A DNA stretch of 64,000 bases from Haliea sp. (GTDB lineage: Bacteria > Pseudomonadota > Gammaproteobacteria > Pseudomonadales > Halieaceae): positions 1 to 64,000 of the forward strand of contig JAHEBM010000016.1 in NCBI GenBank assembly GCA_024642245.1, in the 5' to 3' direction. Each line of letters begins with the position of its first letter. Within the stretch, counting starts at the first letter, position 1. The notes beneath the pieces are model-generated. The model was not told the DNA's origin. It worked only from the letters and a program-made list of their open reading frames with translations, and did not search any database. The translations under genes and the position numbers were made by a program. Below are positions 1 to 64,000 of the stretch, piece after piece.

Positions 1-16
1 CTGAGCGGCATTGGGC

Positions 17-2506
17 TTACTCCTCGAGCGTCAATGTCTCGCCGATCTGCTGCTCCGCGATATCTTTTTCGCAGAAGGGAAACCTAACCCAACGCTTGTC
101 TGCATACAGCCTGGTCTGGTCACTGTAATGATCAGAAGTTGGCTGCACACTCTGGGAGTGGGTAAGAATAGTATCTGCTATGGGGCATTCGGACTCATCC
201 CAGGTAACCGTCTGGATATAGGAATTGCCTGAGCCCGGGTTCTTGTAACCGCCCTCTTTCAGACTGGCGTTGATCGCTCCGAACACCCCTATATTGCCGT
301 CCCCGCCGTGAATGGGTACCCGTTCGTTGTTGCGCTCAAGAAATTGCACCTCACCCCAGGGCGCATCCAGTGCCACACCAGCGTTCATCAATCGCTTATA
401 CGCTTGCAACAGCGCGGCGATGACAGTGACATGATTCCCGGGTTGCGCCATATCGATTCCGGCAGGGGTGTTGAGCGGATCCGCCGGGTCGAAATCCACG
501 CGCCAGAAGCGCGCACTATCCACCACGTTCTGGAAGTCACTTCCCAGCTCACTCCGGATAGCCCGCCAGTACTCGGTAAATACCTGGGTTCCGCGACTGT
601 CCAGTTCCGCCTTCCGGTCCCAATTACCCAACACCCTGCAGGTTTCGGTGAGCGCCGTTAAATCATCCCCGGAGGCGTCTGCCGGTGGTGTCGCTACATA
701 GTCGGCACATATCTGCAAAGTGTCATCAAGGGTAATTTCCGCTGCATAAACGCGGTTTTCATACATCAATCCCTGCAGTGTCGCCATATCGAAAAGCGGT
801 GTTTCACTCAGGCCATCGGTACCCGCGATACGGGCGGCCACCATCAGGTGATTGATGCGCGTGCGCTCGAACTGCTGCTTGCCTTCAGGGCCCATCCAGC
901 CCATCACGACAGGGAACCCGGTCAGCGGATTTTTGGCATCACTCAGCCAGTAGCTGTTATTGCTATTGGCCACATAACCGCGGGTAAAAATCTTTGGTCG
1001 GCTCTCATAACCGAACAGGCCAGTACCCTTGGGGGTGTCCGTATCCTCACCCCAATCGCAGCCCGATGTGCTGCCGTCAAGGCCGATAATCGCATTCGTG
1101 GTGGCGCTGGCGAGCACCGCGCCAATGCCGACCACACAGCGCTCCAACTTCTCACTGGTGAGATGTGGCACGACGGTGATCTGGCCGTAAAAAGCCTCTC
1201 CGTCACGATCCACCGCAAACTCATGAAACACCGGGTTGCCAATCGCCTTGAGCGCTTGTGCAAACTCGGCCATGTTGCTCGCCTGGGCTTTGCGCACCCA
1301 CTGCAGGGCTGAACGCACCCCGGTATCCAGGTTGGCATCACGAATAGACAGCACGGATCCATTGAACATGGGCCAACCTGCCAGCACCGGGTTGACCGCA
1401 CCCAGATCGAGAATCATGCCGTAATGTGAGCTATAAAACGTTTTCTCCCGATCTTCCAGGCTGCCAGCTGCGTTCCTGACCTTTACCGACACCGTTTTTT
1501 GGGTAATCTCACGCCACTCCCCGTCGTACTCATACTCGAAGGGGTTGTCCGGATTAAGTTTCAGCTCATACAAGGTAAACCGCGTGGAATAGTCGACCGT
1601 ATGCGTCCAGGCGACATCCTTTGTGAATCCTATACCGATCCAGGGCAGGCCCTGAAGGGAGGCGCCGGCCACATCGTACTCACCCGGGATGGTGAGGTGT
1701 GCCTCGTACCAGCGACCGCTGCCATTCCAGGGCTGGTGAGGATTACCCAGCAGCAGGCCCCCACCGTTCTGGGTGACATCCCCACCCAGCGCTATGGCAT
1801 TACTGCCGACCTCGCCGGGCCGAAGGGCGCGACTGGCGGCCGCCAGCGCACGCCCGGGGAAAGGTTCCACCCCCAGGCTGTCGATCAAGGCCATGGTATT
1901 CATCGAATCAGGGGCCTGCACGGCCAGCAGGGCATCGCGCACGATGCTCTGGTCGGAGCTTCCGGCGAGCCCGATACGGCGCAAGTACTCCATCAGGTCG
2001 ATCTCATCCACTTCAAAAACCCACCCGGCGCCGCGGCAACCGGCGTCACCCTCGGGAAGGTTCTCCACCCCGGTCTCGCGCAGATAGCGGTTCATACCCG
2101 CCGCGTAGCCCACGGCCAGGTCTTTGGCGAACTGAGGCTGTACATCAAAATATTTGGCGCGGAATTCGTCCTTACTGCCATTGAGGAACCTGAAGAGAAG
2201 ATCATGGTCGGGGTTACCGCCCATCAACTCGGCGGAGCGACCGGTGGCAAGCACAATCTCGCGCATGGTGACGCAGTAATTGTCCTGGGAGTAGGCATAC
2301 CCGTAGCCGTAGCCCAGGCTACCCCAGTCGTTGGCCTTGATATGGGGAATGCCATACTCCGTTCGCCTAACCTCCACGGAATAGGTCGGCTGCGGTTCTA
2401 CCGGCAGTTCCGGCTCCCCGTTTCCCTTGTTGTTATTCGAGTCCCCACAGGCGGCAAGCAGCAAAACAAAGGCTGCACAGACAAGGCTGAGGTTTTTTCG
2501 GCACAT
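17..2506 (-). CDS. Penicillin acylase family lipoprotein (Ntn hydrolase)
   Basis: Predicted exported acylase of the penicillin G / acyl-homoserine lactone / aculeacin acylase superfamily, which splits an amide bond between an acyl chain and an amine. Residues 1-20 are a lipoprotein signal with lipobox LAAC (Cys20). The segment to about residue 234 is the alpha chain. Ser235 in GSNAIALGG is the expected N-terminal nucleophile freed by self-cleavage after Gly234, and the following LLLGNPHQPW is typical of the beta chain. The length of 829 aa is normal for the family. The start is preceded by AGGAAA about 6 nt upstream. It is transcribed alone. The substrate (lactone signal, peptide or drug) cannot be read from the sequence. 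Confidence 0.9.
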   Translation of the reverse strand: MCRKNLSLVCAAFVLLLAACGDSNNNKGNGEPELPVEPQPTYSVEVRRTEYGIPHIKANDWGSLGYGYGYAYSQDNYCVTMREIVLATGRSAELMGGNPDHDLLFRFLNGSKDEFRAKYFDVQPQFAKDLAVGYAAGMNRYLRETGVENLPEGDAGCRGAGWVFEVDEIDLMEYLRRIGLAGSSDQSIVRDALLAVQAPDSMNTMALIDSLGVEPFPGRALAAASRALRPGEVGSNAIALGGDVTQNGGGLLLGNPHQPWNGSGRWYEAHLTIPGEYDVAGASLQGLPWIGIGFTKDVAWTHTVDYSTRFTLYELKLNPDNPFEYEYDGEWREITQKTVSVKVRNAAGSLEDREKTFYSSHYGMILDLGAVNPVLAGWPMFNGSVLSIRDANLDTGVRSALQWVRKAQASNMAEFAQALKAIGNPVFHEFAVDRDGEAFYGQITVVPHLTSEKLERCVVGIGAVLASATTNAIIGLDGSTSGCDWGEDTDTPKGTGLFGYESRPKIFTRGYVANSNNSYWLSDAKNPLTGFPVVMGWMGPEGKQQFERTRINHLMVAARIAGTDGLSETPLFDMATLQGLMYENRVYAAEITLDDTLQICADYVATPPADASGDDLTALTETCRVLGNWDRKAELDSRGTQVFTEYWRAIRSELGSDFQNVVDSARFWRVDFDPADPLNTPAGIDMAQPGNHVTVIAALLQAYKRLMNAGVALDAPWGEVQFLERNNERVPIHGGDGNIGVFGAINASLKEGGYKNPGSGNSYIQTVTWDESECPIADTILTHSQSVQPTSDHYSDQTRLYADKRWVRFPFCEKDIAEQQIGETLTLEE

Positions 2507-2765
2507 ATCGGCTTTCCTGTTATTCTATTTTTTTCTTCGTGGATAGCTGGAGGCACCTGATCCAGGCCATGACCAACGCTCCACAGGCAAGACCTGGATG
2601 CCATCGGCATGGCAGAGACCACTCCACTTCATACCGGCCCAAATTAGCATACAAAATGTCAGAAATGGCAGGAAACGCGCTCCTGGCGAACAGAGGGTTC
2701 AGCGCGTGGCGCAGGGGATAAAAAAGTGAACCAGGGTGCGGGGCCGCGGCGCAGCCAGGGGCGGC

Positions 2766-2969
2766 TCAGATGTTGTCGTTGTCCCGGGCAAACGCCGCTG
2801 CGTAGCGCTCGATCCATTCCAGTGCGGCCTCTTCCGGGCTCAACAGCCGCCCCTCGCCACGCAGCACATTACGCCGGTAACGCTGGATCTGGCCAATTTG
2901 CGCCTCCATCCGGTCCAGGAAAATGTCGCCTGATCCGCCTTTGCCCGTGTCTCTTACGTCCCGTGTCAC
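2766..2969 (-). CDS. Small conserved-looking hypothetical protein
   Basis: This is a 67-aa soluble protein with no signal peptide or membrane segment. Its C-terminal half (EEAALEWIERYAAAFAR) looks like an amphipathic helix pair of a kind I associate with short uncharacterised gammaproteobacterial proteins. The start used here is GTG at 2969, which lacks a clear ribosome site; an internal ATG at 2906 would give 46 aa. It lies 260 bp upstream of the acylase gene on the same strand. I assign no function. Confidence 0.45.
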   Translation of the reverse strand: MTRDVRDTGKGGSGDIFLDRMEAQIGQIQRYRRNVLRGEGRLLSPEEAALEWIERYAAAFARDNDNI

Positions 2970-3244
2970 GCAATGCCGCCGCTATTGATCGCCCCTGTCG
3001 GTATCTTTTCTTAGCAGTAATGGGCCGTCAAGGCATACACCAGGTGCAAAATATGTGAAGAAGTACACACAAAGACACTGCTTACCCTGGCTTTCAACAC
3101 CAGAAACGGCCTGGTACGCGGGATCACGCCAAGGGGGTGGCCCGCGAACCCTGTTTTGGTATTCGTACCATATCGACTGCCCGGAATTACCGTGTAAACT
3201 CGCCGCCCACTGACATTCCTCTCGGGGTTACCTTGGACAATATC

Positions 3245-4465
3245 ATGCTTGAGGCAGTTTTGATTTGCCTCGCCGCACTGGCCTTCCTTGCTATCGTGCT
3301 GGAGGACTTCATCCACATTAACAAGGCAAAGTCGACCCTGTTCCTGGGCACGCTTTGCTGGATACTGTTGTTCACGATTGGCCCGGACCACGCGGCCACG
3401 GAAACGGCCTTTTCCGATAATATTCTGGACATCGCCTCACTATGGCTGTTCCTGTTTGCCGCCATGACATTTGTGGCCTACCTGAACCAGCACGGCATGA
3501 TCGAGGCCCTGGTCTATCGCCTGCTTCCAGGCAACATGCCACAGAAGGCCCTGCTGCCATTCGTGGCTGTTTTTGCCTTCGTCTTTTCCTCATTCTGCGA
3601 CAATATCACGACAACCCTGGTGACAGTGGCGCTCATCCAGTCACTGCGACTGCCGGTGCGCAGCAATATTAAACTGGCAGTGCTGGCGGTATTCTCCATT
3701 AACTCCGGGGGAGCTGCGCTGATTACCGGCGATGTCACAACCCTGATGATCTTTAACTCCGGCAAGGTGGGTATCGGCGACCTGTTCGCAATTATCGGTC
3801 CGGGCCTGGCCGCCTGTCTCCTGCTTGCCACCATGCTGATGCCCGGATTTGAAGGTCGACTCCAGCTGGAGCGCGTCTCCACGCCAGCCTCCGCGTTTGA
3901 TATTTCCGTGGCCATTATCTTTATATCGACCATTCTGCTCACGCTGGTGATCAACCTGGTGGTACACGTTCCGCCATTGCTGGTCTTTATGTTTGGTCTC
4001 TCGCTGGTCTTTATGTTGTCGACGTTCGTGAATCGCGAGGAAGCGGAACTACCCATCATCGATTACATACGCAAGATCGAGTTCGATACCTTATTATTTT
4101 TCCTGGGGATACTGCTGATTGTCGGTATGCTCAAGGAAATTGGCGCGCTCAACGCGATTACCCGCCTGTACATTGCGTTTTCACCCAACATCGCCAACTT
4201 TCTTATCGGTTGCGTCTCGGCAATGATCGATAACGTGCCGCTGACCGCCGCCGTGCTCAAGTCGAACCTGGATATGCCGCTGAGGGATTGGCTGGGTTTT
4301 ACCTACAGTGTCGGGGTTGGCGGTTCCCTGCTGGCGATAGGCTCAGCTGCGGGTGTTCTCATGATGAGCAAGATTGAGGGTGTGGGCTTTATCAGTTACC
4401 TGCGTTACACCCCGCAGCTGACAGTCGCGTTCTCTGTCGGCTACGGCCTGATTCAGTTTATCTGA
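3245..4465 (+). CDS. nhaD: NhaD-type Na+/H+ antiporter
   Basis: Inner-membrane sodium/proton antiporter of the NhaD family (ion transporter superfamily), which exports Na+ or Li+ and supports pH and salt homeostasis. About 11-12 hydrophobic segments fill the protein. Two family-type motifs are visible: SSFCDNITTTLV in the first half and MIDNVPLTAAVLK in the second, both with the Asp-Asn pair expected at the ion path. The start is ATG 3245, giving 406 aa and beginning directly with the first membrane helix. A TTG at 3233 behind GGGG is an alternative. The open frame extends upstream to 3137, but that leader looks non-coding. It is consistent with a saline habitat. Confidence 0.9.
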   Translation: MLEAVLICLAALAFLAIVLEDFIHINKAKSTLFLGTLCWILLFTIGPDHAATETAFSDNILDIASLWLFLFAAMTFVAYLNQHGMIEALVYRLLPGNMPQKALLPFVAVFAFVFSSFCDNITTTLVTVALIQSLRLPVRSNIKLAVLAVFSINSGGAALITGDVTTLMIFNSGKVGIGDLFAIIGPGLAACLLLATMLMPGFEGRLQLERVSTPASAFDISVAIIFISTILLTLVINLVVHVPPLLVFMFGLSLVFMLSTFVNREEAELPIIDYIRKIEFDTLLFFLGILLIVGMLKEIGALNAITRLYIAFSPNIANFLIGCVSAMIDNVPLTAAVLKSNLDMPLRDWLGFTYSVGVGGSLLAIGSAAGVLMMSKIEGVGFISYLRYTPQLTVAFSVGYGLIQFI

Positions 4466-4488
4466 CACCGACCGGCCCGCAGGACAGG

Positions 4489-5721
4489 TCAGCCATCGAC
4501 TTCCGGCGCCGTGGGATCGCTGCTTTCCTGCAGCATCAGGCCGGGAAAAATATCACTGCCCTCGATCCCGATATTGAACAGCGCGTAGCCAGAAAGAACG
4601 ATCTGGGGGACGGCCATACCAATCACCGTACCGGCCCTGCGCGCCATGATCGGTGTTTCCTTTTCATACCCCGGCGCGTGAATCGTCCCCAGCCTGTCCC
4701 CGGGTTTCACCCGTGCACCGATCTCGACATCGGGAAAGAAAAAACCGCCACCGCGCAGCGGCACGCGCTCCCAGTAGGTACGGCGAAACACGCTGTTGAA
4801 AGCAATCGTTTTACCGGGTGTATCCAAAATACCCATCCAGGCCATGACGCTGCGTACGCCATCCGCCCCAACCTGCGCCGCTTCAGGGTCAAACCGGTGG
4901 GGACCCCCGGCCTCGTAGATGATCGCATCGAGCCCGAAGTCGCTGGCCTCACGGCGCAAGCTGCCCTTCGGACCGTCACCGAGCACCACCACACCGCTAC
5001 CAAAATGTCGCGCCATGTCGAGGGCGCTCGGGCGGTCAACCGTCACTCGAATCTGGGGGATATTGAGGCGGGAAAACGAGCCGGTGTGGAGGTCGATAAG
5101 CGCCTGGCAGTGACTGCTTACTACCTTGAAAACACTACCGGCGACGATAGAGGACAGGCTGCCATCCCGGCGCCCCGGAAACAGCCGGTTGAGATCCCGC
5201 CGGTCCGCCATGTAGCGCTCACCACTGCGGATCCCGGCGAGATTAATCATCGGCAGGATGACCACCGTGCCACTCATTTCCGCCGGATCAAGCGAGGAAT
5301 AAACCCGGCGCGCGATTTCAACGCCGTTGATCTCGTCGCCGTGTATGCCGGCTGTCAGGCACAACGCAGGCCCCCCGGATATCCCGCGGACCACCCATAC
5401 CGACGAATTGACAAAGGACGAGTCAAAATTCTGGTCCTCGGTCAGTAAGAATGCGCTCTTGCTGCCGGGCAGCACCTCGTGATCGAGAATTAACAGGGGG
5501 CCCCACGGTGGCGGCAAACCTGCGTCCGGCGCTTCCACGCCCGAGGCGGTATCCGTATCGATGACGGTTTCCGCCACGCCGGCGGCGGGGACAGCATCAG
5601 CGCTTGCCACATCGCTGGCCGGGCTCGCTGTGGCCAGTACAGGGGTTTCTTCGTCACAAAAGGCGAGCCCGGCATACAGCGTCAGCAGCAGTGCAAGCCC
5701 AAACCGGGACGGGGATGACAT
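4489..5721 (-). CDS. Succinylglutamate desuccinylase/aspartoacylase family protein, exported
   Basis: Zinc-dependent carboxypeptidase-like deacylase of the AstE/AspA (M14-related) family. Start ATG 5721 begins a clear signal peptide (residues 1-21), so the enzyme should act in the periplasm. Residues 25-70 are a low-complexity Ala/Asp/Val linker. GIHGDEING carries the zinc ligands His127 and Glu130, and LIDLHTG near residue 205 supplies the third ligand. A C-terminal region resembles the biotinyl-lipoyl-like barrel seen in some members. It converges with nhaD, with 23 bp between the stops. The cytoplasmic members cut N-acyl amino acids, but the substrate here is unknown. Confidence 0.8.
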   Translation of the reverse strand: MSSPSRFGLALLLTLYAGLAFCDEETPVLATASPASDVASADAVPAAGVAETVIDTDTASGVEAPDAGLPPPWGPLLILDHEVLPGSKSAFLLTEDQNFDSSFVNSSVWVVRGISGGPALCLTAGIHGDEINGVEIARRVYSSLDPAEMSGTVVILPMINLAGIRSGERYMADRRDLNRLFPGRRDGSLSSIVAGSVFKVVSSHCQALIDLHTGSFSRLNIPQIRVTVDRPSALDMARHFGSGVVVLGDGPKGSLRREASDFGLDAIIYEAGGPHRFDPEAAQVGADGVRSVMAWMGILDTPGKTIAFNSVFRRTYWERVPLRGGGFFFPDVEIGARVKPGDRLGTIHAPGYEKETPIMARRAGTVIGMAVPQIVLSGYALFNIGIEGSDIFPGLMLQESSDPTAPEVDG

Positions 5722-5962
5722 AAACACACGCCTGCGGGTCCGCCGATACGGGCGCCAGTGGCAGTTCGTCGATGTATCTGCTGCGTACGCCATGGCGTCC
5801 TCCGGTATCCGCCGATGATTCTACAGCAGCCATCCTTCGGGTAGTAGCTGGACGGCGGCATCAGCCGTGGCATGGGGATGATTCCCCAGCCGCCGCGAAT
5901 TGGCGTTTTTTCCCCGACCCAAACTCTATACAATGCCCGGACTAAACCCGGGAGGAACCCCT

Positions 5963-6454
5963 TTGGAAGCACTGCTCGAACGCACCATGTATGCCGCCCG
6001 CTGGCTGCTCGCGCCCGTCTACCTGGGCCTGAGCCTGGCAATGATACTGCTGGGCATCAAGTTCTTCGAGGAGGTGATTCATGTTTTCCCGCTGATCCTC
6101 GACATGTCCGAGGCAGAGCTGGTGCTGGTAATCCTCAGCCTGATAGACCTGGCACTGGTAGGCGGCCTGCTGGTAATGGTGATGTTCTCCGGTTACGAGA
6201 ACTTTGTGTCCCGGCTTGATTCGGTCGATACCAGCGATGGCCTGGACTGGCTGGGAAAGATGGATGCCGGCAGCCTGAAAAACAAGGTGGCCGTATCCAT
6301 CGTGGCAATTTCATCCATTCACTTGTTACAAATTTTCATGAACGCCGAAAACGTCGCTAATGACAAGATCATGTGGTACGTCATCCTGCACCTGACCTTT
6401 GTGCTCTCGGCATTTTGCATGGGTTACCTGGACCAGGTTACCAAGAAAAAATAA
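5963..6454 (+). CDS. UPF0114 (YqhA-like) membrane protein
   Basis: Integral membrane protein of the uncharacterised UPF0114/YqhA family, about 163 aa with four predicted membrane helices. I chose the TTG at 5963 as the start. It sits 7 nt after a perfect GGAGG (5951-5955) and yields [14 protein letters not shown], which matches the usual family N-terminus as I recall it. The ATGs at 5900 and 5933 would add residues that do not look like the family. It is the only gene on its transcript and converges on the aquaporin gene. Function unknown. Confidence 0.85.
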
Positions 6455-6503
6455 CGCCACCCTCGCCGGCGACAGCATCCAACAATTCTGGCAGGCCTGT
6501 ATA

Positions 6504-6527
6504 CGGGTGCAGGCTGCGCTGCACCCG
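6504..6527. terminator. Hairpin between convergent genes
   Basis: A 9-bp perfect stem (CGGGTGCAG, 6504-6512, with CTGCACCCG, 6519-6527) and a 6-nt loop lies between the stops of the UPF0114 gene and aqpZ. There is no T run on either side, so termination by it alone is uncertain. Confidence 0.45.
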
Positions 6528-6536
6528 GCACACTAC

Positions 6537-7229
6537 TCAGTCCTCGCTGCCCAGCCAGCGGTAGACCACCCCTGCCAGTGCGGCGCCGACAATGGGTGCC
6601 ACCCAGAACATCCACAGCTGGGACAGTGCCCAGCCACCTTCGAAAACCGCCACGCCCGTGCTGCGCGCGGGGTTCACCGAGGTATTGGTTACGGGGATGC
6701 TGATGAGGTGAATCAGGGTCAGGGCAAGGCCGATGGCGACCGGTGCCAGTCCGGCGGGAGCGCGTTTGTCAGTGGCCCCCAGGATTATGATGAGGAACAT
6801 GAAGGTCATCACTATCTCGGATACCAGGGCGGCCAGCAGGCTATACCCACCGGGTGAGTGCTCACCGTAGCCGTTGGAGGCAAAGCCGGCCATTTCGAAG
6901 CCGGGCTGCCCGGTGGCGATGACATAAAGTACCGCCGCACCGGCAATCCCGCCCAGCACCTGCACCAACACATAGGGAATGAATTCGGCGGCAGAAAAAC
7001 GTCCGCCGACCAGTAAGCCCACGGAAACGGCCGGGTTCAGGTGACAACCGGAAATATGGCCAATCGCGAATGCCATGGTCAACACCGTAAGGCCGAAGGC
7101 CAGTGAGACCCCCACAAAGCCAATCCCCAGTTCAGGAAATCCCGCGGCCAGCACTGCGCTGCCACAGCCACCCAGAACCAACCAGAACGTGCCTATGAAT
7201 TCCGCACCCAGTTTTTTGCTCATGCTCAT
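6537..7229 (-). CDS. aqpZ: Aquaporin Z-type water channel
   Basis: Inner-membrane MIP-family channel for water, 230 aa, close to the size of E. coli AqpZ. Both half-helix signature motifs are present: NPAVSVG near residue 65 and NPARSTG near residue 185. The long hydrophobic segments fit six transmembrane helices. The second motif, NPARS, favours an orthodox aquaporin over a glycerol facilitator. ATG 7229 follows GAGGG; a second ATG two codons later (7223) is equally possible. The open frame extends upstream to 7349 without protein-like sequence. Confidence 0.92.
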
Positions 7230-7290
7230 AATAACTGCCCTCTTTGTTCTTGTTATCCGGCTTGCCGGCCCACTGGCAAGCCTAGCATAA

Positions 7291-7605
7291 CTACCGCGCC
7301 CCCTGGGAAGGGCCGGATAAGGGCTGCGTTGGCGCCACAACGCTGGCAAGGTCTTCTTCCGACACCAGGCAGGTCATAAATTCAACGCTCTCTCTTGTGG
7401 TCCCGCCGGGACCCAGCGCCAGGGCAACCTTGACCCGCATTCCCCTGGCAGATCGGCGCATACTGACCAGCTTGATTTCCTGACGCTCGCCATGGCGCTG
7501 GGCGACCTGGACGCTGCACGCGGCCAGATAGTCTTCATCGGACCCGGCTGCCGGTATCGCAACGGAAACACCCAGGCTCAAGAGCCCGAAAATCAACACT
7601 CGCAT
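7291..7605 (-). CDS. Small secreted hypothetical protein
   Basis: This is a 104-aa protein from ATG 7605 with an N-terminal signal peptide ([21 protein letters not shown], cleavage about residue 21). The mature part is about 80 residues with two cysteines that could pair in the periplasm. The open frame allows six more residues upstream (7623). It lies 61 bp upstream of aqpZ on the same strand. I do not recognise the family. Confidence 0.6.
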
Positions 7606-7905
7606 TTTCTTGTCCTTCAGCAAGTCAGATACGAATCATGCTTCAATATACGTTAAGTCACTCGAATCGCGACACTTTTCTCAAGCCATCGCTGCGCGAG
7701 GAGGAGATGAATACCTGTCCTGGCGATCTCCCGGCCCACGCTTGAGTCGATTGTGGGTAGTTGCTACCGTAGCGTCACCATAATGATGACGGATCGGCTC
7801 GATGATACCCCCCAAACTGCCTGCGCCTGTGGCATCAATATTGCCGCTGCGGGGTCGGAATATGATAGCTGACCTGCGGGCGACGGCGCCGTGTTTGGTT
7901 GCCCG

Positions 7906-9768
7906 ATGAAGAAATCCAGAAAGCGCCCGAGGGCAGCCCATACCTACGCCGCCGTTATTGCCATGGCAATTACTGTATTGACAGCGCTGGCCGCGCCGGC
8001 AGAGCCTGCCACATCGGAAACTGACAGGCTCAACACCTGGCTGGACAGCCACTATGAACTGGAACTGCAGCTGTCACCCGTGCATATGACGGAGCTTGGG
8101 CGCCGCGACCGCTACAGCGAAATCGATGACCTGAGCGAAGCGGCAGAGCTCGCCCAGTATCGCCTGCTCGAACGCAGCGTGGCCGATTTGCGCCAGGAAT
8201 TCGACTACGACAAGCTGACCCCCGAGGGCAGGATATCCTACGACTTCTGGATTTACCGGCTGGATCGCTTCAGGGATTACCTTCCCTTCCAACGGCACGA
8301 TTTTATTTTCTCCAGCGAGGGCGGCCCGCACAGTTACCTGCCGGATTTCCTGATCAATATGCACACCGTCGAATCCATGCAGGACATGCTTGACTACATA
8401 ACCCGAACAGGTGGTGTGGCCCGGGCCCTGGACCAGTCACTGGCTCGCGCCATGCAAGCGGCAGGTGAGGGTATCCGGCCGCCACGGTTCGCCTATGAGT
8501 CGGTCCTGGAAGTCGCGGCCAGGCTGACTACGGGAGCGCCCTTCACCCGGGATTCGAAACTGGATTCACCTCTTTGGGTTGATGCGAACAACAAGATCGA
8601 CGGCTTGCTGGCCCGCGGCGTCATCGACCAGGCACAGGCCGAAAACCTCCGGCAGGAAACTGCAACCGCACTGCGCGACCGGCTGCTTCCAGCCTACAGT
8701 CGCCTCACGGCTTGGCTCAGGAAGGATTTACCCAACGCCCCTACCCGCGCGCTGGGAGCAACTTCTCTCCCGGACGGTGCCGCCTACTACGATTACAGCC
8801 TGGCTGCCAACACCACGACCAGACTGGACGCCGCCCAAATCAACGAGCTGGGAATGGCCGAGGTAGCGCATATTCGCGACGGCATGGAAGCGATCAAGCG
8901 CCGGGCCGGCTTCAAAGGCAACCTGCATGACTTCCTCGAATTCGTTCGCACGGACGCGCAATTTTTCTTCAGCAATGACGATACCGGACGCGCTGCTTAT
9001 ATCGCATTGTCCCAATCGTACATCGCAACCATGCAGGCACGCCTGCCCGAGTACTTCGAGCACCTGCCGAAAGCAGGCCTGGTGGTAAAGCGGGTTGAGC
9101 CATTCATGGAGGAGGACGGTATGGCCCCCTATTATGTGGACGGCCTCCCGGACGGCTCCCGTCCCGGCACCTATTACCTGCACTTGTCCGATATGCGCGC
9201 GCTGAACAGGACAGACCTGCAAACCAACGCCTATCACGAGGCAGTTCCCGGGCACCACCTGCAAACCTCTATTGCGCTGGAGCGCCAGGACCTGCCCCTG
9301 TTTCGCAGGGATATCTGGTACTCGGCTTACGGCGAAGGCTGGGCACTGTACGCGGAATATCTCGCCGCGGAAATGGGGGCATTCACCGATCTATACAATG
9401 AACTGGGCTATCTCGCGAGCCAGATGTGGCGCGCTGCCCGACTCGTAGTGGATACTGGCCTGCACGCGCGGGGATGGAGTGAACAGCAGGCCGTGGACTA
9501 TTTCCTGGCAAACCTGCCGATAACAGAAATGGCGGCACGGGCCGAAATCAGGCGCTACATTGTCACGCCCGGGCAGGCCACTTCCTACAAAATCGGTATG
9601 CTGAAGATACTGGAACTCAGGGAAAAAGCCCGCTCCAGGCTTAAGGAAAATTTCGATATTCGCGGATTTCACGACGCCGTACTTGGGGGCGGGTCACTGC
9701 CACTCCCACTGTTGGAACGTCGGGTGACAAACTGGATCGAAGATCGGGCAACGAATGCCAGGGAGTAG
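7906..9768 (+). CDS. DUF885 family exported protein, putative metallopeptidase
   Basis: A 620-aa member of the DUF885 family with an N-terminal signal or anchor segment (about residues 15-38 from ATG 7906). The hallmark HEAVPGHH motif near residue 445, followed by a Tyr-Gly-Glu-Gly-Trp segment, resembles the zinc site of gluzincin-like peptidases, so a peptidase or carboxypeptidase role is likely but unproven for most members. Export suggests a periplasmic site. The stop is 4 bp before the ppnN start, so the two are probably co-transcribed. Confidence 0.85.
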   Translation: MKKSRKRPRAAHTYAAVIAMAITVLTALAAPAEPATSETDRLNTWLDSHYELELQLSPVHMTELGRRDRYSEIDDLSEAAELAQYRLLERSVADLRQEFDYDKLTPEGRISYDFWIYRLDRFRDYLPFQRHDFIFSSEGGPHSYLPDFLINMHTVESMQDMLDYITRTGGVARALDQSLARAMQAAGEGIRPPRFAYESVLEVAARLTTGAPFTRDSKLDSPLWVDANNKIDGLLARGVIDQAQAENLRQETATALRDRLLPAYSRLTAWLRKDLPNAPTRALGATSLPDGAAYYDYSLAANTTTRLDAAQINELGMAEVAHIRDGMEAIKRRAGFKGNLHDFLEFVRTDAQFFFSNDDTGRAAYIALSQSYIATMQARLPEYFEHLPKAGLVVKRVEPFMEEDGMAPYYVDGLPDGSRPGTYYLHLSDMRALNRTDLQTNAYHEAVPGHHLQTSIALERQDLPLFRRDIWYSAYGEGWALYAEYLAAEMGAFTDLYNELGYLASQMWRAARLVVDTGLHARGWSEQQAVDYFLANLPITEMAARAEIRRYIVTPGQATSYKIGMLKILELREKARSRLKENFDIRGFHDAVLGGGSLPLPLLERRVTNWIEDRATNARE

Positions 9769-9772
9769 CACT

Positions 9773-11140
9773 ATGCCAGAGAAAATTCGCTTCGCATCGG
9801 TGCGGCCGATCCAGAGCCTCAAACTCCTGTCCCAGCGCGAGATGGCCAGCCTCGCCAGTGCCGGGGAGGAAGTACACCAGCTGTTCCGGCTGTGCGCGCT
9901 GGCGGTACTCAATACCGGCTCAGACGTGGATGACGCCAGGAAACTCTACGACGACTACCGTGACTTCGAGATAGAGGTGGTACCCGAATCCCGGGGTTTG
10001 AAATTGCAGCTGTACAATTGTCCCGCCCGGGCGTTCGTCGATGGTACGATGATCGAGGGCATACGCAGCCACCTGTTTTCCGCCCTGCGGGATATCATAT
10101 TCACCTACCACAAGCTGGTTGAACAACACCGATTCGACCTGGACAGCGGTGCCGGGGTTACCGATATGGTATTTCGTGTGCTGCGCAACGCGGGGGTTGT
10201 TACCACCGACCTGCCGCCCCGCCTGGTGGTTTGCTGGGGAGGGCATTCCATTTCGAGGCTCGAATACGAATTTTCCAAGGAGGTTGGCTACCAGCTAGGC
10301 CTGCGGGGATTCGATATTGCCACCGGTTGCGGCGCCGGCGCCATGAAAGGCCCGATGAAAGGTGCCACCATAGGCCAGGCCAAGCAGGCGAACAAAACCG
10401 GGCGTTTCGTGGGCATCTCCGAGCCCGGGATTATCGCCGCTGAATCACCCAATCCGCTGGTAAACGAGCTGGTGATTCTCCCGGATATCGAGAAACGCCT
10501 GGAGGCTTTTGTCAGGCTCGCACATGGCGTGGTGGTATTCCCAGGTGGAGCCGGCACCGCGGAAGAACTCTTTTACCTGCTGGGCGTAAAGATGGACCCG
10601 GCCAATAGTGAGTTACCCTTGCCCGTTATTCTCGCGGCGCCAGAATCGAGCGCCGGCTATTTCCAGCAGATCGATACCTTCCTGCGCAGCACCCTGGGGG
10701 ATGCTGTGGCGAAACACTACGAGATTATCTGTGGCGACCCGGCGGCGGTGGCCAGGAGTCTGAAAAAGCATATCAAGACGGTACGGGAATTTCGCATGCA
10801 GCAACAGGAGTCCTTCAGTTACAACTGGGGCCTGGCGATACCTGACGACCTGCAGCAACCCTTCCATCCCACCCACGAAAACATGGCGGCATTGCAACTT
10901 CACAGGCGCCAGCCAGTGCACAGGCTGGCAGCGGAGCTGCGCCGGGCCTTCTCCGGGATTGTCGCCGGCAACATCAAGGAGTTTGGCGTGCGCGCAGTCG
11001 AGGAACAGGGCCCCTACCAGCTGCGCGGTGACCCGGACCTGGTGCAAAGCCTGGGTGACCTGTTGGCGGCCTTCGTCGAACAGGGCCGCATGAAACTCGA
11101 CTCCAGTAACTACAAGCCCTGTTTCACACTGGTCAACTGA
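9773..11140 (+). CDS. ppnN: Pyrimidine/purine nucleotide 5'-monophosphate nucleosidase
   Basis: Cytosolic PpnN (YgdH) enzyme that hydrolyses nucleoside monophosphates to the base plus ribose 5-phosphate; in E. coli it is (p)ppGpp-responsive. At 455 aa from ATG 9773 it is near-identical in length to the E. coli protein and follows it along its whole length. It has an N-terminal regulatory domain, the LOG-type core with MVVCWGGHS-like (LVVCWGGHS) and PGGAGTAEE phosphate-binding motifs, and the C-terminal domain (RRAFSGIVAGN, RMKLDSSNY). It follows the DUF885 gene by 4 bp. Confidence 0.93.
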   Translation: MPEKIRFASVRPIQSLKLLSQREMASLASAGEEVHQLFRLCALAVLNTGSDVDDARKLYDDYRDFEIEVVPESRGLKLQLYNCPARAFVDGTMIEGIRSHLFSALRDIIFTYHKLVEQHRFDLDSGAGVTDMVFRVLRNAGVVTTDLPPRLVVCWGGHSISRLEYEFSKEVGYQLGLRGFDIATGCGAGAMKGPMKGATIGQAKQANKTGRFVGISEPGIIAAESPNPLVNELVILPDIEKRLEAFVRLAHGVVVFPGGAGTAEELFYLLGVKMDPANSELPLPVILAAPESSAGYFQQIDTFLRSTLGDAVAKHYEIICGDPAAVARSLKKHIKTVREFRMQQQESFSYNWGLAIPDDLQQPFHPTHENMAALQLHRRQPVHRLAAELRRAFSGIVAGNIKEFGVRAVEEQGPYQLRGDPDLVQSLGDLLAAFVEQGRMKLDSSNYKPCFTLVN

Positions 11141-11146
11141 GTCGCC

Positions 11147-12547
11147 TCAAAACTGCGAATCCGGTTGGTAGGCTTCCATCCGCGTTTTCAATTTACGCAG
11201 TGCCTGCCTGAACGCAAGTCCGAGCAGCCAGGCTATCATGCGGTTGCTGAATGGAATCCATGATTCAAACCGTATTGCCCAACGCACCTTTGTATGGCCA
11301 TTCGCTTCTGTAACGAAAACATCCCCCTGGTGCTTGTGTAGCGGCGCACCGGTACGCAACTGGTAGGCGTAATGCCGACCTTCCTCCCAGGCGACAATCT
11401 CCTCGGTGACGCGGATGCACGGTGCGGTAAGTTCGCGGATGCAGCCTGTACCATTGGGCTCAGGCACGCCCCTACGCAATACGCTTGCGCTGAATATACT
11501 CCAGTTGCCGATGCCCGCATGATCGGTCAGCTCGCGCCAGACATCGCTCACCGGGGCATTGATCTCAATTTCGTTTTGTACATAGCCCTCAGCGGAATTG
11601 AACCCGGTGAGAGACCAAAGCGCCGGGCGGGCATTCAGCATCTCCACGCTGAACCCGTGCGGGTCATTCACGTACATCACCTGGAAGACACCGCCATCCA
11701 GGACCTTGCCGTTGGGCCGCATGCCATTCGAGGTAGCCTGTGCAAAGGATCTTGCGTAGTCACGGCTATTGCGATAGCCCAGAGCAATATTCATAAAGCC
11801 CTGGTCGGCCAGTGAATAGCCGCTGGGCCAGGGCTTCGCTACTGGCGAAGTGTACTCCACGAGTTCCACAAGGAAGTTGGCTCCGCGGAGCACCTGCGAC
11901 CTGGCCCTTGCACGGGGCAAGCCCCAGAGTTTTTCATGTTTCTGTGTATGCAGTTGAAAATCGTCTACCCGCTGCAAGCCCATGGCGTCGACAAATGAGG
12001 TACACGCCTCCTCCAGGCTGGGCACCGAAACCCGCATCGTGCGCACGACAGCGGGGACCTCGGGCCGCACGACACCAGGGCAGGTCCCCTGAATCGTGGT
12101 AAGCGGATCCTGTTCGTATATTTCAACCCAGTTCCCTTCCGGGTCAGTGACGCAGGCCCGACGTTCACCGGCAACGCCAAGGACCAGGGGCAGGGGGATA
12201 GCGGAGTAGGCGCACACATTGCGCAGTACCTGGTCGAAATCGTTCACCGCTATGCCTAACATGTTGTAGCCGATGTCGCAGGGTCGCCAGTCGATATCTT
12301 TCAGGCGCGTGCGGGGTTTCCAGAACTGGAAAAACTCCAGCTGGAAGTAATCCTGCTGGTCAATCAGCCAGCTGCATTTCTCCCAGGCGCCCCGAATTCC
12401 CTGAACCCTGGAGGTTGCCGGAGGGAAAAAAATCACCTTGCCCGACTTGACCAGGCCAAAGACATCCGCGTACCACTGCCTGAGCGCGGCAGCATCGAGG
12501 GCTGTAAATGCCACCTGGCAAATTTGCTTTCCAGTCACCTGCGTCAT
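11147..12547 (-). CDS. VOC-VOC-SRPBCC fusion protein
   Basis: A 466-aa soluble protein with three apparent parts. Two glyoxalase/extradiol-dioxygenase-fold (VOC) repeats lie at about residues 8-135 and 165-310, each ending in a beta strand with Glu (WVEIYEQD, FSVEMLN) as in metal-binding VOC domains. A START/SRPBCC-type ligand-binding domain follows at about 325-460. ATG 12547 follows GGGAG. VOC pairs bind metals and can isomerise, epimerise or cleave small molecules, and SRPBCC domains bind hydrophobic ligands. The substrate is unknown, and no neighbour suggests a pathway. Confidence 0.75.
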   Translation of the reverse strand: MTQVTGKQICQVAFTALDAAALRQWYADVFGLVKSGKVIFFPPATSRVQGIRGAWEKCSWLIDQQDYFQLEFFQFWKPRTRLKDIDWRPCDIGYNMLGIAVNDFDQVLRNVCAYSAIPLPLVLGVAGERRACVTDPEGNWVEIYEQDPLTTIQGTCPGVVRPEVPAVVRTMRVSVPSLEEACTSFVDAMGLQRVDDFQLHTQKHEKLWGLPRARARSQVLRGANFLVELVEYTSPVAKPWPSGYSLADQGFMNIALGYRNSRDYARSFAQATSNGMRPNGKVLDGGVFQVMYVNDPHGFSVEMLNARPALWSLTGFNSAEGYVQNEIEINAPVSDVWRELTDHAGIGNWSIFSASVLRRGVPEPNGTGCIRELTAPCIRVTEEIVAWEEGRHYAYQLRTGAPLHKHQGDVFVTEANGHTKVRWAIRFESWIPFSNRMIAWLLGLAFRQALRKLKTRMEAYQPDSQF

Positions 12548-13029
12548 TGTTTACTCCCGGAAGATACGCGTATTTGACCGTCCACTATACGGCGAACGAA
12601 CCAGCTTAAGGTCTTCCGCTCACCGGTCCGCCAGACAATCCAGACAGAAGATTATACAGGGTAGCCAGGAAGAGTAGTTCAGATAGCACGAAAAATAGGT
12701 GTGTTGCCGATAGTAAGCGCTAACACCGGTGCCGGCATGGAGCGCATCGATAACCGTGCCGGAGGCGGTATCCACGCCTCTGGTGGAGCGGGTGTTGCCG
12801 CTGTCTTCGAGTTTGCGCACCTGGCGTGCAGGTGCTGGCCGACCCGGCGGATGGTTTCTATAAGGTGTTTTTCCTGCCGGTCGTGACAATGCTTTCCCAA
12901 CCCCTGGAGTGCCACCGCAAAGGGTACGGCATCTTGCTTTCCAGACAATAATGCAGGAGTCTTACCCCCCTGCGCGGTGGGGGGCTCACCCGGCTGTCGC
13001 AGCCCAATCACGCCTATAGGAGCATACCC
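12548..13029. other. 482-bp region without a convincing gene
   Basis: Short open frames occur on both strands (for example 12701-12886 plus and 12679-13086 minus), but none has family resemblance, a good ribosome site or a signal peptide. At 12965-12984 six C and six G flank an 8-nt loop, a possible leader hairpin. TAGGAG at 13016-13021 is the ribosome site for the following gene. Confidence 0.5.
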
Positions 13030-13602
13030 ATGCAGATAAAAATCACTTCGTTTGTTGCCATGCTGGCCCTCGTTCTTTGCAGTCAATTTGCCCTTGCAGG
13101 CAAGTACGAAGATGCCAGGAAAGTGTTTGAAGACGCCGGCGAAAGCGGCACCTTTTTCCAGAACAGCTATGGGTACGCGCTATTCCCCAGTATCGGCAAG
13201 GGTGGAATGGGCATTGGCGGCGCACATGGCGAAGGCAAGGTATATGTTGGCGGCGCGGTCGTCGGCAAGACCACTATGAACCAGCTGTCAATTGGCTTCC
13301 AGTTAGGCGGGCAGGTTTACAGCCAGGTCATATTCTTTCAGGACAAGCGGGCGTTCGATGACTTTACCTCCGGCAACTTCGAGTTCAGCGCCCAGGCGAC
13401 CGCCGTTGCCATTACCGCGGCGGCAGGCGCCCAGAGTTCTACCGGCGGCGGCACTTCAGCCGGGGCCAGTGGCGGGAAGAATGATGCGTCCACCGTATCT
13501 ACAGGCTACACCAAGGGTATGGCCGTATTCACGGTGGCAAAGGGCGGCCTGATGTACGAAGCGGCACTGGCGGGTCAGAAATACAGCTACGAGGCAAAAT
13601 AA
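13030..13602 (+). CDS. SYLF/YSC84 lipid-binding domain protein, exported
   Basis: A 190-aa protein with signal peptide MQIKITSFVAMLALVLCSQFA followed by an SYLF (Ysc84-type) domain of about 165 residues, rich in Gly and short beta strands (KGGMGIGGAHGEG, VYVGGAVVGKT, QLGGQVYSQ). Eukaryotic SYLF domains bind phosphoinositides. Bacterial versions are periplasmic proteins of unknown role. A Ser/Gly/Thr-rich loop (about residues 138-158) interrupts the domain. Start ATG 13030 has TAGGAG 8 nt upstream. It lies 37 bp upstream of the dehydrogenase gene. Confidence 0.85.
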   Translation: MQIKITSFVAMLALVLCSQFALAGKYEDARKVFEDAGESGTFFQNSYGYALFPSIGKGGMGIGGAHGEGKVYVGGAVVGKTTMNQLSIGFQLGGQVYSQVIFFQDKRAFDDFTSGNFEFSAQATAVAITAAAGAQSSTGGGTSAGASGGKNDASTVSTGYTKGMAVFTVAKGGLMYEAALAGQKYSYEAK

Positions 13603-13639
13603 GCGCGATCCCACCCACCACACCGCCCAGGATACGATC

Positions 13640-14599
13640 ATGGCAGAAAAATCCGTCAACAATCTCACGCTTCTCGGAGCGGGAGTCCTGGGTGGACAAA
13701 TCGCATGGCATAGCGCTTTCAAGGGCAAGTCCGTGGTGGTGTACGACCTGTACGAAAAAGGCCTGGAGCAATGCCGTAAGGACCAGGAGGGCTACGCCCG
13801 GGTTTACATCGACTCCCTTGGCGCCGATGAAAAATTGATTGCGGCCACCCGGGGCCGGCTCACCTTCACCAGCGACCTCGCGCTCGCTGCGGCCAAGGCT
13901 GACCTCGTCATCGAGGCCGTACCGGAGATACCGGATGTCAAAACAGCAGTTTACAAGGAGCTGGCGAAGCACTTGCCGGCGCACACGCTGATCGCTACCA
14001 ATTCCTCGACCCTGCTACCCAGTCAGTTCGCCGATGACACCGGTCGCCCTGAAAAATATTGCGCTCTTCATTTTGCCAACCAGATCTGGCACCAGAACCT
14101 GGCGGAAATTATGGCGCACCCGAAAACCTCACTGGAAACGCTAACGATAGTCACTCGCTTTGCAATTGAAATCGGCATGCTGCCGATACCCCTGCAAAAG
14201 GAACAGAACGGGTATGTAATCAACTCCCTGCTCGTACCCTTGCTGAACGCAACCATCAGCTTGCTCGCCAATGGCGTATCCACGCCGGAAACCATCGATC
14301 GCACCTATATGATCAATAACCGGGGCTGCAAGGCGGGGCCCTGCGGTATTATTGACGTGATCGGCATGACAACCGCTTACAACGTTTCCTACTACTGGGG
14401 CACCGAAAAGCAGGACGAACAACTGCTGCTGGGCGCCCGTTACATCAAGGAAAATTTCCTGGACAAGGGCAAGCTGGGCGCACAGACCGGCGAGGGTTTC
14501 TACACCTACCCGCATCCGCGCTTTGCCGAGCCCGGCTTCCTGGACGTTCCGGATATTTCGCAGGCAGAAGTGCTGGCGCGACTCGCCCTGCCAGGCTAA
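13640..14599 (+). CDS. 3-hydroxyacyl-CoA dehydrogenase (3-hydroxybutyryl-CoA dehydrogenase-like)
   Basis: NAD-dependent oxidoreductase of the 3-hydroxyacyl-CoA dehydrogenase family, interconverting 3-hydroxyacyl-CoA and 3-ketoacyl-CoA. The N-terminal Rossmann domain has LGAGVLGGQIA (residues 11-21). The glutamate of EAVPE and the catalytic His of CALHFAN are present. The C-terminal helical domain (about 190-300) includes GYVINSLLVPLLN. The usual HFFNP motif reads HFANQ here, so the substrate may differ from classical FadB/PaaH members. At 319 aa it is a stand-alone enzyme. A link to the PHA-like or ethylmalonyl-CoA genes nearby is inference only. Confidence 0.85.
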   Translation: MAEKSVNNLTLLGAGVLGGQIAWHSAFKGKSVVVYDLYEKGLEQCRKDQEGYARVYIDSLGADEKLIAATRGRLTFTSDLALAAAKADLVIEAVPEIPDVKTAVYKELAKHLPAHTLIATNSSTLLPSQFADDTGRPEKYCALHFANQIWHQNLAEIMAHPKTSLETLTIVTRFAIEIGMLPIPLQKEQNGYVINSLLVPLLNATISLLANGVSTPETIDRTYMINNRGCKAGPCGIIDVIGMTTAYNVSYYWGTEKQDEQLLLGARYIKENFLDKGKLGAQTGEGFYTYPHPRFAEPGFLDVPDISQAEVLARLALPG

Positions 14600-14624
14600 G
14601 GCAGCGCGACATCAAGGGCCACGA

Positions 14625-15110
14625 CTACTTTTCAGCAACCTTTTTTGGCAAGGTGATTTTCAGCTTGCCGTTTTTCAGGATTTTGGCGTCGCTGGCGCCG
14701 GCATCCACCTCACACGGTAGCGGCACCGACTGGTAGAAGTGCACGGTCTCGGAAGATGACTGTTTCACCCCCCGCTTCGTCCCTGATTTCGATTCCGTGT
14801 GCGAACCAAATACCCTGAGGCCGTCGGCGTTTACCTCGACCTCGATCTCTTTGGGCGCGAAACCTTTGAGGCAGCCTTCCACTACCACGTTTTTCTTCTG
14901 CTCCTTCACCACGAGCTCCACCGGGGAAAGAAACTGCCACTGGGCATCAAGCCAATCCCCGACCGGGTCGCCACCCAACTCACTGCGGCCCTGGAAAATT
15001 TCGTATGCACGCTCCCGTATACGATCCTCTACACGCTCGAAGGCTTTGCTGAGTCTACTGCCGACACGCACCGCTGTCGGATCCTGGGGGAGAGATTTCG
15101 CGGCCATCAT
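14625..15110 (-). CDS. DUF2934-Hsp20 fusion protein
   Basis: This 161-aa protein has an N-terminal DUF2934-like helix pair (about residues 25-60, RIRERAYEIFQ then GDWLDAQWQFL) fused to an alpha-crystallin/Hsp20-like beta domain (about 62-157). The beta domain includes CLKGFAPKEIEVEVNADGL and the closing KNGKLKITLPK strand typical of small heat-shock proteins. The classical C-terminal I-x-I anchor is missing. It is probably a small chaperone or scaffold. A near-perfect Shine-Dalgarno (AGGAGGTGA) precedes tandem ATGs at 15110 and 15107, so strong translation is expected. Confidence 0.75.
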   Translation of the reverse strand: MMAAKSLPQDPTAVRVGSRLSKAFERVEDRIRERAYEIFQGRSELGGDPVGDWLDAQWQFLSPVELVVKEQKKNVVVEGCLKGFAPKEIEVEVNADGLRVFGSHTESKSGTKRGVKQSSSETVHFYQSVPLPCEVDAGASDAKILKNGKLKITLPKKVAEK

Positions 15111-15297
15111 AATTCACCTCCTGGCTGAATAAAGCAAAGTATCGGAACAGGCCAAAACCCGGCTATGATCGCCGCTCTCGCCAGTGGCTGTCCTTGCGTC
15201 AGGTCAACATATTGGCAAACAGCCCGGCGCCTTCAATGACTGCACTGAATTTATAAGTGGCTGTTTCTAGTGATTTTTTGCTTACTGGAGGGGAACG

Positions 15298-15322
15298 CCC
15301 AGCGCCGGGCCCCGGCGCTGGG
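15298..15322 (-). terminator. GC-rich hairpin after the phasin gene
   Basis: A perfect inverted repeat (CCCAGCGCCGG, 15298-15308, with CCGGCGCTGGG, 15312-15322) and a 3-nt loop sits 24 bp past the phasin stop. No T run follows on the minus strand, so it may be a transcript-stabilising hairpin as much as a terminator. Confidence 0.5.
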
Positions 15323-15346
15323 AAGTAACTGCTGTTCAGGCAGTGA

Positions 15347-15952
15347 TCAAGCGGCCGCCGGGGCCGATTTCGCAGCCGCCCTACGCTTTGCCGCCTTCTT
15401 TTTGGCAGGGGCTTTCTTCTTTGCCGCCACTTTCTTTTTCGCAGGCGCTTTCTTCTTTGCAGCCGGCTTTTTCTTGGCTGCGGCTTTTTTCGCTGTGGCA
15501 CCGGCCTTGCCGATGGATTTCTTGGCATCAGCTACCAGCTTTTTCCAGGCCTTTAAATTGGCCTCAGCGCGCTTTTTGACGATCTTCTGCGCGGCAGAAT
15601 TGGTTTTGCTGGCCATCTTCTGCAGAACCTGCACGTCTTTCCTGGCCTGCTCTACGACTTTTTTGAGATCCTTGACGACATCAGCGCGATCTCCGCTGAC
15701 TTTCCTGAGTTCGTCCAGCAAGTCCTTGAGCATGTCGTACTGGCGCTTGGCAATGTCCATATAGCCATCGACGATCGCACGATTCGCATCGGCTACTGCC
15801 TGAACATTCTTCGTAGTACCCTCGAGCACATCATCAAGCTTGAAATTACCGACCTTCAGTTCATCCAGGTATTTTCCCAGGTCCAGGTTGCCCACTTTCT
15901 TCTTCACTGCACTCCTGGATTTTGTCGCTTTCTTTGCTTTCGCTGTAGCCAT
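15347..15952 (-). CDS. PhaF-like phasin with histone H1-like tail
   Basis: A 201-aa two-part protein. Residues 20-145 are a helical, heptad-containing phasin-like region (for example VQAVADANRAIVDGYMDIAKRQ), expected to coat polyhydroxyalkanoate granules. Residues about 146-201 are almost entirely Lys, Ala and Pro in AAKKK/APAKKK repeats, like eukaryotic histone H1 tails and the DNA-binding tail of Pseudomonas PhaF. PhaF tethers granules to the nucleoid, so the same role is inferred. A second Lys-rich patch is at the extreme N-terminus. ATG 15952 follows AGGAG. No PHA synthase is in the window. Confidence 0.8.
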   Translation of the reverse strand: MATAKAKKATKSRSAVKKKVGNLDLGKYLDELKVGNFKLDDVLEGTTKNVQAVADANRAIVDGYMDIAKRQYDMLKDLLDELRKVSGDRADVVKDLKKVVEQARKDVQVLQKMASKTNSAAQKIVKKRAEANLKAWKKLVADAKKSIGKAGATAKKAAAKKKPAAKKKAPAKKKVAAKKKAPAKKKAAKRRAAAKSAPAAA

Positions 15953-16658
15953 TGTGTATCTCCTGTTTTCTACTTTAAGGAACTGCCAAACAATGATTCA
16001 CCCTGTCCGCCGATTTTCCTGTCACACAGGCATCGGGTCGCACCCACGCCTGCTTCCAGCGCGGTGTATTATTGTACAATTGTCGGCGCTGTGCCATGGG
16101 AATAAGCCAGCTTCCGGCAAGTGAGCAACATCCGCAATATTCCCAATAATAAAACAACGCGCAGGATTTACCCCCGACCGATCCGGCCTATACTCAGCTG
16201 CTCAAAGGCGGCTATCGCTTTCGGGAGGCTGACAAGCCCCAAGTGAACACGAGGTTACAAGCAGCAAAATCAATCCTGCCCACAGCGCTGTTTGTGTTGT
16301 TGTGGATGGCCTTGCTGCCTGGCGAACTCGCAGCTTTCAAGGACCACGGCCTTTCCACTTCGAATCCCTTTACCTCGCTGAGCGGCCTGCCAGGCAGGGC
16401 TGTCGACAAGCCGGAGGGATACACTGGAAAAGCCAGCCGCGCCACCTTCATCCTCGCAGAAGTGCCTCGCCCGTTACCGCACCTGCAACCACATCTCACC
16501 ACTACCGTCCTCGAACGTAAATTCACTGTAAGGCAGGCCCGCGCCCCGCCCCTGTGCTGTTGTTAATCGCGATAAAACCCCAACACATCACAGGAATATT
16601 TTGACCCGTGTACTGCAGCGCGTACCGCGCCATGGCACCGGGTCTGGAGCGAAATGCC
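15953..16658. other. Leader region between phasin and CBS gene
   Basis: Roughly 700 bp with no confident gene; one weak open frame (16243-16566) is listed separately. The perfect 10-nt palindrome ATTGTACAAT (16071-16080) lies about 120 bp upstream of the phasin start and could be an operator. Confidence 0.35.
16243..16566 (+). CDS. Doubtful small secreted protein
   Basis: A 107-codon frame from GTG 16243 whose first 31 residues resemble a signal peptide (KSILPTALFVLLWMALLPG). The rest is Pro/Arg-rich, ends in three cysteines and resembles nothing I know. The nearest Shine-Dalgarno (GGGAGG) is about 14 nt away, which is too far. It may be spurious. Confidence 0.3.
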   Translation: MNTRLQAAKSILPTALFVLLWMALLPGELAAFKDHGLSTSNPFTSLSGLPGRAVDKPEGYTGKASRATFILAEVPRPLPHLQPHLTTTVLERKFTVRQARAPPLCCC

Positions 16659-17234
16659 ATGCCCATGTTCAAGGAATTAAGTACCGTTTCAACCGCCGCC
16701 ATCCGGGATATCCAGCGCCCGTCAGATGTCATAACGCTGAACCTCAAAAGCCCCGCTGTAGCCGTGTTCACCGATTTCACCCTGCAAAATCCGTTGATGC
16801 TCGAGCAGAGCACCACGATTGACGATGCCAGGGAAATGATGAAGCGCACTCACGTCAAACTCAAACTGGTCATTGATACGGACGAGTTTTTCCGGGGCGT
16901 AATCACGCTTGAAGACCTGGTTTCTGCCAAGGTCATCAAGGGACTAGGGCAATCGGGCCTGCGTCGCGAGGACATGACTGTGGCACAGGTCATGACGTCC
17001 AGGAATGAATTGCATGCCATCGATATTCGCGACTTCAATACAGCCACTATCGGCGATGTCCTGGCAACCATGAAAAAGTACGGCGAACAGCACGTCCTGG
17101 TAGTCGACAAGCAGACGGAGTCCATTCGCGGCATCGTATCGGCCAACGACATTGCCAGGCGAATGCATGTACCCATCGTCATAAGCGAGAGGGCCAACTC
17201 CTTCTCGGACATCTACAAGGCCGTTGCCGGCTAA
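16659..17234 (+). CDS. CBS-domain pair protein
   Basis: A cytosolic protein of about 191 aa made of two CBS domains (about residues 40-105 and 115-180), each with the typical pattern of hydrophobic strand, Gly and Asp (FFRGVITLEDLVSA; SIRGIVSANDIAR). Such pairs bind adenosine nucleotides and sense energy state. No catalytic domain is attached, so it probably regulates a partner. ATG 16659 was chosen because upstream codons show no family resemblance; ATG 16665 is an alternative. It stands alone. Confidence 0.8.
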   Translation: MPMFKELSTVSTAAIRDIQRPSDVITLNLKSPAVAVFTDFTLQNPLMLEQSTTIDDAREMMKRTHVKLKLVIDTDEFFRGVITLEDLVSAKVIKGLGQSGLRREDMTVAQVMTSRNELHAIDIRDFNTATIGDVLATMKKYGEQHVLVVDKQTESIRGIVSANDIARRMHVPIVISERANSFSDIYKAVAG

Positions 17235-17360
17235 CTGCCCGGAGTGCAAGCCCAAAGCACGGCGACGCGGACCGCGTTCACTACCCTTTCGGGTTATGGT
17301 CCCGTCGTCGCTGCTTGTTCACCATGCGTCTTTTGGCTGCCCACACAGCAGGATGAGCCC

Positions 17361-17735
17361 ATGAGCAAAACCATCGCCGATCTCGTCGACTTCGCCGACA
17401 GTGGGGCTGCGACCGAGCACTATCCTACGCCGGAAGACCGCTTGGTAAAGGGTCACCCCAGCCAGCACAACAGATTGCATTTCCAGGCTGATAATTGTTT
17501 CTTCGCGGGGGAATGGGGTGGCGAACCGGGCTGCTGGAAAGTCAAATATACCGAAAACGAGTATTTTCAAATCCTGTCCGGAAAATCGATCATCCGCGAT
17601 CTGCAGGGCAGGGAACTGGTACTCACTGCGGGAGACCAGGTCTGCGTGCCCGCCGGGTTTGAAGGGGAATGGGAGGTGCTGGAGACAACCCGCAAGACCT
17701 ATGTGATTTACGAAAAACCCGCCCAGGGCGATTAA
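17361..17735 (+). CDS. Cupin domain protein
   Basis: A 124-aa single-domain cupin of the DUF861/cupin_3 type. The barrel strands are visible from residue 45 on (GCWKVKYTENEYFQILSG, then LTAGDQVCVPAGFEGEWEV, then KTYVIYE). The first histidine set of classical metal cupins is largely replaced, so metal binding is uncertain. The start ATG 17361 follows AGGATGAG. The role could be a small sugar- or ureide-processing enzyme or a ligand-binding protein. Confidence 0.75.
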   Translation: MSKTIADLVDFADSGAATEHYPTPEDRLVKGHPSQHNRLHFQADNCFFAGEWGGEPGCWKVKYTENEYFQILSGKSIIRDLQGRELVLTAGDQVCVPAGFEGEWEVLETTRKTYVIYEKPAQGD

Positions 17736-17897
17736 CCTCCGATACAGCCGAAAAGTTACTCCCGGACAGGCCAAGCCAGCGGCCCCCAAAAGCGCGCCCC
17801 GCCAAAGCGCTGCATGCTAAAATCCGATCCGACTTAAACCACTACTTCAACTTATGAAACCGTTTATTACCTTGGAAGCCATGCGACCCGTGCACCC

Positions 17898-18752
17898 ATG
17901 CTGAGCTACCAGCACGAATACCACGCGGGGAATTTCGCCGACGTCCACAAACACCTGTGCCTGCGCCTGCTGTTTGAGTCCCTGCTGAAGAAGGACAAAC
18001 CCTTTTGCTATATAGACTGCCATGCCGGCGCGGGCATATATGACCTGGAGAGCGCCCACGCGCGCAAGACAGCAGAATGCGAGCAGGGCATCGGCCGGCT
18101 GTGGGGCAACGGGGAAGCAGCCAGCCTGGCCGGTGTTGGCGCCTACCTTGGCGCAGTCGCCGCATTGAACCCCGACGGGCAGTTACGCCGCTATCCCGGC
18201 TCCCCCGCGCTGGCCAGTCAGTGGCTGCGCGAGCAGGACCGGGCCCTGTTCATGGAACTGCACCCGGCGGCGCAGGCGGCGCTTAAAAAACATTTCAGGA
18301 ATGACCCGCGCGTCAGCGTGCACACCCGCGATTGTTACGAGGGACTGCCCGCCCTGGTGCCACCGGCCATCAGGCGTGGCCTGGTATTACTGGACCCCAG
18401 CTACGAGGTGAAGGACGAGTACACGAGCATTGTCGCGCTGACCGTCGCGGCGCACCGCCGGTGGCATACCGGCATTTACGTCATCTGGTACCCACTGCTG
18501 CACGCCGCCCGGCACCTGGAACTCCAGCGGGCGCTGGAGGCGTCCGGCCTGCACAACATTCTGCTTACGGAACTGGCGCTGGGCGAGGCCGGGGAAACCA
18601 GTGGCATGTACGGATCGGGACTCGCTATAGTAAACCCGCCCTGGCAGGTGGATGCGCAACTCGCCGAACTGGTGCCGCGGGTGGCGCAGGCGCTGGCCCC
18701 CGGAAGGGGCCACGCGCAACTGCGCTGGCTGGCGCGCGAAAGCGTGGCTTAG
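17898..18752 (+). CDS. rlmJ: 23S rRNA (adenine(2030)-N6)-methyltransferase
   Basis: S-adenosylmethionine-dependent methyltransferase that makes m6A2030 in 23S rRNA. The 284-aa protein follows E. coli RlmJ along its length: MLSYQHEYHAGNFADVHKH at the N-terminus, the SAM motif YIDCHAGAG, YPGSPALA, FMELHP and the catalytic LLDPSY (E. coli has DPPY). It ends at 18752, overlapping the convergent acyltransferase gene by 4 bp. This housekeeping marker supports a gammaproteobacterial origin. Confidence 0.93.
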   Translation: MLSYQHEYHAGNFADVHKHLCLRLLFESLLKKDKPFCYIDCHAGAGIYDLESAHARKTAECEQGIGRLWGNGEAASLAGVGAYLGAVAALNPDGQLRRYPGSPALASQWLREQDRALFMELHPAAQAALKKHFRNDPRVSVHTRDCYEGLPALVPPAIRRGLVLLDPSYEVKDEYTSIVALTVAAHRRWHTGIYVIWYPLLHAARHLELQRALEASGLHNILLTELALGEAGETSGMYGSGLAIVNPPWQVDAQLAELVPRVAQALAPGRGHAQLRWLARESVA

Positions 18753-20122
18753 ACGTCCCTCGCGGCATCTCGCAGGGCGCGGAAGCTTTCCTTGAACAGC
18801 TTGTCCAGATTTGCGATGCCGGGCAACCCGGTGGGGCAACTGATCATGGCAAAGCACAACTTATTGGCGTGGCTGACCACAGTGATATTCAGGCCCATGG
18901 CATCGGTCACGATCGACAGGGGGTAGAGTACCTGCAGCTCAGCTCCCTCCAGGTACAGTTTTTCCCGGGAACCCGGTACATTCGAGAAAATGGCGTTTAT
19001 GGCCGGGCGCACCAGGGTCGCGTTGCCGGTTATGGTCAGCAGGACTGTCGGGGCCATCAGCAGGGCATAGTAATCCTCGGCAGCCGTGGTCGAGACCTTC
19101 CCCAGTTCCTGTTTCGCTCCCCGGGTCACCTTGATGACCCGCTTCAACCTGCGCCAGTCATCTCGCTCGTCGGTAAAAAACGGAGCGATGATATAACTGA
19201 GTTTATTCCCCGCACCTTCGCCTGCCGACTTCAGGGAAACAGGCATCCCGGCCACCAGCGAGGCTTTCGGCAGGGCGTCCTGGGACAGAAGATACTGCCG
19301 CAATGCACCCCCGCACACGGCCAGCAGCACATCGTTAATGGAGCCCCCCGCCTGGCGGGCAATCTTCCTGACGGTACCCAGCGGCAGGTCGCAGACCATG
19401 ATGGCACGGGTGGAATCCAGTTCGGTGTTAAAAATCGAGCGGGGCGCGGTAAACGGCAGGCGCATCACGTCCTGCTTGCCCTGCAGCGCGTCCACCCCCA
19501 TGTGCGCCAGCAACCTGGACAACTCGGGTAAAGCCTTGTACTGCTTCTGCAGGCCACGACCCAGGTCGCCAAGCCCATGAAGCAAGGAGTGGCCCGAGTC
19601 GTGTCTTTCTATCGGGGGGTGGGAATCCCCATAATCGATTCTTTCGTCGGGCGACGATCTCAGCAGCGTCTGCAGCATTTTCATCGCGCCAACGCCGTCT
19701 ACCAGGGCGTGGTGGACCTTGCAGTACAGCGCGAATTTATCGCCGCTCAAACCCTCGATAATATGGATCTCCCACAGGGGGCGCGACCGGTTCAGGGGAC
19801 GTTCGTGGGCGCGGGTAACCAGGCTTAACAGGTCTTCCATCCTGCCGGGGGCGGGCAGGGAATAGTGGAGCACATGGTGTTCGGGCCGGTAATCATCCGC
19901 CGGCACCCAGGCCGCGGCGGAAAGATCGACCGGGTCGTGCAGTTTCCTGCTGAATTCCGGCCACAGCTCGTTGAGCCGCCCACATTTATTCGCCAGCTGC
20001 CGCAGGAAATTCCCGGGCGCATTCGCGGGAAGCTTCAGGATCATAAGACCCGCTACATGAAATGGGCAGTGAGCGGACTCTATCTTGAGAAAACCCGCAT
20101 CCTGTGAACTCAACTTTTGCAT
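18749..20122 (-). CDS. Wax ester synthase/diacylglycerol acyltransferase (WS/DGAT)
   Basis: Acyltransferase that esterifies fatty alcohols or diacylglycerol with acyl-CoA to make storage wax esters or triacylglycerol at the membrane. The catalytic HHALVDG motif (His137, His138, Asp142) is intact, followed by the C-terminal WS/DGAT domain (SINDVLLAVCGGALR, NVPGSREKLYL-type). ATG 20122, preceded by GGAGG, gives 457 aa beginning MQKLSSQDAGFL, a classical family start. The open frame upstream to 20368 is not protein-like. The gene is monocistronic and implies storage lipid synthesis. Confidence 0.92.
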   Translation of the reverse strand: MQKLSSQDAGFLKIESAHCPFHVAGLMILKLPANAPGNFLRQLANKCGRLNELWPEFSRKLHDPVDLSAAAWVPADDYRPEHHVLHYSLPAPGRMEDLLSLVTRAHERPLNRSRPLWEIHIIEGLSGDKFALYCKVHHALVDGVGAMKMLQTLLRSSPDERIDYGDSHPPIERHDSGHSLLHGLGDLGRGLQKQYKALPELSRLLAHMGVDALQGKQDVMRLPFTAPRSIFNTELDSTRAIMVCDLPLGTVRKIARQAGGSINDVLLAVCGGALRQYLLSQDALPKASLVAGMPVSLKSAGEGAGNKLSYIIAPFFTDERDDWRRLKRVIKVTRGAKQELGKVSTTAAEDYYALLMAPTVLLTITGNATLVRPAINAIFSNVPGSREKLYLEGAELQVLYPLSIVTDAMGLNITVVSHANKLCFAMISCPTGLPGIANLDKLFKESFRALRDAARDV

Positions 20123-20472
20123 CCTGCCTCCAGGCATGTACCGGTCCGGTGAACACCACCCGCCGGGATTCCCCGATGCGGCCGCCGGATCAAGCCCCTG
20201 GCTTATATCCGCCGTTGCCACCCAGACGCGCAGGCTGTGTATCGCCCTGCCAGTATAGCCGCCCTGACCTTGTCGGGCAGCCGGTATCGAGCCCATAACA
20301 AGTGTTTCAGGCTGATCTGGATCAACAAATTCAGGCAAAAACCGTGTGCGATATTTCACTGCATGCATGCTGAATATTTACTATTTTTACCGACTCGATT
20401 ACCCCAAGATGCGCACCACTGACAGGGCACCCGTGTCCGTCGGAGTAATTTTTCTCTCAAGAGGTAAACGCA
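20123..20472. other. 350-bp intergenic region with divergent promoters
   Basis: The region separates the WS/DGAT start (minus) from the outer-membrane protein start (plus). It holds an FNR-like box (listed separately), a possible -10 hexamer GATATT at 20350-20355 and the ribosome site AGAGG at 20458-20462. No gene is visible in it. Confidence 0.5.
20312..20325 (+). promoter_or_regulatory. Candidate FNR/Anr-type box
   Basis: CTGATCTGGATCAA matches the consensus TTGAT-N4-ATCAA at nine of ten defined bases. Its centre lies about 43 nt upstream of where transcription would begin if GATATT (20350-20355) is the -10 element, which is close to the class II position. It would couple the outer-membrane protein to oxygen level. 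Confidence 0.35.
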
Positions 20473-21000
20473 ATGAACAAAGTTATGGTATTGGTTACTT
20501 CAGCTCTGCTGGCAGCCCCGATTGCAGCCTTTGCTGCTCCAGGCGATGGCCCGGTTAAAGGCGACAAGAGCTTCACTGTTTCCGGTAGCGGTACCAGTGA
20601 CAAGGACTTCAATGACACCGCCTACGGCGTGTCCGGCGACCTTGGCTACTTCCTGACCGACAGCTGGCAGGCCGGTATTCGCCAGAGCGTCAACGGCATC
20701 GCCAGCGACAAGAACAGCAACGAGTGGGCCGGTTCAACCCGCGGCTACATCCAGTACAACTTCCTGGATGGCAACTACCGCCCCTACCTCGGTGTTAACA
20801 TCGGTGGTATCTACGGTGAGAGCGTTGCCGACACTGGCACCGCCGGTATCGAAGCAGGCATGAAGCTGTACGTGCTCAAGAAGACTTTCATCAACTTCGG
20901 CATTGAGTACTCGTTCCTGTTCGAAGACAGCAACGACTTCGATAACAGCGTGAATGACGGCCTGTACCTGTACAACATCGGTGTTGGTTTTAACTGGTAA
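20473..21000 (+). CDS. Outer-membrane beta-barrel protein
   Basis: A 175-aa protein with signal peptide MNKVMVLVTSALLAAPIAAFA and a mature part of alternating amphipathic strands ending in a C-terminal aromatic (GVGFNW), the signature for outer-membrane insertion. The size suits an eight-stranded OmpA/OmpW-like barrel. Codon choice is highly biased (AAC, GGT, TAC), the ribosome site is good and a strong terminator follows, all suggesting high expression. It is not recognisable as OmpW itself; it could be a structural or small-pore protein. Confidence 0.8.
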   Translation: MNKVMVLVTSALLAAPIAAFAAPGDGPVKGDKSFTVSGSGTSDKDFNDTAYGVSGDLGYFLTDSWQAGIRQSVNGIASDKNSNEWAGSTRGYIQYNFLDGNYRPYLGVNIGGIYGESVADTGTAGIEAGMKLYVLKKTFINFGIEYSFLFEDSNDFDNSVNDGLYLYNIGVGFNW

Positions 21001-21339
21001 GCGGGCACATTATCGACCTCCGGGTCGGTAATTCCTGACGAGCGCCGCCCATCGCAGGATGGGCGGCGTTTTTTTTGCCCGCAATAGCACGGGCATGCCT
21101 GGCAGGACGGCATTTTTCCATCCACAGCCTGGCCAATCTGTACGGTTGTATGCCACTGCTGCCGGCGATAAAATAACCGACCCAATTTGGCGGGCTTGTC
21201 GTATATACCCAGAGTATTCCCGGGCGGGCGGGCGGGTTGTAGCCTGCCTCTACCGTCCGCGCGGCGCCGGATTGGCCTGCCCAGCGCGTTGCAGGCTTCA
21301 TCCCGGCCACACCATTCACCACAACAGACAGGAAGCACC
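21001..21339. other. 339-bp region upstream of the ethylmalonyl-CoA operon
   Basis: It contains the outer-membrane protein terminator (21043-21076), then about 260 bp that must hold the promoter of the mcd operon. I see no clear -35/-10 pair or operator. AGGAAG at 21330-21335 is the ribosome site of mcd. Confidence 0.5.
21043..21076 (+). terminator. Strong intrinsic terminator
   Basis: An 11-bp perfect stem CGCCGCCCATC/GATGGGCGGCG with a GCAG tetraloop is followed by eight T (21069-21076), 43 bp past the outer-membrane protein stop. Confidence 0.95.
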
Positions 21340-23010
21340 ATGACTGACGTCTCCCAAACAGGCGGGCAATTACTTGACCTGGCAGCGGATGTGCTGCAGC
21401 AAACCCAGACCCTGATCGACCGCTCACTCAGTGTCCTCAAGGAAAAAACGGTCGAAAACGGGCGCCTGTCCACCGAGAAACTGGATTCCTACCAGCTGGT
21501 TTCCTATGAATTATCACTGAGCTGGGCAGAGTGCTGCGCGGCCCGGTTTATGCTGGAACACTCCCGCCAGAGCAACGACGAATTTACCAACCGGCTGTGT
21601 GCGCTGTTCTGCGCCGAGGCTGTCTCCGCCGTTTGTGCCCGCCTGCGCGCCCGCCTTGCGGATTTCGAGCTGGCGGATGAGGATATCCGCGCGGTACTCA
21701 ATGGTGAGGCAGCCTCGGCGTTCCTCGCCAGCCAGCTCAGCGCTGCCAATATTGCGGCCATAGGCCAGGACGTGGTGGACCGGGGCCCCAACCTGGGCCC
21801 GGACCTGCTGGAAGACCGCTACACCATGATGCGCGACAGCTTCCACCGCTTTGCCGATGAGGTTGTCATGCCGCTGGCGGAATCTGTGCATCGTGAGGAC
21901 CTGATCATTCCCGAGGCCATCCTTGGACCACTCAAGGAAATGGGGGTATTTGGCCTGTCCATTCCCGAGAGTTATGGCGGACTCCAGGAGGACGACAAGG
22001 AAGACACCCTGGGCATGATCATCGTTACGGAAGAACTGTCCCGGGGCTCGCTGGGCGCCGCAGGCAGCCTGATCACCCGCCCGGAAATCCTGGCCCGGGC
22101 ACTGCTCAAGGGCGGTACGCAGGAGCAAAAGCAGCACTGGCTGCCACAACTGGCCGTCGGTGAACCCCTGTGCGCCGTGGCGGTGACTGAACCCAACTAC
22201 GGCTCCGATGTTGCCGGTGTCAAACTCAAGGCGACGCCAACCGAGGGCGGCTGGCTGCTGAACGGCGCCAAGACCTGGTGCACCTTCGGTGGCAAGGCCG
22301 GCGTGCTGATGGTGCTGGCCAGGACCAACCCGGATCCCGCCGCGGGACACCGGGGCCTGTCCATGTTCCTTGTGGAAAAACCCAGCAGCGACGGCCACGA
22401 ATTCGAAGTCACCCCCCAAACGGGTGGCAAGCTGACCGGCCGCGCCATCTCTACGCTCGGCTACCGTGGCATGCACTCCTACGAGTTGTTCTTTGACGAT
22501 TTTTTCGTGCCGGCCAGTAACATGATGGGCGGGGCGGAGGGCGAGGGCCGCGGGTTTTACCTGGCGATGGCCGGCTTTGCCGGCGGCCGTATCCAGACCG
22601 CGGGACGTGCGGTGGGCGTGATGCGCGCCGCCTTCGAAAAATCCATTTCCTATTCGAAAGAGCGGGTGGTATTCAAACACGCCATCGGCGACTACCAGCT
22701 CACGCAGGTCAAACTGGCCCGCATGGCAGCCCACCTGGCGGCATGTCGCCAGATCACCTACGGCGTGGCGCGCCTGATGGATGAAGGCAAGGGCGACATG
22801 GAGGCCAGTGGCGCAAAATTGTTTACCTGCAAGACAGCGGAGTGGGTCACCCGCGAAGCCCTGCAAATCCATGGCGGCATGGGCTATGCCGAGGAAGTCC
22901 CCGTCAGCCGCTACTTCGTCGATGCGCGAGTGTTGTCGATTTTCGAGGGCGCGGAAGAAACCCTGGCGCTCAAGGTAATCACCCGTTCACTGGTAGAAAA
23001 CGCAGCCTGA
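21340..23010 (+). CDS. mcd: Methylsuccinyl-CoA dehydrogenase (acyl-CoA dehydrogenase family)
   Basis: FAD enzyme expected to oxidise (2S)-methylsuccinyl-CoA to mesaconyl-CoA in the ethylmalonyl-CoA pathway. The 556-aa protein has an extra helical N-terminal domain (about residues 1-150) ahead of a full acyl-CoA dehydrogenase fold (about 160-550). Methylsuccinyl-CoA dehydrogenase is distinguished from ordinary acyl-CoA dehydrogenases by such an extension. The flavin/substrate segment AVTEPNYGSDVAG and the catalytic-loop FEGAEETLAL are visible. ATG 21340 follows AGGAAG. It is first in a five-gene operon and 10 bp from mch. Assignment rests on the extension plus the operon partners. Confidence 0.85.
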   Translation: MTDVSQTGGQLLDLAADVLQQTQTLIDRSLSVLKEKTVENGRLSTEKLDSYQLVSYELSLSWAECCAARFMLEHSRQSNDEFTNRLCALFCAEAVSAVCARLRARLADFELADEDIRAVLNGEAASAFLASQLSAANIAAIGQDVVDRGPNLGPDLLEDRYTMMRDSFHRFADEVVMPLAESVHREDLIIPEAILGPLKEMGVFGLSIPESYGGLQEDDKEDTLGMIIVTEELSRGSLGAAGSLITRPEILARALLKGGTQEQKQHWLPQLAVGEPLCAVAVTEPNYGSDVAGVKLKATPTEGGWLLNGAKTWCTFGGKAGVLMVLARTNPDPAAGHRGLSMFLVEKPSSDGHEFEVTPQTGGKLTGRAISTLGYRGMHSYELFFDDFFVPASNMMGGAEGEGRGFYLAMAGFAGGRIQTAGRAVGVMRAAFEKSISYSKERVVFKHAIGDYQLTQVKLARMAAHLAACRQITYGVARLMDEGKGDMEASGAKLFTCKTAEWVTREALQIHGGMGYAEEVPVSRYFVDARVLSIFEGAEETLALKVITRSLVENAA

Positions 23011-23020
23011 GGACCCGAAC

Positions 23021-24193
23021 ATGGCATTTTCCCTGCAACTGCCCCCCCAGCCGGAACTGGCTGCGGACGTCCCCGTGGACCTGGCGCGCGTACGCCAGCC
23101 GCAATACGGTCGCTACCTGGATGAACTCGAACCCGGCCAGGTGTTCGAGCACCCCCGCGGTTTTACCTTCGACCGCAGCAATATGCTGGATTTCGCCCGT
23201 ACCTTCATGCAGTCCAACCCGCTGTACCTGAACCTGCAGTACGCCACGGCCCAGGGGTTCCGGGACCTGCTGGCCAGCCCGCAGATGGTCTTTAACGTCA
23301 CACTGTCGCTGGGCGTGCAGAACGACTCGGAAAAAGCTATTGCCAACCTGGGCTATTACCAGGTGCAGTTTCTGCAAGCGGTCTACCCCGGGGATACCCT
23401 GCGGGCTTTCACCAAGGTACTGGAGCGCAAGGACCGGGGCCCGGACAAGCCGGGCATTGCCCGCATCCGCACCGTGGGCGTCAACCAGGACAACCAGGTG
23501 GTGCTGCAGTACGAACGCAAGATCATGGTGGCCTGGCGCGGCGAACGCCTGCCCACCACACCGGCGCCGGAGGTCACGGTCGCCTTTCCGGGTGAAGACG
23601 CGCCGGCGGTATCGCTGCCGCTTGGTGCCGGCGTTTTAGCGCCCGGACTGACGGGTCCCAACACCTACGCCGAGGATTTCAGCCCCGGCGATATCATCGT
23701 GCACGCCAACGGTCGCACTATCACCGAAGAGCATATGGCGCTCACCTACCTGGTGGGCAACAGCCACCCCCTGCACTTCGACCGTATTTTCTCCAGCGGG
23801 CTGTCCGGCAAGATGAGTGGCGAGCCTATCGTGTACGGCGGCCTGGTATTTGCCTGGCTTGACGGCCTCGCCAGTCGCGACGTGAGTGAGCACGCGATCT
23901 GGGAGCTGGGATTCACTGAGGGCTACCACACCCAGCCCGCCTTTGCCGGGGACACCGTGGGCGCACTGAGCCGCATTCTGGCCGTGGAAAACGTGCCCGG
24001 CGCCGACGGTTACGCGCTGGTGACCATGCAGCTGATCGGCGTGAAAAATAGTTCCGCCGCTGCCGCGCTGGAGCAGTACGGCGCCGACCTGTTCATCAAG
24101 GAAGACAGCAAACGCGAGCTTGGCAAGGACAAGATTCCCGCCAAAATCTTCGAAATCGAGCGGCGACTGCTGATAAAGCGTCGCCCGGCCTGA
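23021..24193 (+). CDS. mch: Mesaconyl-CoA hydratase (double hotdog MaoC family)
   Basis: Predicted to hydrate mesaconyl-CoA to beta-methylmalyl-CoA. The 390-aa protein has two hotdog domains (about residues 30-180 and 215-370). The first carries IANLGYYQVQFLQAVYPGDT, which resembles the Rhodobacter enzyme segment ANLGYADCRFLAPVYPGDT as I recall it. The second carries the HFDRIF and FAGDTVGA hydratase segments. ATG 23021 follows GAGGA. It lies 10 bp after mcd and 10 bp before ecm. Confidence 0.85.
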   Translation: MAFSLQLPPQPELAADVPVDLARVRQPQYGRYLDELEPGQVFEHPRGFTFDRSNMLDFARTFMQSNPLYLNLQYATAQGFRDLLASPQMVFNVTLSLGVQNDSEKAIANLGYYQVQFLQAVYPGDTLRAFTKVLERKDRGPDKPGIARIRTVGVNQDNQVVLQYERKIMVAWRGERLPTTPAPEVTVAFPGEDAPAVSLPLGAGVLAPGLTGPNTYAEDFSPGDIIVHANGRTITEEHMALTYLVGNSHPLHFDRIFSSGLSGKMSGEPIVYGGLVFAWLDGLASRDVSEHAIWELGFTEGYHTQPAFAGDTVGALSRILAVENVPGADGYALVTMQLIGVKNSSAAAALEQYGADLFIKEDSKRELGKDKIPAKIFEIERRLLIKRRPA

Positions 24194-24203
24194 GGACAAA
24201 TCT

Positions 24204-26201
24204 GTGAGCGAGACTGTAAAACGGGATCGGCCATGGCTGATGAGGACCTATTCGGGCCACTCCTCCGCGAAGGCGTCCAACGAGCTTTACCGGATGAACC
24301 TCAGCAAGGGCCAGACCGGCCTGTCGGTGGCTTTCGACCTACCCACCCAGACCGGCTACGACTCAGACCACCCGCTGGCCCGGGGCGAGGTCGGTAAAGT
24401 GGGTGTGCCCATCGACCATATCGGCGATATGGAAGCCCTGTTCGACCAGATCCCGCTGGACCAGATGAACACGTCCATGACCATCAACGCCACCGCACCC
24501 TGGCTGCTGGCCCTGTATGTGGCGGTGGCGGAACGCCAGGGCGTCGACCCGAAGCAATTGCAGGGGACTACCCAGAATGATGTCCTCAAGGAGTACCTGT
24601 CCCGGGGCACCTATATTTACCCGCCGGGGCCGTCTGTCCGCCTTACCACGGACCTGATTAGCTATACCGTGGAAAATATCCCCAAGTGGAATCCCACGAA
24701 CATCTGCAGCTACCACCTGCAGGAAGCCGGTGCCACGCCGACCCAGGAACTGGCCTACGCGCTGTCCACCGCCATCACCATCCTGGATGCGGTGCGCGAT
24801 TCCGGCCAGGTTACGCCCCAGCGGTTCCCGGCAGTAGTCGGGCGTATCTCCTTTTTTGTCAATGCAGGTATCCGATTCGTGGAAGAAACCTGCAAGCTGC
24901 GCGCCTTCAACGAAATGTGGGATAAGCTGGTGCAGGAACGCTACGGCGTGAGCGACGAAAAACAGCGGCGCTTCCGTTATGGCGTGCAGGTCAACTCGCT
25001 GGGTCTTACCGAATCCCAGCCGGAAAACAATGTGCAGCGTATCGTGCTCGAGATGCTGGCGGTGACACTTTCAAAGAACGCGCGGGCCCGGGCGATTCAA
25101 CTGCCTGCCTGGAACGAGGCGCTGGGCCTGCCCCGGCCCTGGGACCAGCAGTGGGCCCTGCGCATGCAACAGGTGCTTGCCCTGGAAACCGACCTGCTGG
25201 AATACGGTGACCTGTTCGACGGTTCCCCTGTAATTGCCGCGAAGGTGCAGGAGCTGATCGCCGGGGCCGAGGCGGAGATGACCAGCGTGCAGGAGCAGGG
25301 CGGCATGGTGCAGGCCATAGAGAGCGGCTACGTAAAGCGCGAACTGGTCAAAAGCCACACCCGGCGAATTCGCGATATCGAAAGCGGTGACCTCAAGATC
25401 GTGGGTGTGAACTGTTACACGCAGACGGCGGAATCACCGCTCACTGCCGGCACCGATTCCGGCATCATGAAGGTCGATGTACAGGCGGAGCGCGACCAGA
25501 TCGCGGCCCTGCAGGCCTTTCGCGCCAACCGCGACCAGGCGCAGGTTGATGTTAGCCTGGCGGCGCTGCGCGCTGCGGCGCTGGGAGGCGATAACATCAT
25601 GCCCTGCTCCATCGCCTGTGCCCGCGCCGGGGTTACCACCGGCGAGTGGAGTGAAGTGCTGCGGGAGGTGTTCGGCGAATACCGGGCTCCCACCGGCATC
25701 GATATCGCCATGGCCGGCCAGGTGGGTTCCGCCGCGATGGATGAGGTCCGCGCCCGGGTGCGCCGCACCAGCGAGGAGCTGGGCCGACCACTGCGACTGC
25801 TGATCGGCAAGCCGGGCCTGGACGGCCACAGCAATGGCGCCGAACAAATAGCGGTCAAAGGCAGGGATGCGGGCTTTGAGATTGTCTACGAGGGCATTCG
25901 GCTGACGCCGGCCCATATCGCCCGGGCGGCGCAGGAAGAGGGCGTGCACCTTATCGGCCTGTCCGTTTTGTCCGGCAGCCACCTGGAGTTGGTGGAGGAC
26001 ATCAGGGCGGAGCTCGCGACCATAGGCGCCAGTGAGTTACCCCTGATCATCGGCGGCATCATCCCCGAGGATGACGCGCGGCAATTGCTCACCCACGGGG
26101 TGCAGGCCGTGTTTACGCCCAAAGATGTCGATATGAACGCCATCATGAACAAACTGGTGGATATCATCCGCCGCAGCAACGGCCTGGAAGCGCTGGCGTA
26201 A
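24204..26201 (+). CDS. ecm: Ethylmalonyl-CoA mutase (coenzyme B12 dependent)
   Basis: Adenosylcobalamin enzyme that rearranges (2R)-ethylmalonyl-CoA to (2S)-methylsuccinyl-CoA, the defining carbon-skeleton step of the pathway. At 665 aa it lacks the N-terminal extension of methylmalonyl-CoA mutase. The N-terminal TIM barrel contains GLSVAFDLPTQTGYDSDHPL and YHLQEAGATPTQE. The C-terminal cobalamin domain has DGHSNGA (DxHxxG, His about residue 541). The pattern GKVGVPIDHIGDM and LGLPRPWDQQW matches Rhodobacter Ecm (MeaA). GTG 24204 follows TGAGGA. Confidence 0.93.
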   Translation: MSETVKRDRPWLMRTYSGHSSAKASNELYRMNLSKGQTGLSVAFDLPTQTGYDSDHPLARGEVGKVGVPIDHIGDMEALFDQIPLDQMNTSMTINATAPWLLALYVAVAERQGVDPKQLQGTTQNDVLKEYLSRGTYIYPPGPSVRLTTDLISYTVENIPKWNPTNICSYHLQEAGATPTQELAYALSTAITILDAVRDSGQVTPQRFPAVVGRISFFVNAGIRFVEETCKLRAFNEMWDKLVQERYGVSDEKQRRFRYGVQVNSLGLTESQPENNVQRIVLEMLAVTLSKNARARAIQLPAWNEALGLPRPWDQQWALRMQQVLALETDLLEYGDLFDGSPVIAAKVQELIAGAEAEMTSVQEQGGMVQAIESGYVKRELVKSHTRRIRDIESGDLKIVGVNCYTQTAESPLTAGTDSGIMKVDVQAERDQIAALQAFRANRDQAQVDVSLAALRAAALGGDNIMPCSIACARAGVTTGEWSEVLREVFGEYRAPTGIDIAMAGQVGSAAMDEVRARVRRTSEELGRPLRLLIGKPGLDGHSNGAEQIAVKGRDAGFEIVYEGIRLTPAHIARAAQEEGVHLIGLSVLSGSHLELVEDIRAELATIGASELPLIIGGIIPEDDARQLLTHGVQAVFTPKDVDMNAIMNKLVDIIRRSNGLEALA

Positions 26202-26209
26202 CCCACCCG

Positions 26210-27205
26210 GTGGAGCAGCCAGCACTCACAGCGGACCCTGCCCGACTGGCCACAGCGGTGCGTCGCGGTGAGCGCCGGGCCCTGGCCGAGGCGCTCAACC
26301 TGCTGGATGACCGGCGCCCGGCATCCCGTCGCCTCGCGGCGGATTTTCTCCGCCACCTGCAGGAAGGCCAGCCGGGTGATCCCGGCCACCTGATCGGGAT
26401 GACCGGGCCACCGGGCGCCGGAAAATCGACGCTCACGGCTGCGCTCATCGCTGTATGGCGGCGGCGCGGACTGAGGGTGGGAGTCCTCGCAGTGGACCCC
26501 TCCAGCCCGATCAGCGGCGGCGCCCTGCTAGGGGATCGCCTGCGAATGAAAACCAGTGCCGATGACGATGGCGTATTTATCCGCTCCCTGGCCTGTCGCG
26601 GTGAGTTCGGCGGCCTTAGCGCCGAGGTCTGGCCGATGAGCCTGGTGATGCTGGCGGCCTTCGACGTTGCGATGATAGAGACCGTTGGGGTAGGCCAGCG
26701 GGAGATCGATATCTCCCGGATGTGCGACACGACCTGTTTCGTCGCCCAGCCCGGCTCCGGCGACAGCGTGCAGTTTCTCAAGGCGGGTATTCTCGAGGTA
26801 CCCCACGTCCTGGTGGTAAACAAGGAGGACATGGGCGCCGTCGCGCGGCGCACACTCTCGGAACTGGGTACCGCCCTGGGCCGCGCTCATACCGACGGCA
26901 ACTGGGAGGTGCCCGTGTTGTCCGCCAGCGCCACCGCCGGCACCGGTATCGACGCGCTCGCCGATGCACTGACCCGGCACCGGGAAGTACTCGGGGCAGG
27001 CGACCGGCTGCGGGCACGGCGCCGAAGGTACCAGGCCCACTGGATATTGAAGCGCCTGCAAGAGGAATTCGGCAGTCACGGTGTCGGGCAATTAGGCGGC
27101 GAACAGGCCGTACTGCAACAACTGGCAAGCCGCGATACATCACTGTTTGAGCAGCTCGAGAGCCTCAGGCAAACACTTTTACAACCAGGAGGTAAGCATG
27201 CGTAG
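26210..27205 (+). CDS. meaB: MeaB-type mutase chaperone GTPase (ecm-linked)
   Basis: G3E-family GTPase of the MeaB/ArgK type, which loads and protects adenosylcobalamin on acyl-CoA mutases. The 331-aa protein has P-loop GPPGAGKST, the switch region [20 protein letters not shown] and the base-recognition [10 protein letters not shown] 26210 lies 8 bp after the ecm stop, so it most likely serves Ecm. It is distinct in sequence from the second MeaB at 28664-29623, which sits next to methylmalonyl-CoA mutase. Its 3' end overlaps mcl by 8 bp. Confidence 0.92.
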
Positions 27206-28247
27206 CCCTAGAGATTTCTTCAAGCCACTGGCGCTGGGAGCGCCGGCACCACTGCGCGATATTCCCGTGCGCCCGTCGCGGATGATTCATTTTTTCGATC
27301 CCAGCAACCCGAAGATGGCGGAAAAGGCACCCGCGATCGCCGCCAAGGTGGATATCCTCCTGGGCAATATGGAGGACGCGGTCGCGATCGACAATAAAGA
27401 AGCTGCCCGTGAGGGCCTGATCAGCATCGCCCGGGACAATGACTTTGGCGACACCCAGCTATGGACCCGGGTAAACAGCCTCGACAGCCCCTGGTTCCTC
27501 GATGATGTGACCCGCATCGTCAGCGAGGTAGGCGACAAGATCGATGTCATCATGCTGCCCAAGGTACAGGGACCCTGGGACATTCACTACGCCGACCAGC
27601 TGATAGCCCAACTCGAAGCACGCGCCGGCCTGAAAAAACCGATTCTCCTGCACTGCATCCTCGAAACCGCGCTGGGAGTCGCGAACGTCGAGGAGATCGC
27701 CAATGCCAGCCCCCGCATCCAGGGCATGAGCCTGGGGCCGGCAGACCTGGCTGCCTCGCGCCGGATGAAAACCACCCGCATTGGCGGCGGCCACCCGGGC
27801 TACCTCGTGCGCAATGACCCGGACCCGGCGAACCCCGAAGCCGCACGCGGTACCCATGCACAGGACCTGTGGCATTACACCATTGGCCGCATGGTGGACG
27901 CCTGCGTGGGCGTGGGCGCGCTGCCTTTCTATGGTCCCTTCGGGGCGATAGACGACCCCCTGGCCTGCGAAGACCAGTTCCGCAATGCCTTCCTCATGGG
28001 CTGTGTCGGTGCCTGGTCCCTGCACCCCAGCCAGATCGACATCGCCAAAAATGTATTCAGCCCGCCGGCGGACGAGGTGGTATGGGCAAAACGCGTACTG
28101 GAAGCCCTGCCCGACGGCAGCGGCGCGGTCATGGTGGATGGCAAGATGCAGGATGATGCGTCCTGGAAACAGTGCAAGGTAATGGTCGACCTGGCTCGAC
28201 TGATTGCCGACAAGGACCCGGTGTACAAGCAGCTCTACGGATTCTGA
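27198..28247 (+). CDS. mcl1: L-malyl-CoA/beta-methylmalyl-CoA lyase (CitE-like)
   Basis: HpcH/HpaI aldolase-family Mg2+ enzyme expected to cleave beta-methylmalyl-CoA to glyoxylate and propionyl-CoA, and to condense or cleave malyl-CoA. At 349 aa it keeps the metal ligands Glu156 (ILETALG) and Asp183 (LGPADLAAS), the arginine after WTRVNS and the SLHPSQI-like C-terminal segment (WSLHPSQID). It is slightly longer than the Rhodobacter enzyme. ATG 27198 has a perfect AGGAGG 6 nt upstream and overlaps meaB by 8 bp, indicating translational coupling. Confidence 0.85.
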
Positions 28248-28299
28248 TCCGCCACCACTACGCCCCTGCCGGGGATCCAGGCTCCGTGCCGGGAACTCA

Positions 28300-28319
28300 C
28301 GCCGGGCTTTTGCCCGGCG
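28300..28319. terminator. Hairpin between the two convergent CoA operons
   Basis: CGCCGGGC (28300-28307) pairs with GCCCGGCG (28312-28319) around a TTTT loop, 52 bp past the mcl stop and 16 bp past the Rieske stop. It could serve both strands. There is no T tract. Confidence 0.5.
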
Positions 28320-28335
28320 ACGGAGGTCGCCACAA

Positions 28336-28653
28336 TCACTCGTCCAGCATCACCCCGACTTCATTGCCCTCATACACCAGGTCATAGATACGCAAGCCCC
28401 GACAGCGCTCCTCGGTGGCGTGCAGCAGCCGACCATCATCGATGGCGAACTGGTAGTGGTGTAATGCGCACTGGATAACACCGGCATCGAGGGTCGCCAC
28501 ATCCAGCGGATGTCCGCGGTGGGGACAGCGGCCTTCAATAAGATAGAGCTCGCCGTTGCGCTGCAACAACAGGAGCTGGAGGTTATCAATCTTGAACTGG
28601 CGCGCGTAGAAATCGTGCAGGTTGATCAGTTTTTCCAGCGGCTGAAAGCGCAC
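28336..28653 (-). CDS. Small Rieske [2Fe-2S] ferredoxin-like protein
   Basis: A 105-aa single-domain Rieske protein, cytosolic. Cluster ligands are Cys43 and His45 in CPHRGHPL and Cys62 and His65 in CALHHYQF. It has no membrane anchor and no attached oxygenase domain, so it is probably an electron carrier or redox sensor. GTG 28653 starts 10 bp after the second meaB stop, making it the last gene of the carboxylase-mutase operon. A longer in-frame reading begins at 28713 inside meaB but looks non-coding. Its role with B12 mutases is unknown. Confidence 0.85.
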   Translation of the reverse strand: MRFQPLEKLINLHDFYARQFKIDNLQLLLLQRNGELYLIEGRCPHRGHPLDVATLDAGVIQCALHHYQFAIDDGRLLHATEERCRGLRIYDLVYEGNEVGVMLDE

Positions 28654-28663
28654 AACACCGGAC

Positions 28664-29623
28664 CTAGAACTGGTCCATGATCCGCAGCGCGGCGGCATAA
28701 GCGGTGGTCTCATGGCTCTCCACCTGGCGTTCCAGCACGGGCAGCAGTTCCTTCACCGCCGGATTCTGCGTGAGCCGCGTCAACAGCATTTCCCGCACCA
28801 GCTGGTGCATCCAGTCGCGATTTTGCCGGGCGCGCTTGGCCTGGAACGCCTCCTGCTCCACCGCCTGGAAATAGTAGTCCATTACCATGCCCCACACCGC
28901 ATCGATACCGATCGACTTCAGCGCCGAGCAGGTCATCACCCGGGGCGTCCAGAACGTGGTATGGCGCAGCAGGTTCATGGCGCTGGTATAGTGCGTGCGA
29001 CTCACCCTGGCCAGGTTCTCACTCTCGCCATCCGCCTTGTTGATCACCAGCGCATCCGCGAGTTCCAGGATGCCCTTCTTGATACCCTGCAGCTCGTCGC
29101 CGCCACCGGGCAGCATCAGCACCATAAAGAAGTCCACCATGCCGGCGACCTGGTATTCGCTCTGGCCGACACCCACGGTTTCCACCAGGATCACGTCGTA
29201 ACCGGCGGCCTCGCACAGCAGCATGGTCTCGCGGGTTTTCTGTGCAACGCCGCCCAGCGCACCCTCGGACGGCGAGGGCCGGATGAAGGCCTCATCCCTG
29301 CGGGATAACTCCTCCATCCGGGTCTTGTCGCCGAGAATGGATCCACCGGCGATCGGGGAACTGGGATCAACGGCCAGCACGGCGACGCGCTTGCCCTGGG
29401 ATATCAGGTACAGACCAAACGCTTCGATAAAGGTGGACTTGCCCACACCCGGCACGCCAGTGATGCCGATGCGGATGCTGTTACCGCTGTGGGGCAGCAC
29501 CTGCTCGAGAATGTCCTGCGCCTGCTCGCGATGGCTGTCGAGCTTGCTTTCGACCAGGGTGATCGCCTTTGCAAGCGCGCGACGATTGCCTCCGAGAAGT
29601 GCCTGCAAATCGAATTTACTCAC
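28664..29623 (-). CDS. meaB: MeaB-type mutase chaperone GTPase (mcm-linked)
   Basis: Second MeaB/ArgK GTPase, 319 aa, with P-loop [30 protein letters not shown] and ALVINKADG. It lies 45 bp downstream of the methylmalonyl-CoA mutase gene and should guard cobalamin loading of that enzyme. The C-terminal dimerisation helix ([10 protein letters not shown]) is present. It differs from the ecm-linked copy in the P-loop surroundings, so each mutase seems to have its own chaperone. Confidence 0.93.
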
Positions 29624-29668
29624 GGGTGATTCAGCTGCCGCCGCGGCTCTTGTCGATTTTGTACAACA

Positions 29669-31825
29669 TCAACCCTGGGCTGCATTTACCGCGTCGAGCA
29701 CTTCCCTGGCGCAAACCGGGATTGGAGTTCCCGGCCCGAAGATGCATTTAACACCTGCCTGGTAGAGGAAGTCGTAATCCTGCCTGGGAATAACCCCCCC
29801 GGCGATGACGACAATTTCCTGCGCGCCCTGTTTCCTGAGTTCTTCCACCAGCTGCGGCACCAGCGTCTTGTGGCCCGCCGCGAGCGAGGAGGCGCCCACC
29901 ACGTGCACGTCGTTCTCAATAGCCTGGCGAGCCACTTCCTCGGGGGTGGAAAACATCGGCGAAAGGTCGATATCAAAACCGACATCGGCAAACGCAGTGG
30001 CCACCACTTTGGCACCGCGGTCATGGCCGTCCTGGCCCATCTTGCACACCAGCATACGCGGGCGCCGGCCATGCTTCGCAACGAAAGCGTCGATGTCCTT
30101 GCTGATGCCCTGCCAGTTCTCATCCTGCCCGAAGGCAGAACCATAGACACCGGAAACAGTCTGGGCCTGGGCGTTGAAACGTCCGAATTCTCGTTCCATG
30201 GCGAAGGATATCTCCCCTACGGTGGCGCGCCGGCGGGTGGCCTCGATGGCAAGCTCCAGCAGGTTGCCCTGGCCACTGACCGCGCTGCGGTATATGTCCT
30301 CGAGTATAGCCTCTACCGCAGACTCGTCGCGAGCCGCGCGGATGCTGGCCAGGCGAGCCAGCTGGGAATCGCGCACCGCATCGTTGTCGATCTGCAGGAT
30401 GTCCACCTCATCCTCTTTCTCCATTTTGTACTTGTTGACGCCCACGATGACGTCTTCACCACGATCGATACGCGCCTGCTTCCGGGCGGCAGCCTCCTCG
30501 ATGCGCAGCTTGGGCATACCGGTTTCGATGGCCTTGGCCATGCCGCCGGCCTCCTCGACTTCCTCGATCAGTGCCCAGGCCTTGTCTGCCATGTCCTGGG
30601 TCAGGCTCTCCATCATGTAGGAGCCGCCCCACGGGTCGACGACCTTGGTGATGCCCGTTTCCTCCTGTATGACCAGCTGGGTGTTACGGGCGATACGCGA
30701 GGAGAAGGCCGAGGGCAGGGCAATGGCTTCATCGAGCGCATTGGTGTGCAGCGACTGCGTGCCGCCAAACACCGCTGCCATGGCCTCGATAGTCGTGCGT
30801 ACCACGTTGTTGTAGGGGTCCTGCTCGGTCAGGGACCAGCCGGAGGTCTGGCTGTGGGTGCGCAGCATTGAGCTCTTCGGGTTTTTCGGGTTGAACTCGC
30901 TGACGATACGAGCCCACAGCAGGCGCGCCGCCCGCATCTTGGCGATCTCCATGTAGAAATTCATGCCGATGCCCCAGAAGAAGGACAGGCGTGGCGCGAA
31001 GTCGTCGATATCCAGGCCGGCCGCAATTGCCGTGCGAATGTATTCCTTGCCGTCCGCCAGGGTGTAGGCCAGCTCCAGCGCGGCGTTCGCCCCCGCTTCC
31101 TGTATGTGGTAGCCGGAGATCGATATCGTGTTGAAGCGCGGCATGTGGCTGGAGCAATAGGCGATGATATCGCCGATGATCTTCATGCTGGGCTTGGGCG
31201 GGTAGATATAGGTATTGCGCACCATGAATTCTTTCAGGATGTCGTTCTGGATCGTACCGTTCAGTTCGGCCTGGGGCACTCCCTGCTCTTCAGCAGCCAC
31301 GATATAACCGGCCAGTACCGGCAAAACGGCACCGTTCATCGTCATGGAGACGGAGACCTTGTCCAGCGGTATGCCGTCGAACAGGATTTTCATATCCTCG
31401 ACGGAGTCAATCGCCACCCCTGCCTTGCCCACATCCCCTGCAACCCGCGGGTGATCGGAGTCATAACCCCGGTGGGTGGCAAGGTCGAACGCCACGGAAA
31501 CACCCTGGCCGCCGGCAGCCAGGGCCTTGCGGTAAAAAGCGTTGGACTCCTCGGCGGTGGAGAAACCGGCGTACTGGCGGATCGTCCAGGGGCGACCGGT
31601 ATACATGGTGGCCTGGGGGCCGCGAATATACGGTGACATGCCGGGCATGGTGTCGGTGTAGGAAAGGTCCGCTACATCGGCCGCCGTATAAAGGGGTTTG
31701 ACGGGAATATCCTCAGCCGTCTGCCATATAAGGTCGTCCGGACTGCCGCCCTTCATCTGCTTGCTGGCCAGTTCGCGCCAGGCTTGCGGCGTTGCCTTGC
31801 TCTTGTCGTAAATCTTGTCGCTCAT
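29669..31825 (-). CDS. scpA: Methylmalonyl-CoA mutase
   Basis: Adenosylcobalamin enzyme interconverting (2R)-methylmalonyl-CoA and succinyl-CoA. At 718 aa from ATG 31825 (GAGGA 8 nt upstream) it is a single-chain, homodimer-type mutase. The long N-terminal arm includes [22 protein letters not shown]-type residues (about 57-80), the barrel has [15 protein letters not shown], and the cobalamin domain has DGHDRGA with His about residue 601. It acts downstream of the carboxylase and epimerase in the same operon to bring propionyl-CoA into the citric acid cycle. Confidence 0.96.
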
Positions 31826-31847
31826 TGGCAAAATCCTCGCAACGCGC

Positions 31848-32261
31848 TCAATGATGATCGTCAGCGGGCTGGTTGATCTCAATCAGCACGCCGTCGCAAC
31901 TCTTGGGGTGAATAAAAATAACCCTGGAATTATGCGCCCCGGGGGTGGGGGCATCGGCCAGGAACTGGTAGCCCTTGGCCCTCAGCCGCGCTACGTCCTC
32001 GTCGATATTGTCGGAACGGAAACACAGGTGGTGCAGGCCGCCGCCTTTCTTCTCAAGGTAAGCGGCCACGGGACCCTTGCCCTGTAGCGGGTGGACAAGC
32101 TCGATATTGGTCGGGGGCAGGGGGAAAAACGCCGCGCTGGTCTGTGCTTCCAGCACGTCTTCGGTACCGCCCATGGGCAGGCCGAAATCTTCCATAAAGC
32201 GCTTGATCGCTTTTTCCAGGTCGGGCACCGCGATAGCGATGTGGTCCAGGGCGGTTATCAT
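31848..32261 (-). CDS. mce: Methylmalonyl-CoA epimerase
   Basis: A VOC-fold metalloenzyme of 137 aa that interconverts the 2R and 2S forms of methylmalonyl-CoA. Two beta-alpha-beta repeats are visible, with metal-ligand positions in LDHIAIAV (His7), GLHHLCF and the closing GVLIEIN (Glu). In Rhodobacter the equivalent epimerase also acts on ethylmalonyl-CoA, so this single copy may serve both mutases in the window. It is 14 bp after the biotin carboxylase gene and 22 bp before scpA. Confidence 0.93.
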
Positions 32262-32275
32262 GTGTTTTCTCCCTA

Positions 32276-35092
32276 CTACAACTGCTGCAGAAACTGGCCG
32301 GTGGCTTCGCGCCGACGTGCGGCGACTTCCTCAGGCGATTCAATGACGGGGCGTTCGTCCGGGGTGATCTTGAATATCGCTTGCCCCTTGTGAATGATCA
32401 TACCGTCCGCTTCCACCAGCACTTTCTCCACGGTGCCGGAAAACGGCGCATAGTACTTGTTGAACATCTTCATGACCTCGATGATGAACAGGGGGTCACC
32501 CGCATTGAAATGGTCGCCCTCTTTCACATACACATCGTGTTCCGGCGTTTCGCGGGAGTAGAACATGCCACCACTTTCCGCCAGGATCTCATCCGACTTG
32601 GCCACCGGCGGCGGCACCAGCACCTTGGCCATGGCCGCCTGCAGTTGCGGGTCGTTCAGGCGCGGCGGAATGTGCACCGTCAGGTCCGGGTTGACACCCA
32701 GTTCATAAAATCCTGTGGCCTCGGCAATGCTGGGGAGAACGGCGATGATGTCCACGCCGGCCTGGAAGCCCAGGTGGGCGCCGCGCACCCGGGCCCACAT
32801 AGCGCTGTCCATGCCCGCAGGCGCCTCTTCAGAATCCAGCGTGGAGCACAGCTCCACCCAGTCCCCCGCATCCAGGCGGTTGTTCAGTTCGGCATAAAAC
32901 GCTATGGCTTCCTGTATTATCCGGTTGTCGTGGTCCCAGATAATGGTCGCCGCGGCGTCTGCCTCGTCCTTCTCGTCATCCATATTGAGAAAATGATAGG
33001 TGTCGGCAAGCAGTTCCAGCGGGTTTTCGTTCCAGCTGATCTTGCCGTCGATCACGGTGTAGCAGTCGCGGTTGACACTGAGCCATCCGCTGAGGATATG
33101 CGGCTCTCCGAGCAGGAACCGCAGTGGTCGCAGCAGCAGCGATTCTTTCAGCTGCAGCGCCTCTGACAAGGCGTGCGCGGCCTCACCTTCAGCCCGGGCC
33201 AGCGCCGCCTTGCCGATGGCCGCGTAAGCGAAGTTGAGATCCAGGTTGTTCGCGTGGCGCTTGAGTTCACCGACTGCCGTGAGGTAGGGCACGATAAAGC
33301 GGGTAGTAGGTCGCGCGTTGACGTTCTGCGCGATAAACCAGTTGACCAGCCCGTAGTGAAACTCGAGGTTGGTCGCCAGGTCCTGGCCCCGCATCCGGGT
33401 CTGGCGGATGGTCTCGGCCATCTGCTGGTAGGTTGCCATACGGCTGGAGCCCACCGTCAGCAGCAGGGCGATATTGGAATCGTAGGCCCCCGCCAGGGTG
33501 TACTTCATAAAAACATCGGTGTCCGGGTTGTGCAGGCTGATGCCCTGGTCATCGCGGATTTCGCCGTTGCAGGCGTCAGTCCAGGATTCAATCACCCCAC
33601 CGGCATGGGGTTGCAGCGCCTGGTTGGTGGCATTGAGGCGCGCCTCCACGCTGTCATTGTTGCGCACGACGCGTTCCGGCTTCGGCAGTTTTTCGCCGTG
33701 GGCAGCCAGCAGCACCATCGCTTCCACCAGGGACTCCACCTCAAAGTGCTCTTCGGGTTTTTCGGGGTTAGTGAATTTCAGCGCGTAACAAAGCTCGGTG
33801 ACGCGGTGCTCCACCTGGATGCGGGTGTTCATCTCCATAAAGAAGTGCTTGTCACGGTCGACGATACATTCAAAGGTCGACACGGAATCCAGCCCGACCG
33901 CTTCACCAAACCGCGCCGCCTCTTCTTCCATGGCCTGCAGGGTTGCCAGGTCCTGACGCAGCACCCGCGCTTCCTCCACCTGGCGGCCGCGCTCGGCCTC
34001 CTCGATTGCCGCCTGCAGGGACTCCACGGTGACGGACACCTCAAGCAGCTTTTGCTCGTGCATCTGCAGCGAGCAATCGCGGCCGCCCATGCTCATGCTC
34101 CACACGCCGTTGCCAATCACCTGGATTTCCTGGTGGCGGGTGGTTTCGATATTCAGTTCGACCAGTACGTTCTTGTTGTCACCGACACCGGTGGTTTTCA
34201 CCTCGTTGAGGATCTCCCGCACCATCTCGGCCGTGCGGGCGGAGTCACCAATACCCAGGATGCGCTGGCCCTTCCCGCCGCCGCCGCTGATCGCTTTCAG
34301 GCGCACCCGGTTTTCCGGGTAATCCGCCGCCATTTTCTTAACGGCCTCGGTCAGGGTGTCGCAGAGTTCGGCGACGGTATAGAGGTCGATTCCCTTGTCA
34401 TAGGACGCCGCCAGCACGATATCGGCCTTGTCCTCTATGGTAACGGAGCTGTCGTCCAGCGTGGCGTCATCCACAGCCAGCTTGTGCTGGGCCACCAGGG
34501 CTTTCAGGGCGGCCGCGTCGGGATGTTTTTTCAGCAGCGTCAACGCGGTACCGTTATCGATACCCGGAGTAACCGAAACGCCCGTTTTCAACGCCGTGCG
34601 CTTGGCTTCGTCCTTCAGACCCGCATCGTGCACAGTGCGGGAGCAGGGGCCTATGAAATTCAGGCCGGCCGCTTCCATGGCAGCCACCATCATCTCGTCT
34701 TCCGCCATAAAACCGTACCCGGCGAAGATCGAGTTGTAATTATTGTCCCGCGCTATATTGATGATCTGCCGGATGCGCGCCTCACGCTCTTCCTTGTTGG
34801 CGCCGCTGTAATCGGGCACGCGGTGAACCCTGTCGGGGTCGGTCAGGGAGCGCAACTCGGGCGCCAGTGCATTGCGATAGACAATGGAGTCTTTCTCCGA
34901 CAACAGGATGCCGAAATGCTCGATACCCATTTCGCCGAAGACGTCCATCGCCTCCTTGCGGATGGGACCCCGGCAAATAATCAGGGGGCGCACATGGGTA
35001 CAGTCGAACTGGCTCACCCAGGCGCTGCGGTTCTTACCCAGCTTGCGGTCGCGGTGGATGAGCGGGTTATGCAGGTAATATTCGTTGGACAC
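32276..35092 (-). CDS. Large biotin carboxylase-BCCP subunit of an acyl-CoA carboxylase
   Basis: ATP-dependent biotin carboxylase joined to its own biotinyl domain. The N-terminal half (about 30-500) is a divergent ATP-grasp biotin carboxylase: LIICRGPIRKEAM, GYGFMAEDEMM, the glycine loop KAISGGGGKGQR and EMNTRIQVEHRVTE. About 300 residues of unfamiliar sequence follow (about 520-820). The C-terminal biotinyl domain has EVMKMFN with Lys875 as the biotin site. At 938 aa it is much longer than standard alpha subunits (about 650-670), and the insertions near residues 160-240 and 350-400 are atypical. GTG 35092 follows AGAGGAA. It should pair with the carboxyltransferase encoded 32 bp upstream. 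Confidence 0.85.
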   Translation of the reverse strand: MSNEYYLHNPLIHRDRKLGKNRSAWVSQFDCTHVRPLIICRGPIRKEAMDVFGEMGIEHFGILLSEKDSIVYRNALAPELRSLTDPDRVHRVPDYSGANKEEREARIRQIINIARDNNYNSIFAGYGFMAEDEMMVAAMEAAGLNFIGPCSRTVHDAGLKDEAKRTALKTGVSVTPGIDNGTALTLLKKHPDAAALKALVAQHKLAVDDATLDDSSVTIEDKADIVLAASYDKGIDLYTVAELCDTLTEAVKKMAADYPENRVRLKAISGGGGKGQRILGIGDSARTAEMVREILNEVKTTGVGDNKNVLVELNIETTRHQEIQVIGNGVWSMSMGGRDCSLQMHEQKLLEVSVTVESLQAAIEEAERGRQVEEARVLRQDLATLQAMEEEAARFGEAVGLDSVSTFECIVDRDKHFFMEMNTRIQVEHRVTELCYALKFTNPEKPEEHFEVESLVEAMVLLAAHGEKLPKPERVVRNNDSVEARLNATNQALQPHAGGVIESWTDACNGEIRDDQGISLHNPDTDVFMKYTLAGAYDSNIALLLTVGSSRMATYQQMAETIRQTRMRGQDLATNLEFHYGLVNWFIAQNVNARPTTRFIVPYLTAVGELKRHANNLDLNFAYAAIGKAALARAEGEAAHALSEALQLKESLLLRPLRFLLGEPHILSGWLSVNRDCYTVIDGKISWNENPLELLADTYHFLNMDDEKDEADAAATIIWDHDNRIIQEAIAFYAELNNRLDAGDWVELCSTLDSEEAPAGMDSAMWARVRGAHLGFQAGVDIIAVLPSIAEATGFYELGVNPDLTVHIPPRLNDPQLQAAMAKVLVPPPVAKSDEILAESGGMFYSRETPEHDVYVKEGDHFNAGDPLFIIEVMKMFNKYYAPFSGTVEKVLVEADGMIIHKGQAIFKITPDERPVIESPEEVAARRREATGQFLQQL

Positions 35093-35124
35093 GCCTGTGT
35101 TCCTCTGTGTTTATTCGCGGGCGA

Positions 35125-36858
35125 TCAATGGAATTCGCGCTGGACGGACTGCAGGGGTCCAGGCTGATAGCGGCGAAGGTAGAACGCCATATTTTCCGCC
35201 AGGACCTGGCGCAGCTCGGAGGGCATGACGATCTGGGAGATCGATCCCAGGCTGAGCGCCTCGTTCGGGTTCATCAGCTCGCGCTCGTAGCGCTTTGCCA
35301 ACTGGGCTTCCTCTGACTTGACCCAGTCCCTGACCAGCTCAGCCGCGGTTTCACCCGCCTGCTTTTCCGACAGGCCGGCGGCGACCTGGGCGGCGGTTTC
35401 CGCCTCGACCCGGGCGGCCACGGCGCCGCGAATCTTGCGCAACTCGTCCTTGTAAACGTACTCGACTCCCGCCGGCCCCATCACCGCCAGGCGAGTGGTA
35501 GGCAGGGCAATGACGAAGTCCGCACCCGTGGGAAAGCTGTTGAAAGCCGCATAGGCGCCGCCGTAGGCATTGCGCACGATTACCAGGAATCGCGGCGTAC
35601 GCAGGTCGACGATGGCGTCGAGCATGGCGCGCCCGGCCTGGACGATGCCCCCGCTTTCCTGCTCCTTACCGGGCAGGAAGCCGGTGGTATCCTCGAGGAA
35701 AATCACGGGAATGTTGTACAGGTTACAAAAGCGGATAAAGCGGGCGTTCTTGTAGGCAGCATCGATATCGACCTGCCCGGAGGCCACCGATGAATTGTTG
35801 GCGACAAAGCCGATAACATTGCCGCCCATACGCCCCAGCGCCGTTACCGTGTTACGGGCCCTGTCCGGCTGCAGTTCGAGGAAGTCGCCGTGGTCACACA
35901 GCTGCTGTATCAGGATGGTGACATCGATCGGGGTATTGAAACCGGTAGGGGAGTTAAAGGCTTTTTTCAGCAGGATATCGATATCCCAGGTCTTGCGGGT
36001 AATGGGGTCGGAGCTGGGCTGGTAGGGCGCCAGCTCACCGTTGTAACTGGGCAGGTAGTTGAGCAGCGCGCGCACCTTGCGCAGACCCGCCACCTCATCC
36101 TTCACCACGAAATCGGTCACGCCGCTCTTGCTGTGCACCGCGGGTCCACCCAGCTCGTCCGGGGTGACGTCTTCGCCCAGCACGGACTTCACCACACCGG
36201 GGCCGGTAAGGCCGAAAAACGTCTCGTTGGGCTGGATCAGGAAGCTGCCCTGGCGTGGCAGGTAGGAACCACCACCGGCGTTGAAGCCAAACATACACAT
36301 GATGCTGGGCACCACGCCACTGATCCTGCGCAGGGCGGCGAAGGCTTCCGCATAGCCATCGAGGCCGCCCACGCCGGCAGGGATATATGCGCCGGCACTG
36401 TCGTTGATGCCTACCACGGGAATTCGCTGGCGGGCCGCGAGTTCAAACAAACGGGCCAGTTTTTCGCCGTTGGTGGCATCCATGGAGCCTGCGCGGACGG
36501 TAAAATCGTGCCCGTACAGGGCCACATCGCGGCCATTGACCTTGATGATGGCGGTCACCAGGGAAGCGCCGTCCAGGTTCGGGCCCCAGTTCTGGTAGAG
36601 CACCGTGGGCTCGCCGTCACTGAGAAAGCGAATACGCTCCCAGATCGTCATGCGATTTTTCTGGTGCTGGCGCTGGATATTCTTTACGCCGGCGGTCACA
36701 TAGGGACGCTGTTGCAGTTCCCAGCCCGCTTTCAACGATTCCTCATAGGGTCCGGGTGTCGAGGCGATCTGCCCCGGGACCGTGAAAGCCTGCTCGTCCC
36801 GTTCAGCAAACGGGTTTTCCAGAGTCGCAATTACCCCTGCCGGGCTCTGTGCATTCAT
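35125..36858 (-). CDS. Acyl-CoA carboxyltransferase (propionyl-CoA carboxylase beta-like)
   Basis: A 577-aa carboxyltransferase with the tandem crotonase-like domains of PccB/AccD5. The N-terminal half has [20 protein letters not shown] and [16 protein letters not shown]; the C-terminal half has [12 protein letters not shown] and [13 protein letters not shown]. Its main role is probably propionyl-CoA to methylmalonyl-CoA, given the epimerase and mutase downstream. Ala437 replaces the Asp that follows GGAY in typical propionyl-CoA carboxylases, a position known to set acyl chain preference. It is the first gene of a six-gene minus-strand operon. Confidence 0.88.
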
Positions 36859-36965
36859 AGTGTTCGTCCAATTTCCGCTAGCGATTTGTCCAGGCCTGAA
36901 GAAGCCACGTTACGGCTGATAAACCCCCGACCGGGTGCTGCAAACCCGGCTCGCCGCCGTGGTGA

Positions 36966-37002
36966 ATTTGCATGTTCCTGTGGCTGGGATTAGCATGCAA
37001 AT
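36966..37002. promoter_or_regulatory. Inverted repeat in divergent promoter region
   Basis: ATTTGCATG (36966-36974) and CATGCAAAT (36994-37002) are perfect 9-bp arms with a 19-bp spacer, between the carboxylase operon start (36858) and the atuA start (37084). A third TGCAAA lies at 36939-36944. A dimeric regulator could control both transcripts from here. The half-site resembles the TTTGCAAA element I recall for the short-chain acyl-CoA regulator PccR, but the spacing differs. Confidence 0.45.
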
Positions 37003-37083
37003 CTGCTCAAAAAACAGCAGGTAACGATAAGTGTATTGCCTTTTGAAGTCAATTCGGGACGGCGTCGCGTTAGCAGGTACCCC

Positions 37084-38436
37084 ATGGCCAAATTTACTGT
37101 GCTGTCCCCCACCGCCATCCTTGGATACGGGTTCCCGGAACGCTCCTTTGAGCGCGGACTGGACTGCCACCCAGACCTGATTGCCGTCGACGCCGGATCC
37201 GTGGATCCCGGTCCGTATTACCTGGGCGCCGGCAAATCCTTTACCGACCGCGCCGCAGTGCGCAGGGATCTCGCCATCCTGCTCGGTGCGGCAGTGGCCC
37301 GGGGTATCCCCCTGGTCATCGGCAGCGCGGGCGGAGCCGGGGCAAAGCCACACCTGCAGTGGACGGTGGAAATCGTGCGGGAGCTGGCAGCTGAACTGGG
37401 TCTTGGCTTCCGACTGGGCATGATACCCGCAGACGTGACACACGAAACCCTGCTCGAGGGCCTGCGCCAGGGCAAGCTCCAGGCACTTGCAGGGGCCCCC
37501 ACCCTGGACGCCCGGTCCATTGCCGGCGCAGGGGCACTGGTGGCACAGATGGGGGTGGAGCCCATCCAGCGGGCGCTGGCGGCCGGCTGCGATGTCGTCG
37601 TCGCCGGCAGGGCCTACGACCCCGCGGTCTTTGCCGCCCTACCCATGCTGCGCGGATTCGACCCGGGCCTGGCACTCCACCTGGGCAAGATCCTGGAGTG
37701 TGCCGCCATTGCCGCCAGTCCGGGCTCCGGCTCCGACTGCGCACTGGGTATACTCGAGGATAATCGCTTCGTGTTGCAGGCACTGAGCGAGGCTCGGGTA
37801 TTCACCCCCACTTCGGTGGCAGCCCACACCCTGTATGAAAAATCCAACCCCAGTTTGTTACCTGGACCCGGCGGCGCGCTGGACCTCACGGACGTCAGCT
37901 TTGAAGACATTGGTGGCGGCCGGGTCGCGGTGAGCGGCAGCCGCTTCGTTCCCTCGCAGGGCTACCAGCTCAAAATCGAGGGTGCCCGGCAGGCGGGCTA
38001 TCGCAGCATCGCCATCGCCGGCATTCGCGACCCGATCATGATCCAAGCCATCGAGGAGATTCTCGAACAGGTGCGTGCGCGAGTGGCCGAATTACTGCCG
38101 GACGGCGGCCGTAACGGCAGGCTGCATTTCCATATCTACGGCAAGAACGGGGTAATGGGCGACAGGGAACCCGTGCGGGATTTCGTGGCCCATGAGCTGG
38201 GCATCGTCATCGATGCTGTGTGTGCCGACCCGGAAAGTGCCGACACCCTGTGCAGCCTGACCCGGTCCACCCTGCTGCATTTCGGCTACGACGGCAGAAT
38301 CGCCACCGCCGGCAACCTGGCCTTCCCCTTCTCCCCATCGGACCTGCGCGCGGGTGCGGTCTACGAGTTCTCGGTTTACCACCTGCTGGAGGCAGACCCC
38401 CTTGAGCTGTTTCCGCTCACGATTATGGAGATCTAG
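37084..38436 (+). CDS. AtuA family protein (DUF1446)
   Basis: A 450-aa cytosolic protein of the AtuA/DUF1446 family, named from acyclic terpene utilisation in Pseudomonas; the chemical role is not established. Characteristic segments include VDAGSVDPGPYYLG, VIGSAGGAGAKPH and VVAGRAYDPAVFAALP. ATG 37084 gives a natural start; the frame is open from 37036. It is two base pairs from a DUF4387 gene, a pairing I recognise as recurrent, and it is divergent from an acyl-CoA carboxylase operon. An acyl-CoA or branched-acid substrate is a reasonable inference. Confidence 0.85.
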   Translation: MAKFTVLSPTAILGYGFPERSFERGLDCHPDLIAVDAGSVDPGPYYLGAGKSFTDRAAVRRDLAILLGAAVARGIPLVIGSAGGAGAKPHLQWTVEIVRELAAELGLGFRLGMIPADVTHETLLEGLRQGKLQALAGAPTLDARSIAGAGALVAQMGVEPIQRALAAGCDVVVAGRAYDPAVFAALPMLRGFDPGLALHLGKILECAAIAASPGSGSDCALGILEDNRFVLQALSEARVFTPTSVAAHTLYEKSNPSLLPGPGGALDLTDVSFEDIGGGRVAVSGSRFVPSQGYQLKIEGARQAGYRSIAIAGIRDPIMIQAIEEILEQVRARVAELLPDGGRNGRLHFHIYGKNGVMGDREPVRDFVAHELGIVIDAVCADPESADTLCSLTRSTLLHFGYDGRIATAGNLAFPFSPSDLRAGAVYEFSVYHLLEADPLELFPLTIMEI

Positions 38437-38438
38437 CG

Positions 38439-38765
38439 ATGACCCGGCTCAGCGACGTCGCCCTGGTCGTGCGCAGCAAGAACACCAGCCCTTTTACCTA
38501 TTCCCTGGATATCATGTTCAGGGAGCCACGGGACTACCAGTACTTCAAGTCCCGCAAACTGATCGATGCTGTGCTTGTAGCACGCCTGTACCGCCTGAAG
38601 CCGGACCAGGTGCTGGACGTCATCTATTTCGACCCGGCCATGGCGATCAAGATCTGCCTGCCCAGGGATATTTCTTCCGGGGCACCGGGTGACAGTGACG
38701 TGTACGGCGCGCAGCAACACGCGCCACTGCTGTTGTGGGAATTCAACGGCAACGCCGGGCATTGA
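38439..38765 (+). CDS. DUF4387 domain protein
   Basis: A 108-aa protein of the DUF4387 family, recognised from LSDVALVVRSKNTSPFTYSLDIMF and the later IKICLPR. Its ATG is 2 bp after the atuA stop, so the two are translationally linked and probably form a complex. In many genomes the two are separate neighbours or are fused, to my recollection. Catalytic role unknown. It has no signal peptide or membrane segment. Confidence 0.85.
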   Translation: MTRLSDVALVVRSKNTSPFTYSLDIMFREPRDYQYFKSRKLIDAVLVARLYRLKPDQVLDVIYFDPAMAIKICLPRDISSGAPGDSDVYGAQQHAPLLLWEFNGNAGH

Positions 38766-38925
38766 CCACGGGGGTTAACGCGAGAGTTTTTGGGGTACCC
38801 GACCCGGGTTAAATTGCCAGACAGCGCCGCGCGCCGCCTATATACTGCGCCCGATACGGTGGCCACGGCCCGCCACAGGCAGTGGCGGCGAACCGGCCGG
38901 CAGGGCAAACCAGGACGCGATATCG

Positions 38926-39600
38926 ATGGCATTGGCTGCGCAAGATCTTCTCCCGGACAACATCGCACCGTGCAGCCCACAGCTGTTTGGCCGTATCGCA
39001 GGCGATTTGCGGGAAAAGGGATACAGCATCAACCCCTGCGCCCTGCCGCCAGGACTGGCGGACGGTCTGCTGCAACACCTCCACACCATGTCGGCGCAGC
39101 AATTTGCCCCAGCCGCCATCGGCCGTGAGCAGGACCAGGTGATCAACGGTTTTGTGCGCAAGGATAATATTTGCTGGATCACCGGGGAGTCCGCGGCCGG
39201 GTGCCAGTGGCTGGAATGGACGCACAAACTGCAGGTTTTCCTCAACCGGGAACTCTTCCTCGGCCTTTTTTCCTTTGAAAGCCACTTCGCCCATTACCCA
39301 CCCGGTGGCTTTTATCGCAGGCATCTTGACGCTTTCAGGGGAGAGTCCAACCGTATCCTGTCGGTCGTGGCATACCTCAACCCCTACTGGCAGGCAGATG
39401 ACGGTGGCGAGCTGGTGCTCTACCCCGAGCCGGACTGTCCCCGCGGCATCACGGTTGCACCCGCACTCGGCACCCTCGCGGTTTTCCTCAGCGAGGAGGT
39501 CGAACACGAGGTCCTTGCCACCCGTCGTGACAGGTTTTCTGTGGCCGGTTGGTTCCGGGTGAACAGCTCCACGGCAGAAAGGGCAGACCCCCCCACTTGA
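38926..39600 (+). CDS. 2-oxoglutarate/Fe(II) oxygenase (prolyl 4-hydroxylase-like)
   Basis: A 224-aa cytosolic dioxygenase of the SM-20/prolyl 4-hydroxylase type. The facial triad is His133 and Asp135 (FYRRHLDAF) and His194 (EVEHEV), and the 2-oxoglutarate-binding Arg follows in DRFSVAGWFR. The double-stranded beta helix spans about residues 110-210. The bacterial relatives hydroxylate a protein or small-molecule substrate; here it is unknown. It is a single gene between the AtuA pair and the PQQ dehydrogenase. Confidence 0.88.
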   Translation: MALAAQDLLPDNIAPCSPQLFGRIAGDLREKGYSINPCALPPGLADGLLQHLHTMSAQQFAPAAIGREQDQVINGFVRKDNICWITGESAAGCQWLEWTHKLQVFLNRELFLGLFSFESHFAHYPPGGFYRRHLDAFRGESNRILSVVAYLNPYWQADDGGELVLYPEPDCPRGITVAPALGTLAVFLSEEVEHEVLATRRDRFSVAGWFRVNSSTAERADPPT

Positions 39601-39734
39601 GCGGTTTGGACCATGAAACACGACATTGCAAACGTGTGGCCCGGACGGGTAGAAGCGACCATTCATTCTGGGCGGGACACGACGCAGCAGTTACTATCGG
39701 TCCCACCCGCCATGCCCAGCCGAGGGCCTGCTCA

Positions 39735-41750
39735 ATGACCCAGTACCACGCTCCGCGGACATACCGCTCTCGCCTCAGGGTCGCAGCCTGCCTCGTGCTG
39801 CTGGCAGCACTGCCCCAGTCGGCCCAAAGCCAAAAGCTATGGGGCAGTTATGGCGGCAGCCCCGGCGGCGGGCATTTTTCGCCGCTCACCCAGATAAACC
39901 CGGCCAATGTTGACCAGCTGGAGCTCGCCTGGACGCATCGCTCGGGTGATTTTCGCGTGGCGCGTGAAGGCAGGGAAGGCAGCAAATTCGGCGATGCGGA
40001 CGGGCCAAGACCACAAAGCGCACTGCAGGTCACACCCATCGTGGTCGACGACACCCTGTATTACTGCACGCCGTTCAACCGGGTATTCGCACTGGATGCC
40101 ACCACGGGCCGCGAGCGCTGGGTTTACGACCCGGGTGTCGATACCGATCCCGTGGCACTGACGAACTGTCGCGGAGTGAGCAGCTGGCGCGACCCGAAAC
40201 CAAAGGGCAAGGCCTGTGATCATCGCATTTTCACCGGCACGCTGGACGGGCGATTGCTCGCGCTCGACGGCGCCACCGGCAAACCCTGCGAGGACTTCGG
40301 TGACCATGGCGAACTGGACCTGACAGAGGGTCTGGGCGACCACCAGCCCGGGGAGTATGGCATCACCTCTCCACCGGCCATCCTGGGCAACCTTGTCATC
40401 ACTGGCGCCATGGTGCTGGATAACCGTCGCACCGACAGCCCTGGCGGCGTGGTGCGCGCCTTCAATGCGCGCAGCGGCAAGCTCGCGTGGTACTGGGACC
40501 CGCTCCCCCCGGAAACAAAGCCCGCACCCGGGGACGCGGCGCAGCGCTACCAGCGGGGCACCACGAATGTCTGGTCGATTATTTCCGTCGACAACGCTCG
40601 CAACCTGGTATTCGTACCCACGGGCAACAGCAGCCCCGATTACTATGGTGGCTTGCGCGGATCCCTTGAAAACGGCCAGGATTACTATTCCAGCTCAGTT
40701 GTCGCCCTCGATGGCGCCACCGGCAAAGTGGTGTGGCATTTCCAGGCGGTACACCACGACCTCTGGGATTACGACACGCCCGCACAACCCACACTCTACG
40801 AGATGGCCCGGGAGGGCAAAACCGTGCCGGCACTGGCCCAGCCCACCAAGATGGGACACCTGTTCCTGCTGAACCGGGAAACAGGCGAACCACTGTTCAC
40901 GGTAGAGGAGCGGCCCGTCGCGGAAGGCGACGTACCCGGCGAATACTACGCCCCGACCCAACCTTTCCCGACCCTGCCCGAAACCCTGGTGCCCGAGATC
41001 ATTTCACCCGAGACCGCCTGGGGTATCACCCCCTGGGAAGAAAGTGCCTGCAGGGACAAAATCGAGGCGGCCCGGTGGGCGGGTATTTTCACCCCGCCGA
41101 GCGTGCAGGGAACCATTGACTACCCTTTCCAGGGCGGTGGCAACAACTGGGATTCCCCCGCCATCGACCCGCAACGCCAGATCATCGTGCTGCGCACCAA
41201 TCACCTGGCGGGTATCATCCACCTGATTCCCCGGGCTGAGTGCGGCCTGCATCCGACGGCCCACCCCCAGGAAGGCACGCCTTTTTGCGTTACGCCGGAC
41301 GTATTGCTCTCGCCCTGGGGCCTTCCCTGCAACGCGCCCCCCTGGAATACCCTGGATGCCATAGACCTCACCACCGGCCAGAAAATGTGGAGCGTGCCCC
41401 TGGGTACCAGCAGGGACATGGCACCTTTCCCGTTCTGGTTCTTCAAGGGAACACCCGGCCTTGGCGGCCCGACGATGACCGGGTCGGGCCTGATTTTTAT
41501 CGCGGGCTCGGGCGATCATTATTTCCGCGCTTTCAGCACTATTTCGGGCGAGGAGCTGTGGCGCACCCGCATGCCCACCGGTGCCGCCGCCACGCCCATG
41601 ACGTATCTCGCCGCTGATGGCCGGCAAATGGTGATCATCGCCGCCGGCAGTCACTGGGGCGCCGCCAGCGGCGCCGCGGATCACCTGCTCGCCTACGCGC
41701 TGCCGCCTCACCTGGTACCCAAAGCCCTTTCCAGCCCCTCCCGGGAATGA
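39735..41750 (+). CDS. PQQ-dependent dehydrogenase, periplasmic
   Basis: Quinoprotein dehydrogenase of about 671 aa with an eight-bladed beta-propeller. Residues 1-33 (from ATG 39735) form a signal peptide (LRVAACLVLLAALPQSAQS). Propeller-repeat tryptophan-docking motifs recur, such as VFALDATTGRERW, LLALDGATGK, VVALDGATGKVVW and FRAFSTISGEELW. It resembles the catalytic part of membrane glucose dehydrogenase without the membrane domain. Oxidation of a sugar or alcohol in the periplasm, passing electrons to the respiratory chain, is likely. The frame is open upstream to 39549 but is not protein-like. It overlaps the FAH gene by 4 bp (ATGA). Confidence 0.88.
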   Translation: MTQYHAPRTYRSRLRVAACLVLLAALPQSAQSQKLWGSYGGSPGGGHFSPLTQINPANVDQLELAWTHRSGDFRVAREGREGSKFGDADGPRPQSALQVTPIVVDDTLYYCTPFNRVFALDATTGRERWVYDPGVDTDPVALTNCRGVSSWRDPKPKGKACDHRIFTGTLDGRLLALDGATGKPCEDFGDHGELDLTEGLGDHQPGEYGITSPPAILGNLVITGAMVLDNRRTDSPGGVVRAFNARSGKLAWYWDPLPPETKPAPGDAAQRYQRGTTNVWSIISVDNARNLVFVPTGNSSPDYYGGLRGSLENGQDYYSSSVVALDGATGKVVWHFQAVHHDLWDYDTPAQPTLYEMAREGKTVPALAQPTKMGHLFLLNRETGEPLFTVEERPVAEGDVPGEYYAPTQPFPTLPETLVPEIISPETAWGITPWEESACRDKIEAARWAGIFTPPSVQGTIDYPFQGGGNNWDSPAIDPQRQIIVLRTNHLAGIIHLIPRAECGLHPTAHPQEGTPFCVTPDVLLSPWGLPCNAPPWNTLDAIDLTTGQKMWSVPLGTSRDMAPFPFWFFKGTPGLGGPTMTGSGLIFIAGSGDHYFRAFSTISGEELWRTRMPTGAAATPMTYLAADGRQMVIIAAGSHWGAASGAADHLLAYALPPHLVPKALSSPSRE

Positions 41751-42370
41751 ACACTATGCACACTGTCACCGTCAACGGCACCCCTGTCACACCCTCGAAA
41801 ATCGTCTGTGTGGGTCGCAACTACGTAGCCCACATCAGGGAACTGGGCAACGAGATACCCCAGGACATGGTGGTATTCAACAAACCCAATTCCGCGATCG
41901 GCACTACCCTTCACGCCAGGGCGGAGGGCGAGCCCCTGCACTACGAGGGCGAAATTGTCCTGATGGTAGAGGGCGGCGAGTTTACCGCGGTTGGCTTCGG
42001 CCTCGACCTGACCCGGCGCGAACTGCAGGGCAAGCTCAAGAAAAATGGCTTGCCCTGGGAGCGAGCCAAGGCCTTCGATGGCGCAGCCCTGTTCAGCGAT
42101 TTCGTCACGCTTCCGGCAAATCCCGACGCACTGACCCTTGAGCTGGCCGTGGATGGAGCAATGCGCCAGGCCGGTGGTGTGCACATGATGATCTACAAGC
42201 CCGCCACGATACTCGCGGAGCTGCGCAAGTTCACCACACTCGAGGACGGCGATCTCGTGATGACCGGCACGCCCGAGGGCGTGGGCGTCATTCACACGGG
42301 AGAGCGATTCCAGGGCAGCGTACTGGTTGCTGGCGAGGTGCTGGTCAGCGCGACCTGGGTGGCACAATAA
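41747..42370 (+). CDS. Fumarylacetoacetate hydrolase family protein
   Basis: A 207-aa FAH-fold enzyme of the YcgM/acylpyruvase type. The core starts KIVCVGRNYVAH, and the metal site acids lie in YEGEIVLMVE and FDGAALFSDF. The closing LVMTGTPEGVGVI loop is characteristic. Small relatives hydrolyse acylpyruvates or decarboxylate oxaloacetate. The start ATG 41747 overlaps the stop of the PQQ dehydrogenase (ATGA); ATG 41756 is possible. The coupling suggests joint expression, although a shared pathway is not obvious. Confidence 0.88.
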   Translation: MNTMHTVTVNGTPVTPSKIVCVGRNYVAHIRELGNEIPQDMVVFNKPNSAIGTTLHARAEGEPLHYEGEIVLMVEGGEFTAVGFGLDLTRRELQGKLKKNGLPWERAKAFDGAALFSDFVTLPANPDALTLELAVDGAMRQAGGVHMMIYKPATILAELRKFTTLEDGDLVMTGTPEGVGVIHTGERFQGSVLVAGEVLVSATWVAQ

Positions 42371-42467
42371 TCCGGGCTCGCGGCCCCGGCGCCCTTGCGG
42401 ATAAAAAGCTGATTGTTAACTTGCCGATTTTGCAGTAGTTTTTAACCAGGCCTGCAAGTGGAAAACC

Positions 42468-43019
42468 ATGCATACCATCCTGCGATTGGATGTGGCGGGC
42501 CAGCCGCGCGGCTGGATTACCGTTCACGAGGCGATTTCTGCCTACGCCAAGGGCGATGTCATCTACGGCATCGGGAAAACACTGCCGCCGTATTTCGGCG
42601 GAATCCAGCGCCTCACCGGCCTGCGCTCTCGTATTGAACTGCAGCCGATTGTCGCCATCCAGGGCAGGATTATCCAGAACTTCACCCCCCCCCTGTGCAA
42701 TCGCACGCTGTTCCGCCGCGACGATCACCGCTGCCTCTACTGCGGGGCACAGCATTCCCGCGCTGACCTTACCCGGGACCACGTGCTGCCCACCTCCAGA
42801 GGCGGCACAGACCGCTGGGAAAATGTGGTTGCCGCCTGCAAGCGCTGCAACTGGCAGAAAGACAACCGCACGCCGGAAGAGGCCCATATGCCCCTGCTTG
42901 CCGTTCCGTTCAAACCGAACCCGTTCGAGTGGCACTTCCTTGCCAAGGACCGGATACTCGCCGACCAGATGGACTACCTGTCGCAACAGTTTCGCGCGCT
43001 GCGCGCCTGGGCGAGTTAG
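42468..43019 (+). CDS. HNH endonuclease
   Basis: A 183-aa protein with a C-terminal HNH nuclease domain (about residues 88-130). It has a zinc-knuckle pair CLYCG and CKRCN around the DHVLPTSRGG core and Asn-Val (RWENVV). The N-terminal 80 residues form a separate region. Such single-domain HNH proteins are common chromosomal genes in Gammaproteobacteria, possibly in DNA repair. No restriction or phage gene is near. Confidence 0.88.
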   Translation: MHTILRLDVAGQPRGWITVHEAISAYAKGDVIYGIGKTLPPYFGGIQRLTGLRSRIELQPIVAIQGRIIQNFTPPLCNRTLFRRDDHRCLYCGAQHSRADLTRDHVLPTSRGGTDRWENVVAACKRCNWQKDNRTPEEAHMPLLAVPFKPNPFEWHFLAKDRILADQMDYLSQQFRALRAWAS

Positions 43020-43097
43020 CGCAGTCGCGCGAGCAACGCGCATTCAACCTGAAAATCCTGCCCGGGATCGGGCTATAATCAAGGGGACACCACACCA

Positions 43098-44120
43098 ATG
43101 GCCACCGCGCCAGGCCGGCGCGCAGGGAGTTTTACCTTGTCTTCAGAAGTAACAGCCAGCGAACATTACAGCGCCATCCACTCCATGATGGGACAAATGG
43201 CGAAGTCGGTTATCGGCCAGGAGGAGGTGGTGCGCACGCTCACCCTCGCGCTGCTGTGCAATGGCAACGTACTGCTGGAGGGCCTGCCGGGCACTGCCAA
43301 GACCCGCTCTATCAAGACCCTGTCCCAGGTATTGCAGGCCAAACTGGGGCGGATCCAGTTCACCCCCGACCTGCTGCCGTCTGACGTCACCGGCAACGAG
43401 ATCTACCAGGACAACCAGGGGCACTCGGAGCTGCAGTTCCAGCCAGGACCCATTTTCAGCGAACTGGTGCTGGCGGATGAAATCAATCGCGCCCCGGCAA
43501 AAGTCCAGTCGGCTTTGCTCGAAGCCATGGAGGAGCGGCAGGTGACCGTGGCGGGTAAGACCTACAAGCTCCCGGAGCTGTTCATGGTGCTGGCCACCCA
43601 GAACCCTATCGAGCAGGAGGGTACATACCCGCTACCGGAAGCGCAGATGGACCGTTTCCTGATGAAGATATCGGTGGACTACCCACGGGCGGAAGCCGAG
43701 CTGGCGATCGTGCGCATGCTGCAGGCCGAGGAGGGCCACCAGGGGGAAAAGCTGGAGATGATTTCCCAGGACAACATCTTCGCTGCCCGCACCGCCATCC
43801 AGCAGATGCAGGTATCCGGGCCGGTGGAGCAATACATCATCGACCTCGTGATGGCGACCCGACAGCCGGCTGATTTCGGCGACAAGCTGGGCCACTGGAT
43901 CGACACGGGCTCCAGCCCCAGGGCCAGCATCGCCCTGCATCGCACCAGCCGCGCCAGCGCCTGGCTGGACGGGCGGGACTATGTCACGCCGGACGATGTG
44001 CGCTCCGTGCTGCATGCCATCATGCGCCACCGCCTGATCATTACCTACGATGCACTGGCCGACCAGGTGACCCCGGACGCGATCATCGACGAGATCATCA
44101 AACAAGTCGCCGTGGGCTGA
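43098..44120 (+). CDS. MoxR family AAA+ ATPase
   Basis: First gene of a six-gene MoxR/Bat operon. The AAA+ domain has Walker A GLPGTAKT near residue 57, Walker B LVLADEINR and the sensor ATQNPIEQEG; a C-terminal lid follows. MoxR ATPases act as chaperones that mature or remodel VWA-domain partners encoded next door. ATG 43098 gives 340 aa; TTG 43137, behind AGGGAG, is a credible alternative that removes 13 poorly conserved residues. The next gene starts 7 bp after the stop. Confidence 0.92.
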   Translation: MATAPGRRAGSFTLSSEVTASEHYSAIHSMMGQMAKSVIGQEEVVRTLTLALLCNGNVLLEGLPGTAKTRSIKTLSQVLQAKLGRIQFTPDLLPSDVTGNEIYQDNQGHSELQFQPGPIFSELVLADEINRAPAKVQSALLEAMEERQVTVAGKTYKLPELFMVLATQNPIEQEGTYPLPEAQMDRFLMKISVDYPRAEAELAIVRMLQAEEGHQGEKLEMISQDNIFAARTAIQQMQVSGPVEQYIIDLVMATRQPADFGDKLGHWIDTGSSPRASIALHRTSRASAWLDGRDYVTPDDVRSVLHAIMRHRLIITYDALADQVTPDAIIDEIIKQVAVG

Positions 44121-44127
44121 GCTACCG

Positions 44128-45066
44128 ATGAACGGCGGTAACCACGACGATATCTATACCAACCTGCCCGCACTGATGCGGCTGCGCTATAGCGCCAGGG
44201 GCTTCAGTTACCTGCCGCGCCAACCGGTCCGCTCGCTGCTCAGTGGCCGCAAGCGTTCCAGGCTGCGCGGCCGCGGGCTGGATTTCGACGAGCTGCGGCA
44301 CTACCGACCGGGGGACGATATCCGCACGATGGACTGGCGGGTGACCAACCGCACCGGCAAGCCCCATGTCCGGGTGTATACCGAGGAACGCGACCGCCCG
44401 GTCATCGTGGTGGTAGACCAGCGCCTGCCAATGTTTTTCGGCAGCCAGCAGAAAATGAAATCGGTAATTGCAGCAGAAGTGGCGGCACTGACCGCCTGGC
44501 GGGTACTGGCGGTGGGCGACCGGGTTGGCGCCATCCTGTTCAACGACAACAAGGTAGTGGAGGCAAAGGCGAGCCGCAACGAACGCAGGCTTGTCAGCTG
44601 GCTGGGCGACCTGGTGTCAATGAATAACGACCTGTCTGTCACGGCGCGACACGCCAGCAACCCGGCCGGTCTGAAGGATGCCTTGCGCCTGCTCGAACGC
44701 AGCATCGGCCACGACTACCTGGTGGTACTCGTCTCTGACTTCTACGGCTGGGACGATGCTGCGCTGGCCACCATCTGTCGCATCAGCCAGCACAACGACA
44801 TCATCTGCTCACTGGTGTACGACCCACTGGAGCGCGACATCTCCGGCGCCAGCGAGCTGGTGGTGAGCGACGGCAAGTTCCAGCTGGAGATCGACCCGGA
44901 CCGCCAGGACCTGGGCAGGAAATTCGAGGCGAGCTTCGAAAGCTCTGTCGGCCATGTCCAGGGAGAGCTCAGGCGTCACAACATCCCGGTGCTGCCGGTA
45001 GATACCGCCGCGCCGGTAACTCGCCAGCTGCAGGAAAAACTGGGCGGACAGAGGGTGCTGCAATGA
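44128..45066 (+). CDS. DUF58 domain protein
   Basis: A 312-aa cytosolic protein of the DUF58 family, the usual partner of MoxR. It contains GRGLDFDELRHYRPGDDIR, the family signature, and a VWA-like fold (VIVVVDQRLPMFFG, VVLVSDFYGWDD). It follows moxR by 7 bp and overlaps the DUF4381 gene by 4 bp (ATGA). It probably binds the ATPase and a client; no enzyme activity is known. Confidence 0.92.
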   Translation: MNGGNHDDIYTNLPALMRLRYSARGFSYLPRQPVRSLLSGRKRSRLRGRGLDFDELRHYRPGDDIRTMDWRVTNRTGKPHVRVYTEERDRPVIVVVDQRLPMFFGSQQKMKSVIAAEVAALTAWRVLAVGDRVGAILFNDNKVVEAKASRNERRLVSWLGDLVSMNNDLSVTARHASNPAGLKDALRLLERSIGHDYLVVLVSDFYGWDDAALATICRISQHNDIICSLVYDPLERDISGASELVVSDGKFQLEIDPDRQDLGRKFEASFESSVGHVQGELRRHNIPVLPVDTAAPVTRQLQEKLGGQRVLQ

Positions 45067-45566
45067 GCGCGCCACCGCTTCCGGAAGCCTTCGGCAACTA
45101 CGCACTTGGCGACTTCGTGGAAGTGGTCTCACCCACCGCAGTGAACTGGTGGCCGCAGACAGCAGGCTGGGGCTGGCTCGCAGCGGCGCTGTCGGGTTTG
45201 GCCTGCTACCACCTGTGGCGATTCCTGCGTCACTGGTACCACAACCGCTACCGACGCGAGGCCGCCACGCGATTGCAAGGCCTGGCCGCCGCCCGGACCC
45301 CGCTGAGGGTGAGCGAGCTTAATCGCCTGCTGAAGTTGACGGCACTGGCAGCGTTCGCGCGTGAACAGGTGGCACAGCTGTCGGGGGAGGATTGGGTGGC
45401 TTTTCTCAACCAGCACTGTCCCGCCGCACCCTTCTCCGAGGACCAGGGCCGGTTGCTGGCGCTGGCCGCCTACACCGGTGAGCCGGTCGAGACTGGCGCG
45501 GCGCAGCAACTGCTGCTCGCCAGCCTGGCCTGGGTGCGCGAACACGAGAATCCCCGGGATGCCTGA
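45063..45566 (+). CDS. DUF4381 domain membrane protein
   Basis: A 167-aa protein with one membrane helix (about residues 30-55) and a cytoplasmic tail, recognised as DUF4381 from its N-terminal segment (VSPTAVNWWPQTAGW) and operon position between DUF58 and VWA genes. It overlaps DUF58 by 4 bp and the VWA gene by 8 bp. It is probably a membrane anchor for the MoxR-VWA assembly. Confidence 0.85.
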   Translation: MSAPPLPEAFGNYALGDFVEVVSPTAVNWWPQTAGWGWLAAALSGLACYHLWRFLRHWYHNRYRREAATRLQGLAAARTPLRVSELNRLLKLTALAAFAREQVAQLSGEDWVAFLNQHCPAAPFSEDQGRLLALAAYTGEPVETGAAQQLLLASLAWVREHENPRDA

Positions 45567-46557
45567 GCTTGAGCTTGCCCACCCCTGGGCCCTGGCATTG
45601 CTGGTCCTGCCGGTACTGATGCGCCTGCTGCCCGCCTACAAGGAGAGCAGGGATTCAATCAGGGTACCCTTCTTCGATAAGCTGGTGGAACTGAGCGAAC
45701 AAAGCCCCCAGACCGGTGCCATGGTTCTGCAAAGGGACCGCGCCCAGCAGTTCCTTGTTGGCTTTATGTGGCTGTGCCTGGTGCTGGCGGCGGCAAAGCC
45801 CCAGTGGGTGGGGCCACCGATCGAGCAGCAGAAGTCCGGTCGGGACCTGATGGTCGCGGTGGATCTGTCCGGATCAATGGAGACCAGGGACTTCAGCCTC
45901 CCGGACGGCACCGGCGTGGACCGCCTCGAGGCTGTCAAATACGTGCTGGAGGAACTGGCAGACCAGCGCGTTTCCGATCGCCTGGGCCTGATCGTTTTCG
46001 GCAACGCGCCCTACCTGCAAAGCCCCTTCACCGACGATCACAAAGTGTGGGCGCAGTTGCTGGCAGAAACGGGAATTGGCATGGCCGGGCAAAGCACGGC
46101 CTTTGGCGATGCCATTGGCCTGGCCATCAAACTGTTCCGCGAAAGCGATTCCGACAACCGCGTACTGATAATGCTCACCGACGGCAACGATACCGGCAGC
46201 ATGGTACCCCCGGTGGACGCCGCCAAGGTGGCGGCCAGCCAGGGTATCCGTATCTACACCATCGCTATCGGCGACCCGGCTTCCGTGGGGGAAGAGGCCC
46301 TGGATATCGATACCCTGCAACGGGTGTCCGAGGTAACGGGGGGGCGCTACTTCCAGGCCCTCGACCAGCGGCAACTGGCCGACGCCTACCTGGCGGTGAG
46401 CGAGCTCGAGCCCCAGTTGTACGAGACCATCAGCTTTCGCCCGCGACAGAGCCTGCACTGGGTGCCCGTGAGCGCGGCGCTCAGCCTCTACCTCATTTAC
46501 CACTGTATCGGCGCATGGCAGGCGTGGCGCCACTTGAGGTCCACCCGTGCTGCCTGA
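45559..46557 (+). CDS. VWA domain membrane protein (BatA-like)
   Basis: A 332-aa membrane protein with helices at the N-terminus (about residues 8-25 and 60-78) and at the C-terminus (about 305-322), enclosing a periplasmic or cytoplasmic VWA domain with a complete MIDAS (DLSGSM, then later Thr and Asp in LTDGND). Bat proteins are linked to aerotolerance and envelope stress. ATG 45559 overlaps DUF4381 by 8 bp, and its own end overlaps the next gene by 11 bp. Confidence 0.92.
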   Translation: MPELELAHPWALALLVLPVLMRLLPAYKESRDSIRVPFFDKLVELSEQSPQTGAMVLQRDRAQQFLVGFMWLCLVLAAAKPQWVGPPIEQQKSGRDLMVAVDLSGSMETRDFSLPDGTGVDRLEAVKYVLEELADQRVSDRLGLIVFGNAPYLQSPFTDDHKVWAQLLAETGIGMAGQSTAFGDAIGLAIKLFRESDSDNRVLIMLTDGNDTGSMVPPVDAAKVAASQGIRIYTIAIGDPASVGEEALDIDTLQRVSEVTGGRYFQALDQRQLADAYLAVSELEPQLYETISFRPRQSLHWVPVSAALSLYLIYHCIGAWQAWRHLRSTRAA

Positions 46558-48199
46558 GTTGACCGTTCTCGAGCACTTTCACTTCCTGCGGCCAGCCTGG
46601 GCCCTGGCCATCATCCCCTGGCTGCTGATAACGCTGGTACAGAACCGGCGCGATGCGACGCGAGACATGTTCGGCGGCATCATTGCCCCCCACCTGCTGG
46701 AACACCTGAGGTTGCAACGCTTCCAGTCACGCTGGTTGAACCCTACCAATGTCACCCGCGTTATCACGGCGCTGCTGCTGGTGCTGCTGATGGGACCCAC
46801 CTGGCGCCAGCAGCCCTCGCCGCTGAGCCAGGATGAAGCGGCCCTGGTAATACTGCTGGACGTCTCCACCTCCATGCAGCAGTCGGATGTACAGCCAAGC
46901 CGGCTGCAGCGGGCCAAGCAGAAGATAGGTGACCTGCTGGCCCTGCGGCCGGACAAAAAGGCGGCGCTGATCGCCTACGCGGGCAGCGCCCACACGGTGC
47001 TCTCCCTCACTGCCGACCAGGAAATTCTCAAGCAGTACCTGGCAGCCATCACCCCGGCCGTCCTGCCACGCGCCGGCAAGTTCCCGGAGTACGGCCTGCC
47101 GCTGGCCACGGAAGTTCTGCGCGAGTCCGGCGCACCGGCAACGATCGTGCTGTTCAGCGACGGTCTTGGCTCGGACAGTGCAGCGTCTTTCATACCCTGG
47201 TTCGAGCAGTCCGGCCACCAGCTGCTGATATTGGGTGTTGGTACCCAGCGGGAGGAGAAGGGCCTGGCGCCACTGGAGCGTCGCGCGCTGGAAGACCTGG
47301 CAGACGCCACCGGCGGTCGCTATGTTGACCTCACGGTGGACGACGCCGACGTGCGCCAGATCAACCGCAGGATCGACAGCCACTACGTGGTGATCGAGGA
47401 CAGCGCGCTGCCCTGGCTGGACAGCGGTTATGTCCTGGTTTTCCCGGCCATGGCGCTGTTCATGCTGTGGTTCCGCAGGGGCTGGACGCTGACATGGACC
47501 TGGCTGCTGGTACCCGCGCTGCTGCTGGGTAGTCACGACGCGGCACGGGCCGATGCCGGGGCCGTCACGCCCGATCAACGGCACTGGTCTGCCGGGCAAT
47601 GGTTTGCGGATTTATGGCTGACCGGTGACCAGCAGGGCAGAATCCTGATGCAGCGCGGTGAATATCACGCTGCCGCCGCTCACTTTGCCGACCCGATGTG
47701 GAAGGGACTCGCCTATTACTACGCGGAGGACTTCATGCTGGCGGCTGAATATTTCTCCCGCACCGACAGCGATGACGCCCTGTTCAACGAGGCCAACGCC
47801 CGGGCTCATGCCCGTGATTACCTGCGTGCGGTGAATCGCTACGACCGCCTGCTTGCGCGCAACGCCGCATACCCCGGCGCCAGCCAGAACCGGCGGCGGG
47901 TGCAGGAGCTGATTGACGAAATCAACCGGCTCAGCGAGAGCCAACAGTCGGAACCCGGCGTGAGCGGCGAGGACAAGGAACTGGGTACCGATGATGCGAT
48001 TCCCGCCCAGGGCGCCCAGGAAATCACCTGGGAACAGGCAGAAACACTCCAGCTGACCGCGGAGGAAATCCTCCAGGATCCAGCCACCGGCGAGATGTGG
48101 CTGCGCAGCGTGCAACAGGATCCGTCCAATTTCCTTGCCATCAAATTCGCCATGCAGCTGCACAGGGGCGCAGACGGCGCCCAGGACGGCCAGCCGTGA
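46547..48199 (+). CDS. VWA-TPR membrane protein (BatB/BatC fusion)
   Basis: A 550-aa protein with two N-terminal helices, a VWA domain (about 95-285) with MIDAS DVSTSM, another hydrophobic segment near 300-330, then TPR-like repeats (about 365-450), as in a BatB fused to BatC. The tail is acidic and Gln/Glu-rich. GTG 46547 lies within the 3' end of the BatA-like gene, so it is translationally coupled. Confidence 0.9.
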   Translation: MLPELTVLEHFHFLRPAWALAIIPWLLITLVQNRRDATRDMFGGIIAPHLLEHLRLQRFQSRWLNPTNVTRVITALLLVLLMGPTWRQQPSPLSQDEAALVILLDVSTSMQQSDVQPSRLQRAKQKIGDLLALRPDKKAALIAYAGSAHTVLSLTADQEILKQYLAAITPAVLPRAGKFPEYGLPLATEVLRESGAPATIVLFSDGLGSDSAASFIPWFEQSGHQLLILGVGTQREEKGLAPLERRALEDLADATGGRYVDLTVDDADVRQINRRIDSHYVVIEDSALPWLDSGYVLVFPAMALFMLWFRRGWTLTWTWLLVPALLLGSHDAARADAGAVTPDQRHWSAGQWFADLWLTGDQQGRILMQRGEYHAAAAHFADPMWKGLAYYYAEDFMLAAEYFSRTDSDDALFNEANARAHARDYLRAVNRYDRLLARNAAYPGASQNRRRVQELIDEINRLSESQQSEPGVSGEDKELGTDDAIPAQGAQEITWEQAETLQLTAEEILQDPATGEMWLRSVQQDPSNFLAIKFAMQLHRGADGAQDGQP

Positions 48200-49299
48200 G
48201 GCGCGCGGGCGGCTGCCGGACAGGGCGACGCCTGTTGCTGCTGGCGCTGCTGTGTGTTGCCCCATTCGGACACGGCGCAGCCACGACGGTGGACAGCCTG
48301 CTGGCGGCGGGGCGCCTGCAGCTGGATACGTCGGTGGCACCAGTTGGCGGCATCGTGCCGGGGCAAAAGCTGACGCTGACCCTGAAAATCGCCACTGACC
48401 GCTGGTTTAGCGGGGGCACCCGGATCACCCTACCCGAGGTGCCCGGGCTGGTGATCCTGCAAACCGAGCAATTCGCCAGCAACGCCAGTGAACGCCGCGG
48501 TGACCAGAACTGGGTGCTGCAAAGCTGGACCCTGGATGTCTATCCCCAGCGGGTGGGCACATTTACCGTGCCGCCGATCACCCTGCGGCTCAAGGTCAAT
48601 GACGAAAACGACGGGGATGTGGAGGGGGCAGCCAGCAGCCCTGCCGTGACCTTCGAGGTGACCTTGCCCGAGGGTCTGGCAGGGGTCCCCAACTGGGTGG
48701 CGGCGCCCCGGTTCACGGTGAGCCAGCAGTTTGACCGGGACCTGGCGGACCTGCAGGTGGGCGATGCCTTCGACAGGGAGATCCTGTTCGAGGCGAGCGA
48801 TACGATGGCAATGATGCTGCCGGATTTCTCGGCACAGGGGTTCGCAGGCCTGGCGGCCTACCCGTCTCCGCCCCGGCTCACCAACAGCAACAACCGGGGC
48901 ACGGCCCGCGCCAGCCGGAGGCAGCGCATCAGCTACGTGGCGCAGGCCGACGGCAGCTACCAACTGCCCGCCGAGGATTATTTCTGGTGGGATACCGCCC
49001 GCGGACAGCTGGAGGTGGTGTCGCTTGAGCCAGTCCTGGTAACCGTGGGATCGGGCCTGGCACAGCCGTCGCAGGGGGGCTGGTTGGACACCGCGCGGGT
49101 CACGCCGCAGCGCGTGCTGCTGGCGCTGGCTGCCCCGGCACTGCTGGCCGCGCTGCTCTGGCTGGCACGCAGGTATTTCGACCGCGCTCCCCTGGCGCCA
49201 GTGGTGGCCCGCGTGAAAGCCTTGCGGCATCGACTGCGGGAACTGCGCAAACCGGCCCTGCCGGAGCGCCTCAACCCCGGTAGTAGCGCTGGGGAGTGA
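48196..49299 (+). CDS. BatD family protein
   Basis: A 367-aa exported protein from GTG 48196, which overlaps the previous stop (GTGA). Residues 1-30 form an Arg-rich signal peptide (RRLLLLALLCVAPFGHG). Beta-rich Ig-like repeats follow (VGGIVPGQKLTLTLKI), and a C-terminal membrane helix lies near residues 305-325. It completes the Bat operon (MoxR, DUF58, DUF4381, BatA, BatB-C, BatD). Its end overlaps the convergent gcvT gene by 29 bp. Confidence 0.88.
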   Translation: MRRAGGCRTGRRLLLLALLCVAPFGHGAATTVDSLLAAGRLQLDTSVAPVGGIVPGQKLTLTLKIATDRWFSGGTRITLPEVPGLVILQTEQFASNASERRGDQNWVLQSWTLDVYPQRVGTFTVPPITLRLKVNDENDGDVEGAASSPAVTFEVTLPEGLAGVPNWVAAPRFTVSQQFDRDLADLQVGDAFDREILFEASDTMAMMLPDFSAQGFAGLAAYPSPPRLTNSNNRGTARASRRQRISYVAQADGSYQLPAEDYFWWDTARGQLEVVSLEPVLVTVGSGLAQPSQGGWLDTARVTPQRVLLALAAPALLAALLWLARRYFDRAPLAPVVARVKALRHRLRELRKPALPERLNPGSSAGE

Positions 49300-50380
49300 A
49301 TGGCATGCGCGTGACCGTGACCGGTACCTGGGTGCCACGCACGTCGACGCTAAGCGCTGTGCCGGGTTCTCCCAGTGTCCGCTCGATATAGGCCATGGCG
49401 ATAGGCCCCCCGACGCTCGCGCCAAAACAGGCGGAACAGACAGCCCCGACCTGTCGTCCCTGGGCGTCCATGACGGCCTGCCCCTCCCTTACCGGGCGCT
49501 TGCCCTCGACCACAAGTCCCACCCGCCTGCGGGAAACGCCCTCGGCAATACGCCGGTAGATCACATCGGCCCCGGGAAATCCGCCGGGGCGGTCACCGTC
49601 GGCGCGACGCGTCTTGCTGATAGACCAGAGCAGGCCCGCCTGCACCGGGTCGATATCCGGCGCAAGTTCATGGCCGTACAGGCACAGGCCCGCCTCGAGG
49701 CGCAGGGAGTCACGGGCACCCAGGCCGATGGGCTGGACCCCCGGGGCGCGAAGCAATTGTCGCGCCAGCGTCCCGGCGTGGCCGGCGGGCACGGAAATCT
49801 CAAACCCGTCCTCGCCGGTATAGCCGGAGCAGGTGACATAGACGTCGACACCGTCAATAGACGCGGGACAGCCCTGCATAAAGACGAGCTCTGCCGCCTG
49901 GGGGCACAGTGTGCGCATCACCTGCCGGGCAGTCGGCCCCTGCAGGGCCAGCAGCGCCTGTTCATGCAGTACCGTCAGTTCCTGCCCCCGCAGGTGCGAC
50001 TCCAGGTGGGCGATGTCCTGTACTTTGCAGCCCGCGTTTACCACCAGGAAGAATTTCTGTGCGGACCAGCGGGTGATGATGAGATCGTCCAGCACGCCAC
50101 CTCGTTCATTGGTAAACAGGGCATAGGTCTGGCGGTGTATTCCCAGTGCCTCGATATCCACCGGCACCAGGGACTCCAGCACAGCGGCTGCCCCGGGACC
50201 CTCGATGATCACCTGCCCCATGTGGGAAACATCAAATAGCCCCGCGGCAGCACGCGTGTGCAGGTGCTCCTTGATGATGCCCGTGGGATATTGCACCGGC
50301 ATATCGTAGCCCGCAAAGGGCACCATCTTGGCCCCCAGTTCGCGGTGGAGCGCGTCCAGCGGTGTAGTCAATAAGGTCAC
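49271..50380 (-). CDS. gcvT: Glycine cleavage system T protein (aminomethyltransferase)
   Basis: Tetrahydrofolate-dependent aminomethyltransferase, 369 aa, that releases ammonia and forms methylene-THF from aminomethyl-lipoyl GcvH. Typical features are MVPFAGYDMPVQY, DVSHMGQ, the SGYTGEDGFEI loop and SVGGPIAMAY near the end. GTG 50380 follows AGAGGAA. GcvH and GcvP are not beside it, so the rest of the system must lie elsewhere. No glycine riboswitch was recognised upstream. It converges on and overlaps batD by 29 bp. Confidence 0.93.
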   Translation of the reverse strand: MTLLTTPLDALHRELGAKMVPFAGYDMPVQYPTGIIKEHLHTRAAAGLFDVSHMGQVIIEGPGAAAVLESLVPVDIEALGIHRQTYALFTNERGGVLDDLIITRWSAQKFFLVVNAGCKVQDIAHLESHLRGQELTVLHEQALLALQGPTARQVMRTLCPQAAELVFMQGCPASIDGVDVYVTCSGYTGEDGFEISVPAGHAGTLARQLLRAPGVQPIGLGARDSLRLEAGLCLYGHELAPDIDPVQAGLLWSISKTRRADGDRPGGFPGADVIYRRIAEGVSRRRVGLVVEGKRPVREGQAVMDAQGRQVGAVCSACFGASVGGPIAMAYIERTLGEPGTALSVDVRGTQVPVTVTRMPFTPQRYYRG

Positions 50381-50526
50381 GATCTGTTCCTCTGCCGGCG
50401 ATGGCTCAATGCCAAGGGCGCCACTCTAACCAGCCAGGGTAGGCGGTGCAAGGCGCACCGGGACTTGGTTGTTGTAAGCCCAGGGCAGATAATGGCCGTG
50501 ACTTCCCACACAAGGACGCTGCCCTG

Positions 50527-51072
50527 GTGGCCACCAGCGACAAGACCAAGGCTTCCATCAGCCTTATCGGCATGCCCGGCGCGGGCAAGAGCACCGTCGG
50601 TGTGCTGCTCGCCAAGCTCAGTGGATTGCGATTTGTCGACACGGACCTGGATATCCAGGTGCGCGCCCGCGCCACCCTGCAACAGATTCTCGAGAAAGCA
50701 GGCTACCGGCACTTGCGCGCACTGGAGCAGGAAGTACTGCTGGATATCGACCTGGACGGCGCCATCATTTCCACCGGCGGCAGCGTGGTCTACAGCCAGA
50801 GCATCATGCACCGGCTCAGGACAGCCGGCCCGGTGGTCTACCTTGACGTGGATCTGCCCACTCTCACGCGCCGGGTGGCGGCGGCGCCGCCGCGTGGCAT
50901 CGCCTGCGACGCCAGCCACGGCCTCACCGACGTCTTCGCGGAGCGCACCCCGCTGTACCGGCGTTATGCCGATGTCACAGTGAATGCCGCCAACGGTACG
51001 CCGGACGCGGTGGCCGCCGCCATATTGCAGACGCTGGGGTTTCCCGCACAGGCGTGGGCCGGCCACAATTAA
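50527..51072 (+). CDS. Shikimate kinase-like P-loop kinase
   Basis: A 181-aa protein of the shikimate kinase fold. It has a P-loop GMPGAGKST near the N-terminus, DTDLDIQ and the adenine/lid-side ERTPLYRRYAD. The canonical GGG of shikimate-binding loops reads TGGSVV, and the lid lacks the usual RPLL (it reads RGIAC), so the phosphate acceptor may not be shikimate. GTG 50527 is chosen because upstream residues show no resemblance. It is divergent from gcvT. Confidence 0.75.
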   Translation: MATSDKTKASISLIGMPGAGKSTVGVLLAKLSGLRFVDTDLDIQVRARATLQQILEKAGYRHLRALEQEVLLDIDLDGAIISTGGSVVYSQSIMHRLRTAGPVVYLDVDLPTLTRRVAAAPPRGIACDASHGLTDVFAERTPLYRRYADVTVNAANGTPDAVAAAILQTLGFPAQAWAGHN

Positions 51073-51452
51073 AGCCTGCCGCCACGCTCCCCGGAAAGTT
51101 TGCCCACAACCATGTCCGGACACGCCCGGACAACCCTTCCCAGCCGGAACTACCCCCTCTGCCCCGGCGGCATGGGCAGATCGGCAGTGGCACGGTAATT
51201 GCTGTATCTGTAGCAAGGCGGCCTGCCCCGGTGCAAGGGATGAGCCATGGACAGGCCACTACAGGGATGTAGCGCTGGGCACAGGATTGCCAGGGATGGC
51301 AGGCAGGCCGCCGATCAACCACCGGGCGCCGGTAATTGGCGACATACGGCCCATGATTTTGTAAAAAAATAAGTAAAAAAATCATTTACAGCCCCGAAAC
51401 CCTGAGTGATATTGCCGCCAAACGGCTTAGTCAAATCATCTGGAGGTGATTT
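51073..51452. other. 380-bp intergenic region
   Basis: No gene seen. It contains the 10-nt palindrome TGTCCGGACA near 51114-51123 and an AT-rich inverted repeat, ATGATTTT (51353-51360) with AAAATCAT (51378-51385), separated by a 17-nt A-rich spacer. The second repeat lies about 70 bp upstream of the next gene and may mark its promoter or operator. Confidence 0.45.
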
Positions 51453-51674
51453 ATGGCAGAACGCAATCAGGACTCTGCATCGACGGAACCCCTCGACGAT
51501 TTCTTCGAACCCGTGCTGGGAGATCTTGGCGAGGACGACCTGTCAGAGCTGGTGCCGGTTTCTTCAGAGAAGCAGCGCCTGGCGGCCAAGCGTCGCAAGG
51601 CTGAACAGCGCCTCGAGGAGCGCCGCCTCAGGGACGAGCTCGGCTACTACGACCTGCAACTGGACGACTTCTAA
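51453..51674 (+). CDS. Small acidic-basic conserved protein
   Basis: A 73-aa cytosolic protein. The first 35 residues are acidic and the second half is a charged helix (SEKQRLAAKRRKAEQRLEE) ending in YYDLQLDDF. It resembles the short PA3496-type proteins of Pseudomonas, though I am not certain. A very strong ribosome site (GGAGGTGA) precedes ATG 51453, which supports real translation. Function unknown. Confidence 0.75.
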   Translation: MAERNQDSASTEPLDDFFEPVLGDLGEDDLSELVPVSSEKQRLAAKRRKAEQRLEERRLRDELGYYDLQLDDF

Positions 51675-51900
51675 CCCGTCCTTCTTACCCTGGCGTCGCC
51701 AGACGTCAGGCACCTTGCGTCCAGCCACAGCCGGCTGCCTGTCCGCTCCCGCGTACCCCCCCATATATCCACTGTCAGCATAACATCGCACCCCGCCGGG
51801 TCTGGTCAGTACCCCGGGCACCCAAACAGTGCACGCGTGGCAGCCTGCAACGGTAGGAAAGTGAACGCCAATCCTATACATTCGCGGTGACTCATCGCCA

Positions 51901-53826
51901 ATGGAGTATGGTCTCTTGCAACGTCCCGTCTGGCTGCTCAGCATGGATTCCGAGCAGTTCAATGCGCCACCCACGACCACCGCCGCCCTCACCGCTTATT
52001 TCCGCAGGTATGGGCAGAGCGCCGCCACCACTGACATCGACCTGGTACATTTCGCCGGCGGGGACGCTATTTCCCCCTGGCTGCGCCACTGGCACAAGGA
52101 GGGACTCCCCGTCGCGAGAAAGGCATTGGAAGCCGGACTGACCCCGGTCGTGGGATTCAGCTTCTACACCTGGAACGCAGCGGAATTTCTGGCGCTGGCG
52201 GGAGAGCTGAAACGGTCACTGCCCCGGCTGGTGATCGTGGCGGGAGGCCCCCACGTACAGCAGGCGGGTGACTACCTGGGGATTGACCCCATCGACGTGA
52301 TTTTCCTGGGAGAGGCCGAAGTCAGCTTCCAGCAGTTTCTGGATTGCAGCAACCGGGAGGGCTGGGTGGATATCAGGGGCCTGGCCTTCATGGTCGATGG
52401 CGGCATCGTTACCACGCCGCAAAGGGAACGCTGCCAGGAGCTCGAACGTTTCCCATCGCCGCTGGAGGTGCTGGAGTTGACCGACGCCAACGGTAATCCG
52501 CGTTACGACTCCATCTCCTACGAGACCAGCCGCGGCTGCCCCTTCAAGTGCGCCTTTTGCGAATGGGGCACAGGGGCTATCGGCAGCAAAATGTACCAGT
52601 GGCCCCTGGAGCGTATTCGCCAGGACTGGGAGGCGATAGTGGCGGCAGGGATAAAGAATATCTGGCTGGCAGATTCCAACTTCGGCGCACTCAAGCAGGA
52701 CCGGGAAAAAGCCGAGATCATTGTTGATTTAAAACGACGCAGCGGCCTGCCCCTGTCCTTCGCCACGTCCTGGTCGAAAAAGCACAGCCGCCAGGTACAG
52801 GAAATTGCCCTCATGCTGCACCGCAGTCGACTGCTGCCTCACTACCAGTTGGCCCTGCAAACGTTGACACCCGAGGCGCTGCGCCTCAGTAATCGCCAGA
52901 ATATGAGTTCCAATGAGTACGAGCCCATCGCCAAGTCCATGGCAGAACAGGGTGTACCCATTGCCGCCGAGCTCATCTGGGGGCTCCCCGGCGACAATCT
53001 CGCGGATTTTGAGCGCAACCTCGACCAACTGCTTGCGACCTTTCCCAACATCAATATTTTCGGCTACACGCTACTGCCCGGCACCGAGTTCTACGCCCGG
53101 CGCGAAGAATACCGCATACAGGCCATACCGGTTGCGGGCTATGGCAAGGCCAAGGGCGAGTACGTGGTGGGCTGCCACAGCTTCGGCCGCGACGAGGGTG
53201 AGGAGGGATATTTCCTCATAACAGCACACATCCTGCTGGTTCACGGACATATCATGCCCCTGACCACCCGCCTGCTTGCCCTTCGCGGTGCAGTGCCGGT
53301 ATCACCCCTGTTGCGCGAGATCCTGCGCGCACTCATCGCAGCACTGCGCCCCGCGCTAAACGATGTGGCGCTGGGCGAGCGGATGTCCGTCTATGAGCAC
53401 CGGGATCGCATCTACCTCGCTGCGCTGGGCCAGCGTGAATTGCTCTACCAGACGGTGGCATCAACGCTGCAGGCGCATTGCCTCGCCCACGGCACGGACC
53501 CGGAGCCCGCTCTCCAGGCGCTGGCACTGGACCAGGCCCTGTGCCCGCGCCACGGCGCGGAGCAGGTGCTGAATGCCAGTTTTGACTTTGACGCCGAGGC
53601 GACCCACAGGGCATTGTCGGCCATGGAGCTGCCTGCAACCACCGCCGCTGGAAAGATCGGCAGTTCAACCCTTGCCATCCGCCATCCCGGCGGAGTCGGC
53701 GACATTCTGCTCGGGGCGGATGGGGGCAGCTGGCTGGGCGGCGCCATCGAGCCCCGGCGGATCGATGGACACGGCATCTCCAGCCGCAAAAAACCTTCAG
53801 AACTCGCGGTGGTCGCGATAGGATAA
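51901..53826 (+). CDS. B12-binding domain radical SAM protein
   Basis: A 641-aa protein with an N-terminal Rossmann-like cobalamin-binding domain (about residues 15-170, with LVIVAGGPHVQQ and VIFLGEAEVSF) followed by a radical SAM core (about 200-420). The core has the cluster motif CPFKCAFC (Cys213, Cys217, Cys220). A C-terminal domain of about 200 residues resembles nothing I can name. Class B radical SAM methylases and ring-forming enzymes share this layout. The DxHxxG cobalamin motif is absent, as in many such enzymes. ATG 51901 has a weak ribosome site; TTG 51916 behind GGAG is an alternative. A zinc-ribbon gene follows 30 bp later. Confidence 0.88.
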   Translation: MEYGLLQRPVWLLSMDSEQFNAPPTTTAALTAYFRRYGQSAATTDIDLVHFAGGDAISPWLRHWHKEGLPVARKALEAGLTPVVGFSFYTWNAAEFLALAGELKRSLPRLVIVAGGPHVQQAGDYLGIDPIDVIFLGEAEVSFQQFLDCSNREGWVDIRGLAFMVDGGIVTTPQRERCQELERFPSPLEVLELTDANGNPRYDSISYETSRGCPFKCAFCEWGTGAIGSKMYQWPLERIRQDWEAIVAAGIKNIWLADSNFGALKQDREKAEIIVDLKRRSGLPLSFATSWSKKHSRQVQEIALMLHRSRLLPHYQLALQTLTPEALRLSNRQNMSSNEYEPIAKSMAEQGVPIAAELIWGLPGDNLADFERNLDQLLATFPNINIFGYTLLPGTEFYARREEYRIQAIPVAGYGKAKGEYVVGCHSFGRDEGEEGYFLITAHILLVHGHIMPLTTRLLALRGAVPVSPLLREILRALIAALRPALNDVALGERMSVYEHRDRIYLAALGQRELLYQTVASTLQAHCLAHGTDPEPALQALALDQALCPRHGAEQVLNASFDFDAEATHRALSAMELPATTAAGKIGSSTLAIRHPGGVGDILLGADGGSWLGGAIEPRRIDGHGISSRKKPSELAVVAIG

Positions 53827-53856
53827 AGCGCGGGATAGCCAGGGGGATGAACCTTT

Positions 53857-54063
53857 ATGCCAGAAGTCAAACGCGAGGTACGGCCGGTAGAGGTCAATTA
53901 TGTCTGCGACGCCTGCGGCCAGGGCATGATGGCCCGATCGGGCGAAATGGACCCGGCCAGCGGTGACATCGAGCACCGCTGCCTGATCTGTAACCACCAA
54001 CAGACCTTCCAGTGGCGGGAGTACCCCCGCATCGATCACATCGGCCTGGATGAGGACATCTGA
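53857..54063 (+). CDS. Small zinc-ribbon protein
   Basis: A 68-aa protein with CDAC (Cys17, Cys20) and CLIC (Cys42, Cys45), forming a single zinc ribbon; no other domain is visible. ATG 53857 lies 30 bp after the radical SAM gene, with a GGGGGA ribosome site, so the two are probably co-transcribed. The protein may be an adaptor or substrate-binding partner. Its last 28 bp overlap the convergent mtnA gene. Confidence 0.75.
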   Translation: MPEVKREVRPVEVNYVCDACGQGMMARSGEMDPASGDIEHRCLICNHQQTFQWREYPRIDHIGLDEDI

Positions 54064-55127
54064 GCCTTTAAATCCGCCAGCCCCGCGGGGCTGGGCTCAA
54101 AGCAACCGTGCTCGGTAATAAGCCCCGTCACCAAGGTAGCCGGTGTAACATCAAAGGCGGGGTTGTGTGCGCGCGTGCCGGCCCCGGCCAGCATCACTTG
54201 CCGGGTCTCGCCGCTGGCATCCATACCGGTCACGGCCAGCACCTCCACCTCGTCGCGCTCCTCGATGGGTATATCGTCTCCACTGGCACAATGCCAGTCG
54301 ATGGTCGACTCCGGCAGTGCGGCGTAGAAGGGAACGCCATTGGCCCGGGCGGCAAGCGCCTTGAGGTAGGTGCCGATCTTGTTGCAGACATCGCCGTTGG
54401 CAGCGGTTCGGTCACTGCCGACAATCACGCAATCCACCACCGAGCGCCGCAGCAGCTGGCCACAGCTGTTGTCGGTCACAACGGTACAGGGCACCCCCGC
54501 CCGCTGCAGTTCCCAGGCAGTGAGGTTCATGCCCTGGTTGCGGGGACGGGTTTCGGAAACCCAGACATGCACGGGAACCCCGGCGGCGTGTGCCTTGTAT
54601 ACCGGTGCCAGCGCTGTGCCCCACTCAATCGTCGCCAGCCAACCGGCATTGCAGTGCGTCATGATATTCAATGGACCGTCGCGTCTCAGCCCCGACAGTA
54701 GCTGCAAACCGTGTTCGCCAATACTCGCACAGGCGGCGATGTCCTCATCGCGCAGCTGCTGGGCTTTTGCAAGCGCCGCCTCCCCACGCAGGCCGGGCTC
54801 AAGGGCGGATACGGCGGAAGTGACTTTATCCAGTGCCCAGCGCAGATTGACAGCGGTGGGGCGGGTGGCGAGCAGGGCGGCACCAGCGTGTTCCAGGTTC
54901 GCCATCGACGGGTCCTGCCTCAACGCCTGCGCAAGGCCAAAGGCCGCTGTAATACCTATCAGCGGGGCGCCGCGCACCTGCATGGCCCGAATGGCATGAC
55001 AGTAGGATTCGAGAGATTTCAGTTGCAGCCAGCACAAGCTGTGCGGCAGGAGGGTCTGGTCGATGACCTCGAGGGCGTCGTATTGCGCGCTCCAGCGCAG
55101 GCTGCACAGTTTTTCGGGGGCAGGCAT
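54036..55127 (-). CDS. mtnA: S-methyl-5-thioribose-1-phosphate isomerase
   Basis: Methionine-salvage enzyme converting 5-methylthioribose 1-phosphate to the ribulose form. The 363-aa protein has AMQVRGAPLIGITAA, LNIMTHCNAG, VWVSETRPRNQG and VIVGSDRTAANGD, where Cys and Asp are the expected catalytic residues, then NKIGTY. It sits 11 bp after a membrane-protein gene that follows puuA, so methylthioadenosine salvage is genetically linked here to polyamine metabolism. Other mtn genes are not in the window. Confidence 0.95.
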   Translation of the reverse strand: MPAPEKLCSLRWSAQYDALEVIDQTLLPHSLCWLQLKSLESYCHAIRAMQVRGAPLIGITAAFGLAQALRQDPSMANLEHAGAALLATRPTAVNLRWALDKVTSAVSALEPGLRGEAALAKAQQLRDEDIAACASIGEHGLQLLSGLRRDGPLNIMTHCNAGWLATIEWGTALAPVYKAHAAGVPVHVWVSETRPRNQGMNLTAWELQRAGVPCTVVTDNSCGQLLRRSVVDCVIVGSDRTAANGDVCNKIGTYLKALAARANGVPFYAALPESTIDWHCASGDDIPIEERDEVEVLAVTGMDASGETRQVMLAGAGTRAHNPAFDVTPATLVTGLITEHGCFEPSPAGLADLKAQMSSSRPM

Positions 55128-55138
55128 GTCAGTTGTTC

Positions 55139-56002
55139 TCAGGCCGCTACGGGATGTTCCTGGTCTGTCTCAAACTGCCACTCAAAAACATTGAGCTCGA
55201 TAAAGATAAAGGCGAACAGCCACAGCGAGGCATCCCAGAAATCGAGAAAATCACCGGCATAGCCCCAGTAGCCCGCGCAGGCGAAAAGTACCGCATAGAT
55301 CATCAACTTGATAATCCTGGTGGCATTCATCACCTGGTCGGAAAGGTTGCCGCGCAACTGCAGGCGAACTTCCACTTCGAGCACAACCACCACCAGTATC
55401 CAGTCCGCCGCGTTGATAAAGTCCACCCAGGCCAGGGTCTGCGCGGAGCCCAGCGTTTCACTGTCCACCAGGATATTAAAATGTGCCACGGTGTAGACCT
55501 GCTCGCCCAGGGCGGCGCAATTAACAGCGTCCAGTGGCAGGTATTCGTCGAGGCCAACCATCAGGGAGTAATCGGCTCCCACCAGTGAGCATGCGTCCAC
55601 GACCGACAGCGGGGTGAGGTGGTAAAGGGTGGCCAGTTCCCGGTAGTAACCGGTAAAGGCATACAGCAGCGCAATACAGCAAAAGCCGCGCAAACCGTGC
55701 ATGCCCCACTTCACGAGCCCGTGGATCTTGCGGTCATCCAGCACCGCCGTCTCGAGCTCAAACATCAGCAGCAAAACCACCCAGGCCGCTGTATCGATAG
55801 TGGCGGAGAATGCCTGGATTATCTGGCCGGGTTCGATGCCATCGGCGAAGGTGAAGGAAAGCGCCGCCATCTCTTCCTGCAGGAACAGATAGATATTGAA
55901 ACACAACAACAGGTAGACAACGTACTTGGCGGCCTTGAAAAGACGGAACCTCGCGTCGCTGCCGAAGTAGGTATTGCCCTCTACCGTCAAATTTGTTCCC
56001 AC
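55139..56002 (-). CDS. Multi-spanning membrane protein, unknown
   Basis: A 287-aa hydrophobic protein from GTG 56002 with about five or six membrane helices (for example VVYLLLCFNIYLFL, TAAWVVLLLMFELE, WILVVVVLEVEV, LFACAGYWGYAGDF). I do not recognise a family. It starts 1 bp past the puuA stop and ends 11 bp before mtnA, forming a three-gene minus-strand run. It could be a transporter or a sensor, but nothing in it shows which. Confidence 0.75.
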   Translation of the reverse strand: MGTNLTVEGNTYFGSDARFRLFKAAKYVVYLLLCFNIYLFLQEEMAALSFTFADGIEPGQIIQAFSATIDTAAWVVLLLMFELETAVLDDRKIHGLVKWGMHGLRGFCCIALLYAFTGYYRELATLYHLTPLSVVDACSLVGADYSLMVGLDEYLPLDAVNCAALGEQVYTVAHFNILVDSETLGSAQTLAWVDFINAADWILVVVVLEVEVRLQLRGNLSDQVMNATRIIKLMIYAVLFACAGYWGYAGDFLDFWDASLWLFAFIFIELNVFEWQFETDQEHPVAA

Positions 56003-56003
56003 A

Positions 56004-57353
56004 TCAGACCTGAAGCAGCAGGTGTTCCCTTTCCCAGGAACTGATGACCTGGTTGAACTCCTCGAACTCATCGAGCTTCACGGCCGCGTAGGCCCGCAGG
56101 AACAGTTCACCAAACACTTCCTGCACCTCGGGCGAATCATGCAAGTGGCGCAGGCCCTCTTCCAGGGTTCTGGCGACTTCCACTTCCTCCTCGTTGGCCG
56201 TGCCCTGGTGGGGCTCACTGGGCTTGAGCTTGCCCTTCATACCGAGGTAGCCGCTGGCCAGTGTGGCGGCGAAGGCCAGGTACGGGTTCACGTCGGCGCC
56301 CGGGAACCGGTTCTCGACGCGCGTACTCTCCGGTCCACTCTGGGGCACCCTGAAAGCGGTTGTTCGATTGTCCACGCCCCAATTCAGGTTGATAGGAGCG
56401 GCAATGTCCGGGGCGAGGCGCCGATAGGAATTGACGTTGGGCGCATACAGGCTGATCAGTTCGGGCGTGTAACGCTGCAAGCCGGCGATATAACTCAGGA
56501 ACAGGTCCGAATGACGGCCCTTCTTATCGGCAAACACGTTCCTGCCGGTAGCGACATCGACCAGGCTCTGGTGAATGTGCATGGCGCTGCCGGGCTCCGC
56601 CTTCATCGGCTTGGCCATAAACGTCGCATACACACCATGCTTGTAGGCTGTCTCACGCACGGTTCGCTTGAATGTAAATACCTGATCGGCCAGGTTGAGC
56701 GCATCGCCGTGCAGGAAATTAATCTCCATCTGGGCGGCGCCGTTTTCATGAATCAGTGTATCGACCTGTAATTCCTGGGCCGTGGCAAAGTTGTACATGT
56801 CCTCAACGAAGTCTTCAAATTCCGCGACGGCATCAATACTGTAGGAAAGGCGGGAGGATTCCTTGCGACCCGATCGGCCCTTGGGTGCGGTAAGCACATA
56901 GTCCGGGTCGATGTTTTTGCTGACGAGGTAGAACTCCACTTCAGGCGCCACTACAGGCTTGAGTCCCTCCGCCTCAAATAAACCGAGCACTTTTCGCAGA
57001 ATGTTGCGGGTGGCCAGTGGGTGGGGCTGTCCATCCATGGTATAGCAATCGTGGATAATCTGTGCGGTGCGCTCCCGCGCCCAGGGCACAACCCGCATGG
57101 TACTGGCATCGGGCCTGAGAATCATATCGGCGTCAGTTGGCTCGACGAAGTCCCAGTGACTGTCGGAGTATTCGCCGGTAACACTCTGGATCATTATGCT
57201 TTCGGGAAGGCGGGGATTGCCCCTGCTAAGAAACTGGTGTGCCGGTATGAACTTGCCGCGCGCGCTACCGGTCATGTCCGGCACGAGTACTTCAACTTCA
57301 GAAATTTTGTGTCGCTTCAGCCACTCCTTGATGGCCTTCGTTTCGGCGTCCAT
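56004..57353 (-). CDS. puuA: Glutamine synthetase family protein, likely gamma-glutamylputrescine synthetase
   Basis: ATP-dependent ligase of the glutamine synthetase fold, 449 aa, likely joining glutamate to putrescine (PuuA) given the divergent PuuB gene. Visible motifs are the metal-site EVEFYLVSK, NGAAQMEINF, PGSAMHIHQS and NWGVDNRTTAFRVP. E. coli PuuA is about 470 aa. ATG 57353 follows AGAGGAA. The puuA and puuB starts are 124 bp apart on opposite strands, a typical shared-promoter layout. Other glutamylamide ligases cannot be excluded. Confidence 0.85.
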   Translation of the reverse strand: MDAETKAIKEWLKRHKISEVEVLVPDMTGSARGKFIPAHQFLSRGNPRLPESIMIQSVTGEYSDSHWDFVEPTDADMILRPDASTMRVVPWARERTAQIIHDCYTMDGQPHPLATRNILRKVLGLFEAEGLKPVVAPEVEFYLVSKNIDPDYVLTAPKGRSGRKESSRLSYSIDAVAEFEDFVEDMYNFATAQELQVDTLIHENGAAQMEINFLHGDALNLADQVFTFKRTVRETAYKHGVYATFMAKPMKAEPGSAMHIHQSLVDVATGRNVFADKKGRHSDLFLSYIAGLQRYTPELISLYAPNVNSYRRLAPDIAAPINLNWGVDNRTTAFRVPQSGPESTRVENRFPGADVNPYLAFAATLASGYLGMKGKLKPSEPHQGTANEEEVEVARTLEEGLRHLHDSPEVQEVFGELFLRAYAAVKLDEFEEFNQVISSWEREHLLLQV

Positions 57354-57477
57354 AGGTTCCTCTAGGGATAGAAACGGCAAGTATCGCAGCACTCGAAAGC
57401 TCTCTTCAAGGCTTTTCCACAAGCCTAACCCTAACGTGTTATGCCTTGCACGCAGCACAAAACGGTATAGTTGCAAC

Positions 57478-58761
57478 ATGCAGAATCAATCCCATGTCGA
57501 GTCCTGGTACGCCGCCACCGCCAACCTGCAACTGGACCTTCCACCGCTGGAGGGGGCGGTTGATACGGACGTTTGCGTTATCGGCGCCGGCTATACAGGG
57601 CTGTCCACGGCCATCCACCTGCGCCAGATGGGTTACAGCGTCACCGTACTGGAGGCAAACCGGGTAGGCTGGGGAGCCTCAGGCAGAAATGGCGGCCACG
57701 TGGGCACCGGCCAGCGCGTTGACCAGGAGCGGCTGGAACAATGGCTTGGCCTCGACCGGGCAAAAGCCCTTTGGCAACTCGGCCTGGAGGCGGTGGAAAC
57801 CGTCTGCGGCCTCATTGAACAACACGATATCGACTGCGAATTGAAGCGTGGCAACCTGCATGTGGCCTCGAAGACCGCAGATATCGCGGCGCTTCCGGCC
57901 GAAGTGGAGCACCTGCAGAAAGTCTACGGCTACGACCAGATCCGCTACGTGGACGCCGCAGAATTGAAACAGATGACCTCGGCCCAGGGCTTTGGCGGAG
58001 CCACACTCAACACGGGCTGTCGCCACCTGCACCCGTTGAACTATGCCCTGGGCCTGGCCCGGGCGGCACTGGCTGCGGGCGCCAGGATATATGAAGGCAG
58101 CCGGGTACTGTCCTACACCGAGGGCGGGCAAATTACCGTGCGCACAGACCGCGGCGAGGTTCGCGCCCGTTTCCTGGTCGTGGCCTGTAACGGCTACCTG
58201 GAAAAACTGGAGCCCCGCACTGCCGGGCGCATCATGCCCATCAACAACTATATGCTGGCTACTGAACCCCTCTCCGAGGAACTTGCGCGGCGCCTGATAC
58301 GCGATGACGCGTCCATTTCTGACAGCCAGTTTGTCATCAATTACTGGAAGCTTTCCGCGGACAACCGACTCCTGTTCGGCGGGGGGGAGTCCTATACCCG
58401 TCGATTCCCCGCCGACATCAAGGGTTTCGTGCGTAAATACATGCTTCGCATCTACCCCGAGCTGGCGGATAGCCGGATCGAGTATGGCTGGGGTGGAACC
58501 CTGGCCATCACGCTCAAGCGAATGCCCGATTTCGGCAGGCTTTCGGCCAACACCTTCTATGCCCACGGTTATTCGGGCCACGGCGTCCCCATTGCCACTC
58601 TTGCCGGAAAGCTCCTGGCCGAGGTTATCAGTGGCACGGCAGAGCGCTTTGACGTCATGGCTGGCGTCCCCGCCGGCCAGTTTCCCGGCGGCACGCTCCT
58701 GCGCTGGCCCGGACTGGTAGCCGGCATGCTGTTCTACAGCCTGCGCGATAGAATCGGCTAG
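57478..58761 (+). CDS. puuB: FAD-dependent gamma-glutamylputrescine oxidase
   Basis: FAD oxidoreductase of the DAO family, 427 aa, close to E. coli PuuB. The dinucleotide-binding CVIGAGYTGLSTAIHL is near residue 33; GASGRNGGHVGTGQR and the C-terminal GYSGHGVPIAT complete the flavin site. It should oxidise gamma-glutamylputrescine to the aldehyde with release of ammonia. ATG 57478 was chosen because upstream frame sequence runs into puuA. PuuC and PuuD are not nearby. Confidence 0.9.
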   Translation: MQNQSHVESWYAATANLQLDLPPLEGAVDTDVCVIGAGYTGLSTAIHLRQMGYSVTVLEANRVGWGASGRNGGHVGTGQRVDQERLEQWLGLDRAKALWQLGLEAVETVCGLIEQHDIDCELKRGNLHVASKTADIAALPAEVEHLQKVYGYDQIRYVDAAELKQMTSAQGFGGATLNTGCRHLHPLNYALGLARAALAAGARIYEGSRVLSYTEGGQITVRTDRGEVRARFLVVACNGYLEKLEPRTAGRIMPINNYMLATEPLSEELARRLIRDDASISDSQFVINYWKLSADNRLLFGGGESYTRRFPADIKGFVRKYMLRIYPELADSRIEYGWGGTLAITLKRMPDFGRLSANTFYAHGYSGHGVPIATLAGKLLAEVISGTAERFDVMAGVPAGQFPGGTLLRWPGLVAGMLFYSLRDRIG

Positions 58762-58865
58762 GGCCTACCGTCAAACCCAGGGACCGCGTCTGTCACTGCC
58801 GCGCCATAGACTGCTAGAATATCCCTTCGAAGCCACTTACCGATACGCTCACTGGAACTGCGCCC

Positions 58866-59888
58866 GTGCTACCCAAAACCCTGCCAATTCGGCAGCAGGA
58901 CGATTGGCAAAGCCAACTCCGCAATGTCATCAGTTCGGCCCAGCAGCTGTTGTCCCTGCTGGAACTCGCTCCAGGCGACGTCGGCTTCTCTGCCGAGGCC
59001 TGCCGCGATTTTTCCCTCAAGGTACCCATGGCCTTTGTCCGCAGGATGCAAGCCGGTGACCCTCGCGACCCACTGCTGTTGCAGGTGCTGGCACGACAGG
59101 AGGAAATGGTGGTATCCCCCGGTTTCAGCTCCGATCCGGTTGGGGAAACCGGTGCCGCCAATCCCGCGCGCGGAATCATACAGAAATACCACGGGCGCGT
59201 GCTTTTACTGGTAAGCAGCGGGTGTGCAATAAATTGCCGCTACTGCTTCAGGCGCCACTTCCCGTATGCCCAAAACCAGAACAGCCGCAGCGAATGGCGT
59301 GAGGCGCTTGGCTACATCGCCAGCAATACCGACACCACGGAGGTCATCCTCAGTGGCGGCGACCCGCTGCTGGCAAGTGATGCCCACCTGGATGAACTCG
59401 TGACACAGATAGCCGCCATACCTCATGTTCGCCGCCTGCGCATCCACACGCGCCTACCGGTGGTTATCCCTGACCGGGTGACCCCGGCATTACTTCGCGC
59501 AACGACCCGCCCGGGCCTGCGCACCATCGTGGTTATCCACAGCAACCACGCGAATGAGATAGACGCTGCCGTCGAGTCGGCGCTGGAGCGCATGGCGCGC
59601 CACGATATCGTATTGTTAAACCAGGCAGTTCTGCTGGCCGGAGTCAACGATAGCGCCCGTACCCTGGCGGCACTCAGCGAGCGCCTGTTCGCCTCTGGAG
59701 TAATGCCCTATTACCTGCACCTGCTGGATAAGGTTCAGGGTGCCGCACATTTCGACGTACCCCAGGAGCAGGCGCGCCAACTGATGGCAGAGGTCACCGC
59801 TCGACTGCCAGGGTACCTTGTACCAAAGCTCGTGCGCGAAGTAGCCGGAGCGCCTTCCAAGCTCGGCCTTAATGACATTTATCCATAG
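58866..59888 (+). CDS. epmB: EF-P beta-lysylation protein EpmB (lysine 2,3-aminomutase-like)
   Basis: Radical SAM, pyridoxal-phosphate aminomutase that converts L-alpha-lysine to (R)-beta-lysine for modification of elongation factor P. The 340-aa protein has the cluster motif CAINCRYCFRRHFPY, SGGDPLL, VPKLVREV and PLP-site residues typical of KamA/EpmB. GTG 58866. The usual neighbours epmA and efp are not here; the SDR gene follows 8 bp later. Confidence 0.93.
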   Translation: MLPKTLPIRQQDDWQSQLRNVISSAQQLLSLLELAPGDVGFSAEACRDFSLKVPMAFVRRMQAGDPRDPLLLQVLARQEEMVVSPGFSSDPVGETGAANPARGIIQKYHGRVLLLVSSGCAINCRYCFRRHFPYAQNQNSRSEWREALGYIASNTDTTEVILSGGDPLLASDAHLDELVTQIAAIPHVRRLRIHTRLPVVIPDRVTPALLRATTRPGLRTIVVIHSNHANEIDAAVESALERMARHDIVLLNQAVLLAGVNDSARTLAALSERLFASGVMPYYLHLLDKVQGAAHFDVPQEQARQLMAEVTARLPGYLVPKLVREVAGAPSKLGLNDIYP

Positions 59889-59896
59889 GTCGTACT

Positions 59897-60766
59897 ATGT
59901 CGGATAAAAAAACAGTCGCCATCGTGACAGGTGCCAGCCGCGGGGCTGGTCGTGGTATCGCCATTGCCCTGGGTCGTCATGGCTGTATTGTCTACGTAAC
60001 GGGTCGTTCACTGAAAAGCGGGGACGCGCCATTACCCGGAACTGTTTATGACACTGCCGATGCAGTCTCCGCTGCCGGTGGCCATGGTGTGGCCGTCGGT
60101 GTCGACCACGCCAACGACGAACAGGTAAAAGCGCTTTTCGATAGAGTCATCGAAGAGCAGGGGCAACTGGATATTCTTGTCAGTAACGCTTTCGCCGCCC
60201 ACGATGAAATGACAACAGGGGGGAATTTTTGGGAGAAGCCTCTCGACCTTGTCGATATGTGGCAAGTGGGACTCAGGGGCTCCTACGTGTCCGCCTATTA
60301 CGCGGCGCAAATTTTTGCCCGGCAGAATCATGGATTAATCGTATTTACTTCCGCTCCTGGCGCCCGACATTATGTATTTGGACCCGCCTATGGCGTGCAT
60401 AAGGCCGGGCTGGACAAAATGGCTGCTGATATGGCGGTGGACCTCAGGGACTGCAATGCAGCGTCCGTATCAATATGGATGGGCGCGCTATTAACAGAGC
60501 GCATGCAGTCCATGCGAGAAAACGAGCCGGAAAAATACCAACACCTGAACGATGAAAATATGGAGACGCCTGAACTTACCGGGCATCTTATATGGGAGAT
60601 CCACAATGATCCCGAACTCATGTCATTGAGCGGCCAAACGGTCATCGGGGCGGAAATCGCTTTGAAATATGGCGTTAAGGACGCCCACGGGCGACAGCCA
60701 CCCTCCTGCCGGGATCGGTATGGCGTATCCCCGGTTGCACAGCACCCCTTTATCATTCGCGGCTAG
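59897..60766 (+). CDS. Short-chain dehydrogenase/reductase
   Basis: A 289-aa NAD(P)-dependent SDR. The N-terminal cofactor motif TGASRGAGRGIAIALG and the catalytic pair Tyr-x-x-x-Lys (YGVHKAG) are intact; the preceding Ser lies in TSAPGA. An extended C-terminus of about 40 residues resembles DHRS1-type members. The substrate is not identifiable. It begins 8 bp after epmB. Confidence 0.88.
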   Translation: MSDKKTVAIVTGASRGAGRGIAIALGRHGCIVYVTGRSLKSGDAPLPGTVYDTADAVSAAGGHGVAVGVDHANDEQVKALFDRVIEEQGQLDILVSNAFAAHDEMTTGGNFWEKPLDLVDMWQVGLRGSYVSAYYAAQIFARQNHGLIVFTSAPGARHYVFGPAYGVHKAGLDKMAADMAVDLRDCNAASVSIWMGALLTERMQSMRENEPEKYQHLNDENMETPELTGHLIWEIHNDPELMSLSGQTVIGAEIALKYGVKDAHGRQPPSCRDRYGVSPVAQHPFIIRG

Positions 60767-60887
60767 ATTCGGTCCGGGCCGCTTTTAATTACCAGGATGG
60801 CAACAGGCCGACCTGGCTGAACCACGCCAACAGTGCTGGGACATTAACGAATTGGCCGGAGCTGCCCTCTAAATAACGGAGAAAATT

Positions 60888-61460
60888 ATGTCTGATACTG
60901 ACGAGCGACTTGCGCAGCTTGAAAGAAAAGTCCAGGAGATTACCGACCGGCAGGAGATACTTGATTGTATCGTGCGAAACGCCAGGGGCTGCGACCGGCA
61001 CGATGTCGAGCTGCTGGCCAGCTCCTATCATGAGGACGGCATCGATGAACACGGTGCAGCCCATATTATTGCCGGGCCAAAATACCCTGAATGGGCAAAT
61101 GAAACTCACGCCAAGGGGTCCATTCAGAATCTGCATAACATCACTAACCACAGTTGCGAAATTAACGGCGACGTGGCGCATGCCGAAAGTTACGTGATCG
61201 GACTTTTTTTCAATGCAGATGGTAAAACAGCACGGCTTTTGTCCGGCAGGTATATCGATCGCCTGGAGCGCCGCGAGGGGGAGTGGCGAATCGCATTGAG
61301 ACGCTGCACCGTAGAGGTCGGTATGACTGCGGATGCCGCATTCATGAACTCGGACTATTTCCGTGACATGGGTTTCCTGAAAGGGCTCAGGAACGACAGG
61401 GATGTCTGCTACCAACGCCCGGTATCTTTGAATGAGACTCCGGCCGGTCACCGTTGGTGA
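60888..61460 (+). CDS. SnoaL-like (NTF2-fold) protein
   Basis: A 190-aa cytosolic protein of the SnoaL-like/NTF2 cone fold. An N-terminal helix precedes the motif YHEDGIDEHG and the later strands HAESYVIGLFF and ARLLSGRYIDRLERR. Such domains bind or isomerise small cyclic substrates. It follows the SDR by 121 bp, and many SDR/SnoaL pairs work on steroid- or aromatic-like compounds, but the pairing here is only circumstantial. Confidence 0.8.
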   Translation: MSDTDERLAQLERKVQEITDRQEILDCIVRNARGCDRHDVELLASSYHEDGIDEHGAAHIIAGPKYPEWANETHAKGSIQNLHNITNHSCEINGDVAHAESYVIGLFFNADGKTARLLSGRYIDRLERREGEWRIALRRCTVEVGMTADAAFMNSDYFRDMGFLKGLRNDRDVCYQRPVSLNETPAGHRW

Positions 61461-61656
61461 CCTTTTCTCGCCCCGGCGCGAGACCTCATGGTCCGGCTAT
61501 AGTACTGGCCGGGGACTGGATGTAATATGGCGTGCGGCGATGCTGCCCGGATGAAGCCATACTCCGGGGGGTTGCCCCGGGTTGCTCGGATAACAATAAA
61601 AAGTCGATAGCGGGATTATCCGTCACCGCCCTCGTACTGTTCGGGAGAATGGATTG

Positions 61657-62922
61657 ATGGCTGCAGGGGCGGTTGTAGCAGATATTGGCTCGGACGCCGT
61701 GCTGCGGGTTCTGGCAATGACCGAGAAACTTGCGGCTAACTTTGACCTGAACAGTCTCCTCACCGAAGTGCTGGAGACCGGCATGCATTTGCTGGATGCC
61801 GAAATGGGGGCATTGTGGTTGTATCAGCAGGATACGCACGAGCTGGTCAGCCTGCTTCCTGCGATGGAGGTGCCCCTTCGAGCGGCCATGGGTGTCGGAC
61901 TTTGCGGCATCTGTGCCGCCGAGCGCCGCATAATCAATGTGCTGGATGCTCTTGCCGACCCGCGTTTTCGTGGCTCCATTGACAGGGCTGTGGGCTTCAC
62001 CACGCGCTCCATGCTGAACGTACCCCTGATAGGGCGGGATGGTGCGCTAATCGGTGTCCTGCAATTTCTCGATGAGCAGCTGGCCGGTTATGACCGGAAA
62101 TCAGAGACACTCGCTGCCGTGCTCGCTGCCCAGTGCTCGGTGGCACTGCAACATGCTCACCTCAGTGACAGGATGCAGCAAAGCGAACAGCTACACCGGG
62201 AGGTTGAGGTCGCCCGGGAGATCCAGAGAGGTACCCTGCCCACGAACATGCCACAGGTGCCCGGTTATGAGGCCCACGGGCATTTCGTTCCGGCTACCTA
62301 TGCAGGCGGTGATTTGTTCGACCTGGTGGTCCTGGATGGGAAATTGTTCGTTTTACTGGGTGATGCCACCGGTCACGGATTCGGTCCCGCACTGTCGGCA
62401 ACGCAGATGCAGGCAATGCTGCGCGTGGCATTCCGTTGCGGCGCCGACCTCGAGCAAGCCTACATGCACGTCAACAATCAGCTGGCGGAAGACCTGCCGG
62501 CGGATCGCTTTATCACCGCGTTCATGGGTTTACTGGACCCGCTCACACACGAACTTCGCTTCCACTCCGCTGGCCAGGGCCCAATCCTGCACTACAGGGC
62601 CGCCAGACACCTGGCGGAATGGCATCAGCCAACCACTTTCCCGGTCGGCATACTGGAAATCGATCAAGTCGATGCTGCGAAGTCACTTGGACTCGAACCC
62701 GGCGACATTATCGGCCTGATCTCGGACGGGCTCTATGAATACGCCAATCCCGCCGGCGAGCTGTTCGGCGAGGACCGCGTGGCGGCCATCCTGGAGCGGA
62801 GTCAGGACTTGCCGATGTCGGAACTGTGCGCGGTATTGCTGGAGGAAGCGCAGCGTTTCGGTGACGGTGCGCCGCAAGCAGACGATATCACGCTGGTGTT
62901 ACTGAAACGCCAGGGTGGCTGA
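61657..62922 (+). CDS. GAF-PP2C (SpoIIE/RsbU-type) serine phosphatase
   Basis: Regulatory phosphatase expected to dephosphorylate a STAS anti-anti-sigma protein. A GAF sensor domain spans residues 10-160 (ending with FLDEQLAGYD), a short coiled link follows (MQQSEQLHREVEVAREIQ), then the PP2C_SIG domain (about 195-415) with metal-site residues in YAGGDLFD, LGDATGHG and QADDITLV. ATG 61657 follows GGAGA by 8 nt; a TTG directly before it (61654) is less likely. It heads the partner-switch module. Confidence 0.9.
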   Translation: MAAGAVVADIGSDAVLRVLAMTEKLAANFDLNSLLTEVLETGMHLLDAEMGALWLYQQDTHELVSLLPAMEVPLRAAMGVGLCGICAAERRIINVLDALADPRFRGSIDRAVGFTTRSMLNVPLIGRDGALIGVLQFLDEQLAGYDRKSETLAAVLAAQCSVALQHAHLSDRMQQSEQLHREVEVAREIQRGTLPTNMPQVPGYEAHGHFVPATYAGGDLFDLVVLDGKLFVLLGDATGHGFGPALSATQMQAMLRVAFRCGADLEQAYMHVNNQLAEDLPADRFITAFMGLLDPLTHELRFHSAGQGPILHYRAARHLAEWHQPTTFPVGILEIDQVDAAKSLGLEPGDIIGLISDGLYEYANPAGELFGEDRVAAILERSQDLPMSELCAVLLEEAQRFGDGAPQADDITLVLLKRQGG

Positions 62923-62930
62923 ACCCTTGT

Positions 62931-63359
62931 ATGGAGTTGAGAGCAGTGAAAACAACCTACCCCAGAAGCATCGATGCGCTGGAGTTGATCGTCGCGGACA
63001 CGTCGCGATGCTTTCACGAGAAAGGCATCGACGCCTCGCTGCGCGGTACGATCGACCTGGCGATCGAGGAGCTGTTCGTGAATATGGTGAAGTACAACCA
63101 GGGAGCGGTTCACAAGATTGTTATCGACATTCGCCCGATTGATGGCGGCGTCGAGGTCAGCCTGACGGATTTCGACGTCGATCGCTTTGACCCGTCCCAG
63201 CCGCGTCCGGTCGACATCGATGCGCCCCTGGCCGAGAGGGAGGGAGGTGGCCTGGGCCTGTACCTGATTCACAAGATGGTCGACTCCATTCAGTACGAAT
63301 ACCGGAACCGGCAGAGCAGGATCACAATCACCAAACGAGTGGAAGACGCCAATGTTTGA
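62931..63359 (+). CDS. Anti-sigma-type HATPase (RsbW-like) kinase
   Basis: A 142-aa GHKL ATPase of the RsbW/SpoIIAB class. The N-box EELFVNMV and the G2 box EREGGGLGLYLI are good. The G1 box, usually Asp-x-Gly-x, reads LTDFDVDRFDP and lacks the glycine. It would phosphorylate the STAS partner and sequester a sigma factor or other target. ATG 62931 has a weak ribosome site; GTG 62946 behind GGAG is a strong alternative. It overlaps the STAS gene by 8 bp. Confidence 0.85.
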   Translation: MELRAVKTTYPRSIDALELIVADTSRCFHEKGIDASLRGTIDLAIEELFVNMVKYNQGAVHKIVIDIRPIDGGVEVSLTDFDVDRFDPSQPRPVDIDAPLAEREGGGLGLYLIHKMVDSIQYEYRNRQSRITITKRVEDANV

Positions 63360-63648
63360 TATCGAAACCAACGAGCTTGGACAGGTCGCCGTTTCCGGTC
63401 GCCTGGATGCGGCGCAGGCACCCCGAGCTCAAGCCTTCCTCGACCAGGTGGCGGGCGAGTGCGTCATCGATATGAAAGCCCTGGAGTATGTATCCAGCGC
63501 CGGGCTGGGCGTTCTGCTTAAAACCCACAAGCGACTGATGGCGGGCGGCAGCGGCATACGCCTTGTGAATGTCAGACCTCACATCAACGATATTTTTCGC
63601 TATTCAGGTTTCGATCGCCTGTTCAAGATCGAATTGGCTGCCGACTGA
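63352..63648 (+). CDS. STAS-domain anti-sigma factor antagonist
   Basis: A 98-aa STAS protein (SpoIIAA/RsbV-like). The phosphorylation loop YVSSAGLGVLL carries the expected serine, and the domain ends in VRPHINDIFRYSGF. It is the substrate of the upstream kinase and phosphatase. Its start overlaps the kinase gene by 8 bp, consistent with stoichiometric expression. Confidence 0.9.
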   Translation: MFDIETNELGQVAVSGRLDAAQAPRAQAFLDQVAGECVIDMKALEYVSSAGLGVLLKTHKRLMAGGSGIRLVNVRPHINDIFRYSGFDRLFKIELAAD

Positions 63649-63745
63649 CAGGGCGGCGCAATGACCCCCACAAATAATCGCGTCTGCTACCAACTTCTGG
63701 CCGCGCCAACGGTACTTATTTCTGAATAGCGATGATCTGGCACTC

Positions 63746-64000
63746 ATGGAGCGCTGTCGTAATGGCGATCGACGGGCCTTGCAGCTGCTCGTGGAAAGGT
63801 ACCAGCGCCCCGTATTCAATGCCGCGTATCGCATACTCGGCAACAGGGATGACGCGGCAGATGCCACACAGGTCACTTTTCTGAAGGTTTTTGAGCATCT
63901 GGATAGCTATGACGCGAAATACAAGCTGTTCAGCTGGATTTACCGGATAGTCGTTAATGAATCCATCGACCAGCTTAAACGCAAGCACCAACTCCAGGCA
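63746..64000 (+). CDS. ECF-type RNA polymerase sigma factor, N-terminal part
   Basis: The last 255 bp encode the start of an extracytoplasmic-function sigma factor, cut by the window end. Visible residues are MERCRNGDRRALQLLVERYQ, the start of region 2, then AYRILGNRDDAADATQ and the later SWIYRIVVNESIDQLKRK (region 2.4 side). ATG 63746 is the only canonical start, but family members usually begin about ten residues earlier, so a non-standard start near CTG 63722 is possible. It lies 97 bp after the STAS gene. Whether the STAS/kinase pair acts on it is unproven. Confidence 0.85.
   Translation, partial: MERCRNGDRRALQLLVERYQRPVFNAAYRILGNRDDAADATQVTFLKVFEHLDSYDAKYKLFSWIYRIVVNESIDQLKRKHQLQA

Follow-up and report, generated by a model that had tools for sequence, protein, structure and literature searches.

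An ethylmalonyl-CoA module without crotonyl-CoA carboxylase/reductase beside a propionyl-CoA carboxylase operon in Haliea and related Gammaproteobacteria

The ethylmalonyl-CoA pathway with crotonyl-CoA carboxylase/reductase (Ccr) is known from Alphaproteobacteria. Ccr is treated as its defining entry enzyme, and in its textbook form the pathway is the sole route of acetate assimilation. The locus described here, in a window of 64,000 nucleotides from Haliea sp., raises the question of where the genes of this pathway obtain their substrate when no Ccr is found. A first-pass annotation of the same DNA pointed to the carboxyltransferase (CT) subunit of a neighbouring acyl-CoA carboxylase, which carries Ala in place of an Asp and was proposed to carboxylate butyryl-CoA, thereby providing a Ccr-independent entry. 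The main result of our analysis is that an ethylmalonyl-CoA module without Ccr recurs in this gammaproteobacterial group, mostly alongside isocitrate lyase; in the open-licence literature, as far as its accessible portions go, we found no description of such a module. The genes concerned are the following:

21340..23010, plus strand: (2S)-methylsuccinyl-CoA dehydrogenase (Msd), starting at an ATG within ORF 21187-23010; PDB 8ciw, 646 bits over query residues 68-606
23021..24193, plus strand: mesaconyl-CoA hydratase / beta-methylmalyl-CoA dehydratase (Mch), MaoC-like; PDB 4e3e, 134 bits, and 8hgn, 107.7 bits
24204..26201, plus strand: ethylmalonyl-CoA mutase (Ecm); 60-68% identity to Ecm of 58 Ccr-bearing genomes
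26210..27205, plus strand: second MeaB-type GTPase, adjoining Ecm; TIGR00750, 253 bits (cut-off 240.75)
27198..28247, plus strand: malyl-/beta-methylmalyl-CoA lyase (Mcl), starting at an ATG within ORF 27147-28247; PDB 4l7z, 505 bits, and 6kin, 500 bits
28664..29623, minus strand: MeaB GTPase of Mcm; NF006958, 480.9 bits (cut-off 329)
29669..31882, minus strand: methylmalonyl-CoA mutase (Mcm); NF006944, 1293.4 bits (cut-off 876)
31848..32261, minus strand: methylmalonyl-CoA epimerase (Epi); TIGR03081, 135.4 bits (cut-off 114.95)
32276..35092, minus strand: divergent biotin carboxylase and biotin carrier subunit (BC-BCCP), 938 aa, containing EVMKM
35125..36858, minus strand: carboxyltransferase (beta) subunit of a propionyl-CoA-type acyl-CoA carboxylase, 577 aa; from Pfam, NCBIfam, PDB and predicted fold
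35542..35562, minus strand: GGAYAAF motif of the CT; from the ORF reading and alignment A1
35548-35550, minus strand: codon of Ala437; from the sequence reading and alignment A1

The module on the plus strand converges on the minus-strand operon of the propionyl-CoA carboxylase (PCC). That every step after Ccr is present, as the first-pass annotation had stated, holds by family or structure match for Msd, Mch, Ecm, Mcl, Epi, the biotin carboxylase, Mcm and MeaB. Within the module the identification of Mcl is strong and that of Mch, at 134 bits, moderate and the weakest, although its position in the Msd-Mch-Ecm array helps. Of 102 columns that separate Ecm from Mcm (one residue throughout 29 Ccr-linked Ecm proteins, another in eight Mcm proteins), the window protein has the Ecm residue in 95. 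The proteins of the second Ccr-less group, clade B, match on average only 82 of these 102 columns, and their substrate is therefore less sure. The lyase in ORF 27147-28247 is far nearer to 4l7z and 6kin than to 4l9y (205 bits).

The CT itself matches Pfam Carboxyl_trans with 363.7 bits; its top NCBIfam model is mmdA (345.6 bits, under the cut-off of 998.8), and its top PDB matches are 1vrg, 1x0u and 6ybp. An AlphaFold2 model (pLDDT 75.7, with several weak loops below 50) is closest in fold to the PCC beta subunits 6ybp and 1vrg, and PccB of Streptomyces coelicolor and its D422 mutants are also among the fold matches. In alignment A1 with 11 Asp-type CTs, to which the protein is 36-38% identical, Ala437 falls in the column where all 11 carry the Asp of GGAYDVM; the CT reads GGAYAAF, as noted earlier. 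The residue equivalences for Ala437 are by sequence alignment, and on this basis it stands in the same column as the PccB-type Asp; D422 of S. coelicolor PccB is presumably that Asp, through the GGAYD motif of PccB. The number 422 is taken from the accessible part of PMC7835884. PCC of Methylorubrum extorquens (6ybp) has Asp at this position, and the proteins from Thermotoga (1vrg) and Sulfolobus (1x0u) have Ile. Because 1vrg was deposited as a PCC beta subunit, an Asp in the acyl pocket does not define the family strictly; the window protein has the domain, the fold and the operon of a PCC beta subunit, but not this Asp. F173 is kept, and judging from its distance to a conserved Tyr we take it to be the Phe that PMC5187497, in the part available, calls universal in CTs for acyl-CoAs of C4 or shorter. 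The CT thus has both residue features expected of a butyryl-CoA carboxylase, namely a non-acidic residue at the Asp position (A437) and, with F173, presumably the retained Phe. A second difference, absent from the earlier annotation, lies at residues 153-162, where the clade reads [10 protein letters not shown] (or AYVPAG) and Asp-type CTs read DSGGARIQEG. An AtuA-family gene (PF07287, 37036-38436) starts on the opposite strand, a short way upstream of the CT.

The surroundings of the CT are those of a methylmalonyl-CoA branch. Its partner, the 938-aa BC-BCCP protein, scores 178.7 bits, far under the NCBIfam cut-off of 965; EVMKM is presumably its biotinylation motif. The same divergent subunit adjoins the CT in relatives too, and the order CT-BC-Epi-Mcm-MeaB is conserved in the named relatives with or without Ecm (Mcm lies downstream of the CT in 69 of 80 named loci, and the remaining 11 loci are short or cut). 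Since this order is kept regardless of Ecm, the CT is best read, from gene context, as the propionyl-CoA carboxylase subunit of this marine lineage. The source genome contains four further CT-like proteins with 29-31% identity.

The absence of Ccr was followed from the source genome into its relatives. In the source genome, a MAG listed as 81% complete and related most closely, among named genomes, to MAGs of Haliea and Halioglobus, all 43 candidates were scored; TIGR01751 gave 22 matches, none of them above the cut-off of 378.55 bits, and the best reached 68.1 bits over model positions 139-253. The relatives carry more weight. Ecm is found in 14 of 194 genomes drawn from the order and Ccr in three, with a single genome (G397) in the overlap; the best candidates of a first look, at most nine per genome, were scored here, so that a very weak Ccr could escape. 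Whole-genome searches of the named relatives, for which 50 of the 80 named loci were used, gave Ecm in 18 and Ccr in one, Dasania sp. GY-MA-18. The coordinates of the Dasania Ccr are those of G397, i.e. the same genome accounts for the one Ccr among 14 Ecm-bearing genomes of the order draw and for the one among 18 named ones. Hence, 30 of the 31 distinct Ecm-bearing genomes from these two sets have no Ccr match. Eleven of the 13 Ccr-less ones in the order draw are listed as 94-100% complete, the other two being G340 (86%) and the source genome, and two (G300 and G336) are single contigs. As a control, 398 genomes were drawn from the phylum: Ecm occurs in 59, the source genome and 58 outside the order, and all 58 of the latter have Ccr above the cut-off, all of them being listed as 100% complete and thus unmatched in completeness to the order set. 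The difference (58/58 versus 1/14) has a Fisher p of 2e-13, uncorrected for shared ancestry; the Ecm thresholds were 1e-200 for the order draw and the named relatives and 1e-190 for the phylum draw. A Ccr gene elsewhere in the genome, which the earlier annotation named as a refutation of its hypothesis, was looked for and not found, and the argument from missing Ccr is stronger than its author knew.

Two genomes of the order draw, G284 and G389, possess a Ccr above the cut-off and no Ecm match at the threshold used. In Dasania (locus L175, the same genome as L133), which alone among the Ecm-bearing genomes of the set has Ccr, the genes for Msd, Ecm, MeaB and Ccr are consecutive, and the fetched 20 kb contain no Mch homologue.

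In most of these bacteria the module is probably not a stand-in for isocitrate lyase in acetate assimilation. The source genome encodes one isocitrate lyase (NF005074, 1064 bits, cut-off 446), and with this protein as query homologs were found in 61 of 63 genomes searched, including 29 of the 31 distinct Ecm-bearing ones. It is missing only in G396 and G470; G396, listed as 99% complete, has no PF00463 match either, so that at least one near-complete Ccr-less genome with Ecm seems to lack isocitrate lyase. A glyoxylate cycle is reported for all six Halieaceae strains in PMC10100682, in whose accessible text the words propionyl, methylmalonyl and crotonyl do not occur; the same holds for propionyl, methylmalonyl and ethylmalonyl in that of PMC6440738. 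According to gene content, most of the group probably has another path for acetate besides the Ecm module, and growth on acetate probably needs no substitute for Ccr.

Is the module then a relict? Intact reading frames and low dN/dS values speak against it. In six comparisons with relatives, dN/dS of Ecm ranges from 0.04 to 0.09, rough values because dS exceeds 1 in several pairs; a seventh pair gave no dS value, and no stops were found. Msd likewise has no stops against its relatives, with dN of 0.23-0.37 and dS of 1.3-2.1 in three of four comparisons, the fourth being without a value. These patterns indicate that Ecm is under purifying selection and that the module is maintained. A tree of 53 Ecm sequences (all 14 from the order draw, 10 of the 18 named and 29 of the 58 phylum matches) with one Mcm, built with a quick method and having a single long outgroup branch, places the Ccr-less proteins in two separate groups. 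One comprises the family of the source genome and two other families and is sister to Ccr-bearing proteins (support 89, not starred); the other (families f199 and f192) is sister to the Ccr-bearing Dasania protein (support 99, starred).

Gene order around Ecm was compared in 13 regions fetched from the order-draw relatives. Msd is present in all 13, a MeaB-type gene in 12 (in the exception, L169, the contig ends within Ecm), Mch in 12 (all except Dasania), and a close Mcl homologue, with at least 62% identity, in four. Seven clade B regions (L173, L174 and L176-L180), in which no Mcl homologue was found within the fetched sequence, have instead related genes immediately preceding Msd; they belong to DUF6986 (PF22484, 605 bits, scored for L174 only) and may encode the lyase of these modules. 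In 11 of the 17 Ccr-less named genomes with Ecm, the fetched locus with the PCC operon also includes at least one module gene that faces this operon. The neighbourhood of the modules was also considered as a place for a common gene replacing Ccr: the ten annotated neighbour proteins of the relatives' module regions (a DUF6986 protein, an AMP-binding ligase, two hydrolases, HtpG, glycerol-3-phosphate dehydrogenase, YgiQ, FadB, a CitE-like lyase and a FemAB-like protein) include neither a carboxylase nor an enoyl-CoA reductase.

The distribution of the alanine speaks against an adaptation to the loss of Ccr, which we reject. All 118 related CT sequences read have it, in GGAYAAF or its ASY, ASF, AAY and ASW variants; for 86 of these the genome has no Ecm match, and Dasania, with both Ecm and Ccr, has Ala too. 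The 118 rows consist of 68 from the order draw and 50 named ones, some genomes being counted twice (Dasania certainly, as L054 and L133, and a few others judging by identical CTs). A CT match was found in 75 genomes of the order draw; 69 of these CTs were examined, one of which (L232) gave no motif, and G322 and G444 (stop or split) and G311, G348, G405 and G429 (39-42% identity) were left out. In a search of the class, 21 distant CTs (39-41% identical) read GGAYDVM, and L016 (65% identical) reads GGAYAAF. Because Ala-type CTs are common in genomes without Ecm, there is no signal of co-adaptation. Ala at the position of Asp422 in PccB is, from the alignments, an old feature of the CT clade, and the notion that it marks a special Ccr-independent enzyme finds no support.

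The residue two positions after Ala was a further candidate. In Ccr-less genomes, Phe or Trp occurs there in 11 of 13 with Ecm versus 26 of 53 without it in the order draw, and in 17 of 17 versus 6 of 32 among the named relatives. On a CT tree of 117 rows (without L054; 111 different sequences, quick method) Ecm presence changes seven times, and the six independent pairs, which have little power, show no association of Phe/Trp versus Tyr with Ecm. The raw counts are therefore explained by ancestry, and this candidate was set aside.

What the residue does in characterized enzymes is context-dependent. In S. coelicolor, according to the accessible part of PMC7835884, the D422I exchange makes PccB promiscuous and allows butyryl-CoA, and I420D makes AccB propionyl-specific; an Asp-to-Ala exchange in PccB is said to bind butyryl-CoA in the available text of PMC5187497. 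On the other side stands the CT of T. fusca, which has Asp and nevertheless uses butyryl-CoA, and whose D427I exchange lowers butyryl-CoA carboxylation by about 80% (PMC7835884, same part). Residue 437 is thus not the sole determinant of acyl choice, and the argument from this residue is weak. A Ccr-independent entry fares better: it agrees with the missing Ccr in the order, with the control in the phylum and with a precedent for an acyl-CoA carboxylase that makes alkylmalonyl-CoA without Ccr (PMC5187497, as far as available), but the frequent isocitrate lyase reduces the need for an alternative entry to the module.

With no Ccr, the feedstock of the module must come from elsewhere. We consider butyryl-CoA carboxylated by the PCC of the conventional operon beside the module its most plausible source, a proposal with about as much for it as against it, and the same balance applies to PCC as the entry enzyme whether by dual function or by side activity. 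Use of butyryl-CoA by the CT is plausible from its residues. In this model, PCC with Epi, Mcm and MeaB would convert propionyl-CoA to succinyl-CoA, and butyryl-CoA from beta-oxidation would be a second substrate of the Ala-type enzyme, so that butyryl-CoA, HCO3- and ATP would yield (2S)-ethylmalonyl-CoA. Epi would turn this into the (2R) form on which Ecm proceeds; Msd, Mch, Ecm, MeaB and Mcl would then produce propionyl-CoA and glyoxylate, the former being absorbed by the PCC operon and the latter by glyoxylate metabolism. The module would serve for salvage or for assimilation in parallel with other routes, and not as the only path for acetate. The sequences show the gene content, the lack of a Ccr match, the conservation, the Ala throughout the clade and the isocitrate lyase, whereas the butyryl-CoA activity, the direction, the stereochemistry and the physiological role are inferred. 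A bolder formulation, which we put forward tentatively and with somewhat less confidence, is an ATP-driven ethylmalonyl-CoA pathway in which an Ala-type PCC acting on both butyryl-CoA and propionyl-CoA replaces Ccr in two lineages of the order and leads butyryl-CoA from fatty-acid oxidation to succinyl-CoA and glyoxylate, parallel to the glyoxylate shunt.

Several other explanations have to be weighed against this. The module could serve metabolite repair, in which PCC or some other carboxylase forms ethylmalonyl-CoA from butyryl-CoA as an undesired by-product and the module salvages it at small flux; regarding the source of ethylmalonyl-CoA this overlaps with the explanation preferred here. 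The wide occurrence of isocitrate lyase fits, as does the situation in mammals, where ethylmalonyl-CoA formed as a carboxylase side product is cleared by a dedicated repair enzyme (PMC6717113, in the part available). Yet several genes look costly compared with one decarboxylase, and we consider repair rather unlikely. It is a little less probable still that the CT is an ordinary PCC only and that ethylmalonyl-CoA is made by a reductive carboxylase that has escaped recognition or by one of the genome's other acyl-CoA carboxylases. The conservation of CT and operon in genomes without Ecm, the four other CT-like proteins and the many weak matches to the Ccr model in the source genome would suit this explanation; against it, none of the weak matches approaches the Ccr cut-off, and the lack of a carboxylase or enoyl-CoA reductase among the ten annotated neighbours counts weakly in the same direction.

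The module might also be fed by external methylsuccinate, mesaconate or another C5 acid, with Ecm being incidental or acting on imported ethylmalonate. The lyase type nearest to the window protein, that of 4l7z and 6kin, presumably has broad malyl-/citramalyl-CoA activity, which would be in line with such a feed; the presence of Ecm in every module region (all of which were found through Ecm) and its strong purifying selection make it improbable. As for a Ccr hidden in the unassembled part of the source MAG, the incompleteness of this assembly and the 17 Ccr-less named genomes, which have no listed completeness and are mostly MAGs by title, leave it only a very slight chance: a mere assembly gap is rejected by the 30 of 31 genomes without Ccr and by the near-complete genomes among them, and for the group as a whole the two single-contig genomes already speak against it. 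Beyond these, there is room for yet another, unrecognised source of ethylmalonyl-CoA.

Compared with the Ccr-type ethylmalonyl-CoA pathway, the locus has the same Epi, Ecm, Msd, Mch and Mcl, followed by PCC, Epi and Mcm to succinyl-CoA; it differs in that no Ccr was found, isocitrate lyase is present and the module adjoins a divergent Ala-type PCC operon. The CT shares with PCC beta subunits such as 6ybp of M. extorquens the Carboxyl_trans fold, the operon with Epi and Mcm, the GGAY motif and the Phe (F173), whereas it has Ala for Asp, SAGAYIPAG for SGGARIQEG, and a long divergent BC-BCCP partner. A non-acidic residue at the position is shared with S. coelicolor AccB (Ile420) and stambomycin MccB (Ala). 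For AccB, MccB and T. fusca AcCCB, all actinobacterial, carboxylation of butyryl-CoA or longer acyl-CoAs is reported in the accessible parts of the literature; there, MccB is a Ccr-independent alkylmalonyl-CoA enzyme that feeds a polyketide synthase, and it has Gly where the window CT keeps Phe.

A downstream module that is under selection without Ccr, and mostly alongside isocitrate lyase, implies either another entry reaction or another function of the module in these bacteria. Ecm or Msd alone are also unsafe markers for Ccr-based CO2 fixation.
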